Origin: Agarophyton chilense
Taxonomy: Eukaryota; Rhodophyta; Florideophyceae; Gracilariales; Gracilariaceae
Reading direction: 5' to 3'
Length of the DNA: 64,000 bases
Assembly (NCBI GenBank): GCA_030374765.1
Contig: JARGXX010000121.1
Coordinates: forward strand, 496,001-560,000
This document shows positions 1-64,000 of this stretch, piece by piece. The position numbers were made by a program, and so were the translations under genes. The notes below the pieces were generated by a model. It had not been told where the DNA came from, made no database searches, and saw only the letters and a list, made by a program, of their open reading frames with translations. Positions within the stretch are counted from its first letter, which is position 1. Each line of letters begins with the position of its first letter.

Positions 1-1024
1 CGACACCCCGTAGAAAGTAGGGTAGCGCCAAGTAGGCTTGTCCTTCGTTCATTCCGAGTAAATCGGCTTCCGCTACAAAGCGGTGTAGGAAATCCAAGAC
101 CAGAATTGGATCATCCCCAGTAAACCACTGGTTACGAAGTGAAAGCTGCATCCGCTTGATGCAGTCTTTCACTTTACCCGTGTCACGCGGTGTCCGACCT
201 AAAGAGGAACCTTCTAGCCGGTAATACCGGTAGGACAGGATTGTCCTGTACAGAGGGTTGGTGGGCTTCAAGGTTTTGAGGCCCGGATGTCGCCGACCCT
301 TGGGGCGCGACCGGATGGCCCCGTAGGTGGCAGAGGACCGCTTTGAGCGGGAAGAGCGCCCATAACGATCCTGTGGGTCATCGCTCACCGACGAATCGGA
401 ACTCTCCGAGTCACTCGGTTTAACGTCCGACTCACATGATGAGTCGGACGGGTGTCCGTGCTTACGGTCAGAATCCCGGTTCTTCCGGCTCTTCCGGTTC
501 CGCGACTGGGTCTCCCGATGAGAGACAACCGGTCTAGCCGCGTTCGCGGGCGAGATTAACGTCCTCTCGACCGACTCAAGTCGGCTTCGGAGACGCTTGA
601 AGCGATTCTCCATACCTTCTGCGAAGGAAGAAGGAGCGCCAGAACACTCGAGTAGTGTATTGACGTCCGACCGCAATACGCGGATATCCTCGGCTAACTC
701 ACTTGTAGGGGGGTTAGCGAGGCTTCCTCGTAAAGAGGTGAACTCCCTCGAGAGGGTATTGTGAGCAGCCCGCAGGGAGCGGAGCTGCTCTTCCAAGCGT
801 ACAACCCGCGCTTGGTCGACCAACCGCGGAGGCGGAGAAACCACCGTTGCGACGGTCGTTAACCCGGAATCGGGCTGCGGGTTTTCAGTGCCGGTGACCG
901 GTATCTCCCGGGAAGCCGGTGTTGGAGCCAGGGCCTGTGGAACATCAGTGCCCCTGGCATCACCGCTCTGGCGGGAACGGCTGCGTGTTGCAGGAGGCTC
1001 CATGCTAGGCGGTTTCCTTGGCAT
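1..1024 (-). CDS. Gag of Ty3/gypsy element Gypsy-1, partial (runs off left edge)
   Basis: Reading the minus strand from the ATG at 1024-1022 gives 341 codons with no stop to the window edge. The N-terminal third is Pro/Ser/Thr/Arg-rich, followed by a Leu/Arg-rich probable coiled coil and an acidic Ser/Asp/Lys linker. The last 100 codons align by eye with the Gag of Gypsy-2 at 38954-39796: shared elements include KVKDCIKRM, a LxLDFLxRFV stretch and a LGMNE/LHMNE-like helix. In family terms this is the capsid part of a Ty3/gypsy Gag, which assembles the virus-like particle. The frame is intact here although the same protein is broken in Gypsy-2, so this copy is younger. The remaining gag, pol and 3' LTR should lie to the left of the window. 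A PBS-like stretch and LTR lie just upstream at higher coordinates. Confidence 0.75.
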   Translation of the reverse strand, partial: MPRKPPSMEPPATRSRSRQSGDARGTDVPQALAPTPASREIPVTGTENPQPDSGLTTVATVVSPPPRLVDQARVVRLEEQLRSLRAAHNTLSREFTSLRGSLANPPTSELAEDIRVLRSDVNTLLECSGAPSSFAEGMENRFKRLRSRLESVERTLISPANAARPVVSHRETQSRNRKSRKNRDSDRKHGHPSDSSCESDVKPSDSESSDSSVSDDPQDRYGRSSRSKRSSATYGAIRSRPKGRRHPGLKTLKPTNPLYRTILSYRYYRLEGSSLGRTPRDTGKVKDCIKRMQLSLRNQWFTGDDPILVLDFLHRFVAEADLLGMNEGQAYLALPYFLRGV

Positions 1025-1126
1025 TGGCCACACCGTCTCGACGGAAGAATAGAAAGCAAACCGGTGAGACCGGAGAAAACCCGTTAAACGGAAAACAACC
1101 TCAGAGAGGACACAAGCGGTCTTGAC

Positions 1127-1144
1127 TTTTAAGTCGGGAGACCA
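1127..1144 (-). promoter_or_regulatory. Primer-binding site of Gypsy-1 (candidate)
   Basis: On the minus strand this reads TGGTCTCCCGACTTAAAA, three bases after the candidate inner LTR edge. It begins with TGG, as a PBS complementary to a tRNA 3' CCA should. The equivalent position of Gypsy-2 (40490-40507) has nearly the same sequence, TGGTCTCTCGACTTAGAA. Conservation between two otherwise diverged elements supports function. The primer tRNA is not identified. Confidence 0.5.
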
Positions 1145-1147
1145 ATT

Positions 1148-1774
1148 TGTAGGACAATGCCCCAAAGGGGGAAAACCTACGAAGACGTCCGGATCTTCCT
1201 CTCACGAGGTAACCGGCGCGGTAGAGCCCTCCCAGGGATCGGCGCGCAATGCCGGGTGTAAGCCGGAGCCGAACCGTCGCGACGGGCGCAGGGAGGCTGA
1301 AAGAAGCTGAGAATATCCGCGTAATGCGCTGCTTGCGTATCCTCTGAGGAGGCAAACCCCACGAGAGTGGCGAGCACGACAGGTGTCAGTGCGAGGCGCA
1401 AGAGCGGGAATTGCCCAATGAAGGGGAGGAAAAGGGAAGGAAAATGTGAACGGAGGCAAGAGAGCGAGGTTGACCACGAGTCGCAAGAGGGGACTCGGGA
1501 ATAGCCGGCACTGCCGGGTGTAGCAAACCGTATACACGGGCGGAACCACGAAAGTGGGAATAGATACCCAACACACGAAGGTTGCTTGAACGTCCAAGGG
1601 GGTTGGGTAGCCGTGCACCACGGGAAATCCCTCCGTAAGGAGTTGTATATCCGCGCAGGCGGTTTGACCCAGAGTCCAGATCTGGAAGACCAAGATCACC
1701 CTTGTTGGGGAGACTTTACTGGACCGGCGGCCGCGAGGCCGGCGGCCTAAGTACTGTAGTCACCGTAGAATACA
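1148..1774 (-). repeat. 5' LTR of Gypsy-1 (boundaries tentative)
   Basis: The inner edge is placed at a TGTAGG start next to the PBS, matching the TGTAGAG edge of the Gypsy-2 LTR, and the first 80 bases resemble that LTR (short gapped blocks ending in CGAGG..GGTAAC). The outer edge at a TACA end is a guess made to give a TGTA/TACA terminal inverted repeat. The 3' LTR and target duplication are outside the window, so the outer edge cannot be tested here. Several short open frames lie on both strands and are not believed to be coding. Confidence 0.4.
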
Positions 1775-1886
1775 ATAAAAAAAGTCTATCCTAAATAGCT
1801 AAATGTCCGTCTAACAAAAGGGGCCAATCTGGCGGCCACGTGTCGCGCGGGCGCTGCGGCCACGTGTATGGCACCCGGTCCCGCTG

Positions 1887-2490
1887 GTGCATCACCGGCG
1901 TTCCGGGTGTCGCTGTGAAAGCGGATTACTCCTACTCATAACGAGGTTGCACGCCGGAGGCTCCGGAAAAAACTTAAGTCCCCAAAAACATCCCTGGAGG
2001 ACGTTGCTCTTCATCCTTCTTTTCGGAACCTGCTGCAACAAGGGCGCCCGGTCCTTTTCTCTGCTTCCCGATCCCCTTCCTCTACTTCGCCAGCTCTTCA
2101 CTGACACTGGACCTAGGGCTACCCACTTCCGAAAAGAGATCCGGGCATACAATACAGTGCTATCCATGGCTTCAGTCAAAGCCAACTGGGTCAACCGGGG
2201 CCGCGGCAACTCTCGCTTTAACCCCACTGTTACTATGCAAGGACAGATCTATCACTTCATGGGCCCTCTTCTGCCTGCTCCCGGACGCCAGCCGGCATTT
2301 CTCTCGGTCTACATTAATGACCCCGACTACAATACCCAGGCTACCGCCCGAATGGCCTTCCTGCCTCGCCTCCGCCATCGAATTCTTATTGAGCTCGCAG
2401 CTCTGCTTCACGAGGTCAATCCCTACGTACAGACATTCCGTGAACTCCGGGAGTGGGCACTCAACGATTCTCCTCTCTCAGGTCAACTCT
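1887..2490 (+). pseudogene. Helitron Rep/helicase N-terminal fragment
   Basis: The open frame from 1887 runs to 2903, but only about residues 52-195 look like a known protein. These show the Helitron pre-Rep pattern: FRKEIRAYN, then a Phe-rich strand with MQGQIYHFMGPLLP, a YINDPDY segment, a basic-aromatic helix and NPYVQTFRELREW. In complete Helitrons this region precedes the HUH rolling-circle nuclease and the helicase. Here similarity stops after the FRELREW helix near 2460, and the frame then runs into degenerate repeats, so no HUH or helicase motifs remain. It is read as a truncated relic; no Helitron ends were identified. Confidence 0.7.
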
Positions 2491-2569
2491 GCTTCCCACT
2501 CTGTAATACTGTCTGTCGTCATGTAGTGGTCTTATTTGGCCCTCTTTTTCTGCCTCTCTTTCCATTGCG

Positions 2570-3330
2570 TCACCTGCGCTTTTCAGTTTGTTCTGTCATT
2601 TCATTTAGTCGTCCCGCTGCTGCGTGGTCACGCTGTTATCTTCTAAAAACTTCAGTTGCTTCGATTGAAGGTATGTTAGGCATAATTGCACAAGGACTCC
2701 GGTTTATGTCCGTGGACGTGTCATGGCGTACCTTGTTCAAACTCATTCACACCCTCAAACTCATTCACACCCTGTACGCTCACCCTTGCAGCGCCCATGA
2801 GCCCGATGATGAGCCCATCGGTAAGCGCGCAATGAGGCGCCGTTTCAATCATACGCAAGATGTGAAAAACCGTGCTTTGTGCGACAAACCGTGCTCTGTG
2901 TGACAAACAATGCTTTGTGTGAGAGACCGTGCTTTTTTGACTTAGCTCGCCGCGCCCACGTGCACAATTGTGTGCCCAGCGGGAACCTCGCAGTGAGGCG
3001 TCATTGCACTGAAACGCAGTGGGTGTTTGTTTGTCATGCGCGCCGAATTCTAGCGCGTTCTCGGTTGCGACGCCTGAGTTCTTCTGCCTGTTCTGAAGTT
3101 TCAGCTCTTCGTCTTACAGCAACACGCTCGCAATTTTGCCTTCTCCGAGCTGAGACTGCATCGGTTGAAGGTACGGTCGGCATGATAGCGTCAAAATACC
3201 ACGTTGGTGCCTGTGGACGTCTCACCGCGTCCCCATCTAAATTTTCCCTAGCACCGAAACTGTGCGCAACTGTTTGCCCAGTAGTGGGCGCGCAATGAAG
3301 CGTCATTGCAGGCATACGAAGTGTGTGAGA
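2570..3330 (+). repeat. Two diverged ~300-bp direct repeats
   Basis: Block 1 (about 2570-2880) and block 2 (about 3046-3335) align by eye: a Cys/Phe/Ser-type pyrimidine-rich start, a shared TTGAAGGTA(T/C)G...GGCAT(A/G)AT core, a GTGGACGT element, and a shared end GCGCGCAATGA(G/A)GCG followed by a CA(T/G)ACG(C/A)A run and GTG(T)GA(G)AAACC. A third partial block with CGCAGTGAGGCGTCATT lies at about 2950-3030. Each block ends in its own short tandem array. No coding function is supported. Confidence 0.6.
2857..2938 (+). repeat. Short tandem array, ~19-20 bp units, about four copies
   Basis: Successive units share the pattern GxGAxAAACCGTGCTxTGT with variants GAAAAACC, GACAAACC, GACAAACA and GAGAGACC. 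The array sits at the end of diverged block 1. It resembles the first bases of the array at 3326. Confidence 0.7.
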
Positions 3331-3506
3331 AACCCTGCTCTTTGCACTCCTCCTGGAGCGGGGTGGAAAACCCCTGCTCTTGGACTCGTCCTGGAGCGGG
3401 GTGGGAAACCCTGCTCTTGGACTCGTTCCGGAGCGGGGTGGAGAAACCCTGCTCTTGGAGCTGTCCTGGAGCAGGATAGAAAACCCTGCTCTTGGAGTTG
3501 TCCTCT
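3326..3506 (+). repeat. Minisatellite, ~38 bp units, about 4.7 copies
   Basis: Units start GA(G/A)AAACCCTGCTCTTGGA and end CCTGGAGCGGGGTG, with substitutions and small length differences. The open frames in this stretch (for example a minus-strand frame rich in Gln-Glu-Gly-Phe-Ser) are by-products of the repeat. Confidence 0.8.
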
Positions 3507-3519
3507 TCCGCCCAGCCTA

Positions 3520-3587
3520 GTGCCACGGCACGCTATTGGTCAACTGTTACACGTGTGTCGCTGTTGACCAATCCGATGCCGTGGCAC
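3520..3587. repeat. 25-bp imperfect inverted repeat with paired CCAAT boxes
   Basis: Left arm 3520-3544 and right arm 3563-3587 are complementary over 25 positions with four mismatches in the middle, separated by 18 bases. The outer ends are GTGCCACGGCA and TGCCGTGGCAC; the inner ends contain ATTGG and CCAAT. It lies about 400 bp upstream of the glycosyltransferase-like gene. It could be a promoter element or the ends of a tiny MITE. Confidence 0.65.
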
Positions 3588-3655
3588 TCTTGTTCCGCGG
3601 CCAAGTGGCCCATTCGTATCACAGACATGTGCTTTAGTAGTTAGAGAGAAGCGCT

Positions 3656-3688
3656 GAATTAAAAGAAATAGATTATTTCTTTTAATTC
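3656..3688. repeat. Perfect 15-bp AT-rich hairpin
   Basis: Arms 3656-3670 and 3674-3688 (GAATTAAAAGAAATA and its complement) are separated by GAT. The T-run side could act as a weak terminator for either strand, but this is unproven. Confidence 0.6.
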
Positions 3689-3982
3689 ATCTAAAAGAAG
3701 GAAGACGCATGTGAACACCTACCGGCGAACTGGTCATGTTCCATTTTGGAATTTCAGCGAAAGGTCGTGGAGTAGCGGACATGCATTGATCGTCTGTATT
3801 ACAGAGCCCTACAATCGCATGATCAATCGAAACATGCATTAGAGGGCCTCTTCCTCTTGTCGTTCGCCATGTACAAAGCTTGCATCAAAGTTCCGTCGTA
3901 CCATTGAAATATCAGATCTAGACAATCACATTTCAGTTCTGATCTCGTATGTTGACGATGACCCCCGGAGTGGCAACTGGAA

Positions 3983-5395
3983 ATGAAATCACGACGCAAA
4001 TCAAGACGGGCCCAGCACAAGAAAACAAGCTGTATTTTCTGGTCGCTGCTCTTACTACCATTCCTACCAATTGTTGTTCGAATGGCTCCATCCAGGCACA
4101 ATAACTCAAAATCGATTTATCGCAACCTAAATGCATCGGCTTCCATGATCGGCAAGGTAATTCCAGCACATCGGAATCGTTTGCTTCACCCATGGCTGGT
4201 CCTTCCCTATGTCAGACCACCTTCTTTGATTGAATCTGGTTTCCGAATGCTCCATTCTCCTCTCACAGAGCATTGCTCGGCAGGATTGGGACATGCCTTT
4301 ACTGTGCTTAATGCAGAACTTTCCACAGCACTATTGTTGCATACAAGCTACTCTCATCGCTCTACGCACTTTTCTTCGATTCCCATTGATCCTGATGTGT
4401 TTTTCAATTGGGGAAATGGGTATCTTCCCCGTCGTGAAATTGGGAATCGCTATTGCCATCTTCAGAAAGATTCCAAGCAATGTCCAGTGTGCAAGAGCAT
4501 TTCGGACGAAGGAAGTCCGCTTTTTCATAAAATCGTTGTAGTACCCATGGAGATATCATATGGATGCGTGTCATGCCGATTGAATTTGAAGAGAGTTCGA
4601 GAGTTTCTCAATGAGCATGACCATAACAACACATTGTTTCAGATGCACCCTGGGCGATGTACGCAACTTCCAAAGAGCCCGGATTTCACTTTGTCTCGCT
4701 CTTTCTTTTATTCACAATATTGGCGTTCAAATCCCTTCTCTTCACTATCTGAAACTAATCTGAACATCGTCATCCACGCAAGACGTGGTGATTTCTTTGC
4801 CCACAGAAATCGTCGTATGACCTCGCTCCATGACTTCGCACAGGTCGTCAAAAATGCACTTAAAGTGGTCAACAGCCTTGGCGACGTTTTCTCGCAGATG
4901 CCAGTCAAAATTATTCTTTTCTCCGAAGGTCGCTCCCTCAAACATTCAGCTGCTCACGACCTATCTGCTATGGATAATCATTTCATTGATACAGATAACC
5001 AAACAAAGCATGCTGGTCATTTGTACGAATTGCTGGTGGGGAAAGAGATGCATCCTGAAGAAATCCGAACTCCACTCAAGTCAAGAAATTTTTCCTACGG
5101 CCTTTCAGTGGAATTTCGTATTGCAACGTCAATAGAGGAAACAGTTCGTAGCATGGTTGCAGCTGACATTTTTGTAGGCAGTGCTTCAGACTTATCCCAG
5201 TACATTGTAAGAGTAGTGTCTAGAGCTGGGTTACAACTTCTACCACACTATCTCGGTTTCATGCCTGGGTGTTGTGCAGTTAAGTTTTGGAAAGATGGTT
5301 CTATCCTAGAGAAGGACGTTGAACGAATGAGGAAGTATTGGACCTCGTTTGTTCTCTCGAACCGAGCATCTGCTTCCAGGGCTGTTGGGTCTTAG
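3983..5395 (+). CDS. Type II membrane glycosyltransferase-like protein (fucosyltransferase superfamily fold)
   Basis: This is an intact intronless frame of 470 aa. A basic N-terminus (KSRRKSRRAQHKK) precedes one hydrophobic segment at about residues 17-33, the topology of Golgi type II glycosyltransferases. Three motifs suggest the GT23/GT65-like O-/alpha-fucosyltransferase superfamily: GLGH at 101-104, HARRGD at 265-270 (the H-x-R-R-G-D nucleotide-sugar motif), and a VGSASDLSQY segment near 398-407 like the late acidic/serine motif. Several Cys residues (about 160-235) could form disulfides. The donor sugar and acceptor cannot be told from sequence; sulfated galactan or N-glycan modification would suit an alga but is speculation. 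The first ATG after a purine-rich leader is used; the next Met (34) would lose the membrane anchor. The nearest neighbour is the convergent LPMO gene. This is one of two clear host genes in the window. Confidence 0.75.
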   Translation: MKSRRKSRRAQHKKTSCIFWSLLLLPFLPIVVRMAPSRHNNSKSIYRNLNASASMIGKVIPAHRNRLLHPWLVLPYVRPPSLIESGFRMLHSPLTEHCSAGLGHAFTVLNAELSTALLLHTSYSHRSTHFSSIPIDPDVFFNWGNGYLPRREIGNRYCHLQKDSKQCPVCKSISDEGSPLFHKIVVVPMEISYGCVSCRLNLKRVREFLNEHDHNNTLFQMHPGRCTQLPKSPDFTLSRSFFYSQYWRSNPFSSLSETNLNIVIHARRGDFFAHRNRRMTSLHDFAQVVKNALKVVNSLGDVFSQMPVKIILFSEGRSLKHSAAHDLSAMDNHFIDTDNQTKHAGHLYELLVGKEMHPEEIRTPLKSRNFSYGLSVEFRIATSIEETVRSMVAADIFVGSASDLSQYIVRVVSRAGLQLLPHYLGFMPGCCAVKFWKDGSILEKDVERMRKYWTSFVLSNRASASRAVGS

Positions 5396-6137
5396 ATACA
5401 TTCGGTTCCATTTTTCGCTTTCCGGCCCCGCCGGTCGATAAACCGCGGTGTACGTAGTTTGTTAGGCGAATTGGAGGGTGGTCTTTTGCGAACTCGTCGG
5501 TCACGCTCTAGCACAAGCGTATGAAGCTGAAATATTGCACTAACAGTTCCTGTTCTTACGCTTCATCATTGAAATGTTCACGTTCGTCAGTGCACTCTAT
5601 GCACCCTGTCTTTCCACCTTCTTGGCAATGGTTATGACACCGAAGGAAATACAAAAAAAGATTGGATGTTGGAGTTGGCAAAGTTTATGTACAAAGACCT
5701 CTAGAAATAACACGCTAAAATCAATGGCCCCCAAATGAGAGCTCTTACACTCGTGTGGCCGAAACTTAGAATTTCAATTTCATGAGATAATGATAACTGA
5801 AACATTCTTACCTTCATGAGAGGCCGTGTACCTTCCAAAAGCCTTGGATGATTAGTGCGCACATGACCCAAGATAGGGAAGGTCGTCTAACGGCTTGGCC
5901 AGTACTTCGGTCACCCATCTCTAACTACTAAGCAACTCAGTCATCTATTACTGAGCCAACTAGCACCGTTGTGTGTTTTTCATGCAGTTCCTGGGTATTT
6001 GTCATTCACGTACTTTGAATTAGCATCACGAATCGCAAGTGACACAGACAATGATGCTAACTGTAAGAGAAGGACAACCAGAAGAGCAGAAACACGCCAC
6101 GTTGATGGGCCAGGGGATATTGATGAGAATCTACAAT
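5396..6137. other. Intergenic stretch between two convergent genes
   Basis: No gene-like frame is supported. The minus strand around 5890-5945 reads like the GATGGGTGACC internal region of 5S rRNA genes, but only over a short stretch. Otherwise nothing recognised. Confidence 0.4.
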
Positions 6138-7403
6138 TCATGACGTTACTGCGCTGGCTCGTGCTTCCGAATCCTCCCACAAGCTCCACCAGAAACGACA
6201 AGTGAACCCACTCGCCTTTTCAGTCTTCACGCAGAATTGCTGCCAATCGCAACAGTCTTTCCCACCGTCGCACGGCTGATCCTCTTCAATACAGTCGCCA
6301 GTGGCCGCCAAAATTTCTTCTTGTTTGCGCTTTCCTGAGTCCTCGTTTGCAGCCATGGTGATATCCTTCTCTAACCCTTGGGTGGCCATCATTAGCACCT
6401 CTTTCGGATTCTCTCTTACTTCATTCTCATCATCGACAACTGCTGATGGATCCGGGACTGGTTTTGCGAGAGCTTGCACCGCGCCAACGCTGGCCCCGTC
6501 TGCAGTGATCTGTACATCTGCACAAGACCAGAATTCTTCCGGCAACGATGACCCTCCACATTCTGACATGTCCGCGCGGTAGGTTCCTCTCCCACCACCA
6601 TCAGAATCACAGGTGGTGCCAAATGGGAATTTATAGTTAACTATATACTCTTTGAAACCTCGTGGAGCACAAGAGTTTGCAGTAGCCCAATACCATTGCA
6701 CCACGCAATGCTTGCATTCAAGGTCAGCCGGAAGTTGGTAACGCATGGTGCCGGAATTTCCACCGACGATGTGCACCCCGACGTGGCCTGTGTTTCGACA
6801 TGGCAAGTACCATCGTCCTGGATAAGCTGCGTCGATGGGTCCACATTCGTGAAGAGTTGCAGAGGATGGACTTTCGCACGAGGGATGAGGTACTCGGTTC
6901 AGCTTTACGCAATTCTTATTCACGAAGCAACTTGCATCGATATCGGGTTTGCCACATGCATCCAAATTGCACACGAAGAATTCGAAATATCCATTATGGT
7001 TGGTGTCGATCTCAGCAGCAAAGTCAACCTGACCGCCGCGTTTCCAATGTGCTACGATAGGAACATTGGAGTACGGCATGAAATCCCCACCTATCATATG
7101 ATCCACCCGTCCTTTCGGGTCTCCACACAAGCCTGCACGGTTGGCGGTGGAGAAGAAGTCTTTCGTAGGCTCGTACACACTCCAACCAGTGGGCGGGAGA
7201 TGAGCTTTCACGGTGGCGACGGTTCCACCGTTAAGGCAATGTGCGCAGTGGTCCGTCACAGTGCTGTCAAAATCGAGATTACTTCCACACTTGACCGACT
7301 GGTAGGCTCCACGCTGGCGCGGAGTACACATCATACCGTGTGAATACGCTACCTTGAGCGAAGCGATGAAAAGGACAGTCAACGTCAACGAAAAGTTCCC
7401 CAT
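6138..7403 (-). CDS. Secreted AA15-type lytic polysaccharide monooxygenase
   Basis: This is a 421-aa intronless frame. The start is set at the ATG at 7403 because it gives a clean signal peptide (residues 1-21, ending VAYS) that leaves His22 as the mature N-terminus in HGMMCTPRQRGAY, the family hallmark. The copper is held by this His and a second His in the NHNGYFEF motif; the axial aromatic region is in the CVVQWYWATANSC stretch. Many paired Cys residues fit an extracellular fold. LPMOs oxidatively cleave polysaccharide chains; AA15 members are known for chitin and cellulose. After the catalytic domain comes a polar linker (about 300-370), then a six-Cys module (CIEEDQPC, CDGGKDCCDW, FC, TC) resembling small disulfide-rich binding modules. 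An upstream in-frame extension to 7589 is open but would bury the signal peptide. The substrate in this organism is unknown. Confidence 0.88.
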   Translation of the reverse strand: MGNFSLTLTVLFIASLKVAYSHGMMCTPRQRGAYQSVKCGSNLDFDSTVTDHCAHCLNGGTVATVKAHLPPTGWSVYEPTKDFFSTANRAGLCGDPKGRVDHMIGGDFMPYSNVPIVAHWKRGGQVDFAAEIDTNHNGYFEFFVCNLDACGKPDIDASCFVNKNCVKLNRVPHPSCESPSSATLHECGPIDAAYPGRWYLPCRNTGHVGVHIVGGNSGTMRYQLPADLECKHCVVQWYWATANSCAPRGFKEYIVNYKFPFGTTCDSDGGGRGTYRADMSECGGSSLPEEFWSCADVQITADGASVGAVQALAKPVPDPSAVVDDENEVRENPKEVLMMATQGLEKDITMAANEDSGKRKQEEILAATGDCIEEDQPCDGGKDCCDWQQFCVKTEKASGFTCRFWWSLWEDSEARASAVTS

Positions 7404-8625
7404 GGCAATCGGTAGACAACTAGATTGTGACTTGGACTGACAACTGCTGTGCGATGCTGTAACTATAGGGGCGGTGCACACACTGGGGAGAGGGGCCTGT
7501 TGAAAGTTAAAGGATAAGCGAGCGGCGGTTGGATTGGGGGATGACGGCTGAGTATTAAGACAGATTCTCGTGCGGGTTGATTTTCGCACAGCTCAAAAAC
7601 CCGTCCGACGACAAACGGCTTGCCCCACCTTGCAGAGCAAACTAGCATGTTTAATACTGTCGGGCAACAACGGCGAGCTGCGGTGGCGGGGTGTCATGTC
7701 AATACAGCAAAAGTTGTAAAGTTTTTCCCAAGTCACAGGTGACTGGTGGCGAAGAGATATCACAGCTGTGCGCAAGTACGGATGAGTTGACATGTGGAAA
7801 CTATTGGGGGGTAGCTAGCTCGAGCACATGCCACGCTTCATGCGTTCAGCCCATCGGCGTTTCAGAGATCGAATGTGCTGCCGCTGATGTTGCCACGCAG
7901 CGCATGGCGGTGCCGCAGAGCGGGGCACATGGGCACGCGCGCCGTGGATACGTGGATCGCAGTGCGTTGATTGGTTTACGCACTGTGTGCGTCATACGCC
8001 TGTCTATTGCGATCCGCTCCCCATGGAGAAAAACCGCCGATCTGGCGTATCGGGTCTCAGGCCACGTTCGACATCTCTTCTGTTCCTTCAGACTCTGGCA
8101 TGTGTAACCTTCCACACCATGTAGTCTTGTCTATCCGAATACTTGGTGTAGAGGTGCCACATGGAGACGAAATGGACGACGTCTTGAAGTCATCCGATTA
8201 GAATCATTGGCTCAAACATTCACACGCACCGTTTGATATGATTTCCTCTTGACCAATAGTATCAGGTTATCTTCGTATACCACCCAATCAAAAATAGAGG
8301 CTCAGACATCGCTACTTCTTAGCCAATCCTACATGGCCAGGTCAGCTCTCGAGTCAGTCATTGCGGCAACTTACATGATAGAGACATCAATTTTTTAAAC
8401 CGAACTGATAGGAACCTTGATATCCATGCACTTTGTGATGGGGGAGCGACTGCTGGGCTTTACCGGCCTCCACCGAAGCACATTCAGAACGGGAACGCTT
8501 GTTGCGATATGTGCGTTATAGGAAAAACTATCTCTATCGAACCAAACAATTTATAAGGTTCATGATCCAAAGTCAGTCTCGTGACATGTGACAGCGCTTA
8601 AGCCTACGAAAGATCATGGTCGTAT
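7404..8625. other. Region upstream of the LPMO gene, nothing recognised
   Basis: Short frames exist on both strands but none has a family signature. The promoter of the LPMO gene should lie just above 7403; no clear TATA box was chosen. Confidence 0.4.
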
Positions 8626-8834
8626 TGTGCAATACATGATTGCCACCTGGCACAATGCCACCGGCGCTGCATACTAATCTGACCCTTGCACCGCCCCGAG
8701 ACAATGAGGACGGAGAGAACAAGGGGGTACACCTTGTGCCCACTCGAATTTCCCCGATTCCAACGTGCGTTTGCTTGTGCATACTACATTCTAGACCAAC
8801 AGCCCCCCTGCTCTGCATATGACTACCTACAATA
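8626..8834 (+). repeat. Fossil copia LTR (third copy of the 47860 family)
   Basis: The sequence aligns across its length with the 208-bp LTRs at 47860-48067 and 53870-54077: TGTGCAA start, CCACCTGGCACAATGCC block, GCGCTGCATACTAA, GACCAACAGCCC and a TGACT...ATA end. It is far more diverged. The left breakpoint of the 12.47-kb tandem duplication falls inside it at 8680, so unit B starts with a truncated LTR. Confidence 0.75.
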
Positions 8835-9330
8835 TTTATGCGCCCAGCTTCAGAATTCTTTTTTGTCTTTAAATTTGCACAACCCACCACATTTTGATCC
8901 CATGAAATATGTACAAGAATGACGTCGTAACTTTTGTCGATCAAAAGAAACTATTTCTTTACTGCTCCATATACGGCACCAATTGACACTACCAAACAAT
9001 ATATGCACCTCTAGAACTACCGCTGCACGACAAAACTTTACCTAGTGGTAAAAAATCCGTGGTCGAAAAACTCCAGGAAAAATTGGTAACAACCAAGAAA
9101 ACCAAGTGGAAATCGTTTGTCAATTTTTTTAACTTTTTGCAGTATATCCTCTAATTTGAGTTGTCTCCGGTCTGATTTCTTCTTGAAATCGTGTCACAAA
9201 CTGCCGTCGGCGCACAAATAACCCTTTGAATAGCTTTTATTGTATTTACGCTGCTTGGCTGTTAATTTTCTAATGCATGGCACACTTTTGGCTAACTACA
9301 TCCACCCGGATATCTGAAATTGGGAAAAAG
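8835..9330 (+). pseudogene. Decayed copia gag fragment
   Basis: It aligns by eye with 48068-48560 of the better-preserved copia element: the start region (CCAC.ATTTTGATC versus CCGCCAAAGTTTGATC), TACAAGAAT followed by CGYCG.YA.YTTTTGTCGAT, ACCAAACAAT, CTTTACCTAGTG, AAATCCGTGGTCGA and ACAAACTGCCGTCG. Numerous stops and indels mean it cannot encode protein. The same stretch recurs in unit B at about 21302-21796. Confidence 0.7.
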
Positions 9331-11460
9331 TCGACGATATTCTGGAATGAATTCATAAATACGTGACCATTTTTTCCCTGTCTGAACTACCAAATGTGCG
9401 GCAAATATCACTAGAAGACACCTAACATCGTAGGTTCTGGTCTCATTGAAAATATATATCGACTGCAAGTTATGTGAGGGGCCTGTTCGGGAAAGCTGCT
9501 AGGCTCAAAAAGGTTTATGACAACTTTTTTCGACGTATTCTTTCGAAAAGTTCTTTTTTAGACTACTTAGAATCTTTTTTTGAAAAGTTTGAGCCTGAGT
9601 AGCTTCTTACTATTTTGAGCAGCCCGCAACGTTATTCTCCACTATCCCGTAGGTGCGGATTACCTCAAAAGCGTTTGGTAGTTCGCTTTTTTCACAAATG
9701 CGGCAAAACTAACCTTTCCATACTTTCTTTATCTTATGTTTTCTACACATGTTTTTCTGCTTTGACACTACTCAATTTCAAGTTGAAACTCTATTCGGTA
9801 AAAGAGTAAAGATGCACGTCGAATTCAACTCGTCTTGACTGTTGGTCTTTTGATTGTTTTGCAGAACTTCTAACGTCTTGAACGTATTAAATAAGCTTTT
9901 CGTATCTTGCATTATGTCGGTCATGTCTCTATGCATTCATTGCACTCGATTCTTTTGGTACTGAGTTTGTTGTTGTGAAGGATCTTGGTACCACTGGAAG
10001 AGAAACCACTACTGAGATTGGTACCTGCGTGGATAAAATGCTTGGCTCTGGACTCTCTGGTAATATTATGGACTGTGCCTTTACGAAGAAGATCGATTAT
10101 TCTCAGAACACCAAGGCTTCAAATGGCGACCATAGCTGCACCTCAACGGACCATGTATGCGCCATTTCACAGTTACGAGGTACGACAGAAAATAACTCCT
10201 CTGCACTTTCTCAAGCCGCTGCTGGACACAAGCAGTGGTGAGTTCCTTTGATCGACCACGAGTATAGTGCATTCTTTTTTAATATACAAATATGTTGATG
10301 TAAACTCATATCTCTTATACATCTGAGATACTGAGAGCGATAGTTGTAGGCTTTGTGCCGCTGTTCCAAATCGTTATGTGCCACAATCACAGTCTGGTGT
10401 TGCTTTCGCTGTTGTCCTATCATTGGTTCTTCTTCTGTCTCTGTCTCTTCATGCTCTTTCGTTTCTCCCGAAAACCAGTCACTGTATTTTTTATAATCCT
10501 CTGTTCCGTTCGGTGTGTTTTCCGAGAAATCATTAGCCCATTCGTAATTCATTGGCGTTTGTCCCATAGTGCTCTCAGCTCCTGACTTTGACGCTGCCGA
10601 TCGTTTGGCGGCTGATATCCATGCGCTAGACGTTGTGGCGTATATTTCAGCTCTACTCCGAAGTGAAGTTCCGACGGCATGCTGCAGCGCTGCATCATGT
10701 ATGTTCTCTATGGTAATCGTATATGAACTATACCTCTTGTTCCCAGGATATCCTATACTTTTGCGCTGTGTATGGCTTCTGTAATGTGTTTTATATGTGA
10801 TATTCTTGTTGTTTTATTGTTCTTTTTTGAGTGCGCAAGGGTTGTTGAGCCCATACCGTATGTCTCACGTACCGCCGTATCTGGAGTGTTATCTCCTTTT
10901 TACACGTATTGCTCCTCCCATTAAGCTCCCCGGATTCTCCCCTTTAACACATTTCCTTTCAAGGACAGTCGCTCACAAGGCGACGCCCGCTTCACTCGGT
11001 GTTTTTATTGAAAACCAATTGCTCTCGAGTAAGCTCCAGTCTCTAGTGAAATACCATATAAACTGGTCACCCGGCTTAGAAAGATGAACACTTCTGTGTA
11101 TTAATTGGTCACCTAGACCGGAACTTACGTGTCTCGCACGCCATAGGATCCTCATTGGATTTCTGTACGAGATATTTCGATCAAAGAACCGAAGTTTGAA
11201 CCATCATCAAGGAATGTGGTTTTTCAGAGAACATTCTGAATTTGATGTAACCGGTCGCTGAGTTCATCCGTCATCTAGAAGTTTATTTGTGATGATTTGT
11301 GAATCATAGTTTGTTACTGTATTTTTTAGAAGTTTTCTTATCGGTATAGATTTTGGTTGTATCGATTGCGATATGAATCGTTTAAAATTGTCTGAAATTG
11401 TGTTACTTTTTCGCAACTTGTGGTCTAGATTACCAGTTAATATTGGTCACGATTCCAACA
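9331..11460. other. AT-rich region without supported genes (unit A)
   Basis: This is probably the continuation of the decayed copia internal region, but similarity fades after about 9330. Small frames (for example 9975-10241) have no family signature. The unit B equivalent is at 21797-23926. Confidence 0.4.
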
Positions 11461-11479
11461 ATAAGCCGCTCGAGCAATG

Positions 11480-12300
11480 ATAAACCGAGTCAGCGGTACC
11501 CTGCTTAGTCACCTCCACGAAGGCTGGAAACCGTTTGTACCGTCAGACGAGAAGAAAGTCGAAATTGACAAGAGGCGCTGGATTATCTTCGGAGATACCG
11601 ACGAAGGTTGCTCAAGATGATGCTACCTCATCTAAACATGATTCTATGGAACTTGCAGCCTTTTTAGCTGAATTTGAGCCACTCTGTGCAGAATCAGCGT
11701 CTCGAAGTTCTTTCTGGAGCAAATGGAAAGTCAATTTAACTTGCTAAGATCGTCTTTAAAAACATTACAAATGTAGTATTTCGCCGTAAAGAACTGAAAA
11801 TCTGAACCAGATTAGGTAGCCAATGCAATTCAGACAATCCAAAAAAACCTCAATGATTTGCTAGAAGAGCAGGGAAATGCCACTGGGGCTTTACTAACAT
11901 TGCGAGTTAATGATTCCAAGATCCTCTAACGTTTCAACCATCGTTTGGTGTAATTAGAAACTGTGGTGACCGCACCGTTGTCAATTACACACCGGGAAGT
12001 TCAGAATGCACAGTTGATTGTTTGCCAACACGCAGTCACGCAAGCATAAGTCGAAGGAGCATAATATTTCTGCAAAACTTTCGAAATCAAGAAAGGTGAC
12101 AAGGAACAGTGACAGTGATGAAGAATGCGATAGTTCGGAGGAGCGTTATTGTAACTCGGAAGACTCCGAAGAAGACAAGTCATGAGAGAATGGTCGCTCG
12201 AGCGAGGATAACACTCGCAGGTCGAGAAGAAAGAAGAGTGGTCAACCGTCGCGTGAGATAGTTCCTAAAATCAGGATTGTTCCGAGCGGATGAGCGTCGT
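11480..12300 (+). pseudogene. Possible decayed Gag-like remnant (unit A)
   Basis: Separate open segments read FLAEFEPLCAE (near 11665) and, further on, a Ser/Asp/Glu- and Lys/Arg-rich stretch with SDSDEECDSSEE and SRRKKSG (near 12060-12240). This composition resembles the acidic-basic linker of gypsy Gags elsewhere in the window. Stops separate the parts. The unit B copy is at 23946-24766. The call rests on composition only. Confidence 0.3.
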
Positions 12301-12791
12301 GTATGAGTGTACCACGTGTACGAACGGAAGCACCGGTTGAAGGTAGGGAGAATGGACTTTTGCTGCCAACAGGAACCGTCCGGAACGTGCGGAGGGGAGG
12401 GACGGCTTGAAAACCTTTAGTAGAACCGTTTGGAATAGTCGCTAATATGCGCAGACGAAAACGTTGTAAGGCGTTGCGTGCTTACCGTTACCTATAAAGG
12501 TGGCAGCGGCCCAGCCCGGGTACTTAGGTTCATCGGAGCTCATGTCCTACTGTAAAGCGTACCCTATTCCAACGAAAAATAAAAATAATTACTTAGTTTA
12601 TCCCAGTGTTCATCCACGTGTATCCATGCGGTTGTTACGTCATCCGTTCCGCAGTGGGACGTTCCTTTCCATCCTATCGTCCAAGTGTCCCGCCCCGGTA
12701 TCTCTGTTCGGGTGGGTGGCAGCCTCACGTAGGTGAGTGGCCGTCAAAAGCATTATCCACTCCGCCGTCCGTTCGGTGTGCCATTCTCGCT

Positions 12792-13059
12792 CATCCTGGC
12801 CCAAAACGAAGCGCGATACAGCGGTAGAACCGTCCGGCATATCGAAAGAGAAACCACTCGCGCATACATGGGTGCATATAAAAATGGCGATAGCAACTTT
12901 TGATGTTCCATGACATGACGGTGTGCTTTTTATGTATTTTTAACGCTGACGGAGTCATTGTTTCTATTTTTTACGCTCCCCCTTGGCCAGTGCTTGGTCT
13001 GACGCTTTAAGTTGACCACAAAGCGTCGCTTTCGATCCTCGCTTTCCCCATGCCTCACA
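12792..13059 (-). pseudogene. YR-retroelement reverse transcriptase fragment (unit A, frameshifted)
   Basis: This is the unit A copy of the RT fragment at 25257-25523 (described there). One extra T in a run near 12965 breaks the frame here, so the two halves read in different frames. Confidence 0.6.
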
Positions 13060-13237
13060 TTGGAGGCCGAAGATATAAGCTCTCCCTAGTTCACCCTCTT
13101 CTTGACATACTCTGTGCGCACCTCTTTCTACAACCCCTCAACACATCCTCCACGTAAATCTTCCATCCCAAACACCTTGTCCTCCACCGACTAGAGAATA
13201 TCCCGAAGTATCTCTCCAGATCTGTGCGATACGGTGA

Positions 13238-13540
13238 ATGGGTACAAAGTATCTTACCTTACAGCAAATAAGAGATAATCCCGCCAACGAAGCTTTGAGC
13301 GCCAATGGTCAACGTTTAGAACTGTTTTCTCCCATAGGAGCTGTACAACCGTGCTCTTGCGGCCCCTCCACGACTTTTTTCTCATCTTCGATCCCCAGCA
13401 GCCCCATCCGGGCTTCTGTATCTCGAACTTTTACAACCACGGCTTTCATTACTATTCAAAGGTGCATTTTCGATTTTTTTTGCGGCGCGGACCTCAATCT
13501 TGAAATTGAAAGCGACTGGAGCGGCCCAGTAGACTTATGA
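13238..13540 (+). CDS. Hypothetical short ORF (unit A; copy at 25703-26005)
   Basis: A 100-codon ATG frame, identical in both units, starts MGTKYLTLQQIRDN and is Ser/Thr/Pro-rich in the middle. A TATA-like GATATAAGC lies about 165 bp upstream. No family is recognised. Codon use is unremarkable, and it may well be non-coding. Confidence 0.2.
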   Translation: MGTKYLTLQQIRDNPANEALSANGQRLELFSPIGAVQPCSCGPSTTFFSSSIPSSPIRASVSRTFTTTAFITIQRCIFDFFCGADLNLEIESDWSGPVDL

Positions 13541-14278
13541 AAAGAAACTGTCATACGCTTGTTCCATGAGAAAAGACATCTCTCTGGAAACTTCCATACC
13601 CTGCTGGCTCAGTTAGTAAAAGTACTAAGCTCTTATGGAAATAATTTCAAGTGTTTCTTCCGAAGCGTTCTCGACTAGAGCCAATCTTCTTCATTAACCT
13701 TTTTATACCTACAGGGTTCCTAGCCACTATGGAGTGAGGCTATGTTACTTTAAAAAGCTCGCTTCATTCAGGTACTTCTATCTATGGGATCATTGTTGAT
13801 CCCGGAAACGGGGTTTGGTAAGGAAGGCGTCTTTAAAAAAGTTTAAAGTATGTTGCATGCGCGATAGGGACATGATAGCTTCGCTCAAACACACTGCTTT
13901 CTACGACCAACATCGCGAAATCAGGCTCGGTATCTGCGGTGGGAAAGTTGCGTCGCCTGGGTTTTTGGATCACCTAAGCAGCACACACAGTGACGAAAAG
14001 TCTGGGTATGCCGCGCCAGACGCACTCGATGCGACGTTTTCATTGTCAGATATGACCGCGTCAGCACTCTGAGTGTGTAGTTTCGAACCTTTCACCGCCT
14101 CTTGCATTGAGGGGGATTTCTTTGTGATCAAATAAATAGACATACCCGGCAAAACGCGGGAGACAGCTTCACTGGCGTCCCCCCCGACTATCTAGGTGAC
14201 GCTCGGGTGACGACGTGTCGACGTGGCAACTGCCTATTTTCAAAAGAGCTTCACCCGCATACAAGAGTGTATACGTTT
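13541..14278. other. Unassigned stretch left of the YR retroelement (unit A)
   Basis: An 85-codon frame at 13815-14072 begins with an alternative start and has no recognised motif. Nothing else is supported. Confidence 0.3.
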
Positions 14279-14437
14279 TATGTACACAGTTTTATATGAT
14301 TGAAGACACACGGGGAGTAAGCCGCAGCTGTAATCTTCTGTAAGTGTACCGGCCGTCTCGACGGCGGTGGTGGGATACGAACATGCCCAAGCTCTGCCGC
14401 TCGCGTCCATCTTGCTCGATATGTCTATTCCTCTTCT
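14279..14437 (+). repeat. Left terminal repeat of the YR (DIRS/Ngaro-like) retroelement, unit A
   Basis: It matches 47561-47720 in the same orientation: TGTACAC, TGAAGACAxACGGGGAGTA, GGCCGCAGCTGTAATCTTCTGTA, GGTGGGATAC, CGCTCGCGTCC, TTGCTCG. The two repeats bracket gag, RT, RNase H and the split recombinase. Direct repeats at both ends suit the split-direct-repeat design of Ngaro/PAT-type elements rather than the inverted repeats of DIRS1. The unit B copy is at 26744-26902. Confidence 0.65.
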
Positions 14438-14858
14438 CAGAGTGAAACTACCCTACGACAAGGCGGTGACATCTTCGGCCGAGTACGACCCGAGTACTCC
14501 AGAGTGTAATAGAGCGCAAAAACCAACCCCTTCCACCAGTCGGCGCTGCCGGTACCGGACAGGCGCCGGTTCAGGATCGTCCCGCCTCCGACTCCGTTCG
14601 GACGGCATGGGCGACAGCCAAACCGCATCGCAAGCAACACGCCGAGGTTGTTCAAGAGCTCCACACCCTGCCTTTCGTGGATGCAGGAAGCATCTCAGGT
14701 CGAGGACCGCATGTCCCTGGGACCCACATGGTGTTCTTCAAGTAACCTTCTGTTCAAACCTCAAGAGTAAGGACCGACGATCTGCTAAGGAATTCGAGTA
14801 TATCAACGCCGCCACTTTATGGACTGACATGGCCATCACGGCGCTGACAATGGAATAG

Positions 14859-15191
14859 GTGGAAAGCGGGATTCTACAAGACCTCGCTGGACGCCTCGCC
14901 CTCGCCGAGGAAGCGATGACGGCTGTGCGCAAAATGCTGACTATGCGCGCAAAGTACTTCAAGGACATTACGGAGCACGGCATGCACATGGCTAGGCAAA
15001 TGATTTTCTTAGTGGAGCAAAGTAACGATGCCGTGTTCTCTGAAACTCATCGCTCAGCGTGAGACACTCTGGCTGCCATTATTGAGACCGAGGCTTCTAA
15101 GAATATGGCTAAGGTCCGTCTGGAAGCCGTCGGTAAGAGGAAGAAGAAGGGGGCCAGTAAGGCCGCTGTCGACAGTGACCAGTCAAAGTGA
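14859..15191 (+). pseudogene. Gag-like ORF of the YR retroelement (unit A)
   Basis: The frame from 14859 is Ala/Glu/Met/Lys-rich and should be mostly helical (LAGRLALAEEAM, KYFKDITEHGMHMARQM). After a TGA at 15060 it continues in frame through a helix and a basic tail, VGKRKKKGASKAA, to a stop at about 15190. The position before RT and the helical-then-basic design fit a Gag; no zinc knuckle is present. The unit B copy (27324-27656) has one substitution after the first stop. Confidence 0.5.
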
Positions 15192-15399
15192 CTAGCTCTT
15201 CGGCGATGGCGTTGACGCCATCTGCTGCGAAGTTCCAGGAAGGACGCTCTTTGTGGAGAGAGATAGAATTGAGGGCCGACCGCTGGTAGTCGATTCTTGG
15301 CGCCTGAGGATACTTGAACCCGGCAATTTGCTACGGTGTGCGCGACATGCCGAGCGTGCCGTTCACAGAGGGTCTAGTATTGCCTGCAATATCCCAGAC

Positions 15400-16316
15400 A
15401 AAGGAAAACCGGTTCTTTGCCCGCGGCGATCCATATTGAAGAAAGAAGAATGGATTATACGAGGAATAACGGAGGCCTATGCTCGAAGGCAAGAGTCGAT
15501 CGGACGTATAGTTTCGCCTTTCTTCGTGGTGTGGCACGGAGATGGAAAAGACCGGAAGGGGGGTTTGTAATCAACCTCCATCGTCAGAGCAAGCACTGGC
15601 CGCACCGAGAAATCAAGATGGAGTCTCTGTTTTCATTCGCAACGGAGGAAGAGGCCCGCGACCACCTGATTTCGTGGGATATACTGAGTGGCTGTCGGCA
15701 TCTCCGTCTGCACTCGGACATGTTTGGTACGTTTCTGTTCCCTTCCCAAGGCCAGTTCTACAGATTCATAGCGTTGCCTATCGGGTGGAGGCCGTCGGCT
15801 TTCTGGTTCACCAGTATGATGTGACCGGTAGTGCGGTTCGTAAGGGAGGAGTGGTCCTGGCGCATCCTTCTGTACCTCGAAGACTTCTTTCTGGCGCCAT
15901 CGCCGCCTGGAAGGGCGGCCCGGAAGGGCAGCGACTCTCGCGGACTGCGCCAGTGAGAAAGAACGGCTGAGTCGCCTTTTCAGGCGCCTGAGATTGCAAC
16001 GATATCCGACGAAAACTGGCTGGGATGGTGCACAACAGCTAGAGCACCTCGATATGCACCTAGACACTGTCTCAATGCGGGTGTTGGTTTCGGACAAGAA
16101 GGTGGGGCGCATCCGCTCGCTGTCTCGTCGAGTGCTGCCACATGCGCAGAAGAATCGTCATCGCTGTCTCGTCGAGTGCTGCCGCATGCGCAGAAGAATC
16201 GTCATCTCGTTCCATTGGATTTGCTGCGACACTTCTGTGCGGTGTGTGTTTCTTTTTCTCTGGCGTTGCCTCTCGCTCCTTTCTACACGCGCTCCCAGTA
16301 TTTAGACACGGCTAAG
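15400..16316 (+). pseudogene. Reverse transcriptase of the YR retroelement (unit A)
   Basis: RT fingers read KKEEWIIRGITEAY and SPFFVVWHGDGKDRKGG. After a frameshift near 15550 come VINLHRQSKHWP, the palm start SWDILSGCRHLRLH, and GQFYRFIALPIGWRPSAFWFT. A TGA follows TSMM at 15822; then the catalytic box reads YLEDFFLAP, where active enzymes have YxDD, so the first catalytic Asp is Glu. The thumb/connection ends LVPLDLLRHFCAVC and ALPLAPFYTRSQY, a pattern of DIRS-type RTs. A 44-bp tandem duplication at 16121-16208 adds a further frameshift. The gene is clearly dead. The unit B copy runs 27865-28781. Confidence 0.75.
16121..16208 (+). repeat. 44-bp tandem duplication inside RT (unit A; 28586-28673 in unit B)
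   Basis: Two adjacent 44-bp copies start TGTCTCGTCGAGTGCTGCC and differ at very few bases. The length is not a multiple of three, so the duplication shifts the RT frame. It is present in both units, so it predates the 12.47-kb duplication. Confidence 0.85.
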
Positions 16317-16737
16317 ACAGAGAAAGGGGAGCGGGAGGAGCGGGATCAAAGTCCGCATCGAAGTCGAGCTCTGCGAGCCGCAGCGGAGTACGAACGCAAC
16401 GACCGCGCGAAGGGGGCCGGGGCAGAGCCGCGGCCGAAGATTTTGGCTCTCCCCTCCATCCACGCTTATTGCACGTCTTGCGTACGACTGAGACGGCAAT
16501 CGATGCGAGATCTGCATTTGTGGCGGTGACCCACAAGGGGAGAGGGGGGCGAGCTGCGTCTGCAGTCGGACCATATTGCCATGCATAGCCACTCCTCCGA
16601 TGTTAGGTACTGCGGTACGTTGGGCTAAAACATGGATGCTAGTGTGCCGGGCTCGTGAAAAGGACAGGGTTTCTTGACGGGGATGAACTGCCAATAATCC
16701 ATTACGCTTCGGGAACTTTGCGCCGCCCGCCCCCTTC

Positions 16738-16938
16738 TTGCGCGTCCGTTTGCGCAATCCATCTCAAGTCAACGGACTCGTCGTGGCGGTCTTGAGCGCT
16801 ATATTATCGGCGTCCAAACTGATGATAGCGGAGCTCCTCCGACTACGCAAGCTACTTAAAGCACTGGGAATCTCCTTCGAGGCCCGCTGGATTCCCACGG
16901 CGGTGAATCGCTTCGCAGACTCTTTGTCTCGGACCTGA
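16738..16938 (+). pseudogene. RNase H end of the YR retroelement polyprotein (unit A; 29203-29403 in unit B)
   Basis: The frame shows ELLRLRKLLKALGISFEARW followed by IPTAVNRFADSLSRT, the classic RNase H ending (I/W-P-x-x-x-N-x-x-A-D-x-L-S-R). In the same frame, after the TGA, an arginine-rich connector and a QIQEYWGDGRACLW...LLAPYWSAQTWYEYM stretch follow up to 17277, typical of the linker before the tyrosine recombinase. Gypsy-2 is inserted immediately after this, at 17278. Confidence 0.7.
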
Positions 16939-17277
16939 GACCCAAAGAACTTCCGCGTGTCGCGCAGGATAGTTCAATCCATCAAGGAACAACAACGCTT
17001 CGACAAGTAAGTGTTCTCGCGCCGCCCCCTCAAAAACCCGTTTCAGGCCAGGATCAAGTGCATCGGTACGCAGATACAAGAATACTGGGGAGACGGTCGA
17101 GCATGCCTTTGGAATCGGCCATCCGACTTTCAACCGTTAGTGGTGGGGAAGACAGAGGTGTAAGGCGGGTTCCGGGTGTTATTGGCCCCTTACTGGTCGG
17201 CTCAAACTTGGTATGAGTACATGATCCGTCTCTCCACAAACCTTACCATCTTGGAATCACCGAGCTCCCCGGTCTTC

Positions 17278-17850
17278 TGTAGAGCAATCCGAAATGGGGT
17301 AATACCTCTCGGGTGTTCGAGTCCTGCACTCGCGAAGAGAGGTAACTCAGTGAACGAGCCTTCGTGCCACCGTCGTGTGGCTGTAAGACCACGGTGGTTC
17401 AGGCAATACTTACGAAGGTGATAAACCCAGGAAAAAGGGAAGAATCAATGGGGCATCCAAGGATAAGGGTTTTCCGTGGACAAAGGCAAAGTGTAGGCCG
17501 AAAATGTAGGCCGAAATAGGACGCATGACCAAGAGTACAGACCTATGAAAGGTGTATCCACACTGGATAAGCGAAATAAAGATGGGTAGTTCTAGACAGT
17601 GAACTACACGTGTCCACTATAGTAATGCAAACCAATCCTGGTCCATACACGTATCATGTGTATAACTCCAGCCTGGCAAGTCCATCCGTCCACTACGGTA
17701 CTACTGCAGAGACTTAACGAACCTACCTTCTAAGGAGTCTAAATTACTAAAAACTAATACAACTCGTAAAATCGTTGATGTGTTCCCCGGTATATCGAAT
17801 GCCATACGAATGGTGCCCTGACCGGTTACACGCACACGCTTTGCTCTACA
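17278..17850 (-). repeat. 3' LTR of the truncated Gypsy-2 copy (unit A)
   Basis: It starts TGTAGAG and ends CTCTACA, and is the same sequence as 29743-30315. It is aligned with the 816-bp 5' LTR at 40510-41325 but about 240 bp shorter through one internal deletion near 17600. TCTTC lies immediately left (17273-17277). The duplication truncates this element at 21145, so its own 5' part is missing. Confidence 0.8.
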
Positions 17851-17935
17851 TCTGCCCCTCCTTAAAGTTGGAGTACGCGGGAAACATCTCAATCCGAAGC
17901 GACGTACGAACAATGTGAAAGGCAGTCTTTCCATC

Positions 17936-18565
17936 ATGGTTGTCACCGATGTTCCGGTTCCTCGTCAGAAACTCTCGCCTGACTCACTCAGCCCGAGTAA
18001 TTCAAACATCTGCTCTTCTGCAAAATCTCAGCATGCTCAACCTTTTCCAAACGAAATGAGTACCTTTTCGCACAACAACGATCAAGTTCCTACCGGTGCG
18101 TCGAGCTCTGCGGGATCAAAATATAACAGTGGTTTCCTATCAGCTCTGTTTCATCGGGGAACTTCGCAACATTGCCTGAACAACCTCGTCGACGCTTCCG
18201 TGTGGAACTCATCTCAAGCGATGCTCGTCTCAGCGAATGAATCCGGTTGGATATCGCGCGAATCGCTGGTGGTGCGAGATCCTTTTCAGGATAATTTCCT
18301 CTACTGCAGGATCCCCTGGTTCCATCCCACTATGGTTCTCAACAATCAGTTGATCGACTCCTTTGTGGAGGAGGAGTACCTTCCCGGGGAACTTCCGGTT
18401 CAAATTGTACGTTCCTTCGATTGGAGGACCTGCATCGCGGCTGACCCTAATAAGCTCCTATGCACGAGAGATGAAAGTCTCAATGATGCGAGGTCCGCTA
18501 TGGTGCTGTTGGCCTGTCAGCGACTCAACCGCACCTTCGGTGATTCTCCTGTACCGTTAAAGTAG
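17936..18565 (+). CDS. Antisense ORF of Gypsy-2, unknown function (unit A)
   Basis: A 209-codon ATG frame runs opposite to gag-pol, between the polypurine tract and pol. The first 70 residues are Ser/Pro/Asn-rich and look disordered. The rest is balanced and protein-like (WISRESLVVRDPF, YCRIPWFHPTMVLNNQL, EEEYLPGELPVQIVRSFDW). After its TAG the same frame stays open to about 18682 and reads YVPFYRTRSEISYGDN; another frame further on reads EWEIRVTAFILWEANDKNRLW (near 18990-19060), so the original protein may have been much longer and is now broken. No family is recognised. Two residues differ from the unit B copy (Ile to Val, Asn to Asp). Confidence 0.5.
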   Translation: MVVTDVPVPRQKLSPDSLSPSNSNICSSAKSQHAQPFPNEMSTFSHNNDQVPTGASSSAGSKYNSGFLSALFHRGTSQHCLNNLVDASVWNSSQAMLVSANESGWISRESLVVRDPFQDNFLYCRIPWFHPTMVLNNQLIDSFVEEEYLPGELPVQIVRSFDWRTCIAADPNKLLCTRDESLNDARSAMVLLACQRLNRTFGDSPVPLK

Positions 18566-19741
18566 AACTTTTATGTGCCTTTCTACCGAACTCGCAGTGA
18601 AATATCCTATGGGGATAACCTAGCTTCTCTCCGGAAACGGAGTATCATGGTCCTGGTGTTCACAAGCTTTCCCCATACATGACGTGTTGGAGCAGACCGA
18701 TTCCCCGAGCAGAATTTCGATGTGTATCGCGACAATCTCATAGATCCTTTTCTCAGATGATCCGCATCGAGCGAAAAGCTCGTGCTCGGTTCGGGTATTT
18801 CTTACTGTATCCGAACGTTGAGGTTGAACGCCTCCATCCGCGTTTCCTTCGAGGGAAGTACGTACCCTTTTCCAGATGGTGTAGTCAGGTCAAAGGATCC
18901 CATGGGTATTACGCAGAACATCCTCAGAGTCATACTCACATAGGGCCAGGATTTTGAGCCGATGAGCACTGGAACTTGGTCCTGGCCGAATGGGAAATCC
19001 GCGTTACGGCATTCATCCTTTGGGAGGCCAATGATAAAAATCGATTGTGGTATCTTCCGATGGCTCTTCGGTCAATCATTCGAGCACTTAATCTCTACCC
19101 AGAGTTCGGCTCTACGAGAATTGTCGTGCAACTCATTACTTACTGAGTTTCATCCACAGTGCCGACAAGCCTCTCCGTATGAATGGTCTCCGAGACGCCG
19201 GCATCCAGGTGCTGGTGACTTTTTGTACTACGACCCATAGGAGGGTGTGGTTACAACCGCTGCCCATGCGGGGGCGTTGCACCAACGGACTCGAGGCATT
19301 CCGGCAGGACCTCCAACTGGATTTGTATACTCTGACACTGCTCCTGTTACAATCGATACCGATGATCCAAACGTGGTTAACGAGGATGTTGTCGCCTTTG
19401 AAGGGACCGTTCCTGTGGGAGGAGCCGGTCCGAGTGGCGATACGGATGCTCCGGCGGGTTGGGTATTTACGGCGCGCGCGCACCGATTCCGGTTGATCCG
19501 TAAGTTTCGGCGATGCGCCTTCATCTCTAATCCCTTGGTGTGGAATTCCCTCTCAACATATTGGATATGACAGAGCTCTTAGCCCTTGCGGCGCAGAGCT
19601 ATCAACCAAATGCTGGTGCCTCCCAAAGATGGGGCTGTTCCTTCGACCGGGGCGTAGTTGTCCCAAAGGGAAGTGGGTTCACCTCCATATAGTGCATAGG
19701 TGACTCGAGTAGTTGTAAACATCATCTTTTCATAATAACTT

Positions 19742-19822
19742 CTGTTCATCTCGACTTCTTCAACTTCTCGACTTCTTCGACTTCTTCGACTTCTCGACTT
19801 CTCGACTTCTCGACTTCTCGAT
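19742..19822. repeat. CGACTTCT microsatellite (unit A; about 32207-32287 in unit B)
   Basis: Repeats of TCGACTTCT and CGACTTCTT interleave for roughly 80 bases. The minus-strand frame across it (Arg/Ser/Glu/Val-rich) is an artefact of the repeat. Confidence 0.85.
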
Positions 19823-19860
19823 TGATTACACTTCAAACCGATGAGCGGAGTCTTCCACAA

Positions 19861-20776
19861 AACAGCGAAATGCCGTTTGCGATGGAAAAATCCGTCCTAA
19901 CGAAGAATCTCGTGTTTTAAACTCCCTGTGCAGCGTGGCGGAACACCAAGAGGGTCATAGCGACTCTCAATAGCTTGGCATTAACATGCGCCGTGCCACG
20001 GCACGGTGTATCAGCGAGATTGTAGTGTAAAATTGTCGCTTGTGCAGATGTCAGTTCCATAGTATAATCTCTATGGGGAATGTAAGACGGCAGCAGCCGA
20101 GAGACGCAGCGTCTCTGAGTAAAGTTTTACGACCAGGAATCAAATCCCCTGCGCTTTTCAATTTCCTCTTGTCCCCCTCGATCCTGCTCTTCTTTTTCTG
20201 TACGCCCCCTTAAATAGACTACTCTGTCTCTTTTGGGTCTCTTCTGAACTCCTACGATTTTTTCGTTATACCATTCTCTCGCCACGTCGCTTCCGCCTCT
20301 TCCAGGCTGTGTCTGCATTTTCAGCTGCCGTCTATTATCGTGCCTCTAGTGCTATTCTAGCTCCTCCGCTCCGCTTCCTATTTGCTCCTCTGCATTCGGA
20401 GCATCCCATTCTCAACTGAACTCTAAACGCTCTCTATCTGTTCTACCTCTGCCCTGCTGCCTTGCTCATCTCTTCGTTGTGGTCTTAATATCAATTCCAT
20501 ACGACCTCCTGTTCTGTCATTGTTCATGCGTGTACTGGATGCCTCTGCACGTGCCCTACCCGGAAGTCATTTTGATTTCTGGAATCTCACAACAGTACCA
20601 TCCAGGATATCTTTTCTGCATTGTAAATTCAGAGATCCGTTTAAGGACGGTTCGTGGCTCACTCGTGTGTGACATAACGTCTCCACGTGTTACTGTGCAG
20701 TGCGCCATTGTTTCCCAGCGTTTTGCTGTACAGTACATGTGATCTCTTCTCTGCAGCAGTACCAACCTGGTTCCAT
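19861..20776. other. Non-coding 3' region of Gypsy-2 (unit A)
   Basis: It contains a short palindrome CCGTGCCACGGCACGG near 19992 and pyrimidine-rich stretches. No gene is supported. It lies between pol and the antisense ORF. The unit B equivalent is 32326-33241. Confidence 0.4.
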
Positions 20777-21145
20777 TCATGAACTTCCTTCATCTTTCTT
20801 CGCAATGGCGATCTTCTTCTCTTTTACGTTTTTGAGTTTCCGTTCAGGTTCAGGTTTTCCATCTTTGGAGTGGCCAGTCATCGCCATCTTGCGATTAATC
20901 ATATCTCCATCAGTAGGACTCCCGGGAATCGCAGGACGGTTATTTGTAACACCTTCTTCTGTAGTCTCCCCCTCCTTGGGCAGGTTCAAGGGAGTCGTCA
21001 TTACCTGAGTAGATAGGTTCAGCCTAGTGACAATTGTCAGGGTTATCAGAGATCCTTTCGCTGAGGTAAAAGAACCTGTAATGTCATTTTCCGAACGGTT
21101 TCGTAGGTCAGACAAGCCGCGGGTTATGTGCGGGAGAATCTCTGG
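20777..21145 (-). pseudogene. Truncated 3' end of Gypsy-2 pol (unit A)
   Basis: It is identical in sequence to the C-terminal tail of the integrase frame at 33242-33610. It is cut by the duplication junction at 21145/21146 and then reads into copia LTR sequence, giving a chimeric 150-codon frame to 21229 of no biological meaning. Confidence 0.85.
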
Positions 21146-24100
21146 TGACCCTTGCACCGCCCCGAGACAATGAGGACGGAGAGAACAAGGGGGTACACCT
21201 TGTGCCCACTCGAATTTCCCCGATTCCAACGTGCGTTTGCTTGTGCATACTACATTCTAGACCAACAGCCCCCCTGCTCTGCATATGACTACCTACAATA
21301 TTTATGCGCCCAGCTTCAGAATTCTTTTTTGTCTTTAAATTTGCACAACCCACCACATTTTGATCCCATGAAATATGTACAAGAATGACGTCGTAACTTT
21401 TGTCGATCAAAAGAAACTATTTCTTTACTGCTCCATATACGGCACCAATTGACACTACCAAACAATATATGCACCTCTAGAACTACCGCTGCACGACAAA
21501 ACTTTACCTAGTGGTAAAAAATCCGTGGTCGAAAAAGTCCAGGAAAAATTGGTAACAACCAAGAAAACCAAGTGGAAATCGTTTGTCAATTTTTTTAACT
21601 TTTTGCAGTATATCCTCTAATTTGAGTTGTCTCCGGTCTGATTTCTTCTTGAAATCGTGTCACAAACTGCCGTCGGCGCACAAATAACCCTTTGAATAGC
21701 TTTTATTGTATTTACGCTGCTTGGCTGTTAATTTTCTAATGCATGGCACACTTTTGGCTAACTACATCCACCCGGATATCTGAAATTGGGAAAAAGTCGA
21801 CGATATTCTGGAATGAATTCATAAATACGTGACCATTTTTTCCCTGTCTGAACTACCAAATGTGCGGCAAATATCACTAGAAGACACCTAACATCGTAGG
21901 TTCTGGTCTCATTGAAAATATATATCGACTGCAAGTTATGTGAGGGGCCTGTTCGGGAAAGCTGCTAGGCTCAAAAAGGTTTATGACAACTTTTTTCGAC
22001 GTATTCTTTCGAAAAGTTCTTTTTTAGACTACTTAGAATCTTTTTTTGAAAAGTTTGAGCCTGAGTAGCTTCTTACTATTTTGAGCAGCCCGCAACGTTA
22101 TTCTCCACTATCCCGTAGGTGCGGATTACCTCAAAAGCGTTTGGTAGTTCGCTTTTTTCACAAATGCGGCAAAACTAACCTTTCCATACTTTCTTTATCT
22201 TATGTTTTCTACACATGTTTTTCTGCTTTGACACTACTCAATTTCAAGTTGAAACTCTATTCGGTAAAAGAGTAAAGATGCACGTCGAATTCAACTCGTC
22301 TTGACTGTTGGTCTTTTGATTGTTTTGCAGAACTTCTAACGTCTTGAACGTATTAAATAAGCTTTTCGTATCTTGCATTATGTCGGTCATGTCTCTATGC
22401 ATTCATTGCACTCGATTCTTTTGGTACTGAGTTTGTTGTTGTGAAGGATCTTGGTACCACTGGAAGAGAAACCACTACTGAGATTGGTACCTGCGTGGAT
22501 AAAATGCTTGGCTCTGGACTCTCTGGTAATATTATGGACTGTGCCTTTACGAAGAAGATCGATTATTCTCAGAACACCAAGGCTTCAAATGGCGACCATA
22601 GCTGCACCTCAACGGACCATGTATGCGCCATTTCACAGTTACGAGGTACGACAGAAAATAACTCCTCTGCACTTTCTCAAGCCGCTGCTGGACACAAGCA
22701 GTGGTGAGTTCCTTTGATCGACCACGAGTATAGTGCATTCTTTTTTAATATACAAATATGTTGATGTAAACTCATATCTCTTATACATCTGAGATACTGA
22801 GAGCGATAGTTGTAGGCTTTGTGCCGCTGTTCCAAATCGTTATGTGCCACAATCACAGTCTGGTGTTGCTTTCGCTGTTGTCCTATCATTGGTTCTTCTT
22901 CTGTCTCTGTCTCTTCATGCTCTTTCGTTTCTCCCGAAAACCAGTCACTGTATTTTTTATAATCCTCTGTTCCGTTCGGTGTGTTTTCCGAGAAATCATT
23001 AGCCCATTCGTAATTCATTGGCGTTTGTCCCATAGTGCTCTCAGCTCCTGACTTTGACGCTGCCGATCGTTTGGCGGCTGATATCCATGCGCTAGACGTT
23101 GTGGCGTATATTTCAGCTCTACTCCGAAGTGAAGTTCCGACGGCATGCTGCAGCGCTGCATCATGTATGTTCTCTATGGTAATCGTATATGAACTATACC
23201 TCTTGTTCCCAGGATATCCTATACTTTTGCGCTGTGTATGGCTTCTGTAATGTGTTTTATATGTGATATTCTTGTTGTTTTATTGTTCTTTTTTGAGTGC
23301 GCAAGGGTTGTTGAGCCCATACCGTATGTCTCACGTACCGCCGTATCTGGAGTGTTATCTCCTTTTTACACGTATTGCTCCTCCCATTAAGCTCCCCGGA
23401 TTCTCCCCTTTAACACATTTCCTTTCAAGGACAGTCGCTCACAAGGCGACGCCCGCTTCACTCGGTGTTTTTATTGAAAACCAATTGCTCTCGAGTAAGC
23501 TCCAGTCTCTAGTGAAATACCATATAAACTGGTCACCCGGCTTAGAAAGATGAACACTTCTGTGTATTAATTGGTCACCTAGACCGGAACTTACGTGTCT
23601 CGCACGCCATAGGATCCTCATTGGATTTCTGTACGAGATATTTCGATCAAAGAACCGAAGTTTGAACCATCATCAAGGAATGTGGTTTTTCAGAGAACAT
23701 TCTGAATTTGATGTAACCGGTCGCTGAGTTCATCCGTCATCTAGAAGTTTATTTGTGATGATTTGTGAATCATAGTTTGTTACTGTATTTTTTAGAAGTT
23801 TTCTTATCGGTATAGATTTTGGTTGTATCGATTGCGATATGAATCGTTTAAAATTGTCTGAAATTGTGTTACTTTTTCGCAACTTGTGGTCTAGATTACC
23901 AGTTAATATTGGTCACGATTCCAACAATAAGCCGCTCGAGCAATGATAAACCGAGTCAGCGGTACCCTGCTTAGTCACCTCCACGAAGGCTGGAAACCGT
24001 TTGTACCGTCAGACGAGAAGAAAGTCGAAATTGACAAGAGGCGCTGGATTATCTTCGGAGATACCGACGAAGGTTGCTCAAGATGATGCTACCTCATCTA

Positions 24101-25256
24101 AACATGATTCTATGGAACTTGCAGCCTTTTTAGCTGAATTTGAGCCACTCTGTGCAGAATCAGCGTCTCGAAGTTCTTTCTGGAGCAAATGGAAAGTCAA
24201 TTTAACTTGCTAAGATCGTCTTTAAAAACATTACAAATGTAGTATTTCGCCGTAAAGAACTGAAAATCTGAACCAGATTAGGTAGCCAATGCAATTCAGA
24301 CAATCCAAAAAAACCTCAATGATTTGCTAGAAGAGCAGGGAAATGCCACTGGGGCTTTACTAACATTGCGAGTTAATGATTCCAAGATCCTCTAACGTTT
24401 CAACCATCGTTTGGTGTAATTAGAAACTGTGGTGACCGCACCGTTGTCAATTACACACCGGGAAGTTCAGAATGCACAGTTGATTGTTTGCCAACACGCA
24501 GTCACGCAAGCATAAGTCGAAGGAGCATAATATTTCTGCAAAACTTTCGAAATCAAGAAAGGTGACAAGGAACAGTGACAGTGATGAAGAATGCGATAGT
24601 TCGGAGGAGCGTTATTGTAACTCGGAAGACTCCGAAGAAGACAAGTCATGAGAGAATGGTCGCTCGAGCGAGGATAACACTCGCAGGTCGAGAAGAAAGA
24701 AGAGTGGTCAACCGTCGCGTGCGATAGTTCCTAAAATCAGGATTGTTCCGAGCGGATGAGCGTCGTGTATGAGTGTACCACGTGTACGAACGGAAGCACC
24801 GGTTGAAGGTAGGGAGAATGGACTTTTGCTGCCAACAGGAACCGTCCGGAACGTGCGGAGGGGAGGGACGGCTTGAAAACCTTTAGTAGAACCGTTTGGA
24901 ATAGTCGCTAATATGCGCAGACGAAAACGTTGTAAGGCGTTGCGTGCTTACCGTTACCTATAAAGGTGGCAGCGGCCCAGCCCGGGTACTTAGGTTCATC
25001 GGAGCTCATGTCCTACTGTAAAGCGTACCCTATTCCAACGAAAAATAAAAATAATTACTTAGTTTATCCCAGTGTTCATCCACGTGTATCCATGCGGTTG
25101 TTACGTCATCCGTTCCGCAGTGGGACGTTCCTTTCCATCCTATCGTCCAAGTGTCCCGCCCCGGTATCTCTGTTCGGGTGGGTGGCAGCCTCACGTAGGT
25201 GAGTGGCCGTCAAAAGCATTATCCACTCCGCCGTCCGTTCGGTGTGCCATTCTCGC

Positions 25257-25523
25257 TCATCCTGGCCCAAAACGAAGCGCGATACAGCGGTAGAACCGTC
25301 CGGCATATCGAAAGAGAAACCACTCGCGCATACATGGGTGCATATAAAAATGGCGATAGCAACTTTTGATGTTCCATGACATGACGGTGTGCTTTTTATG
25401 TATTTTTAACGCTGACGGAGTCATTGTTTCTATTTTTACGCTCCCCCTTGGCCAGTGCTTGGTCTGACGCTTTAAGTTGACCACAAAGCGTCGCTTTCGA
25501 TCCTCGCTTTCCCCATGCCTCAC
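25257..25523 (-). pseudogene. Second YR-retroelement RT fragment, opposite strand (unit B)
   Basis: The 88-codon frame reads RKRRFVVNLKRQTKHWP, a helix, then MSWNIKSCYRHFYMHP and RYAGRFYRCIALRFGPG. This parallels the plus-strand RT at about 28010-28290 (VINLHRQSKHWP, SWDILSGCRHLRLH, GQFYRFIALPIGW), so it comes from a related but distinct DIRS/Ngaro-like element in the other orientation. Sequence on either side is not recognisable. The frame is open only in unit B; unit A has an extra T. No catalytic YxDD box is present. Confidence 0.65.
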
Positions 25524-25702
25524 ATTGGAGGCCGAAGATATAAGCTCTCCCTAGTTCACCCTCTTCTTGACATACTCTGTGCGCACCTCTTTCTACAACC
25601 CCTCAACACATCCTCCACGTAAATCTTCCATCCCAAACACCTTGTCCTCCACCGACTAGAGAATATCCCGAAGTATCTCTCCAGATCTGTGCGATACGGT
25701 GA

Positions 25703-26005
25703 ATGGGTACAAAGTATCTTACCTTACAGCAAATAAGAGATAATCCCGCCAACGAAGCTTTGAGCGCCAATGGTCAACGTTTAGAACTGTTTTCTCCCAT
25801 AGGAGCTGTACAACCGTGCTCTTGCGGCCCCTCCACGACTTTTTTCTCATCTTCGATCCCCAGCAGCCCCATCCGGGCTTCTGTATCTCGAACTTTTACA
25901 ACCACGGCTTTCATTACTATTCAAAGGTGCATTTTCGATTTTTTTTGCGGCGCGGACCTCAATCTTGAAATTGAAAGCGACTGGAGCGGCCCAGTAGACT
26001 TATGA
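25703..26005 (+). CDS. Hypothetical short ORF (unit B copy of 13238-13540)
   Basis: It has the same 100-codon frame as the unit A copy, with no family recognised. Confidence 0.2.
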   Translation: MGTKYLTLQQIRDNPANEALSANGQRLELFSPIGAVQPCSCGPSTTFFSSSIPSSPIRASVSRTFTTTAFITIQRCIFDFFCGADLNLEIESDWSGPVDL

Positions 26006-26743
26006 AAAGAAACTGTCATACGCTTGTTCCATGAGAAAAGACATCTCTCTGGAAACTTCCATACCCTGCTGGCTCAGTTAGTAAAAGTACTAAGCTCTTA
26101 TGGAAATAATTTCAAGTGTTTCTTCCGAAGCGTTCTCGACTAGAGCCAATCTTCTTCATTAACCTTTTTATACCTACAGGGTTCCTAGCCACTATGGAGT
26201 GAGGCTATGTTACTTTAAAAAGCTCGCTTCATTCAGGTACTTCTATCTATGGGATCATTGTTGATCCCGGAAACGGGGTTTGGTAAGGAAGGCGTCTTTA
26301 AAAAAGTTTAAAGTATGTTGCATGCGCGATAGGGACATGATAGCTTCGCTCAAACACACTGCTTTCTACGACCAACATCGCGAAATCAGGCTCGGTATCT
26401 GCGGTGGGAAAGTTGCGTCGCCTGGGTTTTTGGATCACCTAAGCAGCACACACAGTGACGAAAAGTCTGGGTATGCCGCGCCAGACGCACTCGATGCGAC
26501 GTTTTCATTGTCAGATATGACCGCGTCAGCACTCTGAGTGTGTAGTTTCGAACCTTTCACCGCCTCTTGCATTGAGGGGGATTTCTTTGTGATCAAATAA
26601 ATAGACATACCCGGCAAAACGCGGGAGACAGCTTCACTGGCGTCCCCCCCGACTATCTAGGTGACGCTCGGGTGACGACGTGTCGACGTGGCAACTGCCT
26701 ATTTTCAAAAGAGCTTCACCCGCATACAAGAGTGTATACGTTT

Positions 26744-29742
26744 TATGTACACAGTTTTATATGATTGAAGACACACGGGGAGTAAGCCGCAGCTGTAATC
26801 TTCTGTAAGTGTACCGGCCGTCTCGACGGCGGTGGTGGGATACGAACATGCCCAAGCTCTGCCGCTCGCGTCCATCTTGCTCGATATGTCTATTCCTCTT
26901 CTCAGAGTGAAACTACCCTACGACAAGGCGGTGACATCTTCGGCCGAGTACGACCCGAGTACTCCAGAGTGTAATAGAGCGCAAAAACCAACCCCTTCCA
27001 CCAGTCGGCGCTGCCGGTACCGGACAGGCGCCGGTTCAGGATCGTCCCGCCTCCGACTCCGTTCGGACGGCATGGGCGACAGCCAAACCGCATCGCAAGC
27101 AACACGCCGAGGTTGTTCAAGAGCTCCACACCCTGCCTTTCGTGGATGCAGGAAGCATCTCAGGTCGAGGACCGCATGTCCCTGGGACCCACATGGTGTT
27201 CTTCAAGTAACCTTCTGTTCAAACCTCAAGAGTAAGGACCGACGATCTGCTAAGGAATTCGAGTATATCAACGCCGCCACTTTATGGACTGACATGGCCA
27301 TCACGGCGCTGACAATGGAATAGGTGGAAAGCGGGATTCTACAAGACCTCGCTGGACGCCTCGCCCTCGCCGAGGAAGCGATGACGGCTGTGCGCAAAAT
27401 GCTGACTATGCGCGCAAAGTACTTCAAGGACATTACGGAGCACGGCATGCACATGGCTAGGCAAATGATTTTCTTAGTGGAGCAAAGTAACGATGCCGTG
27501 TTCTCTGAAACTCATCGCTCAGCGTGAGACACACTGGCTGCCATTATTGAGACCGAGGCTTCTAAGAATATGGCTAAGGTCCGTCTGGAAGCCGTCGGTA
27601 AGAGGAAGAAGAAGGGGGCCAGTAAGGCCGCTGTCGACAGTGACCAGTCAAAGTGACTAGCTCTTCGGCGATGGCGTTGACGCCATCTGCTGCGAAGTTC
27701 CAGGAAGGACGCTCTTTGTGGAGAGAGATAGAATTGAGGGCCGACCGCTGGTAGTCGATTCTTGGCGCCTGAGGATACTTGAACCCGGCAATTTGCTACG
27801 GTGTGCGCGACATGCCGAGCGTGCCGTTCACAGAGGGTCTAGTATTGCCTGCAATATCCCAGACAAAGGAAAACCGGTTCTTTGCCCGCGGCGATCCATA
27901 TTGAAGAAAGAAGAATGGATTATACGAGGAATAACGGAGGCCTATGCTCGAAGGCAAGAGTCGATCGGACGTATAGTTTCGCCTTTCTTCGTGGTGTGGC
28001 ACGGAGATGGAAAAGACCGGAAGGGGGGTTTGTAATCAACCTCCATCGTCAGAGCAAGCACTGGCCGCACCGAGAAATCAAGATGGAGTCTCTGTTTTCA
28101 TTCGCAACGGAGGAAGAGGCCCGCGACCACCTGATTTCGTGGGATATACTGAGTGGCTGTCGGCATCTCCGTCTGCACTCGGACATGTTTGGTACGTTTC
28201 TGTTCCCTTCCCAAGGCCAGTTCTACAGATTCATAGCGTTGCCTATCGGGTGGAGGCCGTCGGCTTTCTGGTTCACCAGTATGATGTGACCGGTAGTGCG
28301 GTTCGTAAGGGAGGAGTGGTCCTGGCGCATCCTTCTGTACCTCGAAGACTTCTTTCTGGCGCCATCGCCGCCTGGAAGGGCGGCCCGGAAGGGCAGCGAC
28401 TCTCGCGGACTGCGCCAGTGAGAAAGAACGGCTGAGTCGCCTTTTCAGGCGCCTGAGATTGCAACGATATCCGACGAAAACTGGCTGGGATGGTGCACAA
28501 CAGCTAGAGCACCTCGATATGCACCTAGACACTGTCTCAATGCGGGTGTTGGTTTCGGACAAGAAGGTGGGGCGCATCCGCTCGCTGTCTCGTCGAGTGC
28601 TGCCACATGCGCAGAAGAATCGTCATCGCTGTCTCGTCGAGTGCTGCCGCATGCGCAGAAGAATCGTCATCTCGTTCCATTGGATTTGCTGCGACACTTC
28701 TGTGCGGTGTGTGTTTCTTTTTCTCTGGCGTTGCCTCTCGCTCCTTTCTACACGCGCTCCCAGTATTTAGACACGGCTAAGACAGAGAAAGGGGAGCGGG
28801 AGGAGCGGGATCAAAGTCCGCATCGAAGTCGAGCTCTGCGAGCCGCAGCGGAGTACGAACGCAACGACCGCGCGAAGGGGGCCGGGGCAGAGCCGCGGCC
28901 GAAGATTTTGGCTCTCCCCTCCATCCACGCTTATTGCACGTCTTGCGTACGACTGAGACGGCAATCGATGCGAGATCTGCATTTGTGGCGGTGACCCACA
29001 AGGGGAGAGGGGGGCGAGCTGCGTCTGCAGTCGGACCATATTGCCATGCATAGCCACTCCTCCGATGTTAGGTACTGCGGTACGTTGGGCTAAAACATGG
29101 ATGCTAGTGTGCCGGGCTCGTGAAAAGGACAGGGTTTCTTGACGGGGATGAACTGCCAATAATCCATTACGCTTCGGGAACTTTGCGCCGCCCGCCCCCT
29201 TCTTGCGCGTCCGTTTGCGCAATCCATCTCAAGTCAACGGACTCGTCGTGGCGGTCTTGAGCGCTATATTATCGGCGTCCAAACTGATGATAGCGGAGCT
29301 CCTCCGACTACGCAAGCTACTTAAAGCACTGGGAATCTCCTTCGAGGCCCGCTGGATTCCCACGGCGGTGAATCGCTTCGCAGACTCTTTGTCTCGGACC
29401 TGAGACCCAAAGAACTTCCGCGTGTCGCGCAGGATAGTTCAATCCATCAAGGAACAACAACGCTTCGACAAGTAAGTGTTCTCGCGCCGCCCCCTCAAAA
29501 ACCCGTTTCAGGCCAGGATCAAGTGCATCGGTACGCAGATACAAGAATACTGGGGAGACGGTCGAGCATGCCTTTGGAATCGGCCATCCGACTTTCAACC
29601 GTTAGTGGTGGGGAAGACAGAGGTGTAAGGCGGGTTCCGGGTGTTATTGGCCCCTTACTGGTCGGCTCAAACTTGGTATGAGTACATGATCCGTCTCTCC
29701 ACAAACCTTACCATCTTGGAATCACCGAGCTCCCCGGTCTTC
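26744..29742 (+). mobile_element. YR (DIRS/Ngaro-like) retroelement, left part (unit B): terminal repeat, gag, RT, RNase H
   Basis: This copy is physically joined to Gypsy-2 and, across it, to the recombinase at 41331. Contents: terminal repeat 26744-26902, gag 27324-27656, RT 27865-28781, RNase H 29203-29403 and linker to 29742. Domains and lesions are as described for unit A. The order gag, RT, RNase H, recombinase fits tyrosine-recombinase retrotransposons, which integrate without a DDE integrase. Confidence 0.75.
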
Positions 29743-30315
29743 TGTAGAGCAATCCGAAATGGGGTAATACCTCTCGGGTGTTCGAGTCCTGCACTCGCGA
29801 AGAGAGGTAACTCAGTGAACGAGCCTTCGTGCCACCGTCGTGTGGCTGTAAGACCACGGTGGTTCAGGCAATACTTACGAAGGTGATAAACCCAGGAAAA
29901 AGGGAAGAATCAATGGGGCATCCAAGGATAAGGGTTTTCCGTGGACAAAGGCAAAGTGTAGGCCGAAAATGTAGGCCGAAATAGGACGCATGACCAAGAG
30001 TACAGACCTATGAAAGGTGTATCCACACTGGATAAGCGAAATAAAGATGGGTAGTTCTAGACAGTGAACTACACGTGTCCACTATAGTAATGCAAACCAA
30101 TCCTGGTCCATACACGTATCATGTGTATAACTCCAGCCTGGCAAGTCCATCCGTCCACTACGGTACTACTGCAGAGACTTAACGAACCTACCTTCTAAGG
30201 AGTCTAAATTACTAAAAACTAATACAACTCGTAAAATCGTTGATGTGTTCCCCGGTATATCGAATGCCATACGAATGGTGCCCTGACCGGTTACACGCAC
30301 ACGCTTTGCTCTACA
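29743..30315 (-). repeat. 3' LTR of Gypsy-2
   Basis: This 573-bp LTR is shorter than the 5' LTR by one internal gap. Shared blocks include ATACCTCTCGGGTGTTCGAG, GTGTAGG.CGAAAATGTAGG, GTGCAAACCAATCCT and ACCTTCTAAGG. It is not a solo LTR, because a polypurine tract and pol sequence adjoin it. Confidence 0.8.
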
Positions 30316-30331
30316 TCTGCCCCTCCTTAAA
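30316..30331 (-). promoter_or_regulatory. Polypurine tract of Gypsy-2
   Basis: The minus strand reads TTAAGGAGGGGCAGA directly against the 3' LTR start TGTAGAG. This is the expected place and composition for the plus-strand primer and fixes the element's orientation. Confidence 0.75.
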
Positions 30332-30400
30332 GTTGGAGTACGCGGGAAACATCTCAATCCGAAGCGACGTACGAACAATGTGAAAGGCAGTCTTTCCATC

Positions 30401-31030
30401 ATGGTTGTCACCGATGTTCCGGTTCCTCGTCAGAAACTCTCGCCTGACTCACTCAGCCCGAGTAATTCAAACATCTGCTCTTCTGCAAAATCTCAGCATG
30501 CTCAACCTTTTCCAAACGAAATGAGTACCTTTTCGCACAACAACGATCAAGTTCCTACCGGTGCGTCGAGCTCTGCGGGATCAAAATATAACAGTGGTTT
30601 CCTATCAGCTCTGTTTCATCGGGGAACTTCGCAACATTGCCTGAACAACCTCGTCGACGCTTCCGTGTGGAACTCATCTCAAGCGATGCTCGTCTCAGCG
30701 AATGAATCCGGTTGGATATCGCGCGAATCGCTGGTGGTGCGAGATCCTTTTCAGGATAATTTCCTCTACTGCAGAGTCCCCTGGTTCCATCCCACTATGG
30801 TTCTCAACAATCAGTTGATCGACTCCTTTGTGGAGGAGGAGTACCTTCCCGGGGAACTTCCGGTTCAAATTGTACGTTCCTTCGATTGGAGGACCTGCAT
30901 CGCGGCTGACCCTAATAAGCTCCTATGCACGAGAGATGAAAGTCTCGATGATGCGAGGTCCGCTATGGTGCTGTTGGCCTGTCAGCGACTCAACCGCACC
31001 TTCGGTGATTCTCCTGTACCGTTAAAGTAG
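30401..31030 (+). CDS. Antisense ORF of Gypsy-2, unknown function (unit B, joined to the full element)
   Basis: This is the second copy of the 209-codon frame. Here it can be placed with certainty inside a complete element, 86 bp from the 3' LTR and running away from it, opposite to gag-pol. Antisense ORFs in the 3' region are known from some plant Tat-lineage gypsy elements, but no sequence likeness to those could be judged. Downstream in-frame and shifted open segments to about 32035 suggest a longer ancestral protein. Confidence 0.5.
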   Translation: MVVTDVPVPRQKLSPDSLSPSNSNICSSAKSQHAQPFPNEMSTFSHNNDQVPTGASSSAGSKYNSGFLSALFHRGTSQHCLNNLVDASVWNSSQAMLVSANESGWISRESLVVRDPFQDNFLYCRVPWFHPTMVLNNQLIDSFVEEEYLPGELPVQIVRSFDWRTCIAADPNKLLCTRDESLDDARSAMVLLACQRLNRTFGDSPVPLK

Positions 31031-33241
31031 AACTTTTATGTGCCTTTCTACCGAACTCGCAGTGAAATATCCTATGGGGATAACCTAGCTTCTCTCCGGA
31101 AACGGAGTATCATGGTCCTGGTGTTCACAAGCTTTCCCCATACATGACGTGTTGGAGCAGACCGATTCCCCGAGCAGAATTTCGATGTGTATCGCGACAA
31201 TCTCATAGATCCTTTTCTCAGATGATCCGCATCGAGCGAAAAGCTCGTGCTCGGTTCGGGTATTTCTTACTGTATCCGAACGTTGAGGTTGAACGCCTCC
31301 ATCCGCGTTTCCTTCGAGGGAAGTACGTACCCTTTTCCAGATGGTGTAGTCAGGTCAAAGGATCCCATGGGTATTACGCAGAACATCCTCAGAGTCATAC
31401 TCACATAGGGCCAGGATTTTGAGCCGATGAGCACTGGAACTTGGTCCTGGCCGAATGGGAAATCCGCGTTACGGCATTCATCCTTTGGGAGGCCAATGAT
31501 AAAAATCGATTGTGGTATCTTCCGATGGCTCTTCGGTCAATCATTCGAGCACTTAATCTCTACCCAGAGTTCGGCTCTACGACAATTGTCGTGCAACTCA
31601 TTACTTACTGAGTTTCATCCACAGTGCCGACAAGCCTCTCCGTATGAATGGTCTCCGAGACGCCGGCATCCAGGTGCTGGTGACTTTTTGTACTACGACC
31701 CATAGGAGGGTGTGGTTACAACCGCTGCCCATGCGGGGGCGTTGCACCAACGGACTCGAGGCATTCCGGCAGGACCTCCAACTGGATTTGTATACTCTGA
31801 CACTGCTCCTGTTACAATCGATACCGATGATCCAAACGTGGTTAACGAGGATGTTGTCGCCTTTGAAGGGACCGTTCCTGTGGGAGGAGCCGGTCCGAGT
31901 GGCGATACGGATGCTCCGGCGGGTTGGGTATTTACGGCGCGCGCGCACCGATTCCGGTTGATCCGTAAGTTTCGGCGATGCGCCTTCATCTCCAATCCCT
32001 TGGTGTGGAATTCCCTCTCAACATATTGGATATGACAGAGCTCTTAGCCCTTGCGGCGCAGAGCTATCAACCAAATGCTGGTGCCTCCCAAAGATGGGGC
32101 TGTTCCTTCGACCGGGGTGTAGTTGTCCCAAAGGGAAGTGGGTTCACCTCCATATAGTGCATAGGTGACTCGAGTAGTTGTAAACATCATCTTTTCATAA
32201 TAACTTCTGTTCATCTCGACTTCTTCAACTTCTCGACTTCTTCGACTTCTTCGACTTCTCGACTTCTCGACTTCTCGACTTCTCGATTGATTACACTTCA
32301 AACCGATGAGCGGAGTCTTCCACAAAACAGCGAAATGCCGTTTGCGATGGAAAAATCCGTCCTAACGAAGAATCTCGTGTTTTAAACTCCCTGTGCAGCG
32401 TGGCGGAACACCAAGAGGGTCATAGCGACTCTCAATAGCTTGGCACTAACATGCGCCGTGCCACGGCACGGTGTATCAGCGAGATTGTAGTGTAAAATTG
32501 TCGCTTGTGCAGATGTCAGTTCCATAGTATAATCTCTATGGGGAATGTAAGACGGCAGCAGCCGAGAGACGCAGCGTCTCTGAGTAAAGTTTTACGACCA
32601 GGAATCAAATCCCCTGCGCTTTTCAATTTCCTCTTGTCCCCCTCGATCCTGCTCTTCTTTTTCTGTACGCCCCCTTAAATAGACTACTCTGTCTCTTTTG
32701 GGTCTCTTCTGAACTCCTACGATTTTTTCGTTATACCATTCTCTCGCCACGTCGCTTCCGCCTCTTCCAGGCTGTGTCTGCATTTTCAGCTGCCGTCTAT
32801 TATCGTGCCTCTAGTGCTATTCTAGCTCCTCCGCTCCGCTTCCTATTTGCTCCTCTGCATTCGGAGCATCCCATTCTCAACTGAACTCTAAACGCTCTCT
32901 ATCTGTTCTACCTCTGCCCTGCTGCCTTGCTCATCTCTTCGTTGTGGTCTTAATATCAATTCCATACGACCTCCTGTTCTGTCATTGTTCATGCGTGTAC
33001 TGGATGCCTCTGCACGTGCCCTACCCGGAAGTCATTTTGATTTCTGGAATCTCACAACAGTACCATCCAGGATATCTTTTCTGCATTGTAAATTCAGAGA
33101 TCCGTTTAAGGACGGTTCGTGGCTCACTCGTGTGTGACATAACGTCTCCACGTGTTACTGTGCAGTGCGCCATTGTTTCCCAGCGTTTTGCTGTACAGTA
33201 CATGTGATCTCTTCTCTGCAGCAGTACCAACCTGGTTCCAT

Positions 33242-34760
33242 TCATGAACTTCCTTCATCTTTCTTCGCAATGGCGATCTTCTTCTCTTTTACGTTTTTGA
33301 GTTTCCGTTCAGGTTCAGGTTTTCCATCTTTGGAGTGGCCAGTCATCGCCATCTTGCGATTAATCATATCTCCATCAGTAGGACTCCCGGGAATCGCAGG
33401 ACGGTTATTTGTAACACCTTCTTCTGTAGTCTCCCCCTCCTTGGGCAGGTTCAAGGGAGTCGTCATTACCTGAGTAGATAGGTTCAGCCTAGTGACAATT
33501 GTCAGGGTTATCAGAGATCCTTTCGCTGAGGTAAAAGAACCTGTAATGTCATTTTCCGAACGGTTTCGTAGGTCAGACAAGCCGCGGGTTATGTGCGGGA
33601 GAATCTCTGGTCGAGAAAGAGAACTGTGAGTTGAGGATTGCCCATTACCGGGAAAGCTAGTAGGTTGTAGTACGACTTGCGTTGTTAACGGTAGGGCTCT
33701 GGTCACTCTATCAATAGAGAACCGTTCGTGCTGTTTGTCAACTTCCAATACCACTGTGCTATCATCGATTGAGATGACTCGGTAAGGTCCGTCAGCAATC
33801 GGTGAGAGCTTCTGTCGTTTATCTTTTTGAGGATTGTAGTACTTCTTACGTAAGGACACAAAATCGTTAACCGCTATCTGAGGTAAATGCTTGCGGATTC
33901 GATCATCGAAACTACCCTTATAAGCGTCTTGGGCCTTGTCAGTTGCTTTTTGGACGATCGGCACCATTGTTTTAAACCATTCCTTCCAAGATTCCCGATA
34001 TAACTTCGGTGAGGGGAACGCAGAGAGCATCTGTTGAGCCTGAATAGCCACTGGTGGTGGGGTGCGTGATAATACCAACTCAAACGGTGACAGTGAGGTA
34101 ACCCGATGCATCTTGGTGCTATACGCTTACGCTACCGCCTCGGTGTACGAATCCCATTGCTTGGAATGATCCGCGACATGGGATCGTAACGCGTTCCGCA
34201 ATGAACTGTTAAACTGTTCTACCTGACCATTCGTTTGGGGATGGTAGGTTGTAGTAAACAGATTTCTTATTTTTAGTATTCGACACACGTCTTGAAAGAA
34301 CTTTGACGTTGACTGTGAGCCATTATCTGAGCTCAGATGTACAAGTGGAACGTAGACGAAGATCCAGTGAGTTGCGAAGGCCTGTGCCACAGTATAAGCT
34401 GTAATCCGTTTAAGCGGTACTGTCCTGACGAGCTTTGTAACGCAGTCTGTCATCACTGACACCCATCAATTTCCTCGAGTAATCCTGATTGTTTCACCTA
34501 GAAGGTCGATAGCCACGAATTCCGAGGACCACCGTGCAGGAAATAGCTTCAACTTCTTCGAGTGTTTACGTAATTTCACGTCATTTTTCGCAAACTCTGT
34601 ACAAGAACGGCGTACTGCGAAACAGTCAAGATCCATAGCAGGCCAGTAAAAATCCCTTCTAAGGGTCAAGTACAATTCTCTTTGTCCAGGATAAGAACTC
34701 AATTTCGAGTAGTGTAAAGATGGAGTACCCTTTGCTGTAAGGAATGGGGAACAACAAGTT
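33242..34760 (-). pseudogene. Gypsy-2 integrase
   Basis: The zinc-binding N-terminus is at 34466-34760: a His-poor remnant, then CFAVRRSC in place of the usual C-x-x-C. The core at 34127-34462 has the first Asp lost or in the broken region (AIDLLG is just upstream), the second Asp in LSSDNGSQ, and the Glu replaced or shifted in HPQTNGQVEQFN (Glu present). The C-terminal domain at 33242-34111 carries a GPYRV module (IADGPYRVISID) and a long Ser/Thr/Lys tail. Frames change at about 34115 and 34464. Orientation and order follow standard Ty3/gypsy pol. The host sequence targeted cannot be inferred, and no chromodomain is evident. Confidence 0.8.
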
Positions 34761-35059
34761 GAGGGTTAAATTCGACATTTCGAGCCATATATCCCTTTTC
34801 ATCTGTCCCAAAGGGAGTTGTTGCTCCTCCATTGAGGCTAAAACGGATCTGTGTACAGAAAGGATCCATTTGTTGTTCTCGGATCATCTTTTCAGGAGTT
34901 ATTGGTACGAATGAACCCGTCAGAGGCTCGTAAGGTTCGGTATCTAGTGTATCGTCACAAACGTCATCCGATGTTGTTTCGGCGCTGCCATCAGCTTCTC
35001 CTACTTCAAAGCAAGGAATCTTGAGATCACCGATAGGTTTTGTCTCCGCAGAGGTTCCC

Positions 35060-36412
35060 AAGCGGGATTAGGCATCTGCTTGCATGTTCAGAGTACTTTT
35101 CTTATAAAGAAGATCGAAGTGAAACTCCGCCAATCGGAGGCGCCAACGCATGAGGCGTCCCGGTAGTTCGGTTATTTCCATAAACCAACTGAGAGCTGAA
35201 TAGTCGTTGCATACCTTGAAATGGTTACCCATAAAATAAGGTCGAGGCGTCGTTAGTGCCCAAACTATCGCGAGACAATCTTTCTCTGAGACAGAGTAAT
35301 GACATTCATAAACGTTCAGACTGCGGGGCCAGTATCTTATTGGATGTCGTTCACCTTCTGTAGAGGTCTGATATAATGCGAAACCAACTTGGTCTTTGCT
35401 TGCATCCGTCTCAACTTCAAACGGAAGTCCAGGGTTGGAAGCGCTAATATTAGCGGAGAAGTCACGGCTTCCCCAAGAGAATTGAAATTAGACGCCTATA
35501 CGTCTCCGAATGGTTCCAGTTCAACTTGTCTTCCCTTGTCTTCCTTTCCGAAGGAGCTCATTTCGAGGAGTCGCATTATCAGCGAAGTTCGGAACAAACC
35601 TGCGATACGCATTACAAGAGCCAAGAAGTGATCGGAGTTTCGCTTGATTCGTCGGATATTTTGCTTCTATCAAGGACTTGACTCGAACTTTATCGGTTGA
35701 TAGCCGTCCGGGTCGGATTATATGTCCAAGATATTGGACCGAATCGGTAAAGAAATTACACTTCCTCAGCTTCAATGCGATTCCTGCGTCGCGCAGTGTT
35801 TTCATAACATCGTCTACATGAGAGAGATGCTCGCCCATGTGGTCGGATAATACGATGATGTCGTCCAAATATACTAAAGTGGTTTCCACTCGAAGCGGGC
35901 TAATAAGATATCTATCGCACGTTGAAATGTTGCAGGGGAATTCGTTAAGCCAAATTGCATTCGGTTGAAACGATACAATCCTTGATGGCAGACAAAAGCC
36001 ATTTTATCACGATCCTCCTTTCGAACAGAAACTTGCCAATAACCCCAATTCGCATCAAGAGCAGGGAACACAGTCTCGTTTCCAAGCGAATCGATACATT
36101 CATCCATCCGAGTGATTTGGTATACATCTTTCACTGTAACTGCATTCAAGCGTCGAGAATCAATACAAAATCGCCACTATCCATCCGCTTTCAGAGCTAA
36201 GACAACAGGTGACACCCAAGGAGATTGGTTGGTTCTATAAAGCCTGCGCGTAACATCTTCTTAACCTGAGTCTGCTCTTCTTGCCGATCCTGCGGTCCAG
36301 CCCTGTAAGGGTGCTGAGCGATCGGCCGAGTATTTGGAAGCAGGTCAATACGGTGTTCCGTGATTCCTATTGTTCCAAGGAAACCATGCCACATAGGGGT
36401 GAATTCCTTCAA
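35060..36412 (-). pseudogene. Gypsy-2 reverse transcriptase and RNase H
   Basis: RT begins at 36412 with the substrate-entry segment (HRIDLLPNTRPIAQHPYR, KKMLRAGFIEPT). It continues at 36149 (ALDANWGYWQVSV, FVCHQGLYRFNRMQFGLTN) and 35889 with an intact YLDDIIVLSD catalytic box, LRKCNFF and YLGHII. RNase H follows in 35060-35330 with SVSEKDCLAIVWAL and a degenerate NDYSAL (normally TDHxAL). The terminal ADALSRL signature is read as ADA, stop, SRL: the Leu codon is TAA at 35070-35068. Frames shift near 36190, 35880 and 35520. Confidence 0.85.
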
Positions 36413-36774
36413 TATTTCTCTTAACTTCTCACGATGGGCGTCTGGGACAAACTTCAGATCTAAATTCTCCTACTCCTTCATAGCATCAGCATCATCTGAT
36501 CCAGGCAGAAAAGCCTTCTGTTCCAACCCTTTCGGTTGTGTCGGTCGTGTATCCGAATATTGGAACTCAGGCTCTACACATGTACTGTCAACATGATCAT
36601 TCTCCTCCACCTCCTTAGGTTCGAGGACTCCGAGAACATCGGTAACCGGTATCTTCGTCGGAACGATAGCGGTCAGGGGTGGGAATACTGAGCCCAGTGT
36701 TTGATTCTTCGTTAATCATTGATTGGTTTTACCGAAGTTGACCGCAAGAACCTTGAAAGGAGTGTCGGGTTCGA

Positions 36775-37340
36775 TTAGAACCAGACCATTTGCCAGAGCA
36801 AGTTGATGCTTAGTATACAAAGAGCCCAAAGGTTGCAAAATATGTAATCCATGTTGTCGGATGTCACTGTAACCCATATTTGTGATTCTGGGGTCATCAT
36901 AATCGTTTTGGCAACCTTGAGAGACGTTGAGCGGGGGTCTTTGTGAGGAGATTCCTGGGCAACCGGTAACGGAACTTTCTTTTGTTTTGCCCGCTTCAGC
37001 GGTTTCCTTACGATAGGAATCTTGGATCCGTCATCCATCACAACTGTTCTCGTTTTGCGACGAATTGCTTCACAAAGTCGATCACAAAAATCACAACCCA
37101 GTATCATGGGTGCATCTAAGGAGTCACCACAGACTATAACGTCTAACTGAACCAAATAGGTACCCCACCGTACTGCGAGGGATATTTTTCCAATCGTATG
37201 GAGCGAATTATTATTCGCATCGGCGATATCTATGCCTGGACCATAGAAAATATTATTCCGAAGATTGGACTGTATGAAATCAGAATTGATCACGTTTGGC
37301 GCGGCTCATGTATCCAAAACAGATAACTGTCTAACCATGA
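36775..37340 (-). pseudogene. Gypsy-2 aspartic protease
   Basis: The catalytic triad reads Leu-Asp-Thr, then a TGA at 37308-37306, then Ala-Ala-Pro-Asn-Val-Ile, so the invariant Gly of D-T-G has become a stop (GGA to TGA). The fold continues with IDIADANNN, ISLAVRWG and DAPMILGCDFCD (the ILGxDF motif). A Lys/Arg-rich linker leads towards RT. Confidence 0.8.
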
Positions 37341-38303
37341 ACTGTTTTGATAGGCCAAGGTCTGAATACAACTTGTAGTTACGCTTGGCCATCACGAGGA
37401 CTCTATCCGGAGTACGGGGATTCATAAACCGTATCCACGGACGACGTAGAACAGCTAGGTGTTCCAAGTCAACGTAGGTTTGAGCCTTATTCTTTGTCAG
37501 GATTGTGACTGGGGAGTGAAACGGTGACATCTCGGGCGACTTCAACCTCAACTTTGAAGACGCCCCGCCATCAAGGGAGAGTCCCATGTCTAGTGTTTCG
37601 GGTTCGAAGCTTCCGCAACAAGCGGTCGACCTGCATCCGGCGGAACTGATGGATTCCAATTGTTCGGTACTGTAGTATCCGCTCTAATGGAGAGAGCAGA
37701 CACCTGTGACAGCGTTCGGACTGCCGATGGGTCGCCTGCGGCGAAGGAAAAGGGGTGGTAGAGCTACAACACCAGCGAGCTGGAAGTGGGGTGTAAGGCC
37801 ACTACTCGCCAGCGAGGGTGAACAGTGCAACTGTAAAACGTTGATGGAACGTAGTTACGAGACGGCTCGTGAAGTGGTTGGGGGCTGACTATCTATTATA
37901 GCTCGTCTGGATCTACGGTTAAGGAATCCTAAGCGAGGAACAGAATAGTCATGATGCCCATGTTGTCTCCTTTAGTTGGAGTCGGAACTCACCTATGGTA
38001 CACTATATACTGTGTACCAGGGTGAGTACCCAAATAATACGTAAAAAATACCCAGTGGCCAGCCACTTAGCCAAACCACTGCATGGGTACGGTCCCTAAT
38101 GGACGTCTAGCTACAAAGGGTAGTAAAACCAGCCACGTGGATTGCCACTACATGCGCCGTTGCAAGCCACTCCACTCGTGATACCACGTGTTCCAACAAT
38201 GTACCCTGCCTCCTGGCATCCTACGTGTTGTGCCGTTGCATGTCACCGTGCTAATGATATCACCCACTTATGAGTTCCAACCGCGACTTCGCGAAAAATC
38301 AGC

Positions 38304-40348
38304 CTATCGTATTCCCCGACATAGTAGAATACTACAGGTAGGATGTTCTTGGTCTGCTGACCAGCGTTCGACATTTTGAATACCGGAAGCGATATGACCA
38401 TTTTCGACGAACCAAAAAATGGATTCAGCCCGAGAATACGCCCAGTTCGGAACCCCAGCTTGATCGGCAGGCGATAGAGACTGGTACTGAGAGACAACAG
38501 ATGGTATCACCCTCAAGTTCAACGTGCAACGTGTCGCGATATGACCGAGTCTGTAACAGAGATGATAAATCGGTGAACTTAACGCATTGAACGGTGGGCG
38601 AACATTCACGTCCGTCCGTGGGTGTGGTTGTGTGTCCCTCCATCCCGGGCGTGTTGTACGCATTGCGTTTATTGCATGAGCGAGTTGAGCTGCGGTCACT
38701 CTTGTGCCCCCATAAAAGACTGGCTTGCCTTCAGAGGTTTCAACAGAAATAGATGGCAATTCCGTAGTGGACATCGAATAATTATCATTCCCAATGAATT
38801 GGACGTTATTGTGGTCCGTTCCAACAAATCCCCTGTTAAAGAGTAAAAGAGACGGTGAAGACACTTCGGCGTGAAGTACCATGGACGGACGAAGTCCAGT
38901 TGGTTGTCGGGCACGGAGTGGATCTTCCTCAGCTTGGGCGTACTGTTCCAGTTTCAAGTAGGAAATATTCCGTTTTCTTCACGGCGTTGCGCCACAAGCG
39001 CTTTTTTGGCAGGATCAAGTCCATCAACAAACATTGTACACCACTCGGACGCGGAATACACGTTACCACATCGGTGAAACGCCTTATTCAATCTAGTTGA
39101 ATAGACCGTTTCAGTTTCACCAGGCTTCTGTTTCGTATCTCCGAGAGCGAGGATTGCATCCTGAATCGCATTACCAGTTGCGTTTGACCTCAAAACGTAT
39201 TGAACGGCTTCGGGCCAACATGCAACTCCTCCTTCCGAGGCTCTCGAGGATCCTCGAACTGAATTGTACTGAGATTCAGACATTCCATTAAGAAAGTACT
39301 GTAGGGAAATGCAAGCTTGCGCCTCGTTCATGTGGAGGATGTCAGATGCTTGAACGAATCTTTCAAGAAAGTCAAGTATAAGAATAGAATCTGTACCATT
39401 GAATTCCTGCGAACGCAGTGTAAGACCCATTCTTTTGATACAGTCCTTGACTTTTTCAGTGCCCTGGGGTGCGCGACTCGACGAGGAATCGTCCAGCCGA
39501 TAGTGACTGTACAAAAGCAGCTTGCGGTATAATGGATTCGTCGACTTTAGCTCTTTCAGTCCAAGGTGAAGGCGACCCTTCTCGCGGGAGCGAATAACTC
39601 CTTGAGTAGTGCGAGTAGACTTCGAACATGTCAATCGAGAATTTCGGTGGTGGTTACTTTCTTCTGAATAGTCAGAGGATGATTCCGAACAATGGTGGTT
39701 GGAATCTGAATAAGATGAACCCGAACTGTAATGTATATCTTTTTTGGAATGAAGACGCCTTCGCTTCTTCTCGAATCCAATCGAATTAACTGACATGGGA
39801 ATTTCATTCGCCTTGGCGGCAACTTCTTGATCTAATCAGATTTTAGCTTCAATTGTGTCCAAACGGCTTTGAAGTCTGGAGTGTGTGTTGGCGCAGACTT
39901 CTTCAACGTGGTCTGCGTATTTCTTTTTAAAAGTTCCTGGAACATCCAGGCATTCCAAAATGGAGTTAACATCTCTTCGATGGACTCAAATTTCTCCTGA
40001 AACATCCCGAACATGGCCGTCATTCACAATACGACGAAGTTTGGTAACCTCTTGTAACAGAGAAATAGGATCGATATGTGCAATGTACAAACGCGAGTCC
40101 AAGTTTTGGTACTCAGTCGACTCAATGATTCGGTTTACCGCCGACAGTGTTTCAACCGATGGTTGTGGTACCGCCGGGGCGACCAGTTCAGGTTCAGGAG
40201 CGGCTGAAAGAGCTCCATGGGCTTCAATATCAGTGTGATCAGCAATTAATTCCTTCTGGGCGGACATCCACGAGAGTGGATCAGAACGTGCTGTAACCGT
40301 TTTCACTCGTGCCGAGCCCTTCCTCGACGTGGAGGCAGGCCGTGACAT
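38304..40348 (-). pseudogene. Gypsy-2 Gag
   Basis: The start is MSRPASTSRKGS at 40348, comparable to MPRKPPSMEPP of Gypsy-1 Gag. After stops and frame changes the capsid reads KVKDCIKRMGLTLR, LILDFLERFVQASDILHMNE, ISLQYFLNGMSE (38954-39796) and QKPGETETVYSTRLNKAF. The nucleocapsid knuckle is YHLCYRLGHIATRC near 38530, in which the first Cys of CCHC is Tyr. The region 37306-38303 joins Gag to protease and is degraded. Confidence 0.8.
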
Positions 40349-40489
40349 AGTGTAAACAGTGAAACGAACAATTCGGAATACCAATTAAACCAAATCGAAA
40401 GCCTCGTAAAGCGATAGCAAAATAGCAATGAATATCCGTAGCCAACAGGGTCCGATCTTCAAACCTTCAATTCCTGTCAGATTCTTCCC

Positions 40490-40507
40490 TTCTAAGTCGA
40501 GAGACCA
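40490..40507 (-). promoter_or_regulatory. Primer-binding site of Gypsy-2
   Basis: On the minus strand this is TGGTCTCTCGACTTAGAA, two bases inside the 5' LTR. It is conserved with Gypsy-1 (1127-1144). The tRNA is not identified. Confidence 0.6.
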
Positions 40508-40509
40508 GT

Positions 40510-41325
40510 TGTAGAGAAATCCCAAGTCGGGAAATACCTCTCGGGTGTTCGAGTTTCGCTCTCGCGAGGAGGGGTAACTAATCGAACGAGCATCCGTGCC
40601 ACCGACGTGTGGGTGTAAGACCATGGCTGTTCAGGAAACACCGACGAAGGTTATTCACCCAAGAAAAGGGGAAGAATCAAAAAGGGATCCAAGGGCAAAG
40701 ATACTCCGTGGCCAACGGTAAAGTGTAGGGCGAAAATGTAGGCCGAAATAGGAGGCACGACCAAGCGTACAGACATATGAAAGGGGTATCCATACTGGAT
40801 AAGCGACATACAGACGGGTAAAAACAACCCTATACAGGAGCGGTGAACTAACCTAAAAACAGGAAAACCAACAAAAGAAAGAAACACACCAAAAACAATG
40901 GTACAGTGACACCCGAGCTTCCCAAGGGGATAGATTAGCCAAACCGGCGGCGGTTCATCCCGTTAAGAGATGGAGACTCGCGTAGGCGACATTATCTAGA
41001 GCCATGCACTCAGTTGCCATTTACTTGGTGGTAGCGATGGCAGTGAATCCATCGCTTAAGTCTATTCTATACAGTCAACTACACTTGTAGACTATAGTAG
41101 TGCAAACCAATCCTAGTCCTTGCACGTATCATGTGTGTAACTCCAGCCCTGCACGTCCATCTTTCCACTACGGTGCTATTGTCGAGACTTAAGTAACATA
41201 CCTTCTAAGGTGTCTAAAATACTAAATACTATTATTACGCATAAAATCATTGACGTGGTCCTTGATGTATCGGATGCCATATAAATGGTGCCCCGACCGG
41301 TTATATGCGCACGCGTTGCTCTACA
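40510..41325 (-). repeat. 5' LTR of Gypsy-2
   Basis: This 816-bp LTR has TGTAGAG/CTCTACA ends. It includes a ~240-bp stretch (roughly 40810-41060) absent from the 3' LTR, which is either an insertion here or a deletion there. TCTTC follows at 41326. Confidence 0.8.
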
Positions 41326-41790
41326 TCTTCATGTCGGAGCATCCTGTCAATCTCTCGGGGAGACTCGCCGTTGTAGAGATTGGGCCCGTGCGGACTCGGC
41401 TGTTGGCATACAGTCAGCAGTTCTAGCTCGCACTGGTTTTGATTGTCCTACAAGAGCATCTGCAGAAGCTGCTAGCCTGATTCCTAACTACGGCTTGTCG
41501 GAAAGTACATGACGCAATCGTACCAATCCGTTACGAAGTTAGCTTGCCTTCTGTGATGAGGATGACCGGTGTCCGCTGCCAGCAACAGAGGGAGACTTCG
41601 TGGCCTACGTAAGATATCTGTCGTTGAAGGGTGTCATATCCTCCGTTTCTCTACGGCAGTATATCAAAAAAATCAGGAAATACCACGAACTTCATTATCT
41701 TCCCTCCCCTACCAAAACATCAATGGTGTGCGCGCTGACCACAGCCTATAGTAAACAACGGCAGTCGGAGAGCCCAATTAACCGTTTTGA
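41326..41790 (+). pseudogene. YR retroelement: tyrosine recombinase, N-terminal half
   Basis: After the TCTTC target duplication the plus strand reads VEIGPVRTRLLAYSQQF and then, past stops, one clean stretch 41549-41775: CDEDDRCPLPATEGDFVAYV, RYLSLKGVISSVSLRQYIKK, IRKYHELHYLPSP. This is the SAM-like, DNA-binding N-domain seen in DIRS/Ngaro and related eukaryotic tyrosine recombinases (LPAT, Y-L, S-x-x-x-Y-I-x-x-I-x-x-x-H). The catalytic half resumes at 46974. Confidence 0.7.
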
Positions 41791-41797
41791 ACCTAAA

Positions 41798-41827
41798 AGC
41801 TTATGTCTACAATAGTAGACATAAGCT
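41798..41827. repeat. Perfect 13-bp hairpin
   Basis: Arms AGCTTATGTCTAC and its complement flank a 4-base loop. It marks the point where recombinase coding sequence stops. Its arm GTAGACATAAG recurs in the next hairpin and at about 46249. Confidence 0.85.
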
Positions 41828-41895
41828 GGGTATATGATTGGGCAGAGGTTCCTCAACATCGGCAGCAGTTGGTTGTCAGAGTTCCAATTGTTAAT

Positions 41896-41929
41896 TTCAC
41901 TTAAGTCTATTATCGTAGACATAAGTGAA
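41896..41929. repeat. 14-bp hairpin related to the previous one
   Basis: The arms are TTCACTTAAGTCTA and TAGACATAAGTGAA, with one mismatch and a 6-base loop. The core TAGACATAAG is shared with 41798-41827. Confidence 0.85.
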
Positions 41930-42015
41930 GCAATGACATTCGCTGTTCCTAAAATAAATGTTGATTAGATCCAATAGGTAAACCAGTAGTGGAAAGTTCT
42001 TGGTAGGAAAGGTAG

Positions 42016-44274
42016 GTGTCATGGGCTGCCCCACGTAGATTGCCCACAAAACCGAAGCATGCGCTCAAGTCATTTCTCCTCCCACCTGCTCAGCATATTG
42101 ACATTATGATGCTTCCAGCAACCTCTCCCACTATTCCCGCTTTGCGAACAGCACCATTACCGCCAAAGAGGGTGGCCACTTCCGAATCATTTGAGAAAAA
42201 CCACTTAACTCAGTTCGTCACCCTTTTCAATGACAAACCAAACTCCATCAGCCCAAATCACAATTTCAAGCAGAGATGACGAATTTCAACGTCAATTACA
42301 TGCTCATGAATGTAAATTTGAGATTGCAGGCCCACCTGTTGATGAGTACCTTGATGATGAGCAACTTGATGATGAATAATGTGTGAAGTGTCTGCATTAG
42401 CAGCCAATGAAGAACAAAATGTCCATCACACTGTGCAATATTGTGCAAAACGGCCCCAGCAAAGTAGACTCTTTCTAGGAAAGCCGCAGCTTATAAAGCG
42501 TGCTTACGCAAAAAAAGAGCTAGGCTTGTTCAATCTGCTTCTGAACAGCTCCTACCTTGAATGCGTCAGATGTTGGACGAGTAAAGAACTACTACGACGG
42601 GGGAAATTTTCAAAAGAATTGCGAATGGATGATCTACAAGCATACTTTGGTCTCGAGTTAGCCACTTCGCTCCACCGCCTAAATCACCTTTGTGATTATT
42701 GGTGTACATCAGAGCTACTAGGAAAGGACTTCTTCAAGAAGACCATGTCGAGAGATATTTTTCTGAACTTTCGTGCAGCGTTACGAACGTATGCTAAGTA
42801 TGATCCGAACGTTGCGGTTTTGGATCCATTGTGGCCCAGTCGTCAGATTTTGGAACATTTTAGGAGGAATGCAGGTTCCTTGGCTTTTCCTGTAAGTGCA
42901 AGCTGCTTAGATGAAAACAATGCCAGATACAAGGGCCGAACATCCTCGAGGACTTACATGAAGGGCAAACCAGTAAAGTTTGGGATAAGGTTTTATGCAG
43001 TGGTAGGCTGGTCCCATGCGTACCTGTATAGTTTTCAGGACAACGGCTCTGGGAACAAAATTGGACAGACGCCAGTTCAACGATACACAAATGTGTTTCG
43101 AAACTTACGTGGCGCAGTAGAACGAAAAGTTGATGGAACACTTACTAAAAAGTCAACGGCTTCTGCTTCATGGTGCGCGACATTGGCGCATCAAATACAA
43201 TTACACTCTCCCTGCGAATAAAGGATGCTTGATGGTTATGGACAAAAGCTTTTTACACGGCATGTTCTTTCCCGTCAACTACATGTGCTGAGCGACGGAG
43301 AATGTAAAGTTGATCGAACAGTTCGGTCGACGGTGTAAATCGTCTGCGTTGAAAGAGAAAATCGAGAGTCTCAAGCACTCTGAAAGAGGTAATTGGCGTC
43401 TAGGGCAGGTGTATGACAAAGGCAACGGAACGGCATCATCTGACACTGTGGCACAGAAGGCGGGATTCATTGTGTTCAAGGACCGCTCAGTTGTGTCCTT
43501 TTCTTCAAATGACTTAGCAGATACCCCAAATAAGCGCATACAAAACGGTGACGAGCACGCCATATTGTGCGTCCATGGACTTGCCCCGTTGCAACCCTTG
43601 ACAGGCGTAGAGTCAGTGCAGAAGTTCACGATGCAATTACCTTCCATAATAGTTGCTTATACCTTGTTCATGAACGGAATGGACCGATTTGACCAGTTTA
43701 TGTCAACAACGGCCGCGGTTAGGAAAGAGCAGCGAGTACCGATGAGTATCCTCACTTTTGTTTTGGACGCAAGTATTCTAAATGACCATGCTCTTCTTAA
43801 GTCTATAAGCTCTCCAGGACAGGCTATAATACATAAAGGGACAATGAAGAATCGGGTTAAAATGCAACTGGTTAGTGAACATATTGGTTACAAGCAGCGA
43901 AGGGCCACACTAACTCCTATCCAACCAGTGGGCTCTGCAACCGTCAAAGTGATGCAGACCGAACAACCAACCCGATGCACATATTGCTCGAAACAGAACA
44001 CAAGAAGAGCGTTCAATGCGTTTTCTGCCGGGTTTTTTCGACAACAGGAGGCCGCGGAGGCTACAACACCTCTTCATGTAGTAAATGCAAACTTGGGTGT
44101 CTTGTCAACTTTTTTCGCGTCTACCACTATAAGGATCTCTTCCATAGAACACGCCCTGATTTACACAATGCAGTTGTGTCCGCAGAGCTAGCTTTAGCGC
44201 CAAATTTTCGTTGCAAACGGTCTAACCGCGTTGCAGCCAATATTGCAACCGCCAAAGTATTGCACAAGAAGTAA
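42016..44274 (+). pseudogene. piggyBac-like transposase
   Basis: The N-terminal acidic part (near 42245-42377, VDEYLDDEQLDDE) is followed by an open 280-codon frame from 42379 with the PGBD core: LLNSSYLE..., SCLDENNARYKGRTSSR, YMKGKPVKFGIRFYAVVGW. A frameshift near 43145 and a TGA at 43289-43291 separate it from a second frame (43310-44191) with VAYTLFMNGMDRFDQFM. The three catalytic Asp positions appear to remain: LDE, MDKSF near 43239 and GMDRF. The C-terminal Cys-rich zinc module is split by another frameshift: CTYCSKQ in one frame, then CVFC and CSKCKLGC in the next (43975-44274). The element cuts and pastes at TTAA; no TIRs were identified. Confidence 0.82.
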
Positions 44275-44276
44275 AC

Positions 44277-44762
44277 TTATTGCTGCTTATATCCCATGGA
44301 CGAGCCAACCATGTCTGGGCAGATCCAGTGGATTGCTACTAGCGAGCAATTCGGAAGCTGAATCCTGCTCCCCTTGCCGAGAAATCCATTACATTCGTAA
44401 GTATAGGATTTATAAGCACGTTTTCTCCCATCATTGTTACTCGCAAGATATATTCCAGTCTCAGAGAACTCAGTAGTCACTATGGCCAGCACAGAGGGCC
44501 CGAATTGCATCCAATAACAGGGTGTTCCGCCACATTGTACGCACGCGACATCTTCATTGAACTGTGTTATGATTGGTACCTCAATTCTGATTACAGACAA
44601 CTCAGCTTCGTGCACGGCAACTGCACCTGCACCGACTGCCTTTCCACGATCAGAAACTTTTGGGCTCAGTAACAAATCACAAGATGCCATCTGAATGGCA
44701 TTGGAAGCGCCTTTTGTGAAGTTTTCATGAGAGTGGCTTTCGACTTGTGTGTTTCTGACCAT
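44277..44762 (-). CDS. Short ORF with a P2X7-C-like ending
   Basis: The 161-codon ATG frame is intact. Its last 45 residues (AYKSYTYECNGFLGKGSR, LPNCSLVAIHWICPDMVG, SMGYK) resemble the end of the P2X7 C-terminal/ballast-like domain found in many eukaryotic and transposon-related proteins (A-Y-R-x-F...G-x-L-G-x-G-x-R...P-x-C-V-V-x-x-I-R). The zinc-binding middle part of that domain is not visible; only CVQCGGTPC remains. It lies tail to tail with the piggyBac relic, two bases away. It may be a truncated domain carried by an element, or a small host gene. Confidence 0.45.
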   Translation of the reverse strand: MVRNTQVESHSHENFTKGASNAIQMASCDLLLSPKVSDRGKAVGAGAVAVHEAELSVIRIEVPIITQFNEDVACVQCGGTPCYWMQFGPSVLAIVTTEFSETGIYLASNNDGRKRAYKSYTYECNGFLGKGSRIQLPNCSLVAIHWICPDMVGSSMGYKQQ

Positions 44763-45270
44763 CTGATCGGTTTGCGTCTCCTTTTAAAACAACCAGCGTA
44801 ACTGCGCCGTGCCTTCTTCGCGCTCCGTATCGAAGTGCCCTGTTTTCACCACTCAATTCCAACAACAAACACAATAACTAACAGAATCACACACGATATG
44901 TTTCGTTAGAACAAGAACAGAAAGAACAGAAAGAGCGTTCGTTGCAGCTTTTAGAAAGAAAACCTACCGACCTTTAGGGAGCGTACTCAGTCGCTGTCCG
45001 ACTGAAGCAACAACTCACGACGAGATACACACTTCCTAAGCCGAACCAAATGATAAACAACAAACCGACGATCTCATCCTGTTACCCAAGAAGAAAACTG
45101 CACAGAAAACAGAATGGATACCTTCAATAGAGCAGAAAAAGCATGCAATAAATTAAGCCAAAACAAAAGTAGTTGTTTGCGCTCGTATCGTGTAGTAGCG
45201 ATAGATACAAGTATGTTGTTCGTGCAGCACGGAAACGCCAACCTGCTTCCCACCAGTATGTTGTATAATA
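44763..45270. other. Stretch without supported genes
   Basis: It contains an AGAACAGAA-rich patch near 44910. No motif is recognised. It lies left of the long-TIR element. Confidence 0.35.
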
Positions 45271-46973
45271 CCCTCTGGGGTATGCTACTGTCATGTCTCG
45301 GGAGCGTGGTGACGCTCAACCTTCGAAGATAGACGTAGTAAACCTCTATGGTAACAGGGCACCGCGAAAACCCGCAGGTGAAAACGGCCAGGCAACTAGC
45401 CTATACCGTGTAGGTGAACGATGGTAGGCGTCGATGCGCGGGAAAGCCTGTATGGTGGTTGAGAAACAATGAAGCAAAAGGTGTAGTAGTGACCCAAATG
45501 ATGCCTGTGTTTATCAGATAAGGATGGGGGATGTGCAGTCCCCTATATGTAGTGGACTGCACTCTCCAGATCACCCGGGAGGTGCCTGCAAGGCACGTTC
45601 TCTGACCTAGTGTCAGAGACCTGGCCAGAACTGGATACAGTGCCAGGTGGCCACTCCACTACTGTAATAAAATAGATATAATTACAATTACAAGTACTAA
45701 CAATTACTCAACCAGAAGGTACATGTTCACACTACACGTGGCTGACAACACCTAGATGGTAGCTTGCTCGGAGCTGTATGGCCGACGATCCCTCGCATCC
45801 ATCACCTACCAGGTCAGTTTAATATATCGACCACCTCAAAGGTCAGCCCTTCTGCCACTATACGACACAGTACGATGCAGCTAACGGAAGGCCCTACAAT
45901 CTGAAAGATTAGGAGCGATCGGAGCCGATGATGCAACTAGCACTGTAGCAGGAGTCGTACAAGCGAGAAAAAATACAGTTATGTAAGAATCAAGACATGA
46001 AACAACAAGTCGCCTGATTCTGTAGCGAAAACAAGATGAGACAGGTGACTTATTGTGGGGCCGAAGAGGGGCAGATGGTTTCAAAAGAAAGTGGGACGAG
46101 AGTGCGGCGTTGAGGGGGAACGAGAGAGAGAGAGGGCGCGAGGTGCGGAAACTGCGGAGACTCGTCTATGACGCGCATTTGTACGGTTTATTGAAACGCT
46201 CAGACACAAGCGTTCAATTTTCATTGACCTTCTTTTGTGTGTATCACTGTAGACATAAGTTATTCCTAGTTCAGAATAGTTAAGGCGACGCGTCTTGGTT
46301 GCAGCACAATTCTAATGCATAGTGTTTTGGAGGTCTCTTTGAGATGTATACTGTCGTATAGTGGCAGAAGGTTTGACCTTTGAGGTGGTCGATATATTAA
46401 ACTGACCTGGTAGGTGATGGATGCGAGGGATCATCCGCTATACAGCTCCGGGCAAGCTACCATCTAGGTGTTGTCAGCCACGTGTAGTGTTGACATGTAC
46501 CTTCTGGTTGAGTAATTGTTAGTACTTGTAACTGTAATTATATCTATTTTATTACAGTAGTGGAGTGGCCACCTGGCACTGTATCCAGTGCTGGCCAGGT
46601 CTCTGATACTAGGTCAGAGAACGTGCCTTGCTGGCACCTCCCGGGTGATCTGGAGAGTGCAGTCCACTGCATGTAGGGAACTGCACCTCCCTCATCCTTA
46701 TCTGATAAACACAGTCACCACTTGAGTCACGACTACACCTTTTGGTTCATTGTTTTTCAACTACCACACAGGCTTTCCCGCGCGTCGACGCCTACCATCG
46801 TTCACCTACACGGTATAGGCTAGTTGCTCCGCCGTTTGCCCCTGAGGGTTTTCACGGTGCCCTGTTACCATCGAGGTTTACTACGTCTACCTTCTAAAGT
46901 TAAGCGTCACCACGCTCCCTACGGTTGAGCGTCACTACGCTCCCGAGACCAGACAGTAGCATACCCCAAAGGT
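45271..46973. mobile_element. Foldback element with ~600-bp terminal inverted repeats
   Basis: Left arm 45271-45872 and right arm 46349-46973 are inverted copies (for example TGGGGTATGCTACTGTC at both outer ends, AGCCTATACCGTGTAGGTGAACGATGG, the CAGATAAGGATG.GGG block, GTAATAAAATAGATATAATTAC and CACCTCAAAGGTC) with scattered mismatches and small indels. The 476-bp middle (45873-46348) carries no coding frame. No transposase is present, so it would need help in trans. A target duplication could not be fixed. It interrupts the recombinase of the YR element just before 46974. Confidence 0.85.
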
Positions 46974-47475
46974 GATTGTACGACATATATCGGTCTTTGA
47001 AATCGATCAATGTGCGGCTATGGTCTTCTCATACATTTTCCAATGCCGCTCTTCTTTCGTGCGTTACACTACGGTTGATGATATACTCATCGACCATAAT
47101 GGTATATATGTTGTTATTAGACGCAAGGGAAGGAAACTCAAACTTCGACTGCTGCTGACTTACTTGAAACACATAACAAACCTTGAATCTTGGCCAGTGG
47201 CTCTTCTGCGTAAGTGGGCTACATTTCGACCTCAGGGTCCAGGATTCTTCGATACGCGCACCTCGATTGAATTTAGTTCAGGCGAACTGGCATCTTCTGT
47301 ACGCTGTTGTTTATTGCTAGTTAAGGAATCTGTGCCCGATGGTTGCTAATAGCGATCTCACAGCTTTCGCATTAGGGGCTTTAACGAGCTTTTTGTTCTT
47401 TCTTTTCCCAAGGAATGGATTTTACGCCGCCTCGATTGGGCGTCGGATACTATGTTTCGGGTCTACATGGACTAT
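46974..47475 (+). pseudogene. YR retroelement: tyrosine recombinase, catalytic half
   Basis: The first frame reads FEIDQCAAMVFSYIFQCRSS, then VDDILIDHNGIYVVIRRKGR, including the first catalytic Arg in QCRSS. After two adjacent stops (TAATAG at 47346-47351) the same frame continues with HSFRIRG (the H-x-x-R box), WILRRLDWASDTMFRVYMDY (the conserved Trp and the nucleophile Tyr). All of R, HxxR and Y are visible, but stops break it. It completes the protein begun at 41326. Confidence 0.75.
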
Positions 47476-47560
47476 GATTAGTGACAGCCCATTCGTCGTG
47501 GTTCTTTGCGCATCTACCTACGGCGTGATGCACACCTCGGTTCTCCTTTGGACTTCGTTT

Positions 47561-47720
47561 CATGTACACTGGTGTATATGAGTGAAGACAAACGGGGAGT
47601 AGGCCGCAGCTGTAATCTTCTGTAGGTGTCCCGGCTGTCTCGACGACGGGGGTGGGATACAAATATGCCACAGTGCTGCTGCTCGCGTCCTTCTTGCTCG
47701 GTAGGCCTATTTCTCTTCCC
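47561..47720 (+). repeat. Right terminal repeat of the YR retroelement
   Basis: This is the direct-orientation partner of 14279-14437 and 26744-26902, located about 90 bp after the recombinase Tyr motif. It marks the right end of the outermost element of the nest. Confidence 0.65.
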
Positions 47721-47859
47721 TCGTACCCTGCTACGCGCCCTGCACCAGTGTCTCAGCATGTCTACTTCTCTTTTAGTTTGAGTAAGCGCGCTTACTTTTC
47801 TTTCCCCTTCATCTCTCGTCATCTCATTTAGCCGATATCCGCTCTGAGACCAATAAAGC
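47721..47859 (-). pseudogene. 3' continuation of an ORF interrupted by copia
   Basis: Deleting the copia element and one AAAGC copy joins the minus-strand frame from 54078-54414 (ending KTKPLGVL) in phase to YWSQSGYRLNEMTRDEGERK here, which stays open towards 47721 and beyond. Function is unknown. The open frame then enters the YR terminal repeat, so its true end is uncertain. Confidence 0.4.
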
Positions 47860-48067
47860 TGTTCAAAACAAGATTGCCACCTGGCACAATGCCGCTGGCG
47901 CTGCATACTAAACCTCACTCTTGCTTCACCCCGAGACACTGGGAACGGAGGAGCAAGAGGGGACACCTTGTGCCCGTAACACCTTCCTCGGTTCCACCGC
48001 GCGTCGCGCGTGCATACTAGACACCAGACCAACAGCCCTCCCGCTCTGCGTATGACTGCTTCCCATA
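47860..48067 (+). repeat. 5' LTR of copia
   Basis: It starts TGTTCAA and ends CCCATA, 208 bp. AAAGC lies immediately before. A TGGGCCCAACGG sequence a few bases after the LTR is the likely primer-binding site. Confidence 0.8.
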
Positions 48068-48094
48068 GTTATGGGCCCAACGGCAGGAGCTATT

Positions 48095-49384
48095 ATGTCT
48101 TTCAATCAGACAGACCCGCCAAAGTTTGATCTGACCAAGGATCTACAAGAATAGCGCCGCTACGTTTGTCGATGGGTGGATACTATTTCTACGGCTGCCA
48201 AGAAGGGCACCGATTGTCGTTACCAAACAATGTTTGCGACTCTAGGTCTACAGCTGTACGAGAGAGCTTTACCTAGTGCTCAGAAATCCGTGGTCGACGA
48301 AGCCCAAGAAAAAGGAATTGTTGATTACAAGCAGGAGGACCCAGTGAAAGCGGTATGCGAAATCGTTGAACTTGTCGCAGTCGAACCTCCAATTTCTGTT
48401 GTTTCTCGTTTGATTTCTTGCTTCAATCGTGTTACAAACTGCCGTCGTCGCAAGGATGAGCCTCTGGCTAGCTTCGTATCACGTTTCCGCGGCTTGGCTG
48501 CCGATCATCTCATGCAGGGTGGACTCTCATCCTCGTCTCAGGTTGGAGAAGTTCTGGCAATAACGCTACTCAACAATGCATCTTTGAGTGAGGAGACGTT
48601 GACCAATGCCAAAATACCACTAATCTCTCTCGCCGAAGCTCGCATGAGAAGTGGAAGTTGTACTGGGGATACCCAGCACCACATCAATCTTGTGAAGTTT
48701 CAGGAGTCCGTAAACAACCTCCGCGAAATGCTATCGAGGCCTCACCTTAAGATTTCGAGGCGCGATAATGAAGGATCAATGAAGCGGTCGTTGAGTTCGA
48801 GGGACATCTTACAGACACTCACTCAAAGACCAGCCCAGCTCCTTCTATCAACAAGCTCCTTCAACCCTCCCGCAGATAGCGTCTAAACCTGCATGAAGCC
48901 GTTACAGTCATAGGGAATCTTTCTTTTACCCCTTCGAGCTCTGCTGCTCACTATACAAGGGAAACCCTTGAAAACATCGTGGGTCAGAAAGTTCAAACTG
49001 CTTTATTTGCGATTTCCCAATCCAACCAGAGCGTCCTAACTCGCTTGGAAAATAAGAAATAGGGAAATTCATCAACCGTGTCTTTCAAACCGGGCAATGC
49101 GAAGAGGAAACGCACAGATGTTAAGGCTGGAAAAGGTGGAAAGTTGTCTTTCTGTTTCGATTGTGGTGATACCGAGCACATGGCCGGCAATGACTTGTGC
49201 CCAAGTCCCTCATTTCTGACAAAGAAGAGGAAGCTCGAACACCGATGCAACGATTTAGACGGTAGGTCTACAATTCCTCGTCGTGGAGGAAGACATCCCA
49301 GGAAAGATGACTCCAGAGAATGGAGCCGTGGATCTAACGCGGATTTTACGCCAGGCGCCGCCCCATCGAAGCGCAATCATGCCT
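48095..49384 (+). pseudogene. copia Gag
   Basis: The start ATG at 48095 gives MSFNQTDPPKFDL, then a TAG at codon 20 (48152). The frame continues to 48886 with the helical capsid-like core (LYERALPSAQ, VSRLISCFNRVTNCRRRKDE, FVSRFRGLAADHL). A further stretch at 48890-49060 and a frame at 49078-49384 contain a basic region and a degenerate zinc knuckle, CFDCGDTEHMAGNDLC (C-x2-C-x4-H-x5-C spacing). At least three stops are present. Confidence 0.75.
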
Positions 49385-49399
49385 AAAGTCATGGGTTGG

Positions 49400-51107
49400 G
49401 GCGTCTTCTAATGTGGTTAGTGGTACGAGAGATCTTAACCCCATCATTGACATTGGTTCCCCCCGTGGTGTAGGGGGCATCGGATCTGCCGCTGCACAAT
49501 CAATTGCAATGGGCATACAATTTCACGTTAGAGACCTCGACTGTGACCCCTTTTATCACGGTTTTGGTCCAGAATGTTCAAATCCGAAACTCGTATTTGG
49601 AATTTGGAGGTTGAAGATCAAAGGACTCAACGATGTGGAAGCAGACATTTAGTTCTACATTACGGAAGGAGACGGTCCTCTGCTACTGGGTAACGACATA
49701 GTGTCACGTTCGGACCTCATGGGTGCGGACAACACGCTCGTAGTACCCGTTTCGGTCGGAATCTCTCGAGACGACGCAATTCTGTCAACGTTCGTCCTAG
49801 GAGAGGAAAACGACCGCCGAGCACACTTATTCGTCGTTCCTGCTATAACGATGTTGTTCAAATCCTTCTTCTCTTCTCATTCTTCCTTTCTCTCTAGGAA
49901 TCCTAATCCGATCGCCGAATTCTCTGGAAATGACGGCATGGATCAGACCCATGCCCGCCGCTTCGCCACAAGGCTTCACTATCAGTCCCACCTCTCCACC
50001 AAGGACATGAAAAAGCTTTGCAGTCGAGGCGGGTTACTAAATCGAACACTTTTTGGTCAGTTCGAACAGGCCTACAATTCTTGCACTTCACGTAAAAGGT
50101 CTGGCCGGCCATTACACTCTCGAACGATATCACTCAAGAGGATACTGGGTGAGTTCAACGAGCACCTTCAGGTGGATTTCCTATTCATACGCGAGTTTGG
50201 AAACCTCCCCATTCTGCATATGAAGGATATATCAACTGGTCTCTCCGTTACTGTCCTGATGACTTCAAGGGATATGACTGATACCGCTCGCATGATTGTC
50301 GTTCATTGGTTTGATGTCTTTGGGCCTCCATCAAAATTATCGGAAGACCCAGAGTTCAATAACGACTCCATTCAGCGATTGTGTGCCGAGAATCAGATTT
50401 GATTCGAACCACGGCCTGCTCGACGCCACAACAAAATTGGAAGCCTTGAATCGAGCAACAAGACAATCCGTACATTTGTCCAAACGCTCCTTCTCGACGA
50501 ACCCCATCTGAGGGAAACTCGTCAAGTGTATCTCACGGACTTTGAGATCCTCTCCGAAGCCACATTCCTGAAGAGTGTGCTGTATGGTAACAAGTCAGTC
50601 AGCAGCTTCCAGCTTGTTCACGGCTACACTCTTTCTGTTTCTGGGTTACCCAAGCAGATGCTACAAGAGAAGCTCCTTTATTTCTACCAGGAACAAGTTT
50701 CCAGGCGTGCGGTACACACCTTACTTCGTACCAAGCCATCGTATCCTTTATCACAAAACCTTCTGGCACCAACCACTCAGGTGTATGTCTTTAAGAGAGT
50801 TGGAAAACATCGTACCTGGTACAAGGCATTCGTGGTCACGACTACTGACCATATAGTATCGGTCTCTCCGAGCGCAAATCTCCAGGGACCGAAGTATCAG
50901 ATCGCCTACGAGGATATAAGGTTAGTCCCGCGTTCATCCCTTCTACAGGAACTGGACAAACAGGAGCTTGGATATTCCTCTTTCCCGGACACTAACGCCG
51001 AAGAAGAACAGACCCCAGTCCCTGAAGAAAGGAATGAAGCCGATCGTTCTTCTCTTCCGCCCCTCCAAGATGAAGAAATCACAGGCTTCCCTGTGCAGAA
51101 CATATAA
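49400..51107 (+). pseudogene. copia protease and integrase
   Basis: The protease active site reads IIDIGSPRGVGG where D-T/S-G-S is expected, so Thr is Ile; LLGNDIVSRSD is the flap-like partner (49690). Integrase: the zinc region at 49990-50110 (HYQSHLSTKDMKKLC, NSCTSRKRSG, second Cys of the CxxC now Arg), the first Asp in HLQVDFLFI (50170), the second in SEDPEFNN (50343), and the Glu within GSLESSN after a TGA at 50400. The connection domain to 51107 ends in an acidic Pro/Glu linker. Confidence 0.78.
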
Positions 51108-51113
51108 GACCCT

Positions 51114-52963
51114 TTGAGTTTCGATCCAAACATATCGGACGAACCAAATTTGTGGTCTCTGCATCCATTCTCTTCATCCTTCTTCGCGTCGAAGGAAGAC
51201 ACAACCGTTGTGAACGCACCCTCAATTGATGTCGGGAACCCTCAACGCTTCAGAGATGTTGGCGACACCACGCTTAGGTTCCCTACAATGGGCGAAAATC
51301 TATTGTCTTCGGAGCAAAGAATTCTCGAGCAGATCAAGAAGATCATTGGAGACCAACCAGCCGCAGAAGCTAAGCTACAGTTCGCCCCGCGATGGATAAT
51401 AGACAAGACCATCGAAGCAGAGAAGAGAAACTACTCTGAAGCCGAGGCATACAAGCCGATCTCCATCAAAGGACTCCCGCAAAATGCAAATATCATATCC
51501 TCCCATCAATTCTCCGTGACGAAGTTCGATGGAGAGAATGGTAAGCTCAAGCTCAAGTGCCGTCGGGTACTACATGGAAATCGGGATTCTCAAAAGGACA
51601 ACATTCGATCTGATTCCTCTACGGCTCAATTAACCTGCATCAGACTTCTGCTTTCCCTCGCAACTTTACTACACCTCACCCTTAGAAGCATTGACATCTC
51701 TAGAGCGTATCTGAAATCAGGCGACCTCAAACGAGATATATAAATGCGGCCTCCAAAGGGATGGACACACTTTTCGTAGACAAAGTATGGAAGCTACTCA
51801 AGCCAGCATATGGCCTAGTAGAGTCCGGCCGTCTCTGGCAGCTATGCATCGAGGAATGGTTGTGCGACTACGGATTCCCTACTGTCCCTGGTATGCCACA
51901 GATGTTCATATTGTCGGACGACCATGGATGTATATCTCTACTCCTCGCCAAATTGGTGGACGATCTTCTCCTTTCCGGATCAAAGAGTGAGATGAACAAA
52001 TTCTCCAAGGCTCTCTCAGCTCGATTCAAGGTTAGCAGAGCAATCTTTAAGAACGAGATTATCTTCAGCCGCCTTTGGATTCGGCAATATGAAGACTTTT
52101 CGATCTAGATCTCCATGGCAGAGTTTATGGAAAAGCTCGCCCCCATTTCGATCTTGAGGGATAGGAGGAAGCAGTACGAGGATCTATGCACCCAACAAGA
52201 AGTCCGAGAAATCCAGTCTCTTGCTGGAAAACTCAACTTCCTTGGCCATGGTGTGCTGCGTCAAGCCGCGTATGCTGCCAGCTTTATGCAGCAGCTGGTC
52301 CCAGAGATGCGCGTTAGGCATCTTCTGCAGGCAAACCAGATCCTCAACCTCGTCTTTAAGCTACGTCCGGTCGTGAAGTACATGGCTCCGAGATCTGCGA
52401 TGGTATCGGATCACATGAAAGCTTGCCACATAGTGACGTTCTCTGACGCCAGCACTGGAAAATTATCCTACGGTCAAACTGTCTACATCAGTGGCATTGC
52501 CTTCTCCAAAGGTGAGAACATTACCTACCACATCGTCGACTGGCATAGCGCGAAGCAAGGACGCATATCCTTTAGTTCAAAAGGTGCTGAAATTCTTGCG
52601 GCAGCAGAATCTGCAGACAGATCCATACTACTTAGGGAATGAATGGAAGTTCTTGCATCGGATTTCGGTTCGCTCGTCCTTTACGTCGACTCATTTGGTT
52701 TGTACTCAACGATCACTACCCTTCACGAATGCCGAGACTACCGATTGTTCCCCATCGTATCGCGCCTCCGTGACTCTTTCGAAGCTGGAGACATATCCTC
52801 CATGCGTTGGATAGCAGGAAGTCTCAACTTAGCCGACGCGTTAACAAAGGGCAAGCATCATTCATTTACTCAATTGAACCAAGCTATGGTTCAAGGAATA
52901 CTCAGCAAAGGTATCATATCTACTATCGCCTACCATCTTGGGGCATGGAACCCTAAAGTTTAG
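51114..52963 (+). pseudogene. copia reverse transcriptase and RNase H
   Basis: RT shows FDGENGKLKLKCRRVLHGN, SIDISRAYLKSGDLKRDI (the first catalytic Asp is in this DIS motif), then a TAA, MRPPKGW, VWKLLKPAYGLVESGRLW, and the catalytic pair in LAKLVDDLLLSGS (x-V-D-D). RNase H shows TFSDAST, SAKQGRISFSSKGAEILA and, after a TGA at 52640, LVLYVDSFGLYSTI, with the ending NLADALTKG. Stops at 51741, about 52108 and 52640 kill it. Confidence 0.85.
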
Positions 52964-53154
52964 GATCTAATATGGCAAAGATTTCAAACCCTGTTTAAAG
53001 AACCTTCTCGGTGACGACCTACGCCACCATATGCCACCCTACTTCTCGTTGCATCACCTTCGACTGCCTGACTGTACTTGATTTGGAAAGTGTGCATATC
53101 TATGCGGCACACGACGCTCGTTCCATGCTCCAAAGCATAGATTTGGTTCTTGAT

Positions 53155-53569
53155 CTCACCCCGACCTCCTCGTGACAACCACACCTTCTCTATCATCCAA
53201 GAGTTGTACTCAATAGCTATATAGGGATCTTCGTCATCATTCAAGGCCTCTGAAAGTCCCAATCGAAATAGCATCAACTCCCCAAGCTAAGTTCGTCGAA
53301 ATTCTGAATGAAATGCGTTATCTTCCGCCCAAGCAAGATAATGGCTTCGTTTTCGCTAATTCGCACCAAATTGTTGCTACTTTCGAATGTGATTGCGTAG
53401 ATTTCCGCACGCCACGCTGCGGTTTGCAACAAAAAAGTCTCAAGATATTCTTGCCTAAATACTGGTCAAGATAAATTTCGCTTGTAATTCTCGCCGCTTT
53501 GCCCGCAAGTTGGCACTTTGGGGATTTTCCGACGACAGATTTGCGAGCCGTCTGCGTAGTACGAGCCAT
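53155..53569 (-). pseudogene. Histone H3-like pseudogene inside copia
   Basis: The N-terminus reads MARTTQTARKSVVGKSPKCQ, then LAGKAAR: the H3 tail with Lys4 to Thr, Gly12 to Val, Arg17-Lys18 to Lys-Cys and Thr22 to Gly. Downstream, in shifted frames with stops, further H3-like pieces appear in the right order: KPQR, VACGNLRNHIRK (compare VALREIRRYQKS), AEDNAFHSEFRR (AQDFKTDLRFQS), NDDEDPYIAIEYN (GLFEDTNLCAIHA) and WMIEKVWLSRGGRGE (TIMPKDIQLARRIRGE). The span is almost exactly the 136-codon H3 length. A CCAAT box in the gene's orientation is expected; instead CCAAT lies on the plus strand at about 53701 and a TGACGTC near 53668. It is antisense to copia. Confidence 0.6.
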
Positions 53570-53869
53570 CGAAAAGATCACCTGAGCAGAAGTCGTCCAC
53601 GCTGTCCGAAGAGAAGTGACACGTCAACTTCCGCGTCAAAGGTTTTCCCCAGAGTGATGGGAGCAGTGACGTCGCGAATATGGCGTAGTGGCACATGCGT
53701 GGCCAATCGAGAAGAAAGAGAGAGGTGGTCGCAAATCGCATAAGACCCGCACAGCCCGTGAGGAAGACGCGCGAAAGAAATATCGCGTTTAGGGTCAGAA
53801 AGCGAGTTGCCGGGCATTCGACCGCACTCCAAAAAATCTAATTTTATAGTATCGCGCTATGGCGGAGAC

Positions 53870-54077
53870 TGTGCAACACACGATTTCCACCTGGCACAAT
53901 GCCGCCGGCGCTGCATACTAAATCTCACTCTTGCTCCACCCCGCGACACTGGGGACGGAGAAGCAAGAGGGGACACCTTATGCCCGTTCCACCTTCCTCG
54001 GTTCCACCGCGCGTCGCGCGTGCATACTAGACACCAGACCAACAGCCCTCCCGCTCTGCGTACGACTGTTTCCCATA
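53870..54077 (+). repeat. 3' LTR of copia
   Basis: TGTGCAA to CCCATA, 208 bp, followed by AAAGC. A short purine stretch GGCGGAGA precedes it as the likely polypurine tract. Confidence 0.8.
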
Positions 54078-54414
54078 AAAGCACCCCGAGAGGTTTTGTC
54101 TTCATACGCGAAACAGCCTCCGAGATATCGACTTCATGGTCTGTATGACTTGGAACTCTACCAACGTTCAATGCAATCCAATCAGTGGTCTCAAGGTAGT
54201 CTTCCAACTGTATATCTGCGCTGACTAAACGATTAGGAAAGCAGAACTCGCAAGCGTTGCAATCCGCCACAATCACTTCACTACCAGCTACAGTGCGCGA
54301 AATCCAATTAAAGCCACCCCCCTTTTTGTTGATGCACTCTATTTCTCTCATGTTCCTCTCAACCTTCTCTCTAGTAACGCTTAAAAAGAACAAATGAAAC
54401 ACTTCTGACGCCAT
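54078..54414 (-). pseudogene. Unknown ORF truncated by the copia insertion
   Basis: The ATG at 54414 opens MASEVFHLFFLSVTREKV, and 112 codons follow to the copia edge, including a CNACEFCF cluster, LETTDWIALNVGR and HTDHEVDISEAVS. It then reads into LTR sequence. Its original continuation is at 47859 and leftwards, joined in phase after removal of the element. No family is recognised; the Cys and His content might bind metal. Confidence 0.4.
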
Positions 54415-54598
54415 TAATAAAACTTTTCTACTTATCTACACTGTCAATAACACTATGTACAAAAAACACCTCCGATATCTAATTAAAATCCACTACACGG
54501 TTTTTTTGAACAACTGCACGCGCAGTTTTAATAAAACAAAAGCTCTAAAAACGTTCTCCTCAACACTTTCTACAAATTCAAAGTCCCAGAACATAAAA

Positions 54599-55159
54599 AT
54601 GTGCCGTGGAAAATTTTTAACGGATGAAAAAAAGGTATGATACTTGCAGCTTCATTTCATTGCTGTTCTCAAAGAGAAATTGCTCAAAACATTGGACGCT
54701 CTCGCATTGTTGTCCAAAACTCTCTCAAAGATCCCGAAAACTACAAAAAACGGTATAAAGGCTCCAACAACAACAAAATGAGTTTGAAGGCTAAAAGAGC
54801 TCTTCTTTGCTCGGCATCAAACTCATCTAGCTCCGAGAGAGAACTCCGTAAAGATCTTCCTCTCTCGGTTTCTGTCAGGCCAATACAACAAGTGTTACAT
54901 AGTGATCCAAATTTAATACATAAGAAGATGAAGAAAGTACTAATGATGACGAAAATACATAAAAAGAAAATGTTTTTTTTGGCTAGAGAGAAGATGACTT
55001 TTTCTATGACGAAATGAAATAAAACCATTTTTTCTGATGAGAATAAATTTAACGTAGATGGACCAGAAGCATTTGTGCATTATTGGCATGATAAAAGGAA
55101 GAAAAAGATTAATTTTTCTAAGCAACAGAGTTGAGAAGAATCTGTGATGCGTTGGGGTG
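54599..55159 (+). pseudogene. Tc1/mariner transposase, N-terminal part (split by Gypsy-3)
   Basis: It starts MCRGKFLTDEKK, then loses one A in an A-run near 54632, so the frame shifts to ILAASFHCCSQREIAQNIGRS (helix-turn-helix, continued as the 54637-55017 frame: LKAKRALLC, RELRKDLPLSVSVR, HKKMKKV). A further shift gives [19 protein letters not shown], with the first catalytic Asp (FSDE). A TGA precedes SVMRWG at the Gypsy-3 junction. It was already dead before or after insertion. Confidence 0.8.
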
Positions 55160-56305
55160 TGTGGGCGCCATCTTGGGAGTGTGACGCGGTGGGCCAACTT
55201 GACAGTAAAAGTCAATGTAAATGGGAGTCCCTCGTAGCCAAAAAAAGGCCCGTACAGATAAGTGTAGTTCGGTTTCGCAAAGAGATAAGTAGAACGGCAA
55301 GACAGGGACAATACTCAACCCGTCAGATAAAAATAGATAAAATGACAAGGGGAGAACGAAGCTCAACCTAGCGATAATTCTCCAAAATCTTCTTAGGACG
55401 ATACGCAACGAAAGACTTATGTCAATGGTCACTAGGAGTCAGACTCCCGACTTCCGATAAGACACTCCGGATGTGAGACGATTTCTGCAGCCTACGTACT
55501 TCTGCGCCAACCAGAAGCACGCGTATACAATCCCTACAAGGCTTCCCGAGGAGAGCTAATGACAGCGAGATATGCCTTCACTCATATACCCAAGCTGGCC
55601 TTTTGCAGGAAAGGTTACGCGGCACCACTTGCGGCAGCTTCCCGTCCAGTACTGAATCCCAGGAATCCTCCAGGTCTTACCGACCGACACAGGCTTTTCA
55701 CTCTGTGGGGGACCCCTTGCCAGACGCAGTACCGTTGGTACACACAAGCCGTCTCCCGTCCACGCCAAAGGCGCTTCAACCGGTACAGTGGGCTGATAGA
55801 GGGTGCACCTTCCAGCGGCAAACGCCTCACTGGTCCTCTATACGGCGGCAAACGCCTCACCGATTTTAGATAATTATAGGGTTGCTCCTCCAGCGGCAAG
55901 CGCCTCACTGGACCCTAGGCGGCAAACGCCTCACCTTTTGTTATAGTTGAAGGGCTCGAAGCCAAAGGAAATAGTTGAATTGGGTGTTTGTTGGCTTGAG
56001 GTCGTCCGAGATGGTGTTCGGAGACTTCAGAGGCCCTTTTATAGAGATCTAGAACCCACAGAATGGGCTGCAACGCATTGATACTCACTTATTACTACGG
56101 TGTGCTTCTAGGTTACTCTATTGGCTTCTAGAAGCCAGTACAGCAGCACACTAACCAATTAAAATGTAACAACTACGCCTGACATCACCAGAATACCACT
56201 GCAACGTCGGCGTCAACAAAGATGTAGGAACTCCCGGCGCTGCTGGCACATCCTACACGTGTGTTACAGCAGTGCCGGAACATTCCACACGTTCCGCGAC
56301 CCACA
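55160..56305 (-). repeat. 3' LTR of Gypsy-3
   Basis: It carries a TATAAAAG box (56036-56043, minus strand) and four copies of GCGGCAAACGCCTCAC at 55815, 55845, 55893 (one variant base) and 55919, which fall about 75-200 bases downstream of the expected start site. The polypurine tract is weak: only GCTTGGGGCTG separates the pol stop from the LTR. Confidence 0.9.
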
Positions 56306-56316
56306 CAGCCCCAAGC

Positions 56317-59300
56317 TCAACGGTTGCTACGCCGCGGCAACCCGGAAACCTTAGCATCCAATGGTCGCGGCAGATAGATTTTGAGGCGTCGACAATGTAT
56401 CCCTTGACGAGTATAGCGGTTGTGTGGTGAGACCAAAGTGTACCTGGGGTGATCTGCACGGACAACACGGCAAGGTCCAAAGTACTTTGAGGAGAATGCC
56501 GGCCACTTCACTGTGGTATTCAGCGCCTTCCCCTTCGCCACCAAAACCTCATCTCCAACCTGGAACTTTCTTATCTTCTTCTCCGGAATATCCCTAGTAA
56601 CTCTCATCTCAGCACGCGCTGCCCGAGGATTAGATGAAGCTAAAGTCTCCAAGGTCCTAAATATCTGTGAAGAATCCCCATGCTGCACCGCCACACCCGA
56701 GTCATACGATGTCATACGTGGTTTCACGCCATAAAGCAATTCAAAAGGCGATATTCCGCTGGCAAGATGGCGACGTCGATATCCATATAGAACTGAAGGG
56801 AGGTCATCATCCCAGCTTGAACCACGGGCTAAGACAGTCTTTCCAAGAGCTCGTTTAAGTGTACCAACCATTCTCTCAGCCCTACCATTGGACATAGGTG
56901 CGTAAGCCAGAACAGTTTTCCACTTGATTCCTTTCTCTTTCATGAACGAAACGAGTGACATGGACGTGAAACAGGTCGCATTGTCGGATACGATGACACG
57001 GGGAAGGCCAAAAGGGGCGATGATTCCACTTTTCACAAATTCTACTACAGTTTCTGACGTTGAATTCCTTGTCGGGGCGGCAATCGGCCATCCAGTAAGA
57101 TGCTCAACACAAACCAAGAGAAATCGGTTTCCTGCCTTGCTCTTCTGGAAAGGACCGGCAAAGTCAATTGAAAACACATCAAACAGAGACGAAACCGGTG
57201 TGTGAAGGCTAGTATAGTACTGTGGAAGTGGTGCCATCCTCTGACAAGCGTCACAGCTTTTGACGTAATCCCCAGTTTCTCGATACATTGTAGGCCACCA
57301 AAACCTCTCCGTAATAAACTTCCTTGTAGCCTTGACGTCCCAGTGTCCGATATCGTCATGAAAAGACCTCAGTATACTCTGCCTATGAGAAACATCTGGT
57401 ACGACTCGTAGACCCTTTGTAGTGCGCCTGAATAGCTTTCCTTCCCAACCTAAGAACCGTTTCGCATTCCGTCTCACGATTTGGCGAACATGACTGTCAT
57501 GTTCGTTCATTGACATTCCACAGAGATAACGGGCAATGTTTGCATAGTATGGTTCAAGTCCACGAAATTGATCAGTGTCACCTATGAGGCATACGAGGTC
57601 TCCTTCATCCTCGTGCAACTCAACCTTATCACCATGGAGAATCCTCGAAAGATAGTCGGCAGCACCGTTGTCCTTCCCAGCCCGATATACTATCTCAAAG
57701 TCATACTCGGCAAGGAAATCGAGCCAACGGGCTAGGCGACCATGTATATCACGTTTCTGAAAGGCATATCGGAGAGCCATATGATCCGTAATAACTTTGA
57801 ACGGAACAGAGGAGAGAAGATACACTCTGAACTTTTTCAGGGCAAATATGACTGCCAATGCTTCTCTCTCAGATGCAGAATAGTTCCTTTCCGCTGCAGT
57901 CATCGTGCGACTAGCGAACTGCAAGGGGTGGATCCTACCGTCTTCTTTCTTCTGAGACAACACGGCCCCAAGCGACACACTCGACGCATCTGTCTCAACA
58001 ATGAAAGGTTTCTCAAAGTCCGGGAATGACAACACTGGTGGCTGAGTTAACTTCTTCTTCAACCCGTGGAAGGCGTCAAGCATGTCTTCAGTCCAAGTCA
58101 GGGTTTTATTTCCCGAGGTAGCACTGTGAAGCACTGCCGAAGTCTCAGCAAAGTTTCTGATGAAGCGACGATAGTATCCGGCTAGGCCAAGGAATGATCT
58201 CAACTCCGTCGTGGTGGAAGGTATGGGTGCCTCCTGAATCTTATCAATCTTTGCTTGATCTACTGAAACGCCACTCGCGTCAATAACGTGGCCGAGAAGA
58301 TGTACCTTAGGAAGGGCAAAGAAACACTTTGATAACTTCAGTTTAAGGCCATGCATACTTATTCGTTCCAAGACAGACCGGATGTGCCGTACATGTTCTT
58401 CGAGACTTCTCGAAAAGATTACAACGTCGTCGATATAGACCCGGACGAAGGAAAGCCCACGGAGGACGACGTCCATCATACGCTGAAAGGTAGAAGGAGC
58501 ATTCATAAGTCCAAATGGCATTACTTCGAACATGAAGGTCCCATATCTGCATACGAAAGTAGTCATTTCTTTGCACTCTTCCGACATTTTCACTTGCCAG
58601 TATCCAGTGAAAAGATCAAGCGTTGTAAAGAAACAGCATCCGCCTAAGTCATCAAAGATCTCTTCCATACGTGGCAACGGCCATCGATCGGCTTTCATGA
58701 CACGGTTGAGTTCTCGGTAATCCACGCAGAACCTGGGGCTACCATCCTTCTTGGTTGCGATAACAACAGGAAAGGACCACGCTGATGCAGAAGGAGTAAT
58801 GATACCTGCCTCCAGTAATAAATCGATCTCTTCCCGGATGAACTCATTATGCCTAGGAGACATTCTTCTCGCTCTGAAATATATAGGCTTGTTGATAGTC
58901 AGTTCGAACGAATGTGATACTGGAACATCTGCTGGGCGGAGGTCCATCAGGGTCCAAGCGATGACATTGGTCTCCTTCAAACTCGAAATAAATTTTCCTT
59001 TTTCTTTCGTAGGTATGTGAGACAACTTGGACAGCAAAAGTTCTTCCTGAGGATCGGATCCAGATATATTCAGTTCCGGTATAATCTCATCTTCATCAAT
59101 TCTCACTTTGTCAGTAAGAGCCACGACCAGTTCTTCATCTTCAGAGACAGTATCCTCAACAGCGGCATCAGAATCTGACGTAAAGTCTTCACTATCCGTA
59201 TCAGATCCTTCTCCATCTGGGGCCTCAACACGGGCGTAGTCAAAACCGAGTATAATCTTCTGTCCGGCAATCTTCATCTTCACTTGTTGGTTGCCAAGGT

Positions 59301-60930
59301 CTAAGCAAGCCTGTAGCATCTCTAGAGTTGGGCACCCGATGATGACATCGAACGGTGGCCCTTCAATGACAAGAAAATCTAGCGGAACTGATATACCTCC
59401 GAAGGAGACTGGCACGTCGTGAAGAACTCCTCTGCATGAAGCACTGTCTCCATTGGCGACAGTAATCTTTTTTGAGGTTTCCTTGGGGTTCAGAGAAAGC
59501 TTTTCGCACAACTTCTTTGAGATTAGATTAGGAACAGCGCCAGAATCAAGCAGAGCTTCAGTTTCCCTCCCGAATATTCCGACAGAAACAGCTTTTAAAC
59601 GTCTAGGGTGCTTGGCAACAGGGCCCACAAAAGGACGGCGAACAGTGCTTCGGCGACTAATGAGCTTTCTGATCTGTTTCTTGGCATCGTCGGCATCTCC
59701 GCGCATCAACTGGCCAAACGTGATCCCAGAAGAGGCGTTTGCCAACTCTGTAATTACATTATACTTGCTTGCATGATCTGGTATGTTCTCTTTCTTCGGC
59801 TTCCTCTGCTTCTGCTTTCTTGGCTTACCTTCGGTAATCTTCTTACGACGAACTCTTTCTTCATGAAGAGGCGGGTTCAACATGAACGGAATGGGCGCTT
59901 TGCCTTCCGAGCGAAGCTGTTTTGGTAGCGCTTCTCCGTCCACGGTTCTTTTCATTGCAGCGACGACATCAGTCGTTTCTGAGTCCTCCGTCACAATTGA
60001 AACAGGATCAGGCCCTTTTCGATCATTATTTGAGGTTTCTCTCTGTTCTTCAGAATTGTTTGATACCTTTCGAGCTTCGTCGGGCCATATCCGTCGCCAA
60101 CAGGTGATTTCAGAATGTCCCATCTTGCCACACCGATTACATCTCGTATCACGATGCGGGTTTGAGTCACACTGAGAAGCGTAATGTCCGGGCTTCCTAC
60201 AGTAAGAACAAGACCTTTCTGAGTCTCGGCGATCTGTCTGTGATTTCTTCATCATGAGAGAGAGCTGTGAAAGCTGATCTGCTAACTTGTCGACCTTAGA
60301 CTCCAAACCATGGGACGAAGAAGGACCTTCAAGGATCCTAGGATTAGGGACAATACGCTTTGGTGGGGTAAAGAACGAGACATGTGGTCCAATCGTTTTC
60401 TTGGCAGTGTCAAAGGCTTTCACTTGAACCTTTAACTCATCATAATTTTCTGCACCTCGAAAGATGACAAACTGGGCCAGGTCTGCGTACCCCATAACAG
60501 CCTTTTTCAAAAGGCCAAACTTCGCCTCGGCATTAAAACCCGCCTTCTGAAAGAGGTTATCCATGTAACTCATTGAACCAACTAAGTCACCGTAATCCAA
60601 TTTTGCCGATATTGCCAATCGAATGTCTTCCTCAGGTTCTTTGACTTCTCCGAATCGATTGATGAAGGTTTTCTTGACAGATTCATAATCTTTTGCTTCT
60701 TCAGAGAGTGAACCATTGACAGCATAAGTATCATAATAAAACTCGAACGCCTCCTTCTCTAGGAAACCGAGCAATTCTAATGCCATCTCTTCCTTGGATT
60801 TTCCTCTCAAAGCAACATTTTCGAAATAGAAAAAGAACTTCACAACATCAATAGATGAACCATCGAAGGTAGTAACTGAAGGGCCGGCTTCCACGGAACT
60901 GCCTCCTCGAGAGTACCATGTGGGCGCCAT
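56317..60930 (-). CDS. Gypsy-3 Gag-Pol polyprotein
   Basis: This is 1,537 aa from the ATG at 60930. The frame is open upstream to 61191, another 87 codons, all within the LTR. Numbering from 61191: capsid-like Gag about 95-260; two CCHC knuckles about 328-362 (CSYCRKPGHYASQC, CNRCGKMGHSEITC); protease LLDSGAVPNLIS about 548; RT about 780-1000 with VYIDDVVIFS near 920; RNase H about 1060-1190 (FIVETDASS, ending AADYLSR); integrase zinc region about 1278-1317 (H-x4-H, CDAC), catalytic Asp near 1339 (SIDFAG), Asp near 1402 (SDNATC) and Glu near 1437 (GRAERM); GPY/F-like FGPCRVV near 1587. All catalytic residues are present. Gag and Pol share one frame with no stop or shift. The stop TGA is 12 bases from the 3' LTR. 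Confidence 0.93.
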   Translation of the reverse strand: MAPTWYSRGGSSVEAGPSVTTFDGSSIDVVKFFFYFENVALRGKSKEEMALELLGFLEKEAFEFYYDTYAVNGSLSEEAKDYESVKKTFINRFGEVKEPEEDIRLAISAKLDYGDLVGSMSYMDNLFQKAGFNAEAKFGLLKKAVMGYADLAQFVIFRGAENYDELKVQVKAFDTAKKTIGPHVSFFTPPKRIVPNPRILEGPSSSHGLESKVDKLADQLSQLSLMMKKSQTDRRDSERSCSYCRKPGHYASQCDSNPHRDTRCNRCGKMGHSEITCWRRIWPDEARKVSNNSEEQRETSNNDRKGPDPVSIVTEDSETTDVVAAMKRTVDGEALPKQLRSEGKAPIPFMLNPPLHEERVRRKKITEGKPRKQKQRKPKKENIPDHASKYNVITELANASSGITFGQLMRGDADDAKKQIRKLISRRSTVRRPFVGPVAKHPRRLKAVSVGIFGRETEALLDSGAVPNLISKKLCEKLSLNPKETSKKITVANGDSASCRGVLHDVPVSFGGISVPLDFLVIEGPPFDVIIGCPTLEMLQACLDLGNQQVKMKIAGQKIILGFDYARVEAPDGEGSDTDSEDFTSDSDAAVEDTVSEDEELVVALTDKVRIDEDEIIPELNISGSDPQEELLLSKLSHIPTKEKGKFISSLKETNVIAWTLMDLRPADVPVSHSFELTINKPIYFRARRMSPRHNEFIREEIDLLLEAGIITPSASAWSFPVVIATKKDGSPRFCVDYRELNRVMKADRWPLPRMEEIFDDLGGCCFFTTLDLFTGYWQVKMSEECKEMTTFVCRYGTFMFEVMPFGLMNAPSTFQRMMDVVLRGLSFVRVYIDDVVIFSRSLEEHVRHIRSVLERISMHGLKLKLSKCFFALPKVHLLGHVIDASGVSVDQAKIDKIQEAPIPSTTTELRSFLGLAGYYRRFIRNFAETSAVLHSATSGNKTLTWTEDMLDAFHGLKKKLTQPPVLSFPDFEKPFIVETDASSVSLGAVLSQKKEDGRIHPLQFASRTMTAAERNYSASEREALAVIFALKKFRVYLLSSVPFKVITDHMALRYAFQKRDIHGRLARWLDFLAEYDFEIVYRAGKDNGAADYLSRILHGDKVELHEDEGDLVCLIGDTDQFRGLEPYYANIARYLCGMSMNEHDSHVRQIVRRNAKRFLGWEGKLFRRTTKGLRVVPDVSHRQSILRSFHDDIGHWDVKATRKFITERFWWPTMYRETGDYVKSCDACQRMAPLPQYYTSLHTPVSSLFDVFSIDFAGPFQKSKAGNRFLLVCVEHLTGWPIAAPTRNSTSETVVEFVKSGIIAPFGLPRVIVSDNATCFTSMSLVSFMKEKGIKWKTVLAYAPMSNGRAERMVGTLKRALGKTVLARGSSWDDDLPSVLYGYRRRHLASGISPFELLYGVKPRMTSYDSGVAVQHGDSSQIFRTLETLASSNPRAARAEMRVTRDIPEKKIRKFQVGDEVLVAKGKALNTTVKWPAFSSKYFGPCRVVRADHPRYTLVSPHNRYTRQGIHCRRLKIYLPRPLDAKVSGLPRRSNR
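60901..60918 (-). promoter_or_regulatory. Primer-binding site of Gypsy-3, inside the Gag frame
   Basis: Directly next to the 5' LTR the minus strand reads TGGTACTCTCGAGGAGGC. A TGG start with no spacer is the expected PBS form. It is translated as Trp-Tyr-Ser-Arg-Gly-Gly if Gag starts at 60930. The tRNA is not identified. Confidence 0.6.
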
Positions 60931-62064
60931 CTTGGGAGTGTGACGCGGTGGGCCAACTTGACAGTAAAAGTCAATGTAAATGGGAGTCCCTCGTAGCCAA
61001 AAAAAGGCCCGTACAGATAAGTGTAGTTCGGTTTCGCAAAGAGATAAGTAGAACGGCAAGACAGGGACAATACTCAACCCGTCAGATAAAAATAGATAAA
61101 ATGACAAGGGGAGAACGAAGCTCAACCTAGCGATAATTCTCCAAAATCTTCTTAGGACGATACGCAACGAAAGACTTATGTCAATGGTCACTAGGAGTCA
61201 GACTCCCGACTTCCGATAAGACACTCCGGATGTGAGACGATTTCTGCAGCCTACGTACTTCTGCGCCAACCAGAAGCACGCGTATACAATCCCTACAAGG
61301 CTTCCCGAGGAGAGCTAATGACAGCGAGATATGCCTTCACTCATATACCCAAGCTGGCCTTTTGCAGGAAAGGTTACGCGGCACCACTTGCGGCAGCTTC
61401 CCGTCCAGTACTGAATCCCAGGAATCCTCCAGGTCTTACCGACCGACACAGGCTTTTCACTCTGTGGGGGACCCCTTGCCAGACGCAGTACCGTTGGTAC
61501 ACACAAGCCGTCTCCCGTCCACGCCAAAGGCGCTTCAACCGGTACAGTGGGCTGATAGAGGGTGCACCTTCCAGCGGCAAACGCCTCACTGGTCCTCTAT
61601 ACGGCGGCAAACGCCTCACCGATTTTAGATAATTATAGGGTTGCTCCTCCAGCGGCAAGCGCCTCACTGGACCCTAGGCGGCAAACGCCTCACCTTTTGT
61701 TATAGTTGAAGGGCTCGAAGCCAAAGGAAATAGTTGAATTGGGTGTTTGTTGGCTTGAGGTCGTCCGAGATGGTGTTCGGAGACTTCAGAGGCCCTTTTA
61801 TAGAGATCTAGAACCCACAGAATGGGCTGCAACGCATTGATACTCACTTATTACTACGGTGTGCTTCTAGGTTACTCTATTGGCTTCTAGAAGCCAGTAC
61901 AGCAGCACACTAACCAATTAAAATGTAACAACTACGCCTGACATCACCAGAATACCACTGCAACGTCGGCGTCAACAAAGATGTAGGAACTCCCGGCGCT
62001 GCTGGCACATCCTACACGTGTGTTACAGCAGTGCCGGAACATTCCACACGTTCCGCGACCCACA
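60919..62064 (-). repeat. 5' LTR of Gypsy-3
   Basis: This copy drives transcription. The TATA box is at 61795-61802 (minus); the four-copy 16-bp array lies at 61574-61693. The last 12 bases, ATGGCGCCCACA, give the likely Gag start Met-Ala-Pro-Thr. The leader from the start site to this ATG is about 840 nt. Confidence 0.9.
61795..61802 (-). promoter_or_regulatory. TATA box of Gypsy-3 5' LTR
   Basis: CTCTATAAAAGGGCC on the minus strand, about 265 bases into the LTR, is a strong match to a eukaryotic TATA box. Initiation is expected 25-30 bases downstream, near 61770. Confidence 0.65.
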
Positions 62065-62506
62065 GGGTGCTTGTTTCTACTATGGTTTAAGCAATCGGGT
62101 TGTTTGTGTCGGTAAAATGGATTCCATGAAGTACTGCAAGGTGTTGCAGAAAAAATTGCTTCTATTTGCGGCGGAAAAAATCGGAGAAAGTTTTAGTTTT
62201 CAGCGAGACGGGACTTCTATACACCGTTCAGTGTTTACTACAAAGTGGTTGGCTTATCATAATGTTAATGTTTTACAGTGGCCAGCCAAGTTACCTGACT
62301 TGAACATTATGGAAAACATTTGGGGGGTTTTAGCACGCCGCGTTTATGCCAATCAGCGCCAATTCTAAGATGTTGGAACGCTTTTGGAATGTGTGACTGA
62401 ATGTTGGAATAATTTGAGCGAAGAGTTTATTAAATCACTTTACAGCTCTATACAAAAGCGCTGTATTCAAGTGGTAGAGAAAAAGGGGGAAATGACTAAG
62501 TATTGA
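62065..62506 (+). pseudogene. Tc1/mariner transposase, C-terminal part
   Basis: It resumes after the Gypsy-3 target duplication: GLSNRVVCVGKMDSMKYCKV, then FQRDGTSIHRSVFTTKWLAY (second catalytic Asp), then VLQWPAKLPDLNIMENIWGV with the DLNxxEN box holding the third acidic residue. A TAA at 62366-62368 is premature. The frame goes on (TECWNNLSEEFIKSLYSSI, KRCIQVV) to TGA at 62504-62506. TIRs were not identified. Confidence 0.85.
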
Positions 62507-62955
62507 ATGAAATAAATGTGCTTCTTTGTTTTGGCCTTTATTTAGATTTCGCTATCTTGTTCAGGATTTTGTAAAGTTAAGAAAACTGTGGGCTAGGTCT
62601 GGTTCTGCAAAGCTCTGAAACTAGTTTATTAATGGTTTTCTAAGTACTGACTACGGTAAAAGTCCCAGTTGCCGACTGTGGATGGCAGTAAGGAGGAATA
62701 GGGTGATGGCTTTATCCAGATTTCGCGCACTGATAGAGAAAAAGACAACGCCGTATTTCTGAGTTGTAGAGGAACGTGTAGATTTCGCTTTCTGAAGTAC
62801 ACTTTTCAGAGATATTACCATAACAGTCATCCTTTCGATTCCTAAGGAAATACGTGTATTCGAGATGAGATCCGCACACAGATCCGTTCTCTGGTACGTC
62901 GCGACCCCTCCACCCCACCCCCCAACATCTCCATATCTATTTCACCTTCCAACAA
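62507..62955. other. Stretch without supported genes
   Basis: It probably contains the right end of the Tc1/mariner copy and the decayed downstream part of the LINE endonuclease on the minus strand. Nothing is clear enough to place. Confidence 0.3.
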
Positions 62956-63237
62956 CTAAGAAGTTCTATATCCTGGATTTTTATCCTCTTTACTTGGATG
63001 TACTTCTTGCAAACATAGAATGTCCATCCCCCAACGATGCACAAGTTGCGCGATCTCGGCGCGTTTCCTCGGAGCGAGAAGACCCCTACAGTTCGGTTGA
63101 AGAATGCATAGTGTCCTTCGGGCATCCTGCTTTTCCAATTTTTCATCTTCGTAATATGAAAGACGTCGGGCTCCGTAGTAGACCCAACCGCAGATCTGTT
63201 TCGCTTCTCTAAAGAGAAGGGAAGTCAGGCACACCAC
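62956..63237 (-). pseudogene. LINE (non-LTR retrotransposon) endonuclease N-terminus
   Basis: The frame contains LCILQPNCRGLLAPRKRAEI and LVHRWGMDILCLQEVHPSK, then GYRTS. This is the start of an apurinic-type (EEP) endonuclease: QxNxRG, then the catalytic Glu in LQEVH. Similarity fades after about 150 bases and no RT is present nearby, so it is a fragment. Confidence 0.6.
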
Positions 63238-63468
63238 GTGAGGGCGGATCGCATGTGCCCAGGATTCCCACTACAGCGAGAAAGTTCAATGTAGCGAGAA
63301 AGTACACTGTATACCCTGTTCATCGTAACGAGCTTTCACTCTGTACTAGGTTTTCGATATGACTCATTCGCAGATGGCGCCAATGCTCGGAACAAGTTGT
63401 CTCCAGAGACAATTTGAACAAATGAAAAAGATACTTTATGCTGGGAAACCTATGAAGATCATAGGACT
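63238..63468. other. Spacer between LINE and hAT remnants
   Basis: It includes a short direct repeat, AG(C)GAGAAAGT.CA, near 63276-63305. No gene is supported. Confidence 0.3.
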
Positions 63469-64000
63469 TCAGGTATATCCCGTGTTAATTCCCAAATGGT
63501 CGGTCTTTCTTAATTTCAGATTCCAAGATATAAACCGCCGTTTTTCTCGAAGGGGATCTCGTGAATGGCCTCGGAGATCGTCGCACTTAGCATTAATATT
63601 CGTGATGAAGCGAATCACTGAGAGACATGTCGCAGGTATACCGAGGACTCGAAGCGCAATATTGTACAACTCCGGGACTTGATTCCCATGCTTCATCCAC
63701 CACACTAGAGGATCGGCGTTTTCATTATCGGAAAAAGAACCGTGTGGGGTAGTACCAGAAAACTTCTTCTCGCTGTTCATTCCTTGGCCTTCACCCTTGC
63801 ACTTTTGAAATTGGAACAAGCCTCTTTCCAAAGCAATTTGTGATTGACTGTCTCTTCTCAGACTCCGAAGAGCTCTGGAAAGCACTTCTTTCCTGGGGAA
63901 GAAGCTTGTATCTACATCAACAGCGGGGTTAAGAATCGCTGCAAGGCAACAAACGTTGTTGACAATCGGTGGCAGGCCGTCAGGCTGTTGCGTGAAAAGC
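63469..64000 (-). pseudogene. hAT transposase C-terminal (dimerisation) region, runs off right edge
   Basis: The minus-strand frame is open from the window edge (LFTQQPDGLPPIVNNV, LAAILNPAVDVDTSFFP) through a helical linker to DPLVWWMKHGNQVPELYNIA, then LGIPATCLSVIRFITNI and the ending KRRFISWNLKL. This is the hAT dimerisation pattern (D-x-L-x-W-W, P-x-L, I-P-A-T-S-x-x-x-x-R-x-F-S). The usual Ser-x-Glu-Arg is LSVIR and FS is FI, so it is degenerate or divergent. The catalytic part should lie to the right of the window. Confidence 0.7.

Follow-up and report, generated by a model that had tools for sequence, protein, structure and literature searches.

A histone H3-like tail on a conserved antisense-encoded protein of copia retrotransposons in the red alga Agarophyton chilense

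What is a stretch of histone H3 doing on the antisense strand of a retrotransposon, and what is it attached to? The question arises in a 64,000-nucleotide stretch of the genome of Agarophyton chilense, which was analysed as a whole and is called the window here. Nine matches to light-harvesting proteins, one of them close to the red-algal entry 7y5e, also indicate a red-algal host. The original prediction had read the feature as a relic of an H3 gene, namely a tail followed by decayed pieces matching the rest of the histone. This observation was half right and understated: the H3 tail sits on a conserved protein encoded in antisense by a family of elements.

The element in the window is a copia retrotransposon that spans positions 47860–54077, including its 208-bp LTRs. 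Comparison of the LTRs placed the 5′ LTR at 47860–48067 and the 3′ LTR at 53870–54077 (both plus strand), and the two are 93% identical. The target-site duplication AAAGC was read from the sequence at 47855–47859 on the left and at 54078–54082 on the right; these coordinates bear out the earlier statement that the LTRs and the duplication lie outside the H3-like segment. The sense frames are split into several ORFs. Pfam detected a weak match to integrase (rve, E = 0.008) in a sense ORF piece at 49653–50399 and a copia-type reverse transcriptase piece (RVT_2, E = 7e-12) at 51704–52105, both on the plus strand; integrase upstream of RVT_2 is the copia order. The end of the sense pol frame at 52643–52960 (plus strand; stop at 52963) was taken from the ORF list. 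This piece has no Pfam match and was named RNase H by its position; in 23 of 30 places fetched, the pol end stands tail-to-tail with the antisense gene. Just outside the element, at 54628–55014 on the plus strand, lies a Tc3-like transposase N-terminus (HTH_Tnp_Tc3_2_like, E = 4e-4, short of Pfam's cut-off).

In the region from the end of pol to the 3′ LTR, translation of the minus strand from 53569 gives MARTTQTARKSVVGKSPKCQLAGKAAR. An H3 tail is indeed present at this place: residues 1–27 of the antisense protein, encoded at 53569–53489, were recognised as H3 by translation, PDB search and comparison with shuffled sequences, with Thr instead of Lys4 in this copy. In five natural copies, 21–22 of the 27 residues are identical to those of host H3. 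The score of the tail lay far above that of shuffled sequences in all copies tested (z 16–18 in four of five, 9.9 in the fifth). Residues 1–30 of an intact natural copy (L042) matched histone H3 in the PDB with an E-value of about 1e-5 (phmmer), and a profile search (hmmsearch) of the PDB returned the same tail match. At the DNA level the likeness is much looser; the third codon positions of the residues shared with host H3 agree in just 4–10 of 20–21 cases in the five copies. A search of the genome with the host H3 tail (E ≤ 10) gave 36 matches, which comprise the three H3 genes, one pseudogene fragment and 32 others, and all 32 fall at places of the antisense copia gene family.

The H3 portion of the antisense protein is limited to residues 1–26. 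Antisense residues 28–136 aligned with the corresponding residues of H3 no better than expected by chance (z −1.1 to +1.2 in the five natural copies), and a 40-residue fragment from the window gave z = 0.3 against H3 beyond the tail. No H3 match fell outside residues 1–32 among the best 60 of 129 phmmer matches or the best 60 of 134 hmmsearch matches, and Pfam returned no histone match for the three antisense copies searched. By these results the protein lacks the histone-fold core. The original prediction had staked its reading on a significant H3 match past codon 25; there is none, so the relic part of that prediction is refuted. The window segment is not an H3 relic, because the sequence behind the tail has no H3 resemblance.

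A whole H3 gene, captured by the element or inserted into it and since decayed, would explain the perfect Met-Ala start and the 27-residue match. A relic of this kind exists elsewhere in the genome and served as a control: L093 (G000 C113:929000-929450) is a decayed H3 pseudogene fragment, MGRTKQTARKTTGGRA, that reads past residue 27, in another frame, into the H3 stretch that follows. Since H3 is still visible there, decay alone need not erase the H3 core. In the antisense family, by contrast, H3 similarity stops at residues 27–32 (five copies; best 60 rows of the PDB searches), and the sequence that follows is conserved in frame in 22 copies. This common non-H3 domain already refutes the explanation, and we find it hardly credible.

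What follows the tail in the window is the remainder of a family protein. Alignment to that protein assigned residues 1–55 to 53405–53569, residues 57–97, after a frame change, to 53280–53402, and residues 87–191, after a second frame change and with one stop, to 52993–53313, all on the minus strand. The pieces that had been taken for the rest of H3 are the second and third of these, and belong to a non-histone protein. With two frame changes, a stop and the codons past about 185–191 missing, the window feature is a dead copy of the antisense family gene. Upstream of the antisense ATG, a leader (53570–53869, minus strand; defined from the sequence and the alignment of copies) reaches to the 3′ LTR. 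Its 120 bases adjoining the ATG are conserved among copies, with a pairwise identity of 0.61–0.88 per 15-nt bin, and a TATA-like TATAAAA stands at 53848–53842, about 275 nt upstream of the ATG. From these sequence features, the leader and its TATA-like box may act as a promoter. It was not brought along from a histone gene: the 300 nt upstream of the gene in two copies share words of at most 14 nt with eight histone loci, and capture together with an H3 promoter was rejected.

The gene recurs throughout the genome. The window segment matches genomic DNA at about 40 places (41 matches), and the 272-residue protein of L042 gave 107 matches in 65 clusters across the 80-Mb genome. After subtraction of the three host H3 genes and four places of a Ty3/Gypsy type, 58 copia-type places remain, the window included. 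The same passenger, as the earlier reading had proposed to look for, is thus found family-wide. We fetched 30 places with their flanks, five of which are near-identical to each other. The end of pol faces the antisense gene tail-to-tail on the other strand in 23 of the 30, and in 23 of the 30 a 3′ LTR lies just upstream of the gene in the expected orientation. In its position between pol and the 3′ LTR on the opposite strand, its many copies and its coding constraint, the gene agrees with the antisense additional ORFs of LTR retrotransposons. The constant position also settles part of the earlier alternative between pick-up and later insertion: acquisition by the element stands, and late insertion into one copy is rejected. 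A search for a target duplication around the segment alone, which late insertion could have left, found no direct repeat of at least 10 bases in 53000–53900.

Among the fetched copia copies, the longest stop-free ORF encodes 377 residues from Met (L050). Other copies extend about 70 residues further to a basic end, such as KRTRRGKKRRHQEGSSNR in L060, whose composition suggests a nuclear signal. The protein consists of the N-terminal H3 tail, a non-histone domain, and a C-terminal part in which a Cys, a His and an Asp are conserved and which closes with the basic end. We have high confidence in this anatomy, in which an H3 tail is joined to a conserved non-histone protein encoded in antisense. 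Five nearly identical copies (G000 C82:15344, C82:58880, C14:114898, C81:26106 and C106:2006) represent one old broken element; since several are on short contigs, they probably arose by segmental duplication rather than transposition. Two relatives are deeper. The tail of L085 (G000 C128:816300-817100) reads MGRTKQTARKSTGRTALRRQIARKAAR, and past it the likeness to the family protein is gradually lost. L082 retains a recognisable tail at 23% identity over the whole aligned stretch. The L085 tail is followed by an ORF that by eye resembles a Tc1/mariner transposase N-terminus, perhaps an insertion. No relatives were found among plasmid records or, with the Gypsy-type query, among viral contigs.

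A more distant homologue belongs to another class of element. L079 (C92:376215-377486; L079:916-2187:-) is a 424-residue ORF about 23% identical to the copia protein over its whole length, and lies in antisense behind the integrase of its element. That element matches aspartic protease, RVT_1, RT RNase H and H2C2 integrase, and because of these domain matches we assign it to Ty3/Gypsy; a search of the fetched flanks of the Gypsy-type gene found no LTR pair. The N-terminus of L079, MAVTRQRVRAQRTRRVPRS, is Arg-rich and has lost Lys4 and Lys9. Compared with the H3 tail in register, its score was reached by 18 of 20,000 shuffled sequences and its identities by 37; as it beats nearly all shuffles, it may be a worn H3 tail. 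The Gypsy family with the antisense gene comprises L079, L080, L081 and G000 C3:278641, and two of these four near-complete copies are free of stops. Three near-identical Gypsy-type copies have dN/dS values of 1.1–1.4, based on few changes. Five further Gypsy-type copies (G000 C96:53278-53964, C88:100307, C77:644552, C100:127847 and C71:2334910) are 95–98% identical and have one in-frame internal deletion in common (codons 1–129 and 323–424; open frame of 276), which removes the Cys and spares the His and Asp.

The conserved residues of the C-terminal part hold across both element types. In alignment A1, which consists of 33 chosen stop-free copia and Gypsy rows, the Cys is found in the same column in 16 of 16 rows reaching it, the His in 11 of 13 and the Asp in 8 of 8; in the copia DNA alignment the counts are 18 of 22 for Cys and 16 of 20 for His. 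The three stand in what we take to be the order of a papain-like thiol peptidase. Pfam and NCBIfam searches with the domain yielded two Pfam hits, each at E = 0.17, and nothing else. The PDB gave no match of weight outside the tail, and no known peptidase family profile was matched in Pfam, NCBIfam or the PDB (best 60 of 134 in the PDB profile search). AlphaFold models of the protein had pLDDT values of 39 and 36 and were unusable. With no profile match and no usable fold model, the peptidase reading is one of motif only. The C-terminal His/Asp segment (about residues 318–412 of L079) also occurs at roughly two dozen further places outside the copia list, at roughly 30–45% identity (for example G000 C11:183236, C100:27432, C109:186919, C131:435836 and C16:216170). 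Given this number of places, it seems to be a widespread module in this genome.

Is the antisense frame under selection as a protein? Codon alignments comprised the window copy and 25 fetched ones (26 in all); of the 30 fetched places, L063, L065, L066 and L067 were dropped as near-identical to L064, and L075 as rearranged. The middle region was analysed without L058, L069, L077 and L078, the C-terminal region without these four, L049 and the window, and the tail without L059 as well as L061, L077 and L078. Frame comparisons use one codon fewer per region than the other values of the same analysis. Across domain codons 28–189, dN/dS was 0.36 in frame, compared with 1.08 and 0.89 in the shifted frames (22 copies), and across codons 237–376 it was 0.43 in frame, compared with 0.79 and 1.33 (20 copies). 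Binned by increasing divergence, dN/dS of codons 28–190 was 0.64, 0.39, 0.30 and 0.39. Older pairs are more constrained than young ones, as expected if the gene was selected while the elements were active and decayed after insertion.

For the tail, dN/dS was 0.48 with a codon bootstrap range of 0.31–0.71 (pairs of 24 copies, two deep relatives included). By frame, the tail alone gave 0.58 in frame and 1.26 and 0.76 shifted, a weak frame control (22 copies). In recent pairs, the tail appears unconstrained (dN/dS 1.07 in the ten nearest disjoint pairs and 1.35 in 19 pairs below 0.12 divergence), as post-insertion decay would predict, but a neutral tail also. Compared with 23 family tails, L085 and L082 have pS values of 0.61 and 0.94 and pN values of 0.26 and 0.39, respectively. 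Between 25 tails and the host H3 genes, pS was 0.73–0.83 and pN 0.24, so that synonymous sites approach saturation and the residues have been retained; some of this saturation may be host-side, and alone it is no proof of constraint in the element. Overall, the antisense frame shows clear selection in the domain and moderate selection in the tail.

These patterns bear on two explanations that do without a functional protein. If the antisense RNA were what matters, through double-stranded RNA or copy-number control, the ORF would be incidental, and antisense transcripts of LTR elements may indeed be regulatory (PMC7264820). The codon-position pattern, a dN/dS far under 1 in just one frame, and the full-length protein identity of about 23% with the relative in Ty3/Gypsy make this improbable. 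Alternatively, a neutral host fragment may have been captured once and carried along by hitchhiking. Most copies are broken and recent pairs show little tail constraint, as such a history would predict, whereas the greater constraint in older comparisons (codons 28–190) and the retention of the gene in two retroelement superfamilies run against it; we judge this explanation very improbable.

Which features of H3 has the tail kept? Residues were counted in H3 numbering over 25 antisense tails, leaving out L061, L077 and L078. Lys4 is present in 23 of the 25, the exceptions being Thr in the window copy and Glu in one other. The idea that a Lys4-less tail was a notable or working form is rejected on this count. 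L050 (G000 C92:2187794-2188606), the copy with the longest stop-free frame, has Glu at this position. Lys9 is found in 22 of the 24 tails with a codon there, Lys14 in 17 of 25 and Lys23 in 21 of 25, while position 18 is Arg in 19 of 25 and Lys in none. Lys27 is absent from the 23 aligned rows with a tail as well as from L085 and L082. Among the other residues, Ala1 (22 of 25), Thr3 (20), Gln5 (22), Thr6 (21), Ser10 (20), Gln19 (21) and Leu20 (20) are largely kept, and Thr11 occurs in one tail. A short H3-identical stretch on a non-histone protein of a parasite, the hallmark of a histone mimic, is thus present here.

The basic N-terminus of a genuine antisense protein could also serve only in DNA or RNA binding or nuclear targeting, its H3 likeness being ancestry without mimicry. 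The Arg-rich N-terminus of the Gypsy relative, which lacks Lys4 and Lys9, the loss of Lys18 and Lys27 from the copia tails and the lack of tail constraint in recent pairs all fit this explanation. It does not predict that uncharged H3 residues (A1, T3, Q5, T6, Q19, L20) would be kept too, beyond charge alone, while third codon positions differ largely from those of host H3. On balance, we regard it as unlikely.

We consider it probable that the family carries an accessory gene, antisense between pol and the 3′ LTR, whose H3-tail protein acts on host chromatin factors. The gene would be transcribed in antisense from near the 3′ LTR. Removal of the initiator Met would leave a protein presenting Ala-Arg-Thr-Lys at a free N-terminus, as H3 does. 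The protein would be nuclear, and its tail would engage host proteins that read or modify H3. The tail might then be a decoy that titrates silencing factors of the element, or an adaptor through which the Cys-His-Asp part, papain-like by motif, or the integration complex would reach chromatin. That mimicry of H3 is the function of the protein we put forward tentatively, as a possibility at somewhat less than even odds. The fullest version stands at similar odds: in both copia and Ty3/Gypsy elements of one alga, the gene may encode a nuclear histone mimic that could bear marks at Lys4 and Lys9, without Lys27, and that titrates or hijacks the readers and writers of silencing, with a thiol-peptidase-like effector.

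A literature search, which did not extend to many subscription papers or to any bioRxiv preprints, found no retroelement protein starting with an H3 tail. Several known systems resemble parts of the algal one. An antisense gene driven from the 3′ LTR has a counterpart in HTLV-1 HBZ. HBZ is the name of the HTLV antisense gene; HTLV-1 is an animal retrovirus, and the HBZ protein is unrelated to the algal one. The antisense promoter of HTLV is located in the 3′ LTR, according to the passage on this virus in PMC7264820. The closest parallel in position and strand is provided by the antisense additional ORFs that plant elements carry between pol and the 3′ LTR, such as Grande gene23, RIRE2, Retand ORF4/TRP28 and PvRetro13. 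In some families all copies or most of them have such an ORF, and some products are nuclear, with no known function (PMC7264820; PMC11963269). They are described there from land plants, whereas the algal gene is common to copia and Ty3/Gypsy elements of one alga, and the word 'histone' does not occur in the main text of either source (PMC7264820; PMC11963269). An extra ORF common to diverse retroelement types, as here, is also known as ORF3 of bdelloid rotifers, which the relevant part of its source describes neither as antisense nor as histone-like (PMC5408684).

Antisense accessory genes of LTR retrotransposons have been described without a known function, and here one of them has a recognisable, testable H3 module. 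If it works as a mimic, this module would offer a direct assay of the role of the antisense gene, in which its tail is tried for binding against H3 readers and writers. A possible functional analogue is influenza NS1, whose C-terminal histone mimic has CHD1 and MORC3 among the H3 readers that it binds (PMC10612106). Like the algal protein, NS1 is a parasite protein that copies a short part of the H3 tail, around Lys4. The NS1 copy has few residues and is C-terminal, whereas the algal tail has 26 residues and is N-terminal like that of H3, its binding being so far a prediction. Histone-binding factors normally require a free N-terminal amine, which the NS1 mimic lacks in the account given there (PMC10612106). 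If the proposed reading is true, a transposable element would be attacking chromatin silencing through imitation of the histone itself, as has been described for the influenza protein.
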